This document shows positions 1 to 24,294 of a DNA stretch of 24,294 nucleotides, one piece after another. Every line of letters begins with the position of its first letter. The first letter of the stretch is position 1. The translations under genes were made by a program, and so were the position numbers. Below the pieces are notes generated by a model, which saw only the letters and a list, made by a program, of their open reading frames with translations, made no database searches and was not told the origin of the DNA. Source of the stretch: a virus; IMG/VR virus record IMGVR_UViG_3300005511_000085, positions 1 to 24,294 of that record. One strand, given 5' to 3'.

Positions 1-2
1 CC

Positions 3-272
3 GATGCTCAGCGGCTGCAGCGCGACGCCGAAGCCCGCGCCGCCCGCTACCGTGCAATGTCCAAGGCCAGCGCGTCTGAGCGCGACCGTCTCGCAAGCGA
101 TGCGGCCCGACTCGACGCCAGTCTTGCAGAAGGCCGAGTCGTGGCTGAACAGCTCCGCGCAACTGTTATTGACCGTGACCAGCGAATCCAGCTCCTCGCC
201 GACGTCATCGCAGCCGATCGCTCCCTCTTCGACGGCGGCGCCGAGCCCGAGGCCGGCCAGGGCCAGCACTGA
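3..272 (+). CDS. Lysis accessory protein, inner-membrane spanin-like (3' part only)
   Basis: An open frame enters from the left edge and stops at 270-272. The visible 90 codons encode a charged, Ala/Arg/Glu-rich helix (LQRDAEARAARYRAM and onward) that reads as a periplasmic coiled coil. This is the look of Rz/LysB or DUF2514-type i-spanins, which link the inner to the outer membrane in the last step of lysis. The N-terminal membrane anchor would lie outside the window. Position supports the call: in P2 the lysis genes directly precede the tail completion genes R and S, and here the R-like start codon follows after 3 bases. Family assignment is inferred from position and composition; I see no diagnostic motif. 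The internal ATG at 57 is not needed as a start because the frame is open upstream. Confidence 0.6.
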   Translation, partial: DAQRLQRDAEARAARYRAMSKASASERDRLASDAARLDASLAEGRVVAEQLRATVIDRDQRIQLLADVIAADRSLFDGGAEPEAGQGQH

Positions 273-275
273 CCC

Positions 276-758
276 ATGAAGAAGCCGCAGCTGCTGCGCG
301 ACCACATCGCGCGCGCGTGCCCCGATTTGGCGACCAACCCGGAGAAGATGACGGTATTCGTCGAGGGCGGGAACATCGTGCACACCGGCACGCCGGCGCT
401 GTCCTTCGAGTACCGGTACACGGTGAATGTCGTCATCACCGACTGGGCCGACAGTACCGACACGCTCGTGGTGCCGGTGATCGCGTGGCTGAAGCGCCAC
501 CAGCCGGACATGTTCGACAACCCGGAGCGCCGCGCGAAGGGCTTCCGGTTCGTGGCCGAGATCATCGACCACAACACCGTCGACGTGAGCATCGAGCTCG
601 ACCTCACCGAAACGGTGGCCGTGAAGGGCGAGACGGTCGACGGCATCAACCGCCTCACCACGCGCCACATCGGCGAGCCGGTGCTCGCAGACGCGAGCCA
701 GGTAGAGACCGCGCTCGACCTCGCGGCAGAGTGGCGTGTCGAGCCATTGGACGGCTGA
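276..758 (+). CDS. R: Tail completion protein R (P2 gpR-like)
   Basis: A 160-aa protein beginning MKKPQLLRDHI, close to the roughly 155 aa of P2 gpR. In P2, gpR and gpS complete the head-proximal end of the tail so that it can join the capsid. The sequence shows the expected pattern of an N-terminal helix, a beta-rich middle (YRYTVNVVITDW) and conserved text around VIAWLKRHQPDMF. It lies between the lysis gene and S, exactly as in P2, with 2 bases between its stop and the next start. Product is cytoplasmic and virion-associated. The call is strong because family resemblance and gene order agree. Confidence 0.9.
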   Translation: MKKPQLLRDHIARACPDLATNPEKMTVFVEGGNIVHTGTPALSFEYRYTVNVVITDWADSTDTLVVPVIAWLKRHQPDMFDNPERRAKGFRFVAEIIDHNTVDVSIELDLTETVAVKGETVDGINRLTTRHIGEPVLADASQVETALDLAAEWRVEPLDG

Positions 759-760
759 CC

Positions 761-1225
761 ATGGCCGACGACCTTTCCCGCCTCGCGAACTGGGTGGCGC
801 CGTTGATCGCCGGCCTGTCGGTGCCTCGGCGTCGCGCCGCCATGGTGCAGGTCGCCACGTACATGCGCCGCAGCAACTCGCAGCGCATCGCCGAACAGCG
901 CAACCCGGACGGCTCGCCCTATGAGCCGCGCAAGCCGCGGCTGCGCGCGAAGAAGGGCAGCATCCGGCGCACCATGTTCGAGAAGCTGCGCCAGGCCAGG
1001 CTGCTGCGAAAGTCCGCGACAGCAGAGAGCGCCATGCTTACCATCAACGGGCGCAGCGCCCGCATTGCCCGCGTGCACCAGCAAGGCCTGCGCGACAAGG
1101 TCGATTGGCGGCGTCCGAACAGCCCGAGCATCGTCTATCCGCGTCGTGAGCTGCTGGGCTTCACCGACGCAGACATCGACGCCATCACCGACATCCTGCT
1201 GCGACACATCACCGCGGGCACCTGA
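761..1225 (+). CDS. S: Tail completion protein S / virion morphogenesis protein (P2 gpS-like)
   Basis: A 154-aa basic protein starting MADDLSRLANWV at 761; the frame is open far upstream, but this ATG sits just after the R stop and gives the normal family length (P2 gpS is about 150 aa). It belongs to the phage virion morphogenesis family (Phage_tail_S). Recognisable text includes the QRIAEQRNPDGSPYEPRKPR stretch and a C-terminal PRRELLGFTDADI segment, typical of gpS homologues. With gpR it finishes the tail and aids head joining. No strong ribosome-binding site is visible, so translation is probably coupled to R. The next gene, V, is separated by a 93-base gap, unusual in this tightly packed operon. 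Confidence 0.9.
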   Translation: MADDLSRLANWVAPLIAGLSVPRRRAAMVQVATYMRRSNSQRIAEQRNPDGSPYEPRKPRLRAKKGSIRRTMFEKLRQARLLRKSATAESAMLTINGRSARIARVHQQGLRDKVDWRRPNSPSIVYPRRELLGFTDADIDAITDILLRHITAGT

Positions 1226-1318
1226 CGTCGCACGGTGCCATGCAAGGCGCATCGGTGCCCGCCGCATGCACCGTTGCGTTCGCTCGCGCACGCGAGTGCG
1301 TTCCGGCACATTGGGCGC
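1226..1318 (+). promoter_or_regulatory. Gap with two inverted repeats upstream of gene V
   Basis: In an operon where genes otherwise touch, 93 non-coding bases precede V. They hold two dyads. Arms at 1232-1243 (acggtgccatgc) and 1264-1274 (gcatgcaccgt) match except for one bulged base, and CTCGCG at 1283-1288 faces CGCGAG at 1291-1296 across a 2-base loop. In P2 a late promoter (PV) lies at this position, so a promoter or RNA-processing element is possible. I see no TGT-N12-ACA Ogr-type site here, so the function is open. Confidence 0.35.
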
Positions 1319-2074
1319 ATGCCCGAAACGAGTGAAGCACCGCAACAATTCGCCGACCTGCTGCGTCTGCTGGCGAACATCGTGCGCGTGGGCACCATCG
1401 CCGACGTCGACCATGGCTCCACCCCACCTCTCGTGCGCGTGCAGCTCTCGGACTCGGTCACCAGCGACTGGCGGCCCTACCTCGAATTGCGCGCGGGCAA
1501 AACGGGCACATGGAATCCGCCCACGGTCGGCGAGGGCGTCGTCTTCCTCTCGCCCAACGGACTCACCGAAGGCGGATACGCGCTGCCAGGCATTCCAACC
1601 CAAAGCCATCCGACCCCCAGCTCGGACCCCAACAAGACGGTCACGAAGTACCCCGATGGCGCGGTCTTCGAGTACGACCATGCCGCGCACAAACTCAAGG
1701 TCACGCTGCCCGCGGACGGCACGGCCGACATCGAGGTGCCCGATGCGATCACGGTGAAGTGCAAGACGGCCGACGTGACCGCAAGCGAGAGCGCGAAGGT
1801 GCACTCGCAGGAGATCACGCTCGATGCGCCCATGAACATCGTCACCGGCCAGCTCGTCGTGCTGGGCCTGCTCACATACACCGCCGGCATGGCTGGCTCG
1901 GGCGTGGGGCCTGGCGGAAAGACGGCGCAGATCGACGGTGACATGCAGTTCATCAACGGGCATGGCCTCACGACCGATGGCGGCGACATCGTCGCGGGCG
2001 ACATCAGCCTGCTCGGCCACGGGCACATCGAGGAAGACGCCGGCGGCCGAACCGCGGGCGGTGCGGTGCCATGA
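1319..2074 (+). CDS. V: Baseplate central spike protein V (P2 gpV-like)
   Basis: A 251-aa protein taken from MPETSEAP at 1319; an in-frame ATG at 1235 would add 28 residues of poor, Pro/Arg/His-rich sequence and is rejected. gpV trimers form the membrane-piercing spike at the tail tip. The N-terminal half carries the OB-fold-like segment (GTIADVDHG, WNPPTVGEGVVFLSP), and the C-terminal half is a beta-helix of short repeats ending in GDISLLGHGHIEEDAGGR. The H234-G-H236 motif corresponds to the HxH that coordinates an iron ion at the apex of the P2 spike. It is some 40 aa longer than P2 gpV (about 211 aa). The stop overlaps the W start by 4 bases (ATGA), so the two are translationally coupled. 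Confidence 0.93.
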   Translation: MPETSEAPQQFADLLRLLANIVRVGTIADVDHGSTPPLVRVQLSDSVTSDWRPYLELRAGKTGTWNPPTVGEGVVFLSPNGLTEGGYALPGIPTQSHPTPSSDPNKTVTKYPDGAVFEYDHAAHKLKVTLPADGTADIEVPDAITVKCKTADVTASESAKVHSQEITLDAPMNIVTGQLVVLGLLTYTAGMAGSGVGPGGKTAQIDGDMQFINGHGLTTDGGDIVAGDISLLGHGHIEEDAGGRTAGGAVP

Positions 2075-2415
2075 GCGGAATCTCCAACCGCAACGGCCGG
2101 ATGCTCGCGCGCCGCGACCACATCGGGCAGTCGATCACCGACATCCTCACCACGCCCATCGGCTCGCGGCTGATGCGCCGCAACTACGGCAGCTTCCTGC
2201 CGCAGCTGGTCGACCATCCGGCGACCGATGCCAACCGGCTGCGCCTCATCGCAGCCACCGCGCAGGCCATCATGAAGTGGGAGCCTCGCACACGCCTGCT
2301 CAGCGTCCGGGTCGGCTTCAACGCGCAGGGTCAGTGCCAGCTGTCCATTGCGCGGCGCGACATCAACAGCGACGACAGCCTGACCTTCACCGTCAACGTG
2401 AGGGCCGGCGCATGA
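2071..2415 (+). CDS. W: Baseplate wedge protein W (GPW/gp25 family)
   Basis: A 114-aa protein, against about 115 aa for P2 gpW. It carries the gp25-like core: an early helix (DHIGQSITDILTTPIGSR), then RRNYGS and the conserved EPR of KWEPRTRLLSVRV. gp25-type proteins share the lysozyme-like fold without activity, form the inner baseplate and contact the sheath to start its polymerisation. It overlaps V upstream (ATGA at 2071-2074) and J downstream (ATGA at 2412-2415), giving a tightly coupled V-W-J block as in P2. Confidence 0.95.
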   Translation: MSGISNRNGRMLARRDHIGQSITDILTTPIGSRLMRRNYGSFLPQLVDHPATDANRLRLIAATAQAIMKWEPRTRLLSVRVGFNAQGQCQLSIARRDINSDDSLTFTVNVRAGA

Positions 2416-3308
2416 GCATGGACATGACGCTGTTGCCGCCGCCCGCGGTCATCGAGTCGCTGGACTTCGAGATCATCCTGCAGACCCGCAAAGCGCAGTT
2501 CCAGCAGCTGTGCGATGACGCCGGCGTCGAGTACGCCCTCGTGCTGGAGTCCGATCCGGTCGCCAAGCTGCTCGAAGTCATGGCGTACCAGGAACTGCTG
2601 ATGCGCCAGCGCATCAACGATGCGGCCAAGGCCTGCATGCTGGCCTATGCCAAGGGCACCGACCTCGACAACCTGGCCGCCAACTACCAGGTCACGCGCC
2701 TGATCGTGACGACGGCCGATCCCGATGCTGTGCCGCCGGTGGCCGCGGTCTACGAAGACGACGAACGCTTCCGCGAGCGGATTCAGCTCGCGCCGGAAGG
2801 CATCACCACCGCCGGACCGGTGGACAGCTACCGGTTCCACACGCTCACCGCCAGCGCGCAGGTCGCGAGCGTCGCGGTCGACAGCCCGATTCCCGGCACC
2901 GTCCGCGTCACTGTGCTGTCCACCGATGACAGCGGTGTCGCCACCGAGGCACTGCTAGACACCGTGCGGGCCGCGCTCAATGTCGAGAAGATCCGCCCGC
3001 TGTGCGACGCGGTTCTCGTGCAGGACGCCGACATCATCGAGACGGCCATCGTGGCGACCGTGTACCGCAAGGAAGGCGCCGCGGGCGACATCGCCCTGTC
3101 CAATGGCAAGGCAGCGCTCGCGAAGTGGCTGCTGAGCGTGCGAAAGCTCGGCGAAGGCCTCGCCCTGTCCGGCATCGATGCCGCGCTGCATCAGCCTGGC
3201 GTGAAACGCGTCGAGATCTCGACGCCGGCGGCCGACGTCCTGTGCACGAATACCCAATGGGTGCGCATCAGTGGCGTCACCGTGCTCGAAGAGGTCGTCA
3301 GTGAATAG
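2412..3308 (+). CDS. J: Baseplate assembly protein J (P2 gpJ-like)
   Basis: A 298-aa protein (P2 gpJ about 302 aa) of the Baseplate_J family, which forms the wedge arms of the baseplate with gpW and gpI. Family text is visible: DFEIILQTRKAQF near the start, LESDPVAKLLEVMAYQEL and LRQRIN-like MRQRINDAAKACMLAYA, then the beta-strand region YRFHTLTASAQVASVAVDSP followed by PGTVRVTVLS. The start at 2412 lies inside the W stop and gives the normal length; a much longer upstream open frame is a shadow over W and V. Its end overlaps the I gene by 8 bases. Confidence 0.95.
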   Translation: MSMDMTLLPPPAVIESLDFEIILQTRKAQFQQLCDDAGVEYALVLESDPVAKLLEVMAYQELLMRQRINDAAKACMLAYAKGTDLDNLAANYQVTRLIVTTADPDAVPPVAAVYEDDERFRERIQLAPEGITTAGPVDSYRFHTLTASAQVASVAVDSPIPGTVRVTVLSTDDSGVATEALLDTVRAALNVEKIRPLCDAVLVQDADIIETAIVATVYRKEGAAGDIALSNGKAALAKWLLSVRKLGEGLALSGIDAALHQPGVKRVEISTPAADVLCTNTQWVRISGVTVLEEVVSE

Positions 3309-3879
3309 CGCTTCCGCCGCGCAGCGCCTGCTGCCGCCGAACCGGACGCCGCTGGAGCTGGCGCTCGCCGGCACGTCGCCGCTCGATCTCGACACCGCCG
3401 GGCTGCGCCACCTGTGGACTGCCATGCTGTGCCTTGCGCCGCTGCTGCCCTGGCTGTCATGGACCCTGTCCGTCGAAGCCTGGCACGAAGCCAAGTCCGA
3501 CGACGCGCGGCGCGCGCTGATCCTGTCGAGCATCGAAATCCACCGGCACAAGGGCACGCCCTGGGCGATTCGCCTGCTCATCCGTTCGCTGGGCTTCGGC
3601 GAGGTGGACATCATCGAGCGCGTCGGCGGCCGGAAGCACGACGGCACGATCCGCCGCAACGGGATCTATCCGCACGCACCGCTGGCAACGACCTGGGCGA
3701 CCTACATGGTTGCGTTCCAGCGCCCGATCACCAACGCCCAGGCCGAACGCCTGCGCAAGCTCCTGCCATCCGTCGCGCCGGCGCGCTGCCACTTGGTGGC
3801 GCTGCGCTACGCCGCAGTCGCAAACAGCCACAACGGCGCGACGCGACGCGATGGCGCCTACAACCACGGAAGCGCCTGA
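3301..3879 (+). CDS. I: Tail protein I (P2 gpI-like baseplate protein), GTG start
   Basis: A 192-aa protein (P2 gpI about 176 aa) of the phage tail protein I family, the baseplate wedge component that carries the tail fibre. The family segments SVEAWHEAKSDDARR, HRHKGTPWAIRLLI and LGFGEVDIIER are clear. I chose the GTG at 3301, which gives VNSASAAQRLLPPNRTPLE, the usual gpI N-terminus. The ATG at 3271 would add residues read from inside J in another frame. The start overlaps the end of J by 8 bases, consistent with coupling. The C-terminal RRDGAYNHGSA-type ending is common just before fibre genes. Confidence 0.92.
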   Translation: MNSASAAQRLLPPNRTPLELALAGTSPLDLDTAGLRHLWTAMLCLAPLLPWLSWTLSVEAWHEAKSDDARRALILSSIEIHRHKGTPWAIRLLIRSLGFGEVDIIERVGGRKHDGTIRRNGIYPHAPLATTWATYMVAFQRPITNAQAERLRKLLPSVAPARCHLVALRYAAVANSHNGATRRDGAYNHGSA

Positions 3880-3880
3880 C

Positions 3881-5485
3881 ATGGCAAACCTCAACGAGTC
3901 CGACGTCTGGGTAGATGGCATCTACCAGCTGGAGGAAGACGACCCCGTCCTCGGCGGGCCGACCGGCATCGACAACCGCGCCCCGCGCGAGCTGGCAAGC
4001 CGCGCGCTTTACCAGCGTGTCCGCAACGTCACGCCATGGGCCGCGACCTTCGCCTATCCGGCCAACGTGGCGTATGTCAGCTACAACGGCACGACGTGGA
4101 AAAGCGTCGGCGACAGCCTGAACGTGGCGCCCGGCACGGATGCGGAGAAATGGGTCCGCTGGGGTTTCACGCTCGCCGAACTCAATGCATCGCTCGGCAA
4201 TGCGGTGGCGGCGCACGAGGCGAAGGTGGACCCTCACCCGCAGTACGCGACAAACGACGACCTGACAGCCCACGTCAACGCGGCCAACCCTCACGCGCAG
4301 TACGTGCGCCACGATGCGGCCCAAGGCCTGACCGGCCTTCAGGCCACGCAGGCGAGAGCGAACATCGGCGCGGAGGCCGCGGGCACCGCGGTGGCCGAGC
4401 TGCAGAAGAATGCGGCACGGTATGCGGTCGACACCGGCCCGGCGAACGCTTGCGCCGTGGCCTACGCGCCCGCCATTGCGGCGCTGCTCGATGGCATGGA
4501 GCTGTGGTTTCAGGCGGCAGCTTCCAACACGGGCGCGGCAACTCTGAACGTGAACGGCATCGGTGCCAAGCCGCTGGTCGGCGGCGCACAGGCCGCGCTG
4601 CAGGCCGGCGAGATCGTCGCCGGCGGAAAGTGCCACGTCGTGTGGAATGCGGCGCTCCCCGCCTTCGTGCTGCTCGAATGCACCGGCGCCGCCTCGCAGG
4701 TGGCACCGGGTTCGAAGCCGGCTCACGCAGTGCAGGTCGCGCAGGCGGCCGGCGTGGTCGGGAGCGTGCGCAACCTCCGGGCCATTCAGGCGGCGGCAGC
4801 AGCAACGCTCACGATCACTGCGGACGAAATCGTCCTCGAGTCGGCCTTGGGCGGCAGCCGCTACTGCCTCGCAGGCTTCAACAAGACTGTCAACCTCGCG
4901 ACTGTGGGCGCCGGCGGCATGGACACCGGCGCTGCGCCCGCGTCCGGCTGGGTCGCCTTCTATGCCATCGCCAATCCCGCGACCGGTGCGAGCAACGTCA
5001 TCGGTGTGAATGCGACGGCCGCTGCCGCGCCCGAGATCTATGCGGGCGCCAGCATGCCCGCCGGCTACAGCCACTGCGCCCTGATCGGCGTCTGGCCCAC
5101 GACGGCAGGGGGCCTGCTGCCTGTTGCGAGGCAGGTCGACCGGACGGTGCACTACTACAGCAACCCCTATGCGGGCGCGGGCGCCGGCGCCTTCACAGCG
5201 CTTTCCCTTGCGGGGTCTGTGCCGAAGAACGCGATCTCCTTCCGCGGGAACATGGCCATGTCGCCATCGTCAGCCGCCGGGCCGATCAGCATGGCCGTAT
5301 GTCCCACCGCCGGCGGCCAGGCAACGCCCGGCTACGTGGCCGCGCAGACCTACGGCGGCGTGGGCCAGACCGTGGGCGGGACGATTCCCGACTGCCCGAT
5401 CTTCACGCCGCAGACGACCTACTACGCCACGGGCGGCGGCGGCAGTGGCTCGTACGTTTTCAACATCTACGCCTACACCTTCTGA
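3881..5485 (+). CDS. Tail fibre protein
   Basis: A 534-aa protein in the position of P2 gpH, though shorter (P2 gpH is about 669 aa). The N-terminus (MANLNESDVWVDGIYQLEEDD) should dock on the baseplate. Residues about 58-95 (YNGTTWKSVGDSLNVAPGT, then KWVRWG) resemble a small carbohydrate-binding module of the CBM5/12 type. HPQY (residues 119-122) and HAQY (138-141) are the histidine/tyrosine repeats found in trimeric phage fibres. The long remainder is Ala/Gly-rich beta-structure ending in a glycine run and YVFNIYAYTF, as expected for a receptor-binding tip. It starts one base after the I stop. The distal part is host-range determining in this family and cannot be assigned a receptor from sequence. 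Confidence 0.88.
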   Translation: MANLNESDVWVDGIYQLEEDDPVLGGPTGIDNRAPRELASRALYQRVRNVTPWAATFAYPANVAYVSYNGTTWKSVGDSLNVAPGTDAEKWVRWGFTLAELNASLGNAVAAHEAKVDPHPQYATNDDLTAHVNAANPHAQYVRHDAAQGLTGLQATQARANIGAEAAGTAVAELQKNAARYAVDTGPANACAVAYAPAIAALLDGMELWFQAAASNTGAATLNVNGIGAKPLVGGAQAALQAGEIVAGGKCHVVWNAALPAFVLLECTGAASQVAPGSKPAHAVQVAQAAGVVGSVRNLRAIQAAAAATLTITADEIVLESALGGSRYCLAGFNKTVNLATVGAGGMDTGAAPASGWVAFYAIANPATGASNVIGVNATAAAAPEIYAGASMPAGYSHCALIGVWPTTAGGLLPVARQVDRTVHYYSNPYAGAGAGAFTALSLAGSVPKNAISFRGNMAMSPSSAAGPISMAVCPTAGGQATPGYVAAQTYGGVGQTVGGTIPDCPIFTPQTTYYATGGGGSGSYVFNIYAYTF

Positions 5486-5493
5486 GGACAACC

Positions 5494-5661
5494 ATGCTCA
5501 TTCACGTGCAGTTCAAAGACGCGCGCCAGGAGGTCGTTGTCGCGTCCTTCTTGTGCCCGCAGGATCCGGACGTCTTCCCTTATCAGGGGACCGTCGACAG
5601 CGAGGACTCGCGCTATCTGGCCTTCGCCGCCACCCTGCCCGCGCCGTCGTTCCCAGGCTAG
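5494..5661 (+). CDS. Small fibre-adjacent phage protein, 55 aa, unknown function
   Basis: A 55-aa reading frame starting MLIHVQFKDARQEVVVASF and including CPQDPDVFPYQGTVDSEDSRY. It has a good ribosome-binding site (GAGGA, five bases before the ATG). Short proteins with a PQDP...YxGxVDxxDxRY pattern are common directly after tail-fibre genes in P2- and Mu-like phages, sometimes as the N-terminal part of fibre chaperones. Here it stands where the P2 fibre-assembly gene G would be, but is far too short to be gpG. It could be a small fibre assembly factor or a reduced remnant of one. I regard it as a real gene because of start signal, position and family-like text. Confidence 0.7.
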   Translation: MLIHVQFKDARQEVVVASFLCPQDPDVFPYQGTVDSEDSRYLAFAATLPAPSFPG

Positions 5662-5718
5662 CGCGCGGCGGCCGTCACGTCAGCAGTTCCATTCATCTTT
5701 CCCATCGGAGAACCCACC

Positions 5719-6915
5719 ATGCCCACCGAATACCACCACGGCGTACGCGTTTTCGAAGTCGACGAAGGCGGCGCCACCATCCGTGTCGTCAGCACAGCCA
5801 TCATCGGTCTGGTGGCGACCGCGCCCGACGCCGACGTCGACGCCTTCCCGCTCAACACGCCCGTGCTGCTCACGAACCCCGCCGGCAGCGTGGGCAAGGC
5901 CGGCGCGTCCGGCACGCTCGGCCAAGCGCTGAAGGCAATCGGCCAGCAAGCCCAGGCCATCACCGTCGTCGTGCGCGTCGAGCCTGGCGTCGACGATGCC
6001 GCGACCACCAGCAACGTGATCGGCACGACCACCGCCAACGGGCAGAAGACCGGCCTGCAGGCGCTGCTCGCTGCGCAGGGTCAGCTGGGCGTGAAGCCGC
6101 GGATCATCGGCGCGCCGGGCCTGGATACCGAAGCGGTCGCCATCGAGATCGGCACCGTCGCCGAACAGCTGCGCGGCTTCGGATACGTGGCCGCGCGCAA
6201 GGCTGACGGCATGGCCTATGCGACCAAGAAGGAAGAAGCCACCACCTACCGAGCGAAGTTCGGCAAGCGTGAGCTGATGGTCATCTGGCCGAACTTCCTT
6301 GCATGGAACATCACGACCAACGAGGCCGACCCGGTGCCGGCCACCGCCTACGCGCTCGGCCTGCGCGCGAAACTCGACCAGCAGATCGGCTGGCACAAGA
6401 CGCTGTCCAACATCGTCGTGAACGGTCCGCAGGGCCTGACGGCCGACGTGTTCTTCGATCTGCAGAGCCCGAGCAGCGACACGACGTACCTCAACGCCCT
6501 CGAAGTCACCACGATCATCAACCGCAGCGGATACCGCTTCTGGGGCAACCGCACCACCGAGGCGCAGGGCGGGAAGTTCTTCTTCGAGAACTACACGCGC
6601 ACCGCGCAGGTGCTCGCGGACACGATTGCGGAAGCGCATTTCACGTTCGTGGACAAGCCGATGCACCCGAGCCTGGTGAAGGACATGCTCGCCAGCATCA
6701 ACGCCAAGGGCCGCGACCTCGTGATCGGCGGCTATCTCATCGGCTTCGAGGCGTTCCTCAATCCGGACCTGAACCCGAAGGAAGAACTGGCCCAGGGCCG
6801 TCTGCGCATCAGCTACCGCTACACGCCAGTGCCGCCGCTGGAAGACCTGGGCTTCAACCAGTCGATCACCGACGACTTTCTCGCCAACTTCGCCGCGGCC
6901 GTGCAGGCCGCCTGA
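5719..6915 (+). CDS. FI: Major tail sheath protein FI
   Basis: A 398-aa protein, nearly identical in length to P2 gpFI (about 396 aa), of the contractile tail sheath family. It begins MPTEYHHGVRVFEVDEGG and contains typical sheath text: IRVVSTAIIGLVATAPDAD, the central FLAWNITTNEADPVPATAYALGLRA region, GYRFWGNRTT, and the C-terminal RLRISYRYTPVPPLEDLGF. Many copies surround the tube and contract at infection. The start has a clear ribosome-binding site (CGGAGA about 8 bases upstream), unlike most genes in the operon, in keeping with high production. It is followed by FII after 33 bases. Confidence 0.97.
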   Translation: MPTEYHHGVRVFEVDEGGATIRVVSTAIIGLVATAPDADVDAFPLNTPVLLTNPAGSVGKAGASGTLGQALKAIGQQAQAITVVVRVEPGVDDAATTSNVIGTTTANGQKTGLQALLAAQGQLGVKPRIIGAPGLDTEAVAIEIGTVAEQLRGFGYVAARKADGMAYATKKEEATTYRAKFGKRELMVIWPNFLAWNITTNEADPVPATAYALGLRAKLDQQIGWHKTLSNIVVNGPQGLTADVFFDLQSPSSDTTYLNALEVTTIINRSGYRFWGNRTTEAQGGKFFFENYTRTAQVLADTIAEAHFTFVDKPMHPSLVKDMLASINAKGRDLVIGGYLIGFEAFLNPDLNPKEELAQGRLRISYRYTPVPPLEDLGFNQSITDDFLANFAAAVQAA

Positions 6916-6948
6916 TCGACCTCACCACACATCGCATAGGAGCACACC

Positions 6949-7470
6949 ATGGCCCTGCCCAAGAAACTCAAGAACTTCGCCCTCTTCGGCGACGGGGAAA
7001 CGTGGGTCGGAGAGATCCCCAGCGTCACCCTTCCCACCATCGCCAAGAAGACGGAGGAATACCGCGCCGGCGGCATGCACGGCCCCGTCGAGATCGACCT
7101 CGGCCACGAAAAGCTCGAGCTGAAGCTGAAGTCGGGCGGCCTCAAGGTCGCGCTGATCGCCATGCTGGGCAGCCAGGCCGTGGGCACCAACGTGTTCCGC
7201 TTCGCGGGCGCTTATCAGGAAGACGCCACCGGCGCCGTCACCGCGGTGGAAGTCATCGCGCGCGGTCGCCTCAAGGAGTGGAACCCGAACGAAGCCAAGG
7301 CCGGCGACGACAACGACCACGACTTCACCGTCGCGCTCAGCTACTACAAGGTCACGGTCGACGGCGCCGACCTGCTGGAGATCGACGTGCCCGGCATGGT
7401 CTTCAAGGTTTCCGACAACGACATGTACAGCGCGATCCGCTTCGCCATCGGCCTCGCCGCGGCGCTGTGA
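6949..7470 (+). CDS. FII: Major tail tube protein FII
   Basis: A 173-aa protein (P2 gpFII about 172 aa) that forms the inner tube through which DNA passes. The family pattern is plain: LPKKLKNFALFGDGETWVGE at the start, LPTIAKKTEEYRAGGMHGPV, DLGHEKLELKLKSGG and the strand-rich C-terminus with IDVPGMVFKVSDNDMYSAI. It starts with the strong ribosome-binding site TAGGAG seven bases before the ATG and follows the sheath gene, the usual pairing of the two most abundant tail proteins. About 60 non-coding bases separate it from E. Confidence 0.97.
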   Translation: MALPKKLKNFALFGDGETWVGEIPSVTLPTIAKKTEEYRAGGMHGPVEIDLGHEKLELKLKSGGLKVALIAMLGSQAVGTNVFRFAGAYQEDATGAVTAVEVIARGRLKEWNPNEAKAGDDNDHDFTVALSYYKVTVDGADLLEIDVPGMVFKVSDNDMYSAIRFAIGLAAAL

Positions 7471-7529
7471 CGCCTGCCGAGCGCATCGACTTCCCGCCCA
7501 TCGCCCTTCCCCACACCTGAGATCACGTC

Positions 7530-7913
7530 ATGAACCTCGACCAGACCAGCACCGACACCACCACCGCCAGCGACGCCGCAACCCAGGCCGATGGCTCGAC
7601 TGCGCCCGCCGTTGCCGCCGCCCTGCCCAACACCATCGTGCTCGACGTGCCCGTCAAGCGCGGAACGACCAGCATCGCGGAGGTCACGCTGCGCAAGCCG
7701 AACGCCGGGGAGCCGCGCGGGCTGTCGCTGCAGCGGCTGCACCAGGCCGACGCCGACGAACTGCTGAAGCTGCTGCCGCGCATCAGCTCGCCCAGCCTCA
7801 CCCCGCCCGAGTGCGCGCAGCTCGACCCGGCCGACCTGTCCGAAGCGGGAGGCATCGTCATCAGTTTTTTGCTGAAGAAATCGCTGCGGGACGCGGTCTT
7901 GCAGAACGCGTAG
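7530..7913 (+). CDS. E: Tail assembly chaperone E (P2 gpE-like, zero-frame product)
   Basis: A 127-aa protein of the P2-type tail assembly chaperone group (Phage_TAC_7). A disordered Thr/Ala-rich N-terminus (about 35 residues) is followed by the conserved TIVLDVPVKRGTTSIAEVTLRKP segment and a helical region ending in GIVISFLLKKSL. Such chaperones coat the tape measure while the tube polymerises. Near the 3' end lies a run of six T followed by G (7865-7871), the site at which P2 makes a longer frameshifted product. The protein is longer than P2 gpE (about 91 aa), mainly from the N-terminal tail. Confidence 0.9.
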   Translation: MNLDQTSTDTTTASDAATQADGSTAPAVAAALPNTIVLDVPVKRGTTSIAEVTLRKPNAGEPRGLSLQRLHQADADELLKLLPRISSPSLTPPECAQLDPADLSEAGGIVISFLLKKSLRDAVLQNA

Positions 7914-8047
7914 AGGACGCGATGGCCGACGTGGCGCTCGTCTTTCATTGGCGCCCTGAGGACATGTTCCCCATGCCCATGGGCGAGCTGATGGACTGGC
8001 GCGAGCGCGCCCGCCGGCGCTACGCCCCCAGCAAAGACGACGACTGA
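7530..8047 (+). CDS. E+E' fusion made by -1 ribosomal frameshift
   Basis: The heptamer T TTT TTG occupies 7865-7871 and is in the correct register: zero-frame codons are AGT TTT TTG. A slip of one base back moves the ribosome into the frame that continues AEEIAAGRGLAERVEDAMADV and stops at 8045-8047. The product would be 172 aa, sharing the first 114 residues with E. P2 uses the same slippery sequence between E and E', and the 3' partner here has the conserved gpE' text (ALVFHWRPEDMFPM, ELMDWRERARRR). The slip is inferred from sequence and from P2; the efficiency is unknown and I see only weak pairing just downstream. Confidence 0.85.
7865..7871 (+). promoter_or_regulatory. Slippery heptamer for -1 frameshifting
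   Basis: TTTTTTG in the register T TTT TTG, 43 bases before the E stop codon. It is the same slippery sequence used at the E/E' junction of P2, and the two overlapping frames are in the required -1 relation. Confidence 0.85.
7922..8047 (+). CDS. E' segment (Phage_P2_GpE family, 41 aa if started independently)
   Basis: This is the -1-frame half of the tail chaperone. It is listed separately because gene callers often give it its own ATG at 7922, yielding a 41-aa protein starting MADVALVFHWRPEDM. The text matches the short Phage_P2_GpE family, in which a Trp-rich segment is followed by a basic helix. No ribosome-binding site precedes 7922, so production as the C-terminal part of the frameshift fusion is more likely. 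By analogy with lambda gpGT, the added domain would recruit the tail tube or tape measure. Confidence 0.65.
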   Translation: MADVALVFHWRPEDMFPMPMGELMDWRERARRRYAPSKDDD

Positions 8048-8066
8048 CCGACACATCCGATCCGCC

Positions 8067-10730
8067 ATGGCCTCCCCCCTCATCCTCAAACTCATCCTGG
8101 CCGGGGCGGCCAAGGCCGCGGCCGAGCTGAAGCCGCTCGACAAGCAGAGCCGCGCCGCCGCGGCGGGCCTGAAGCAATCGCGCGACGCGCTCAAGATGCT
8201 CAACGGGCAGCTGGGCCAGATCGACGGGATTCGAAAATACCAAGCGGCCCTCACCAGCCAGGGCAACGGCCTCAAGGTGCTGCGCGCCAATCTCGACAGC
8301 GTCACGCGCACCTACGGCGCGAACAGCGACCAGGCGCGCGCACTGCAGGCGCAGGTGTCGAAAGCCACCGCGGCCTACGACAAGCAACGCAACGCGCTCT
8401 TTCAGCTGCGCTCGGCGGCAACGTCGAGCGGCATCAAGAACCTCACGGCCGATCAGAGCCGACTGCGCAGCGAAGTCACCTCGACGAATGCGGCCATCGC
8501 ACAGCAGAAGGCGCGGCTGGAGACGCTGGCGCACCTGAGCGCGCGAAAGGCACAGGCGAAGGAAACCTACGGCAAGACGCACGCCGTCGTGGGCAGTCTC
8601 GCAATGGCCGGCGCTGCGGGCGTCGGTACGGCCTACGGCATCCGCCGTGCGGTCAATGAGCCGCTGCACCAGGTGCGCGAGTACGACACCACCGCGCAGC
8701 GCATCGCCGCCTTGGGCATGAAGCCCGAGGACACCAAGCACGCCGTGGACTACGCCAAGCGCATGAAGACCTTTGGCACCAGCACCAACGACAACCTCGG
8801 GTTGATGCTGGATGCGACCACCGCCTTTGCCGACGTGCATCACGCCGAGATGGTCATGCCCACGCTGGCAAAGATGAAGTTCGCCAACAAAGCCATGTTC
8901 GGCGCCGAGAAGGGTGAGGACAACGAACGCAAGTTCATGGACATGCTGCGCGTCATCGAAATGCGCAACGGCCTCTCCAGCGAGCAGACCTTCAAGGATC
9001 AGGCCGACAAGGTGCAGCGCGTCATCACCGCCACGGGTGGGCGCATCGGCCCCGAGGAATGGCTGAACTTCATCAAGACCGGCGGCATTGCCGCCAAAGG
9101 CTTGAGCGATTCGGCCATGTACTACCAGCTCGAAGCGCTCGTGAGCGAAATGGGGGGCAACCGCGTGGGCACCGCCACGATGTCGGCCTACCAGAACCTC
9201 TACCAGGGCCGCACCACGAAGCGCGCCGCGCAGAACATCGAGGCGCTGGGCCTGATCGGCGACCCGTCGAAGGTCAAGCACGACAAGGCCGGCCAAATGT
9301 CGTACCTCAACCCCGGCGCGCTGAAGGGTGGCGACCTCTTCCGCACCAACCAGTTCGAATGGATGGAAAAGGTGCTGCTGCCCGCCATGGCCGCGAAGGG
9401 CATCACCGGCGAGCAAGAGATCATCGACAAGATCGGCAGCATCTTCAGCAACCGCACGGCATCCAACCTGTTCGCGACCATGTATCAGCAACGCGAGCAG
9501 ATCCACAAGAACGCGCGCCTCAACGCGGGCGCCGACGGCATCCAGCAGTTGGACGCCAAGGCGCGCGAGATCATCAGCGGTAAGGAAGTGGACACGATGG
9601 CCCGCTTTCACGATGCCATGTTCGAGGCCGGCAAAGCCATCCTGCCGACGTACACGAGCCTGCTCAACACGGCAGCGAATGCGCTGCAGGGCATCACGAG
9701 GTTCGCCCAGGAAAACCCGGTGCTGGCCTCCTACATCGGGAAAGCCGTGCTGTGGGTCGGTCTGCTGGCCGCCGGCTTCGGCGCGCTCTCCCTGGGCGCC
9801 GCCGCGCTGCTCGGCCCGTTCGCCATCGTTCGGTACGGCTTGGGCCTCTTCGGCGTCAAGGCGGCCGTGCTGTCGCCTGTGCTGACGCTGGTCGGGCGCG
9901 TGATCGGCGGCGTGGCCTCGGCGGTGCTGTGGCTCGGCCGCGCGCTGCTGATGAATCCGATTGGTCTGGCAGTCACCGGCATCGCAACGGCGGCCTTTCT
10001 GATCTATCGCTACTGGGGGCCAATCAGCGGATTTTTCAGCGACCTATGGGATCGCGCGAAAGCCGCGTTCTCGACCTTCTGGCAGTACCTCGGCGGCAGC
10101 ATGCCCGCGGCGCTGGCAACCGTGGGCGCTGCGATCCTGAACTGGTCGCCGATCGGTCTGTTTTATCGGGCGTTCGCACAGGTCATGGAGTGGTTCGACA
10201 TCGAGCTGCCAGCCAAATTCACGACGTTCGGAGCGCAGGTCATGCAGGGGCTGGTGAACGGCATCACCAGCGGGCTCGGAGCCGTACAGGACGCGATCAG
10301 CGGCGCCGCCGAGTCGACGCTGACGTGGTTCAAGGAAAAGCTCGGCATCCGCAGCCCCTCGCGCGTCTTCATGGAGGCCGGCGGCTTCATCGTGGAAGGC
10401 GCGGCCATCGGCATCGACAGGTCGTTGCCGATGCTGCGCGCTGCAGCGTTGGGATTGGCTGGAGCCACCACGACCGCGCTGCCGGCCATGGCGAATCAGC
10501 TTCCGCTCGCCCCGGACAGCTTCGACCTCCGCCCCCCGCTTACCGCGGCGCCTGGCGGCCGAGCCGGCGGGAGTGTCGTCGTGCAGGGCGACACCATCAA
10601 CATCCATATCACCGCAGGCCCTGGCACCGACGCCCAGGCTCTTGCCCGTGCCGTGCGCGCCGAGCTGGACAAGCGAGACGCCGAGAAGCGTGCACGCGTG
10701 CGCGGTGCTTTCATCGACTACGACAACTGA
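8067..10730 (+). CDS. T: Tail tape measure protein T
   Basis: The longest protein here, 887 aa (P2 gpT about 815 aa), in the fixed position after the E/E' chaperone. The first 170 residues are coiled coil, rich in Lys/Gln/Ala (LKPLDKQSRAAAAGLKQSR). The middle carries the family's EMRNGLSSEQTFKDQADKVQ and MYYQLEALVSEMGGNR segments. Residues about 545-650 are strongly hydrophobic, with several potential membrane-spanning stretches around VLWVGLLAAGFGALSLGA and LGRALLMNPIGLAVTGIA. The IRSPSRVFMEAGGFI motif near residue 765 is typical of phage tape measures. It sets tail length and may enter the host membrane on infection. The next gene, U, begins 8 bases after its stop. Confidence 0.95.
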   Translation: MASPLILKLILAGAAKAAAELKPLDKQSRAAAAGLKQSRDALKMLNGQLGQIDGIRKYQAALTSQGNGLKVLRANLDSVTRTYGANSDQARALQAQVSKATAAYDKQRNALFQLRSAATSSGIKNLTADQSRLRSEVTSTNAAIAQQKARLETLAHLSARKAQAKETYGKTHAVVGSLAMAGAAGVGTAYGIRRAVNEPLHQVREYDTTAQRIAALGMKPEDTKHAVDYAKRMKTFGTSTNDNLGLMLDATTAFADVHHAEMVMPTLAKMKFANKAMFGAEKGEDNERKFMDMLRVIEMRNGLSSEQTFKDQADKVQRVITATGGRIGPEEWLNFIKTGGIAAKGLSDSAMYYQLEALVSEMGGNRVGTATMSAYQNLYQGRTTKRAAQNIEALGLIGDPSKVKHDKAGQMSYLNPGALKGGDLFRTNQFEWMEKVLLPAMAAKGITGEQEIIDKIGSIFSNRTASNLFATMYQQREQIHKNARLNAGADGIQQLDAKAREIISGKEVDTMARFHDAMFEAGKAILPTYTSLLNTAANALQGITRFAQENPVLASYIGKAVLWVGLLAAGFGALSLGAAALLGPFAIVRYGLGLFGVKAAVLSPVLTLVGRVIGGVASAVLWLGRALLMNPIGLAVTGIATAAFLIYRYWGPISGFFSDLWDRAKAAFSTFWQYLGGSMPAALATVGAAILNWSPIGLFYRAFAQVMEWFDIELPAKFTTFGAQVMQGLVNGITSGLGAVQDAISGAAESTLTWFKEKLGIRSPSRVFMEAGGFIVEGAAIGIDRSLPMLRAAALGLAGATTTALPAMANQLPLAPDSFDLRPPLTAAPGGRAGGSVVVQGDTINIHITAGPGTDAQALARAVRAELDKRDAEKRARVRGAFIDYDN

Positions 10731-10738
10731 GATCCGCC

Positions 10739-11230
10739 ATGCTGTGCCTCGGCCTCTTCGTGTTCTCGCTCGACACCCTGAGCTATCAAGAGCTGCAGCG
10801 TCGCAGCAGCTGGAAGCACGCCTCACAGGCGCTCGTCGGTGCACGCAACGCGACGCAGTACCTCGGGCCAGGCGACGACATCATCACTCTGAGCGGTACC
10901 GTCGTGCCCGAGTTCGCGGGCGTGCCTGCAAGCCTCTCGGTGCTGCGGCTGATGGCCGATCAGGGCGCCGCGTGGGTGCTTGTCGAAGGCACCGGCACGA
11001 TCTATGGCGCCTTCGTCATCACCGAGCTGCAGGAAACAAAGACGCTGTTCTTTGTCGACGGCGAGCCGCGCCGCATCGAGTTCACACTGACGCTGCAGCG
11101 CGTGGACCAGGACGCGGAAGAGACAGCCGAGCAAATGCTCGCGGACAGCATGGGTGACCTCGGCGCGCTTCTGCAGGATGCAGCCAACAATATGGGCCAA
11201 TCGCTGGGCGTCAGCTTCAGCGAGACCTGA
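10739..11230 (+). CDS. U: Tail terminator/tail protein U (P2 gpU-like)
   Basis: A 163-aa protein (P2 gpU about 159 aa) starting MLCLGLFVFSLDTLSYQEL. The opening FSLDTLSYQELQRRSSWKHA segment, the GARNATQYLGPGDDIITLSG region and GTIYGAFVITELQETKT are hallmarks of the family. P2 gpU is required for tail assembly together with gpD. The longer open frame upstream in this phase lies over T and is a shadow. Two bases separate its stop from the D start, so the two are co-translated. Confidence 0.95.
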   Translation: MLCLGLFVFSLDTLSYQELQRRSSWKHASQALVGARNATQYLGPGDDIITLSGTVVPEFAGVPASLSVLRLMADQGAAWVLVEGTGTIYGAFVITELQETKTLFFVDGEPRRIEFTLTLQRVDQDAEETAEQMLADSMGDLGALLQDAANNMGQSLGVSFSET

Positions 11231-11232
11231 AC

Positions 11233-12390
11233 ATGTCCGACGTCGAGACCATCGCCGACTCGCTGCCCACCGTCGCAGTCAGCACCACCGCGCCGGGCGT
11301 CCGCCGCGTCGCGGCTCACCTCACGCCGATCTGGCGAATCACCGTCAACGGTACGAACGTGTCGGAGCGCATCCGACCACGGTTCGTGCGACTCACGATC
11401 ACCGATGACCGGCAGAACGACGCAGACGAAATCGAGCTGGTCGTCAGCGACCATGACGGGGCCGTGCAGCTGCCCGACACCGGCGACACCGTCGAACTTG
11501 CGATTGGTTGGCGTGCCGAGCCGAACGCGGCGCCCTATCGCCAGCTCACTACCGAGGAAATGGGCTTTCCAGTCGGCCTGGTGGACAAAGGAAAGTACTC
11601 CGTGCAGGCCGTCGAGTACTCCGGCACGCCTGACGAAATCACAATTCGCGCCCGCGCCGCCAATCTGCTCGACGGCCTGCGCACACTGCGAGATCAGTCG
11701 TGGCATGACACGACGGTCGGCGCCATTGTCGGCAGCGTGGCGAAGCGCAACGGCATCGAGGCGAACGTGGCGAAGGAAGTCGCATCGCGCAAGGTCAAGC
11801 ATGCCGACCAGTTGAGCGAGTCCGATGCGTCATTTCTTCGCCGGCTCGCGCAGACCTATGACTGCATCTGCACCGTGAAGAACGGAAAACTGCTGTTCAG
11901 CCAGAAGCGGCTCGCGCGCACGCCCAGCGGCAAGGTGTTGGCGCCCGTGGTCATCACCCGACAGGACGGTGACCAGCACCGCTGGAGCCGCGCCGACCGC
12001 GACGCTTACAGCGGCGTGAAGGCCTGGTGGAACAACATCAAGACCGGCCACCGCAGCAGCGTGATTGCTGGCGTGAGCGGACGCGCGAAGGAATTGCGAA
12101 CGACCTTCGCTAGTCAGGAGGATGCACTTGCCGCGGCGCGCGCGGAGTGGCTACGCATCCAGCGCGGGATCTTTGACTTCGAGATCACGCTGGCGTACGG
12201 CCGCGCGGACATCACACCGCAGCGACCAGCGCGCGTGGTGGGCTACAAGCCGCAGATCGATGAGACGCCGTGGATCGTCACGCGGCTGCGGCACTCGCTC
12301 GACAGCGGCGGTTTTGTCAGCCAAATCACCCTGGAGACTGAGCAAGCCGAGGGCGTTGAAGGGCAGGAAGGAGCGGGCGGAGAAAGCTGA
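11233..12390 (+). CDS. D: Tail hub protein D (P2 late control gene D-like)
   Basis: A 385-aa protein (P2 gpD about 387 aa) of the Phage_GPD/VgrG-like hub family; the trimer joins the spike V to the tube. The conserved block ITIRARAANLLDGLRTLR followed by WHDTTVGAIVGSVAKRNGIE, then LSESDASFLRRLAQTYDC, is unmistakable. The C-terminal end is highly charged. It is the last gene of the late tail operon. Unlike P2, where the activator gene ogr follows D, here D is followed by a short gap and then genes on the opposite strand; ogr has moved to the early operon. Confidence 0.95.
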   Translation: MSDVETIADSLPTVAVSTTAPGVRRVAAHLTPIWRITVNGTNVSERIRPRFVRLTITDDRQNDADEIELVVSDHDGAVQLPDTGDTVELAIGWRAEPNAAPYRQLTTEEMGFPVGLVDKGKYSVQAVEYSGTPDEITIRARAANLLDGLRTLRDQSWHDTTVGAIVGSVAKRNGIEANVAKEVASRKVKHADQLSESDASFLRRLAQTYDCICTVKNGKLLFSQKRLARTPSGKVLAPVVITRQDGDQHRWSRADRDAYSGVKAWWNNIKTGHRSSVIAGVSGRAKELRTTFASQEDALAAARAEWLRIQRGIFDFEITLAYGRADITPQRPARVVGYKPQIDETPWIVTRLRHSLDSGGFVSQITLETEQAEGVEGQEGAGGES

Positions 12391-12412
12391 ATCCAGCAGC
12401 TCCAAACTAGCT

Positions 12413-12445
12413 AAGGCTTGCCCCGGGCCTTGCAGTTTCCTTTTT
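12413..12445 (+). terminator. Possible terminator of the tail operon
   Basis: AAGGC at 12413-12417 can pair with GCCTT at 12427-12431, and a T/C-rich stretch follows (TTTCCTTTTT, 12436-12445). The stem is short and the T tract begins 4 bases late, so this is a weak candidate. A terminator is expected here because the tail operon meets the converging HNH gene. Confidence 0.35.
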
Positions 12446-12480
12446 CAAAGTTCCCGTCCGATCCCTCGCCAGCAATCCAC

Positions 12481-13593
12481 CTACCGAATCGTCCGCTTCC
12501 TTTGGTACTGCACGAATTGCATGGCCAACGACGAAGCGATTTTGCTTAGGTGGTCTTCTGTAAGCACGTCACCTTCGTTCGCTCCACATTCGCGAAATGC
12601 GCGATCAACCATTTCAGCAGTCGCTCGACTGGTCTCTGCCTTACTGAACTTCTCCAACATCGTCTCGAGAATTGGCGATGCTGAGGCAGATACTTGATCC
12701 GGTTGACAATGCTTGTAGTCGAAGATCGATGCCACCATTGCTTGGTCAAAGGGAAGGTTCAGATCCAACTCTAGGACCTGACTCGTGCGAGGGTCGATGA
12801 AGTAACTTGCGTGGACAGTGGGGCCGTTATATTCCCGTGCAAGCTGAACCACCACCCGCCTCCAGCCAAAGAACTCGACATAGCCAAGTAGCTGCCCTGC
12901 TGTTCCCACATTGCTCACGGCGACGCAATGCAAAGGGACTCCAAGCGGCCTATTCACCAGAGGATCGGGCTCATTGAGATAGCCAAAGCAAGCTTTCGCC
13001 GTTGTGTTGGTGAGATATTCCCTCGCCTCTGTGCAAGCAGTAGCTGGCACGCCTTGCAAAGCTGCCCAGCACAAGGCGCTCTTCACAATGGAGCGACCCG
13101 CGAGCGAGCCGCCGAACTCCGCGGAGATGTTGAGGTACTCGTCAAGAAGATCGTTGCTTACTTGCGCAGCGTCCATCACGCGCTCAACATCCAACTTGGG
13201 ATATTTTCGGGCGAGCTGCTTGACCATGACTCGCGCCTCGTCCATCGACCGCGCGCGTATTTCATATGAGATACCGCCGGAGACTGGCGACGACTTGAAA
13301 CTCGGACGCACTGCCGTCATCGACCGTCCGGGGTGAAGAAGCAGTTCGCCTCCACTCTCGGTTTTAACCTTCTCCGCAGGCGCAGGGCCTCGATCTCGGC
13401 TGACGTCAAAGGCAACGCTGAAAAAGTTGAGCTGCCTAGCCAACTCCGCGTCCCACTCTTCTCCAGCGGCGTTATTGCACGACCTGCAGAGCACGCCCCG
13501 TCGCTTGAGTTTGCCCCCCACTGATGCTGGAATGATGTGCTCATCTGAATCATTGCTCGGATCGATATCGCACAGACAAATTACACAGTTCAT
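12481..13593 (-). CDS. HNH nuclease-like accessory protein
   Basis: A 370-aa protein with an N-terminal zinc-stabilised HNH-type motif (HNH_5-like): C3-x2-C6, then D17-E18-H19 (SDEHIIPASVGG), then C36-x2-C39-N40. H19 and the CN that closes the motif are the presumed metal-binding/catalytic elements. The remaining 300 residues are unlike any domain I recognise. They are mixed alpha/beta, with an aromatic core YVEFFGWRRVVVQLAREY, and may be a sensor or target-binding region. The ribosome-binding site AAGGAG (13604-13609) lies 10 bases before the ATG. G+C is visibly lower than in neighbouring genes, suggesting recent acquisition. It is on the repressor strand, behind the exported-protein gene, the typical place of prophage cargo. 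It could be a defence effector, a homing-type nuclease or a nicking accessory factor; sequence alone does not decide. Confidence 0.85.
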   Translation of the reverse strand: MNCVICLCDIDPSNDSDEHIIPASVGGKLKRRGVLCRSCNNAAGEEWDAELARQLNFFSVAFDVSRDRGPAPAEKVKTESGGELLLHPGRSMTAVRPSFKSSPVSGGISYEIRARSMDEARVMVKQLARKYPKLDVERVMDAAQVSNDLLDEYLNISAEFGGSLAGRSIVKSALCWAALQGVPATACTEAREYLTNTTAKACFGYLNEPDPLVNRPLGVPLHCVAVSNVGTAGQLLGYVEFFGWRRVVVQLAREYNGPTVHASYFIDPRTSQVLELDLNLPFDQAMVASIFDYKHCQPDQVSASASPILETMLEKFSKAETSRATAEMVDRAFRECGANEGDVLTEDHLSKIASSLAMQFVQYQRKRTIR

Positions 13594-13609
13594 CGCATAT
13601 GGTCTCCTT
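13590..13609 (-). promoter_or_regulatory. HNH ribosome-binding site with overlapping two-codon mini-ORF
   Basis: The site AAGGAG (13604-13609) is optimally spaced (5 bases) from an ATG at 13598 that encodes only Met-Arg-stop (ATG CGA TGA). It is 10 bases from the real HNH start at 13593. The stop of the mini-ORF overlaps the HNH ATG, so ribosomes may start twice or restart. Confidence 0.4.
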
Positions 13610-13683
13610 GCCGTCAGTTGAAATGAAAAGTATCGATTCGAACAGCCGAACAGAGTGCAACGAGTTTCGTTAAATGAATGTCA

Positions 13684-14142
13684 TCAACGAGGCGCCGTGC
13701 AATGGCCGTGCCCATTCACCAAGAAGTTTGAAGTGCGATCTCGAGGGATCCACTGGCTGCCGCGCCGCACCAGACTGAAGGCGCTCGTCAGAGGGCAAAG
13801 CTGATTCACGATGGAAGTGGGCTCTGTCGTGTAGAGCCGATAGTCAATGTCGCCTCGGCGCAGTGTCGGGTCAAGCTTCACGTCATCTGCGGACATGCGC
13901 CCAGCATCCACCCTGTTGACACGTATGCCGAGCATTTTCAAACGCTCGCCCAAATTGGCATACGACATGTTGCGATCAGTCATCGGTACGCTCGCGAGCA
14001 GCTTATCGATCTGCGTTGCATCGCTTGTAAGGCCGTCCGACCAAATGGCGTCCTTGGCTCGGATCGCCTTCTGCGCGTGGGCAAACGGCATAGCGACGAT
14101 CAACGTGCCAGCGAGGGCCAGCACGCAAGCAATTCCTCTCAT
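13684..14142 (-). CDS. Exported protein of unknown function (prophage cargo)
   Basis: A 152-aa protein beginning MRGIACVLALAGTLIVAM. This is a classical signal peptide: one Arg, a hydrophobic core, then FAHAQ with probable cleavage after AHA (about residue 23). The start at 14142 is preferred over an ATG nine codons upstream because AGGAGG lies at 14147-14152, four bases before it. The mature part contains a Lys/Asp-rich region, RRGDIDYRLYTTEPTSIVNQ and two cysteines (one in NQLCPLTS, one in GHGHCTAP at the C-terminus) that could form a disulphide in the periplasm. I recognise no family. It sits between the repressor and the HNH gene, on the same strand. Small exported proteins expressed from lysogens often alter the envelope or block superinfection; that role here is only a guess from context. 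Confidence 0.75.
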   Translation of the reverse strand: MRGIACVLALAGTLIVAMPFAHAQKAIRAKDAIWSDGLTSDATQIDKLLASVPMTDRNMSYANLGERLKMLGIRVNRVDAGRMSADDVKLDPTLRRGDIDYRLYTTEPTSIVNQLCPLTSAFSLVRRGSQWIPRDRTSNFLVNGHGHCTAPR

Positions 14143-14183
14143 CAAGCCTCCTAGTCTGCCGCCTCCCATGCGGCTTCACTTAT

Positions 14184-14223
14184 CTTGCTGAACGTCCACC
14201 GGACGCACATCCAGAGCAGCAAG
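14184..14223 (-). repeat. Nested inverted repeat after the repressor gene
   Basis: CTTGCTG (14184-14190) pairs with CAGCAAG (14217-14223), and inside it CGTCC (14193-14197) pairs with GGACG (14201-14205). In RNA of the minus strand this would be a two-part hairpin between the repressor stop and the exported-protein gene. There is no T tract, so it is more likely an mRNA stability or attenuating element than a terminator. Confidence 0.45.
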
Positions 14224-14229
14224 CCCAAT

Positions 14230-14571
14230 TTATCCGTTGGCCGCCTTCGGTTGCGCGAGCGCATCAAGAACACTGCGCGCTGCTGCGCGACCTCGCTCGT
14301 CCGCTGCGTTGTAGTTATCGAGCAGAGCGGACTCTTCCGGTGTCAACAAGCGCGCCGCGCCTGATCGAGCACCAAAAAGCACAAAAGTCACATCGATGCC
14401 GGTGCTCGCCAACTTCATCAGCACACCCGCGCCAGGCTCCACGAGCCCGCGCTCATAGCGACTCAGAAGCGCGCGCTGAATGGCGACCGCGTCGGCTAGG
14501 CCTTGCTGAGAAAGGCCGAGGCGGTCGCGCTCCTGCCGAAGCCTTTCGCCGCATTGAGCATCAAATGACAC
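14230..14571 (-). CDS. Prophage repressor, short XRE-type (C-like), GTG start
   Basis: A 113-aa protein with an N-terminal helix-turn-helix of the XRE/Cro-C1 family: GERLRQERDRLGLSQQGLADA, then IQRALLSRYERG, the recognition part lying near residues 20-42. The C-terminal half is short and helical (LTPEESALLDNYNAADERG) and would make a dimer. There is no LexA/S24 peptidase domain, so, as with P2 C, direct SOS cleavage is unlikely. I chose GTG at 14571 over ATG at 14625 because AAGGA stands 6 bases before it (14578-14582) and because the upstream extension would run through the operator. It is divergent from the early genes, with a dyad operator between them, and should maintain lysogeny and regulate itself. 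Confidence 0.9.
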   Translation of the reverse strand: MSFDAQCGERLRQERDRLGLSQQGLADAVAIQRALLSRYERGLVEPGAGVLMKLASTGIDVTFVLFGARSGAARLLTPEESALLDNYNAADERGRAAARSVLDALAQPKAANG

Positions 14572-14580
14572 AACTATTCC

Positions 14581-14609
14581 TTGACACTGAGCACTTTGAT
14601 GCTCAGAAT
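14581..14609 (+). promoter_or_regulatory. Early promoter
   Basis: TTGACA (14581-14586, perfect -35 consensus) is followed after 17 bases by CAGAAT (14604-14609, 4 of 6 matches to the -10 box). It points toward the early genes starting at 14649. The whole spacer is occupied by a perfect dyad, as expected for a repressed phage promoter. The -35 box also overlaps the repressor's ribosome-binding site on the other strand. Confidence 0.75.
14587..14606. promoter_or_regulatory. Repressor operator (perfect 7-bp dyad)
   Basis: CTGAGCA and TGCTCAG are perfect inverted repeats around a 6-base centre, filling the spacer of the early promoter. An 11-base match to one strand of this operator (TGAGCATCAAA) recurs at 14555-14565, at the beginning of the repressor gene. 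It may be a second, weaker site for autoregulation. A further imperfect dyad with a CCGTTCGG core occurs at 14624-14645, just before the first early gene. Confidence 0.75.
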
Positions 14610-14648
14610 CCGACGCCACACACATTAAACCGTTCGGATATTAATCGC

Positions 14649-14879
14649 ATGGCACATAGCGCCCTCCGCCGCCGCGGTCGCCCCGAGCTACCGCCCGCAG
14701 TTCGCATCGTCAACGAAGCGCCCATCGCCATGCGACTGGCGCCGGCCGAGAAGGAACGCACGCAGCAGCACGCGGCGCGTGAGGGACGATCCCTCGGCAA
14801 CTTCGCACGTCGCGTGTACCTGAAGGGCCTCGCGCAATACGAGGCTGAACTTGCGCAACCTGGCCGCGTCACGGCCTGA
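14649..14879 (+). CDS. Small early DNA-binding protein, ribbon-helix-helix-like
   Basis: A 76-aa basic protein starting MAHSALRRRGRPELPPAVR. Residues about 25-65 (IAMRLAPAEKERTQQHAARE and the following SLGNFARRVYLKGL) have the strand-helix-helix rhythm of Arc/CopG-type regulators. It is the first gene after the early promoter, the position of Cox or Apl in P2-like phages, so a role in lysis-lysogeny control is likely but unproven. No clear ribosome-binding site is seen. An upstream in-frame ATG at 14565 would require translation through the promoter and is unlikely. A repressor-proximal dyad at 14624-14645 could be its own site. Confidence 0.7.
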   Translation: MAHSALRRRGRPELPPAVRIVNEAPIAMRLAPAEKERTQQHAAREGRSLGNFARRVYLKGLAQYEAELAQPGRVTA

Positions 14880-14928
14880 CCATCCAAACACCGCTCACTA
14901 CAAGCCTTTGCCCGAAGGACTCTCGACC

Positions 14929-15159
14929 ATGTACCCCGACCCAAAGCGCATCCGCGACAACCGCCTCACCGTTCGTTTCGACGACTACGAGGAAAAGCTG
15001 CTGCGCGCCCTGGCCGATTACCTGGGCGAGCAGCCAACCACCCTCATCCGCGAGCTGGCGCTGCGGCAAGCCGAAGAACTGCTCGGCGTGAGTCGCGACC
15101 TCGTGGCGCCCGTCACGCCCCCCGTGGCGGACGGCAGTCTGCCCCGCACCGCGGCCTGA
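14929..15159 (+). CDS. Small ribbon-helix-helix protein
   Basis: A 76-aa protein with a convincing ribbon-helix-helix core. The strand RLTVRFDDYEEKLLRALADY is followed by a turn (LGEQPTTLIRELALRQAEEL) that fits helix 2. Such proteins bind DNA as dimers. The ribosome-binding site AAGGA lies 9 bases before the ATG. An ATG at 14851 in the same frame overlaps the previous gene and adds non-family residues, so 14929 is preferred. It is the second gene of the early operon and probably regulatory, perhaps acting at the early or integrase promoters. Confidence 0.75.
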   Translation: MYPDPKRIRDNRLTVRFDDYEEKLLRALADYLGEQPTTLIRELALRQAEELLGVSRDLVAPVTPPVADGSLPRTAA

Positions 15160-15205
15160 ATCCAGTCGCTCAATAGCGGCTCGCAGCCAGCCATAGACAC
15201 GCCGA

Positions 15206-15418
15206 ATGTCTGACGAAAAGATGACGTGCCGCCATCAGATCGACCTGACCGACGCCGAACACGCCGTGTTCGAACGGGTGCGCCGGGAGCAGGGATTGGA
15301 AACCGTCGCGGACGCATTCGTCTGGCTCGCCAAGGTGCGCTTGCGCAAGGGCGTGGAGCACATCACCGGCCGCCGCCGCGGTCCCCGCTTGGTCCCCTCC
15401 GGAGGAAAGTCGCAATGA
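15206..15418 (+). CDS. Small early protein, 70 aa, unknown (possibly ribbon-helix-helix-like)
   Basis: A 70-aa protein, MSDEKMTCRHQIDLTDAEHA onward, with helices ERVRREQGLETVADAFVWLA and a basic C-terminal tail (GRRRGPRLV). The order strand-helix-helix is compatible with a third small DNA-binding protein in a row, but the match is weak. Its stop overlaps the ogr start by 4 bases (ATGA, 15415-15418), so the two are translated together. It may set the amount of the late activator. Confidence 0.65.
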   Translation: MSDEKMTCRHQIDLTDAEHAVFERVRREQGLETVADAFVWLAKVRLRKGVEHITGRRRGPRLVPSGGKSQ

Positions 15419-15810
15419 CCGCATGCAGCCACGATCAGGCGGCCGATGCCAACAACCGCTACATGCGCATCACCATCGAGTGCCCGCACTGCGGAAGCCG
15501 GTGCGTCGCATGCGACAGCCGCGCGATGAGCAAGACCATGCGCGAAATCACCTACCGCTGCCGGAACTGGCGCTGCGGCTTCACGGGTGTCGCCACGCTG
15601 GAATTCCAGCGCGTGCTGGTGCTCTCCAGCGTCCCCGCGGCAGACGTGTCGCTGCCGCTCTCACGTCATATCCGCCGCGGCCAGCTCGCCCTGCAGCTGG
15701 CGGACGAAGGCAACGTCGCCGACGACGAAGCCGCCTACATCGCGAACTTGCACACGCCCACGAACGACTGGGGCGCCGGCGAAGCCATGCCGGCCGCCCC
15801 GCCGGACTGA
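15415..15810 (+). CDS. ogr: Ogr/Delta-type zinc-finger late transcription activator
   Basis: A 131-aa protein carrying the Ogr/Delta motif: IECPHCGSR near residue 24, then REITYRCRNWRCGFTGVA. The four cysteines follow C-x2-C ... C-x4-C as in Ogr and Delta, which bind zinc and contact RNA polymerase to turn on late promoters. It is longer than Ogr (about 72 aa), with a roughly 60-residue acidic C-terminal tail (LADEGNVADDEAAYI). The start has an excellent ribosome-binding site (GGAGG, within 15401-15407). It lies in the early operon rather than after D as in P2, tying late gene activation directly to early transcription. Confidence 0.92.
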   Translation: MTACSHDQAADANNRYMRITIECPHCGSRCVACDSRAMSKTMREITYRCRNWRCGFTGVATLEFQRVLVLSSVPAADVSLPLSRHIRRGQLALQLADEGNVADDEAAYIANLHTPTNDWGAGEAMPAAPPD

Positions 15811-15818
15811 TCTAGTCC

Positions 15819-15836
15819 GCGCGCCCTCCGGCGCGC
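15819..15836 (+). terminator. G+C-rich hairpin after ogr
   Basis: GCGCGCC (15819-15825) pairs perfectly with GGCGCGC (15830-15836) across a 4-base loop. There is no T tract, so alone it is not a rho-independent terminator. It sits just upstream of the attenuator-like segment at 15859-15904 and may belong to the same element. Confidence 0.5.
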
Positions 15837-15858
15837 ACCAGCCCAAACCAACCCACGT

Positions 15859-15904
15859 CACGCGCCTTTTTCAAGGCGTGCGGCCCTTCTCACGCCTTTT
15901 TTTT
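15859..15904 (+). terminator. Attenuator-like terminator with alternative stem
   Basis: AAGGCGTG (15873-15880) pairs perfectly with CACGCCTT (15891-15898), and eight T run from 15897 to 15904, a canonical rho-independent terminator. The same AAGGCG can instead pair with CGCCTT at 15863-15868 across a 4-base loop, which would prevent the terminator from forming. The element lies between ogr and the next genes of the same strand, with only 20 bases left before the next start and no new promoter evident. It should therefore decide how much transcription reaches the replication genes. Confidence 0.75.
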
Positions 15905-15924
15905 CTGTCGCCGGAGTCAACGTC

Positions 15925-16542
15925 ATGTCTCTCACCGCCCGTCGCTTCACCGAAAAGCCATCGCAACGCATTGCCGTTCCCAAGCTGTCGAAGGTCACCC
16001 GCGAGGAAGCTGAGCGGTTGCCGCTTCTGGAGCGCATGCTGCTGCAGGAGCATCAACGCCACGCCTACCGCCTGGCCGACATCCGGCGCGTGGCCGACAA
16101 GCTGGCAGCGCTCGCGCCGGTCATCAGGGCGGCCCAGGCAGATGGCGCATCGATCGATATCGAGCGAGTGCGCGAGGGTTTCGCAAGCCATCGATGCGGC
16201 TCCGGCGGAAGGCGAGTCAACGCCGTCGTCCTGGCGTCGCAGGACACGCTGTCGACTTGGCGGAACCCTAAGGCAATCAACGCGGTCGCGAAGGCGCTCA
16301 TCAAGGACGGATGGCGTGTGGTTCGCGCGGATGCCGAGGGATCGGAGCTCTCTCTCGACCGCGTCATCTTCATGCATGGCAGTCGTGCCGTGCAAACCAG
16401 CTGCACCCGCCAATGGACGGTGGAGGCCATCGAGGCCGGCCACATCAACGCTGCAACGGACGGCCGACACCCTGCGGCGGACACCGGCAAGCCACTGAAC
16501 GCGAGCGCTGAAGCGCTGGCCCGCACTGCATGCGCTCCCTGA
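15925..16542 (+). CDS. Unknown phage protein, 205 aa
   Basis: A 205-aa protein, MSLTARRFTEKPSQRIAVPK onward, with the ribosome-binding site CCGGAG 8 bases upstream. The first 85 residues are helical and charged (REEAERLPLLERMLLQEHQR); the middle looks alpha/beta (INAVAKALIKDGWRVVRADA). I recognise no domain. Its place between the attenuator and gpA is that of small early replication or regulatory genes in P2-like phages. It is probably cytoplasmic; there are no signal or membrane segments. It ends 3 bases before the next start. Confidence 0.7.
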   Translation: MSLTARRFTEKPSQRIAVPKLSKVTREEAERLPLLERMLLQEHQRHAYRLADIRRVADKLAALAPVIRAAQADGASIDIERVREGFASHRCGSGGRRVNAVVLASQDTLSTWRNPKAINAVAKALIKDGWRVVRADAEGSELSLDRVIFMHGSRAVQTSCTRQWTVEAIEAGHINAATDGRHPAADTGKPLNASAEALARTACAP

Positions 16543-16545
16543 TGC

Positions 16546-16914
16546 ATGGACCCCGCCGAGCCCTCTGAACACCACGAGTTCCACGGCCCTCGCCAGCCAC
16601 TTCCTCACATCCCAGATGGAAAACCAAACCCGTTCTACGCACGGCACGCAGCTCGTATTGCCGAGCTGCGCGAAGAGTTCGCGCAGGGCACCGGCCACGG
16701 CCGCAACGTCATCGCTGCTGAACGCGAGTGGGAAGGCATTTCCAAGCGCTCTCGCGCCATGCTGCTTTTCTGGGCTGGGTACGACGTCAACGGCATCGCC
16801 TTGGCTGTCGAGCGCGCGTGGCGTGAGCTGCCGCCGCTGGAGCGCACTGCAGTGGGCGAAGCCATCCGCGAGCTGCAGAACGATCTGCGCACCGTCTTCG
16901 CTCTGACGCTGTAG
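16546..16914 (+). CDS. Unknown phage protein, 122 aa
   Basis: A 122-aa protein starting MDPAEPSEHHEFHGPRQPLP, His- and Pro-rich at the front, then helical (ARIAELREEFAQGTGHG, ERAWRELPPLERTAVGEAI). No family recognised. It is sandwiched with minimal gaps between the 205-aa protein and gpA (7 bases to the A start), so it belongs to the replication operon. Possible roles include helping gpA or loading host helicase as P2 gpB does, but no sequence evidence supports either. Confidence 0.65.
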   Translation: MDPAEPSEHHEFHGPRQPLPHIPDGKPNPFYARHAARIAELREEFAQGTGHGRNVIAAEREWEGISKRSRAMLLFWAGYDVNGIALAVERAWRELPPLERTAVGEAIRELQNDLRTVFALTL

Positions 16915-16921
16915 GCCATCC

Positions 16922-18964
16922 ATGCGTGTAGTCGCCTCCCGCCCAGCCAAGCCGGATCCAGTCTTCTGGATGCGGCGCCGCTCCAACCTGCCGCACGACC
17001 AGCATGTCGCCCAGGTCGCGCGGCTGATGGACGCTCGGATGCGCGGCGAGCTGCCTGCGCAGTGGGTGCCGGCGTTCGACATCATCATGCCGCTCAAGCC
17101 GACCGTGCGCGCCATCGGCGGCGACTGGCTGAGCTGGAACCTCGCGCGTGTCGACGCGATGCGTGCTTTCGAGCACGAGCACAAGGACATCCTGCACTGG
17201 GCGGTGGGCGACTCGGAGGTGTGCGCACGAGCCAGGCGGTGCGCGCGTGCGGTCGATGACATGCTCAACGGGCACCCCCTGCCCATGAGCACGCAGGACA
17301 AGCTCGATACCGTTCTCGACTACTGCGAGCGGCTGGATGTCGACAGGCCGGCCGCGAAGACGCCCGAAGGCGTGATCGCCCGTGCCATCACCGAGCAATG
17401 GTGGCGCCGCGCGCTGCGCCGCAAGGTTGCGCGCACTGTCGAGCATGCGGCCATCAAGCTGGCCGTCGTGCACCACAAGAACGGCGGCTATGCGAGCGAC
17501 GAAGCGTGCCGCCGCCGCGTCGACCAGAACAAGCGCAACAACGAGCTGCTGGCGCGCGTGAAGATGCGCAACGAGGCCGGCCAGGTCTACAGCCTGGCCG
17601 AGCTGGCGGCGCTGTCGCCCAGCAATCGCGACATCCGCCGCGGCGAGCTGATGACGCGCATTCGCGGCTGCGAGGAGTTCGCGGACGCCAATGGGCATCA
17701 CGGCCTGTTCCTTACGCTCACCTGCCCGAGTCGCTTCCATGCGGTGCTGTCCGGCGGTAAGTCGCGCTGGGCGAAGCCTGTGCGCAACGGCAAGTACGAA
17801 GGATCGACCCCGCGCGACGCGCAGCACTGGCTTTGCGGAAAGTGGGCGAAGGCTCGCGCGAAGATGGCCCGCAAGGGCATTGCGGCCTATGGCTTCCGCG
17901 TGGCCGAGCCGCATCACGACGGGTGCCCCCACTGGCACGCCCTGCTGTGGTTCCACACGCCCGAGCAGGCGCAGCAAGCGCGAGACATCATCAGCGGGTA
18001 CTGGCTGAGCGACGCGGGCGACGAAGCCGGCGCTGTGCGCAACCGCTGCAAGTTCATCGCCATGACGCGTGGCGGCGCCGCCGGCTACGTCGCGAAGTAC
18101 GTCGCCAAGAACATCGGAGCGGAGGATGGCGGTGACGCCGGCGTAGGCCAGCATACCGACACCATCGACGGCTTCGAGCACGTCATGGACACCCGCGAGT
18201 TCAAAGGGTGGCAGCGCGTCGACGCGTGGGCGAGCACCTGGGGAATCCGGCAGTTTCAAGCCATCGGGCAACCGAGCGTGACGGTGTGGCGCGAAATGCG
18301 CCGCGTCACGAAGGACCAGATCGAGCACGCGCAGATGCGCCTCGACCTCGGCGACGCCGCTGCGGTGAAGGCTTGGTGGGCGTGCCACAAGCAGGGCGCC
18401 ATTCAGGCCTCGTGGGAGGGCTACGTTCGCGCCCAGGGCGGCATGTGCCGCAAGCGTCGCGAATGGGCGCTGCGCACCGCCGTACGCGTCACTAAGGACA
18501 CGACCAACTGCTACGGCGAGGCCATCGACCGCAAGGCCGTCGTCGGCATCGAGACACGCGTCGGTCACTGGCTCGTAAGCCGCCGGCAGGCGTGGCGTTC
18601 CTGCGCGAGCGAAGCCGCGCAGGACAAGGGCCAGCGCGAAGCGCTGGGCCGCCCTTGGACTCGTTTCAATAACTGTACGGCCCGGCTCACCGATGAGCCG
18701 CAGCGCCTGCTCATGCGAGGCGATAGGCCATGGCCGAAGGCCCATGACAGCCTCGAAATCGAGCCACCGGAGCCGCGGCCAGCCGCCGCGACAGCCCCGG
18801 CCGAGCAGATCAACCACATCGCCGGCGAGCGGACCACGTTCCGCATGCCTGAGTGCGTCCAGATCGCGCCCGCCGCGCGCCCTGCCGACGACCTCGGCGC
18901 CCTGTTCGCCCGCATGAAGGCCTTCGCACCGCAGCTGCAAGCGCTGCGTGCCGCCGGCCGATGA
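16922..18964 (+). CDS. A: Replication initiator, rolling-circle endonuclease (P2 gpA-like)
   Basis: A 680-aa protein (P2 gpA about 761 aa) of the HUH endonuclease superfamily. All three motifs are present: motif 1 FLTLTCPS (residues 263-270); motif 2 PHHDGCPHWHALLW, with the metal-binding H337-W-H339; and motif 3 YVAKYVAKN, with the paired catalytic tyrosines Y389 and Y393 four residues apart, as in P2 gpA. It nicks its own origin, attaches covalently to the 5' end and starts rolling-circle replication; in P2 the nick site lies inside the A gene and gpA acts in cis. The N-terminal 260 residues are helical. The C-terminal 100 residues are Pro/Ala-rich and probably flexible. The stop overlaps the next start (ATGA). 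Confidence 0.95.
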   Translation: MRVVASRPAKPDPVFWMRRRSNLPHDQHVAQVARLMDARMRGELPAQWVPAFDIIMPLKPTVRAIGGDWLSWNLARVDAMRAFEHEHKDILHWAVGDSEVCARARRCARAVDDMLNGHPLPMSTQDKLDTVLDYCERLDVDRPAAKTPEGVIARAITEQWWRRALRRKVARTVEHAAIKLAVVHHKNGGYASDEACRRRVDQNKRNNELLARVKMRNEAGQVYSLAELAALSPSNRDIRRGELMTRIRGCEEFADANGHHGLFLTLTCPSRFHAVLSGGKSRWAKPVRNGKYEGSTPRDAQHWLCGKWAKARAKMARKGIAAYGFRVAEPHHDGCPHWHALLWFHTPEQAQQARDIISGYWLSDAGDEAGAVRNRCKFIAMTRGGAAGYVAKYVAKNIGAEDGGDAGVGQHTDTIDGFEHVMDTREFKGWQRVDAWASTWGIRQFQAIGQPSVTVWREMRRVTKDQIEHAQMRLDLGDAAAVKAWWACHKQGAIQASWEGYVRAQGGMCRKRREWALRTAVRVTKDTTNCYGEAIDRKAVVGIETRVGHWLVSRRQAWRSCASEAAQDKGQREALGRPWTRFNNCTARLTDEPQRLLMRGDRPWPKAHDSLEIEPPEPRPAAATAPAEQINHIAGERTTFRMPECVQIAPAARPADDLGALFARMKAFAPQLQALRAAGR

Positions 18965-19281
18965 GTTCCCCCACCAGTTCAACCACCAACCGGAGCCGCA
19001 CCACCATGCCACGCACCACCGCCGGCGCTGTCGTCCAGATTGCGCAGCACAAGCCCTACGCGCCGCCCCTCGCGCACAAGGTGCACATCACCGCGCCCTA
19101 CCAGCCTGCCTGCGCTACCGACGTGCGCGCCACCATCGAGCGCGTGCGCAGCCTGGTCGAGGCCCAGGCTGCAGGCCGCCGCAAGCCGCGCCGCGCCGAC
19201 GTGAAGCCGATCCAGCAGGCCGACATGTTCCCGTCGACGGTCGTGTGCATCGCTGCCGCGCAGCAGAGGAAAGCGGCATGA
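18961..19281 (+). CDS. Small phage protein, 106 aa, unknown
   Basis: Starts with an ATGA overlap at the A stop; an internal ATG at 19006 (MPRTTAGAVVQIAQHK) is an alternative start that removes a Ser/Thr-rich leader. The protein is basic, with PYQPACATDVRATIERVRSL and a Lys/Arg-rich stretch GRRKPRRADVKP, suggesting nucleic-acid binding. No family recognised. First of six overlapping micro-genes after A. Confidence 0.55.
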   Translation: MSSPTSSTTNRSRTTMPRTTAGAVVQIAQHKPYAPPLAHKVHITAPYQPACATDVRATIERVRSLVEAQAAGRRKPRRADVKPIQQADMFPSTVVCIAAAQQRKAA

Positions 19282-19451
19282 ACGCGCACCGCCTCAACCA
19301 CCACGACATCCAGGCGGTGAAGTCCTTCGAGGACCGTGCCGAGCGCAAGGCGAAGGCCAAGCGCTGGGCAGACCGCATCGCGGCGACGGCGTGCGTGCTG
19401 ATCGTGTTGGCTCTGCTGGCACCCGCCATCGTGAGCTGGGCCACGGCATGA
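19278..19451 (+). CDS. Small single-pass membrane protein, 57 aa
   Basis: A 57-aa protein with a charged N-terminal half (FEDRAERKAKAKRWADRI) and one strong transmembrane segment (ATACVLIVLALLAPAIV) near the C-terminus. Predicted topology is N-in, with positive charges before the helix. Overlaps neighbours on both sides (ATGA at 19278-19281 and 19448-19451). Early membrane micro-proteins of phages may affect host membrane functions or exclusion; no family is recognised here. Confidence 0.6.
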   Translation: MNAHRLNHHDIQAVKSFEDRAERKAKAKRWADRIAATACVLIVLALLAPAIVSWATA

Positions 19452-19684
19452 AGCCCGCCTTGAACCTGTGCACCAGCACCGGATCGCGCGCGATCAGTCG
19501 ACGCGCCGCCGCGGGCATGCTGCTCGCCGCTCGCATGCTGCAGCAGCGTGACCCGCGCTACGCGATGGCATACAGCCGACGCACTGGCATCGTGCGCGGC
19601 GAAGGGCCGTCAGGCGCGTGGCAACTTGAGCACGCGCTCGGGCAACGCGCCGCCCTCCGGAAGACCGAGGGAGGCCACGCCTGA
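19448..19684 (+). CDS. Small phage protein, 78 aa, unknown
   Basis: A 78-aa Arg/Ala-rich basic protein, including SRRAAAGMLLAARMLQQRDP and YSRRTGIVRGEGPSGAW. It starts within the stop of the membrane-protein gene (ATGA) and its last base is the first base of the next ATG. The Arg-rich helices could bind nucleic acid. No family recognised. Confidence 0.55.
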   Translation: MKPALNLCTSTGSRAISRRAAAGMLLAARMLQQRDPRYAMAYSRRTGIVRGEGPSGAWQLEHALGQRAALRKTEGGHA

Positions 19685-19884
19685 TGCTGGGCTTTCTCTT
19701 CACCCGCAAGCCTCTGCCCGAGGTCGATTTTCTTCTGCGCGTGCTCGGCACCCGCGACCTGATCGCGCTCGCGGCCCTGTACGGCGAGGCCCGTGACCGC
19801 TTCGAATGCCAAGCCTTCGTGACGGCCGTCAGCCGCCGCATGCAGGAAGTCATCGCGAGCGGCTGGCAAGGCGGTTCCGAATGA
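19684..19884 (+). CDS. Small phage protein, 66 aa, unknown
   Basis: A 66-aa, largely helical protein, MLGFLFTRKPLPEVDFLLRV followed by LGTRDLIALAALYGEARDRF, with one cysteine. It begins at the base shared with the previous stop (TGATG) and overlaps the following gene by 4 bases. Compact amphipathic helices suggest a small protein-binding factor. No family recognised. Confidence 0.55.
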   Translation: MLGFLFTRKPLPEVDFLLRVLGTRDLIALAALYGEARDRFECQAFVTAVSRRMQEVIASGWQGGSE

Positions 19885-20129
19885 CGGCGCTGCACATGCC
19901 CGTGCTGATGGAGTCGACCACGAATGGGGCGCCTGCGTTGCGACCACTCGGCACGCCGTTCCGCGCTTGCGAGCTGTGCATGCACTCGACCGCCTGCGGC
20001 AACGTGCTGCTGTGCGACAGCCCTGCGGTGCGCCTTGCGGGGAAGCCCGCGCCGCTCCACGCGGCCCGTGCATCGGATGGGAGCTGCGGCCCGAACGCGC
20101 GGCACCTCGACATGTCTGGCTGGCACTGA
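19881..20129 (+). CDS. Small cysteine-cluster protein, 82 aa
   Basis: An 82-aa protein whose middle holds four cysteines in C30-x2-C33-x5-C39-x5-C45 (FRACELCMHSTACGNVLLCD), a spacing that could hold a zinc ion or an iron-sulphur cluster. The N-terminal TALHMPVLMES is hydrophobic but too short for a signal. Starts in an ATGA overlap. No family recognised; a small zinc-ribbon-like protein is the best description. Confidence 0.6.
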   Translation: MTALHMPVLMESTTNGAPALRPLGTPFRACELCMHSTACGNVLLCDSPAVRLAGKPAPLHAARASDGSCGPNARHLDMSGWH

Positions 20130-20143
20130 GAGCGCGCACCGCG

Positions 20144-20419
20144 ATGGCCTGCGCGATCGATCCCACCGGGCAGCAGCTGCGCGACGCGTGCGCTCGCATG
20201 TCGCGCCGCTTCGGTTGGGTCGAAAGCTTCGAGGCGGTGATGCAGGACGCCAGACGCAGCCGGCTCGTTCGGCTTGCCGTGGCTCACCCGAGCGCGGCCG
20301 AAACAGTAGTGCAGCGCCGGCGCATCGCCTCTGCGCGCCCAGTCCGGCCGACATCGGCCGCCGGCTCTCTTCCTCTTGACCGAAAGCGCGCCGCCGCGGG
20401 CGAGCGCGATGACGACTGA
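20144..20419 (+). CDS. Small phage protein, 91 aa, unknown
   Basis: A 91-aa protein beginning MACAIDPTGQQLRDACARMS, followed by a helical Arg-rich region (GWVESFEAVMQDARRSRLV) and a charged tail ending GERDDD. It is separated from the cysteine-cluster gene by 14 bases and overlaps the start proposed for the DUF4406 protein. No family recognised; last of the micro-gene chain. Confidence 0.55.
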   Translation: MACAIDPTGQQLRDACARMSRRFGWVESFEAVMQDARRSRLVRLAVAHPSAAETVVQRRRIASARPVRPTSAAGSLPLDRKRAAAGERDDD

Positions 20420-21131
20420 ACGACCTTTTTCCTCACAGCACCCAACCATGACAACACAAGCCTCCCCGCTCTTCATAGGTGTCGATCTCACGCGAGACAG
20501 CGACATCACCTTCAACCCGCCTCGCGCAGCCACACAGCGCGTCTACATCGCTGGTCCGATGACGGGCTATGCCGAGCTCAACTTCCCGGCCTTTCACGCC
20601 GAGGCGTCTACCCTGCGAGGCATCGGGCTCGACGTCATTAACCCGGCCGAGATCAATGTCGATCCCAGCACCGGCTGGAGCGCATGCATGCGCGCCGACA
20701 TAGCGCAGCTCGTGACCTGCCACCGCATCCACCTCTTGCCGGGCTGGTCGACCAGCAAGGGCGCTTCGCTGGAGCACCACATCGGCCGCGCGCTGGGCCT
20801 GCTGGTCACCCTGGCAGAAGGGGCCGAAAGCATGCCGGACCACTTCAGCTTCGCGGGAAGCGCTGACGCTTTCGTGAGCCAGTTCCTCAACCGCGCGGTG
20901 CAGGCCGCCGATGAGTCCGCTGACCAGGCGCCGGCGACCGTGACAAACGTCAGCCGCGAAGCTGCTCTCGCCATCTGCGAAAAGGTCGCGAACTACCACC
21001 AGGGGCAACTGCAGGCCGTGCTCGCTGCTCACGGATACCACACCACCGTCACGCAGGCCCACGGATACCAGTACCTCGGCGCACGTCGCTGCATCGAAGC
21101 GATTCGCGCGGCTGCGCGAGACGAGGCCTGA
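20409..21131 (+). CDS. DUF4406 (nucleoside deoxyribosyltransferase-like) protein with extra C-terminal domain
   Basis: A 240-aa protein. Residues about 44-132 form a DUF4406 domain, related to nucleoside 2-deoxyribosyltransferases: RVYIAGPMTGYAELNFPAFH, VINPAEI, SACMRADIAQLVTCHRIHLL and GWSTSKGASLEHHIGRALGL. E122 in the GASLEHH segment corresponds to the catalytic Glu of the enzyme family. Residues about 145-240 (from SMPDHFSFAG to the C-terminus) are an additional helical part not belonging to the domain. The start is uncertain: 20409 overlaps the preceding gene, while 20448 (MTTQASPLF) is an alternative. Activity on nucleotides is a family inference; many DUF4406 proteins are uncharacterised. 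Confidence 0.85.
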   Translation: MTTERPFSSQHPTMTTQASPLFIGVDLTRDSDITFNPPRAATQRVYIAGPMTGYAELNFPAFHAEASTLRGIGLDVINPAEINVDPSTGWSACMRADIAQLVTCHRIHLLPGWSTSKGASLEHHIGRALGLLVTLAEGAESMPDHFSFAGSADAFVSQFLNRAVQAADESADQAPATVTNVSREAALAICEKVANYHQGQLQAVLAAHGYHTTVTQAHGYQYLGARRCIEAIRAAARDEA

Positions 21132-21134
21132 GCG

Positions 21135-21446
21135 ATGCCGACGAAGTCTCTCAAGCTGTGCCCGCTCGCGCAGCACATCGTCAGGATGCTGGCCGAGTCG
21201 GGCCGGCCTGGCCACGGGCCGACATACGCCGTCAGCAAAGCTCACGAGTTGCATGCGCGACCCACGAGCGACGTACTGCTGTGGGTGGAGCACAACCTCG
21301 ACAGTTGGAATCGTGGCGAGCTCGCCGACACGCTCAAGAAGGCTTCGGGCCGCAATGTCGACACCCACGACCTTGCAGCCGCCGCGCGAGTTGAGAATGC
21401 ACTCGGTGCGCTTCCCAGGCTGAACCTGAAGGAACTGCTGTCGTGA
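21135..21446 (+). CDS. Small phage protein, 103 aa, unknown
   Basis: A 103-aa protein, MPTKSLKLCPLAQHIVRMLA onward, mainly helical, with ARPTSDVLLWVEHNLDSWNR and a Leu-rich end (PRLNLKELLS). It lies 3 bases after the DUF4406 gene and 10 bases before the PP-loop gene, so the three look like a unit. The N-terminal half could form a small winged-helix-like fold, but that is a guess. No family recognised. Confidence 0.6.
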   Translation: MPTKSLKLCPLAQHIVRMLAESGRPGHGPTYAVSKAHELHARPTSDVLLWVEHNLDSWNRGELADTLKKASGRNVDTHDLAAAARVENALGALPRLNLKELLS

Positions 21447-21456
21447 AGGCCGCTGC

Positions 21457-22548
21457 ATGAGCACCAAGCACGTCATTTCGGTTTCTGGCGGCAAGGACAG
21501 CACTACCACACTGCTGATTGCACTTGAGCGTTGCCCACGGGCCGACGTGGTGCCGATCTTCTGCGACACCGGCAACGAGCACGACGACACATACGCCTAT
21601 CTCGACTACCTCGAGCAAACGCTCGACATCAAGATCGAGCGCCTGAAGGCGGACTTCACAGCCCAGCTCGCGGCGAAGCGTGAGTTCATCGCGCGGGACT
21701 TGCGCACCCGCCGCGAATACGACACGCGTCCAGTGTTCGAGGCGGATGGCGTCACGCCGGTGCCGAAGCACGATGGCCGCGGCTGCATCGTTCTGAACAA
21801 GAAAGGCAAGCCAGTGCAGAAAACTGTGAAGGTCGGCGGCGGCCGGCGTGTGCGCTGGACCAACAAGGCCAAACGGCGCGCCTTGGCTGTCATGTACCCG
21901 AGCGGTAACCCGTTCCTGGACCTGTGTATGTGGAAGGGCCGCTTTCCCTCACGCACGGCCCAGTTCTGCACCGAGGAGCTGAAGACCAACATGGCGGTGG
22001 CCTTCCAGCTCGATCTGATGGAGGCCGGCCACCGGGTCATCTCGTGGCAGGGCGTGCGACGCGATGAATCGCAGAAACGCGCGGACGCCAAGCTCTACGA
22101 GCGCGTCGGCGGCGGCCTCTGGATCTTCCGCCCCATTGTTCTTTGGAACGCAGCCCAGGTCTTTGCCTTCAGCGCCGAGCGTGAGGTGAAGCCCAATCCC
22201 CTCTACCTGCAGGACATGAATCGCGTCGGCTGCATGCCGTGCATTAACTGCAGCAAGCCTGAGCTACGCGCCATCGCCGCCCGCTTCCCCGAGCATCCGC
22301 AGCGTATCGCCGAGTGGGAATACATCGTCGGCTGCTGCAGCAAGCGAGGTTTCTCCACCTTCATGGCGGACGCTCACCGTGCGAAAGACCGGCGCGCTGT
22401 CTTCGCTGATCTGAACATCTGGGCGCGCATCGAGTGGTCGAAGACCAGCCGCGGCGGCCGTCAATTCAACTTGCTCGACGCAGAAGAGAACACAGGTGCA
22501 GGCTGCAGCTCGAGTTATGGACTTTGCGATCAGGGAGCACTGGCATGA
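21457..22548 (+). CDS. PP-loop ATPase, PAPS-reductase-like (phage type, Cys-rich)
   Basis: A 363-aa protein of the phosphoadenosine phosphosulphate reductase (CysH/DndC-like) family. The PP-loop SGGKDST is at residues 10-16, the DTG of FCDTGNEHDD follows, then FCTEELK (C171), GVRRDES (199-205) and RPIVLWNAAQVF. Unlike CysH it has no C-terminal ECGxH signature. Instead it carries C259-x2-C262-x2-C265 (GCMPCINCSK), C293-C294 and further cysteines at the C-terminus, which could hold an Fe-S cluster as in DndC- and TtcA-type sulphur-transfer enzymes. It adenylates a substrate with ATP; whether that is sulphate, a nucleobase or DNA is unknown. It is coupled to the AlpA gene by an ATGA overlap. Confidence 0.88.
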   Translation: MSTKHVISVSGGKDSTTTLLIALERCPRADVVPIFCDTGNEHDDTYAYLDYLEQTLDIKIERLKADFTAQLAAKREFIARDLRTRREYDTRPVFEADGVTPVPKHDGRGCIVLNKKGKPVQKTVKVGGGRRVRWTNKAKRRALAVMYPSGNPFLDLCMWKGRFPSRTAQFCTEELKTNMAVAFQLDLMEAGHRVISWQGVRRDESQKRADAKLYERVGGGLWIFRPIVLWNAAQVFAFSAEREVKPNPLYLQDMNRVGCMPCINCSKPELRAIAARFPEHPQRIAEWEYIVGCCSKRGFSTFMADAHRAKDRRAVFADLNIWARIEWSKTSRGGRQFNLLDAEENTGAGCSSSYGLCDQGALA

Positions 22549-22796
22549 CCAATCACACTCACCAAAACTCGCGTCAGGCTACCAGCTCGTCGCCATTGAT
22601 TTACCGCCGCGACATCGTGCTCGCAAAATTCGGGATCTCCGAGACTACTTTGCGCCGATGGATGTCCTGCGAGCGATTCCCTCGTCCGCGACAGCTCGGC
22701 CCGCGCGCAGTTGGATGGGTAGCGGCAGAGGTCGACACCTGGCTCGATGAGCGCCCTGTGGCGACCGGCGCTGGGCCGAATCGAGACCAGGGCTAG
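22545..22796 (+). CDS. AlpA-family DNA-binding protein, probable excisionase
   Basis: An 83-aa protein with the AlpA/MerR-like winged-helix pattern: LIYRRDIVLAKFGISETTL, the recognition helix RRWMSCERFPRPRQLG, then VGWVAAEVDTWLDERP. AlpA proteins regulate prophage integrases and act as excisionases. It starts inside the stop of the PP-loop gene (22545-22548) and its stop (22794-22796) shares bases with the integrase stop on the other strand. The upstream in-frame ATG at 22434 lies inside the PP-loop gene and is rejected. Being the final gene of the early operon, it would be made on induction, when excision is needed. Confidence 0.85.
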   Translation: MTNHTHQNSRQATSSSPLIYRRDIVLAKFGISETTLRRWMSCERFPRPRQLGPRAVGWVAAEVDTWLDERPVATGAGPNRDQG

Positions 22797-24043
22797 GCCG
22801 GCTTCCGCCGGCGCCGCTGAGGCGTCAGTGCTGACGGTGCTTTTAGGCAGAAGTCGGCCCAGTTCTGCATCAGCGCCAGGCGTTTGGCAAGCATGTCGCC
22901 GCGTCGATAGGCAGCCTCGACCTTGTTGTCAATCGCGTGCGCGAGAGCCATTTCGGCCAGTTCAGGTGAATAGTGAGTGTGCTCGGCAGCCCAGTCGCGA
23001 AAGGTCGAGCGAAACCCGTGTGGCACGCACACCCGACCGCTGGCGTCCTTGAGGTTCAGTCGGCGCATGCACGCCGTCAACGACATGTCCGATAGCGGCT
23101 GCATCTTTCGGCCGGGAAAGATCAGGTCGCACCCTTCGTGGCGTGGCATTAATTTGATGAGGTCGACGGCCTGTTGTGACAGCGGCACCCTATGCGGCCG
23201 TTTCGCTTTCATGCGCTCCGCTGGAACATCCCACTGTCGCGCGTCGAGGTCCACCTCGGACCATCTCGCGCCGCGAATCTCGCCCGATCTGCCGGCCGTG
23301 AGCACCTGAAAGAGCAACGCCTGCGCGCTCACGCCGTCGATACCCTTGATTGCTGTCACCGCTGCTGCGGCCTGCGATACAGGCACCGCAGCGTGATGCT
23401 TCACCTTCGCGATCTTCTCGGGCTTAGGTAGCAGCTTGTCCAGATGACCACGCCACGCTGCCGGGTTTTCGCCTTGCCGGTGGCCTCGGGTCTTGGCCCA
23501 GTCAAGCACCTGCTCGATCCGGCCACGCAGTCGGCTCGCCGTTTCCGTCTTTGTTCGCCAAATAGGATCGAGCACGCGAAGCACTTCATCCTGTCCAATT
23601 TCGGCCACGTCCATGTGACCTATTAAAGGCTCGGCGTATTGCTTGAGCGTGTTCTCCCACTGCTGCCGGTGCTTGGGATTCAGCCACTCGCTTTCCTTTA
23701 CGGCGATGAACCTTTCGCATGCCACTTTGAACGTCAGCGCCCGTGCCTGCGAAGCTGCAGCAGCCTTTTTGAGCGCGTCGCGCGCCTCGATGGGGTCTTC
23801 GCCCGCGTCGACCAATTTGTGCGCCTCACGCGCGCGCTCGCGTGCCTGAGCTAGCGGCACGGCGGGAAAGCTACCCAACCCCATGCGCCTGCGCCGTGTG
23901 CCGATCTTGAAGCGCAAGATCCACGAGCGTGACCCCTCGATGATTTGCAGGTAAAGACCGGGGATGCCGCCAACGTTGTGGTCGCCCTCTTCCCTCAGTC
24001 GTCCAACCTCCATTGCAGACATTTCACGAGATCGCTTGGGCAT
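22793..24043 (-). CDS. int: Tyrosine-type prophage integrase
   Basis: A 416-aa integrase of the P4/DUF4102 type. The N-terminal arm-binding domain has YLQIIEGSRSWILRFKIG and MGLGSFPAVPLAQARERARE. The core-binding domain spans about residues 105-195. Catalytic residues of the family can be read: R252 (TAGRSGEIRGARW), K279, H342-x-x-R345 (PHGFRSTFRDW), H369 and the nucleophile Y379 (EAAYRRGD). AGGA lies 5 bases before the start. It is longer than P2 Int (about 337 aa), so the integrase module comes from a different lineage than the tail genes. It lies next to the 3' end of tRNA-Ser, its probable target, and converges with AlpA. Confidence 0.95.
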   Translation of the reverse strand: MPKRSREMSAMEVGRLREEGDHNVGGIPGLYLQIIEGSRSWILRFKIGTRRRRMGLGSFPAVPLAQARERAREAHKLVDAGEDPIEARDALKKAAAASQARALTFKVACERFIAVKESEWLNPKHRQQWENTLKQYAEPLIGHMDVAEIGQDEVLRVLDPIWRTKTETASRLRGRIEQVLDWAKTRGHRQGENPAAWRGHLDKLLPKPEKIAKVKHHAAVPVSQAAAAVTAIKGIDGVSAQALLFQVLTAGRSGEIRGARWSEVDLDARQWDVPAERMKAKRPHRVPLSQQAVDLIKLMPRHEGCDLIFPGRKMQPLSDMSLTACMRRLNLKDASGRVCVPHGFRSTFRDWAAEHTHYSPELAEMALAHAIDNKVEAAYRRGDMLAKRLALMQNWADFCLKAPSALTPQRRRRKPA

Positions 24044-24138
24044 CGCTTCCTACCGGCCATACAACAGGCCAAACCAAAAGCGCTTTCACGGTGTGTTACG
24101 GCTGCTCAGGGCGGCAGAGTATAGGCAGTTCTCCAATG

Positions 24139-24162
24139 AAAAACGCGCCCTGGGGCGCGTTT
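24139..24162 (-). terminator. Rho-independent terminator after tRNA-Ser
   Basis: AAACGCGCCC (24141-24150) and GGGCGCGTTT (24153-24162) form a perfect 10-bp dyad. Read on the minus strand the stem ends in a run of five T (24139-24143). It therefore terminates leftward transcription from the tRNA gene, before the integrase gene. It lies on the prophage side of the presumed att site, so it may be phage-supplied. Confidence 0.75.
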
Positions 24163-24185
24163 CGGCATCTTGAAAATGCTTGTCC

Positions 24186-24240
24186 TGGCGGAGAGTGTGA
24201 GATTCGAACTCACGGACGCTTTCACGTCGGCAGTTTTCAA
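24186..24240. other. Probable prophage attachment site within tRNA-Ser
   Basis: The integrase gene stands beside the 3' end of an intact tRNA-Ser, the standard arrangement for integrases that use a tRNA 3' half as attB. The core repeat must be within the tRNA 3' half; its exact ends cannot be seen because the matching copy at the other end of the prophage is outside the window. Confidence 0.55.
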
Positions 24241-24273
24241 GACTGCTGGTTTAAACCACTCACCCAACTCTCC
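24186..24273 (-). tRNA. tRNA-Ser (anticodon UGA)
   Basis: Read on the minus strand, an 88-base class II tRNA is complete. The acceptor stem GGAGAGT/ACTCTCC is 7 bp with discriminator G and encoded CCA. The anticodon arm is GCAGT-CTTGAAA-ACTGC, so the anticodon is TGA. The long variable arm is GACG-TGAAAG-CGTC, as in serine tRNAs, and the T arm is GTGAG-TTCGAAT-CTCAC. It decodes UCA. The host gene remains intact because the phage carries or restores the 3' part. Confidence 0.97.
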
Positions 24274-24283
24274 GGAGCCGGCG

Positions 24284-24289
24284 ATTCTA
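24284..24289 (-). promoter_or_regulatory. Possible -10 box of tRNA-Ser
   Basis: On the minus strand TAGAAT stands 10 bases before the tRNA 5' end, a normal distance for a stable-RNA promoter. The -35 region would lie beyond the right edge. Confidence 0.5.
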
Positions 24290-24294
24290 AGCCG

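Follow-up and report, generated by a model that had tools for sequence, protein, structure and literature searches.

The window (an IMG/VR record of 24,294 bases) is part of a P2-like prophage with tail and baseplate genes, and the genes considered here lie in its right part (Table 1). The gene under study opens at an ATG in the window ORF list and encodes a 363-aa PP-loop protein; the GAAGG located 7 nt 5′ of this ATG is plausibly its ribosome-binding site. Intergenic gaps of 3 and 10 nt separate, in this order, the DUF4406 gene, the gene of a 103-aa protein, and the PP-loop gene, and the ATG of the AlpA-like gene overlaps the stop codon of the PP-loop gene. Searched at E 0.01 against Pfam, PHROGs, and NCBIfam, the 103-aa protein had no match, and PADLOC gave a single weak one (E 0.038). 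A distance of 142 nt lies between the start of the integrase gene and the tRNA-Ser(TGA) gene, and this region (24043-24273) is a likely attachment site. The window further encodes an HNH_5 endonuclease domain (3.8e-12) and an Ogr/Delta-type regulator.

Table 1 Features of the locus, with positions in the window unless another locus is named.
Feature	Position	Strand	Evidence or remark
P2-type replication protein GPA	16922..18964	+	Pfam, PHROGs; anchor for finding sister phages
DUF4406 / nucleoside 2-deoxyribosyltransferase-like protein, 251 aa, TTG start as listed	20376..21131	+	Pfam, PHROGs
103-aa protein	21135..21446	+	associated with DUF4406 rather than the PP-loop gene
PP-loop/PAPS_reduct protein, phrog_424, SspD-like sulfurtransferase candidate	21457..22548	+	Pfam, PHROGs, PADLOC, profile comparison
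PP-loop SGGKDS, residues 10-15, ATP pyrophosphatase type	21484..21501	+	alignments
C157	21925..21927	+	present in 80/81 aligned proteins
C171 in FCTEELK; predicted Fe-S ligand	21967..21969	+	aligns with the Cys of WCT in SspD and DndC
GVRRDES, residues 199-205	22051..22071	+	common to the CysH/DndC/SspD superfamily
C259-M-P-C262, predicted Fe-S ligands	22231..22242	+	aligns with the CxxC of SspD, DndC, and CysH
C350-S-S-S-Y-G-L-C357, C-terminal pair replacing CysH ECG(L/I)H	22504..22527	+	alignments
AlpA-like regulator	22545..22796	+	Pfam; listed ORF opens at GTG 22434
Tyrosine integrase, right border of the cargo slot	22793..24043	-	Pfam, PHROGs
tRNA-Ser(TGA)	24186..24273	-	tRNA annotation
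DpdA-like genes	L004 4219-4971; L009 3408-4151; L023 5953-6855; L030 7088-7840		near the PP-loop gene

The PP-loop protein matched Pfam PAPS_reduct (3.7e-23), the match being split in two pieces, and phrog_424 (9.7e-62) over residues 2-361, which is most of the protein and makes it a member of that family. As dN/dS between the window gene and six relatives ranged from 0.07 to 0.26, the gene is real and under purifying selection. Orf84 of phage 186, a phrog_424 member with 41% identity to the window protein, is encoded in the early lytic operon directly before gene A and is recorded as non-essential and of unknown function, although gene A is recorded to depend on translation of orf84. Homologues at 67-69% identity are found in the Acidovorax phages Alfacinha1, Alfacinha3, and Acica, and all these phage proteins, Orf84 included, have the same loop and late cysteines as the window protein. 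In Alfacinha1 (L083, 5707-7086), the annotated gene begins about 100 codons before the stretch that matched (6001-7083), a possible start-site error. Searching viral contigs returned 288 relatives, from which 80 loci were kept as the viral family set, and the window protein was also matched by 35 phage and 37 plasmid records. Bacterial genomes gave 232 stretches with the family; 80 were kept as the genome family set, 41 of them in three bacterial families (Pseudomonadaceae, 19; Comamonadaceae, 14; Burkholderiaceae, 8). The family phrog_424 was already known and named, and what is new here is its placement among PP-loop enzymes. A passage of PMC11437467 voices a general suspicion that phage PAPS-type genes might be sulfurtransferases, and no published test of phrog_424 as a sulfurtransferase was found in the portions of the open-licence PMC literature covered here.

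SGGxDS is the mark of ATP pyrophosphatases, and the [4Fe-4S] cluster of APS reductases is held on CC and CxxC. Across 81 aligned family proteins, the loop residues S10, G12, K13, D14, and S15 were present in 80 or 81 and G11 in 65. C36 occurred in all 81 and C157, C171, C259, C262, C350, and C357 in 80 each; the cysteines C26 (38 proteins), C110 (1), C265 (20), C293 (4), and C294 (44) were not fixed. In a wider set (n = 61), C171, C259, C262, C350, and C357 were invariant and C157 was kept in at least 90%, and C36 is fixed near the window only, with Ala at its place in 18 of the 30 family rows of the tree set. The window protein ends in CSSSYGLCD, the usual ending of the family being C-S-S-x-Y-G-L-C-E, and lacks the CysH ending ECG(L/I)H. 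The initial annotation had described a protein that keeps the PP-loop and the core PAPS-reductase motifs and replaces the CysH ending by clustered cysteines, a description borne out by SGGKDS, GVRRDES, and the C350/C357 pair. The window form also has an insert of ~45 residues (about 87-131) that is missing from phage 186 and other short forms.

With the NCBIfam models of CysH/APS/PAPS reductases, the window protein scored far below the cut-offs (67.2 vs. 154 and 33.7 vs. 165.1 bits), which it missed as well for two further CysH-type models (44.2 vs. 235.3 and 29.3 vs. 254.2 bits) and for DndC (25.8 vs. 290.4 bits). The PADLOC SspD model matched it at 1.2e-21 (75.7 bits, where two SspD proteins scored 350 and 421 bits) and gave 1.3e-19 to 8.8e-31 for the five further family members that were scanned; the one CysH scanned did not reach 1e-3. 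A distinct group is formed by the loci L218, L219, and L220, which score 80-90 bits with the SspD model, have GGGVNS as their loop, and end in IPCxCYD. In profile-profile comparisons, built from 6 of 8 SspD, 7 of 10 DndC, and 8 of 17 CysH rows, the nearest profile to the family is that of SspD (E 4.1e-26, 199 columns, 32% identity), followed by DndC (E 4.7e-21) and then CysH (E 4.1e-19, 22% identity), these E-values varying with alignment depth, which was unequal among the three. The alignment with CysH stops at the CxxC, and that with SspD is the only one of the three to extend well beyond it, via a common K-E...PE...E stretch.

The same order emerged from the individual residues. K and D at the loop positions K13 and D14 were each found in 30/30 family rows, in 7/8 and 8/8 SspD rows, respectively, and in 10/10 DndC rows, as against 0/17 CysH rows, which agrees with the bit scores and with the earlier view that the protein is unlike an assimilatory CysH. 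C171 aligned with a Cys in 8/8 SspD, 10/10 DndC, and 13/17 CysH rows, as did C259 and C262. The eight SspD rows have five or six cysteines, arranged as a C, a CxxC, and a CxxC at the C-terminus, where 77-90 residues separate the first group from the second and 60-97 precede the last; the corresponding spacings of the window protein are 87 and 87. SspD and the window protein thus share SGGKDS followed by a C, a CxxC, and a C-terminal Cys pair in the same order, as well as CT..(L/M)K, GCxxC, and the K-E...PE...E stretch, but the tail spacing differs (six residues between the paired cysteines versus two in SspD), and the window protein has the extra C157. These SspD references are sound, since the flanking ORF scanned matched SspC in 8/8 loci. 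DndC also has SGGKDS, CT..(L/M)K, and GCxxC, but its rows show C-x10-C-x6-CxxC and no C-terminal pair, whereas the window protein has only C259 and C262 in that place.

CysH and APS reductases share with the window protein the fold, GxRRxxS, GCxPC, and a late Cys where C350 stands, and differ from it by a degenerate loop, a CC that usually stands where the window protein has CT, and the ECG(L/I)H end. C350 aligned in 17/17 CysH rows with the catalytic Cys of their ending and also in 8/8 SspD rows with a Cys, and C357 aligned with the CysH His in 17/17 rows, where SspD has a gap, so that the family tail could be an altered CysH tail. The model of BrxP, from type 4 BREX, matched the window protein too (1.3e-14), but the best stretch covers about 212-331 of 779 model positions, and the protein has no DUF4007 match in Pfam. 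Among its Pfam and NCBIfam matches there was no TtcA family; TtcA, named beside DndC in the initial annotation, is a member of another Pfam family.

A tree of 75 proteins, in which the long-branch rows L205, L233, L234, L237, and E. coli YbdN were left out, separated the family, SspD, and DndC from CysH and CysD with a support of 100/98 and joined the family to SspD alone at a weak 89/36. The phylogeny proposed in the initial annotation as a check therefore gave no clear grouping with CysH, but a clade of the family with CysH was not rejected by the AU test when forced (p 0.248), nor was one with DndC (p 0.53). Because the family forms a clade of its own and scores far below the SspD proteins, "SspD-like" designates a resemblance and an architecture, not membership. 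The four comparisons (NCBIfam, PADLOC, profile-profile, and cysteine order) point in the same direction, and an ATP-dependent Fe-S sulfurtransferase is fairly well supported as the candidate enzyme class. Judged by its sequence, the protein is probably a sulfurtransferase rather than an assimilatory reductase; the DndC-style enzyme suggested earlier holds insofar as the protein is nearer to SspD and DndC than to CysH, with SspD fitting better than DndC.

The AlphaFold model of the window protein had a pLDDT of 92.1 and a pTM of 0.85, but residues 331-363, including the C-terminal Cys pair, were modelled at low confidence, which leaves the location of C350 and C357 unsure. Its top matches among solved structures were APS/PAPS reductases (Z 14.7, rmsd 3.5 over 184 residues), other PP-loop enzymes following within about 4 Z units; the PP-loop tRNA thiolases TtuA and NcsA and the enzyme LarE were fold neighbours at Z 11.0-11.9. 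No SspD or DndC structure was among the 50 fold matches listed, and one SspD and one DndC searched by sequence against solved chains had no relative there, so the fold search, with no such relative to compete, does not discriminate SspD or DndC from CysH. A solved 270-aa PP-loop protein, PptA (PDB 21fy_C), matched the family profile in both halves (4.1e-6 and 1.8e-4), and further PP-loop proteins gave no match when searched by sequence against solved chains.

To place the gene in its phage context, 19 sister loci were retrieved with the GPA protein. DUF4406 was found in 17 of them, the 103-aa gene in eight, and the PP-loop gene in one (L360, GPA 66%). The content of the slot between DUF4406/103-aa and AlpA/integrase changes among these sister phages: by Pfam, it holds an N6/N4 methyltransferase (MTase) in L346, L348, and L355 and a C5 MTase in L349, L351, L352, and L357, with DUF4406 upstream in all seven and AlpA or the integrase at the right in five (not L348 and L351), and it is empty in L344 and L356. 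L354 contains a C5 MTase and no DUF4406 match, and the remaining GPA loci end early or have an unresolved slot content. In L343 (9336-10631) and L347 (9602-10861), the slot is filled by an ORF of 419-431 aa with no Pfam match above cut-off, a candidate for an unknown cargo gene. The PP-loop gene takes the place of an MTase in an exchangeable slot. The DUF4406 and 103-aa pair is conserved in this P2-like group (window, 20376-21446; L343, L344, L346, L348, L349, L351, L352, and L355), and, as it stays while the cargo changes, it belongs to the phage backbone.

This bears on the tight unit that the initial annotation had drawn from the PP-loop gene, the 103-aa gene, and DUF4406, with the latter two possibly supplying or acting on the same substrate. 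The short gaps are there, but the unit is not conserved: the 103-aa protein was beside the family gene in 1/81 loci, that of the window only, and the family gene was present in 0/80 loci anchored on DUF4406. A functional unit is contradicted by the sister phages, where the pair is kept with MTases instead. DUF4406 occurred in 9/80 viral and 7/80 genome family loci (16/160 together) versus 2/57 YbcO loci and, given the 0/80 in reverse, was rejected as a fixed partner of the family.

Within 1 kb of the family gene, 138 non-redundant loci (reduced from 169) contained 42 MTase ORFs, the number falling steeply with distance, and a C5 MTase was the commonest immediate neighbour by Pfam, upstream in 13 of the 125 loci and downstream in 6 of the 132 loci that yielded a candidate neighbour on that side. 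Per 100 kb, MTases within 1 kb amounted to 12.2 for the viral and 13.4 for the genome family loci, 8.5 for the DUF4406 anchors, and 18.7 for the YbcO anchors, a control in which 8/44 loci also contain the family; a specific link of the family to MTases was rejected on the basis of this control. The exchange with MTases in the slot suggests that the PP-loop gene is protective cargo, a reading tempered by the fact that such slots hold many things and that MTases are equally common beside a control early gene. Separately, DpdA-like (deoxypurine-in-DNA) genes lay near the PP-loop gene in 4/80 viral loci and in 0/217 loci of three other sets, numbers too small to rely on for an association.

A passage of PMC2920897 describes siphovirus-like prophages of Burkholderia in which an insertion hotspot is occupied by a PAPS gene and, in relatives, by other morons, among them a DNA methylase. 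The window is P2-like, and its likeness to these prophages lies in the slot exchange, whether or not their PAPS genes belong to phrog_424.

None of the 71 window ORFs matched the models of SspA, SspB, SspC, DndA, DndD, DndE, PglZ, BrxC, or BrxL. The locus therefore differs from SspD loci, which have SspC as a neighbour, from DndC systems with their DndD and DndE, and from the BrxP setting with PglZ, BrxL, and BrxC. Since PT systems have an ATPase and a DNA-recognition protein beside DndC or SspD, according to part of PMC12707154, a PP-loop enzyme on its own must rely on factors of the host or have a simpler target. The missing desulfurase is no obstacle, because IscS can donate sulfur in Dnd systems, where it can replace DndA (parts of PMC10853773 and PMC8569181).

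Host genomes were then considered. Seven of eight have a CysH of their own with ECG(L/I)H, and in the eighth, a Microvirga (G006), the family gene is the sole PAPS_reduct match. DndC was above cut-off in 7/50 host genomes versus 10/299 of a phylum sample (Fisher p 0.005), a post hoc comparison with small numbers and unmatched genome sizes, as a likely DndC had been noticed beforehand in two host genomes, one of which (G003) is within the 50. By NCBI family of the host, DndC was found in 3/6 Burkholderiaceae, 1/13 Pseudomonadaceae, 0/11 Comamonadaceae, and 3/20 of the remaining genomes. For Burkholderiaceae, the 3/6 hosts compare with 2/149 (p 0.0003); the sample of this family had DndC in 3/150, one of the three being a host, and that of Pseudomonadaceae in 1/119, this genome itself being a host. 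Among 117 Paraburkholderia genomes, four had DndC, seven had the family, and two had both (2/7 vs. 2/110, p 0.018, or p 0.15 without the centre genome of the sample). PglZ of BREX was found in 0/50 hosts and above cut-off in 2/150 of the family sample, so there is no evident sign that the hosts are rich in defence genes overall. Part of PMC8569181 states a general negative correlation between Dnd and prophages, so a positive link between DndC and the hosts was unexpected; the excess is a lead only and deserves a proper test. For co-occurrence of the family with dndC in an E. coli genome collection, the phage 186 gene (near mode) and one dndC (distant mode) were used as queries, and 0 records were matched.

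Taken together, we favour, at close to an even chance, a stand-alone phage sulfurtransferase with a PP-loop, SspD/DndC-like in type and closest to SspD, that would act on nucleic acid and would not be an assimilatory PAPS/APS reductase. Judging from the loop type, SGGKDS would bind ATP and adenylate an oxygen of the substrate, and C171, C259, and C262, which align with cysteines of DndC, SspD, and APS reductases, would hold a [4Fe-4S] cluster. Parts of PMC10853773 place the 4Fe-4S cluster of DndC on three cysteines, plus a Cys dyad, and a passage of PMC7188994 describes SspD as an ATP pyrophosphatase bound by SspA. By analogy with the SspA-SspD and IscS-DndC pairs, sulfur may pass from IscS or another cysteine desulfurase of the host to the cluster or to the C350/C357 pair and then be placed onto the activated substrate. 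Given the slot exchange with DNA methyltransferases, this substrate would be a nucleic acid, most likely the phage's own DNA, and the PP-loop gene might be one of several interchangeable protective cargo genes beside the integrase. A role in nucleic-acid modification, as put forward in the initial annotation, is a reasonable proposal. A more specific version, in which a partnerless SspD-type phage enzyme would use host IscS to introduce sulfur (phosphorothioate or thio-base) into phage DNA early, as an alternative to the slot MTase and preferentially in PT-policing bacteria, is unlikely as it stands.

Other explanations account for part of these observations. A genuine assimilatory PAPS/APS reductase, that is, an auxiliary metabolic gene feeding cysteine and methionine synthesis during infection, appears improbable with a score of 67 bits against a CysH cut-off of 154, an ATP-type loop, no ECG(L/I)H ending, and a host CysH in 7/8 genomes. 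It agrees with the database annotation as PAPS reductase, with the best fold matches, with the AU test, by which a CysH clade was not rejected (p 0.248), with C350 standing at the catalytic Cys of CysH and the retained GVRRDES and GCxPC, and with the Microvirga genome in which no other PAPS_reduct match was found; parts of PMC7785012, PMC9144972, and PMC2920897 read phage PAPS genes, which may or may not belong to phrog_424, in this way. The enzyme might also modify, for instance thiolate, tRNA or a free nucleotide rather than DNA, for example so that phage translation or nucleotide pools escape attack by the host. TtuA, NcsA, and LarE as fold neighbours would fit such a substrate, as would weak QueC matches (Pfam, 21.2 bits for a cut-off of 22; a QueC-like PHROG, 5.5e-4), the absence of a DNA-binding partner, and the deoxyribosyltransferase-like DUF4406 gene that adjoins in the window and recurs in family loci more than in YbcO loci (16/160 vs. 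2/57). We nevertheless consider this somewhat unlikely, as no RNA-binding domain was matched in Pfam, SspD and DndC are closer by sequence, and none of the sequence matches is a tRNA thiolase.

More improbable than either is a counter-defence role against host PT systems, whereby the protein would be a decoy for IscS or for a partner complex, or would let the phage pass as self. The DndC counts in hosts (7/50 vs. 10/299, p 0.005; Burkholderiaceae, 3/6 vs. 2/149, p 0.0003), the PglZ count that is not raised with them (0/50), and the contrast with the negative Dnd/prophage correlation stated in part of PMC8569181 speak for it, but the excess is post hoc with unmatched genome sizes, the genus check gives p 0.15 without the centre genome, Comamonadaceae hosts have 0/11, and a decoy would not need the conserved catalytic loop.

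The reading we favour would matter beyond this prophage. Parts of PMC7785012, PMC8879888, and PMC9144972 interpret phage "PAPS reductase" genes as sulfur assimilation. If the large phrog_424 family is indeed an SspD-type sulfurtransferase, this interpretation would be wrong wherever it covers phrog_424, and phage 186, whose Orf84 is recorded as non-essential, would offer a ready laboratory model to find out if phages can by themselves put sulfur into DNA or RNA.
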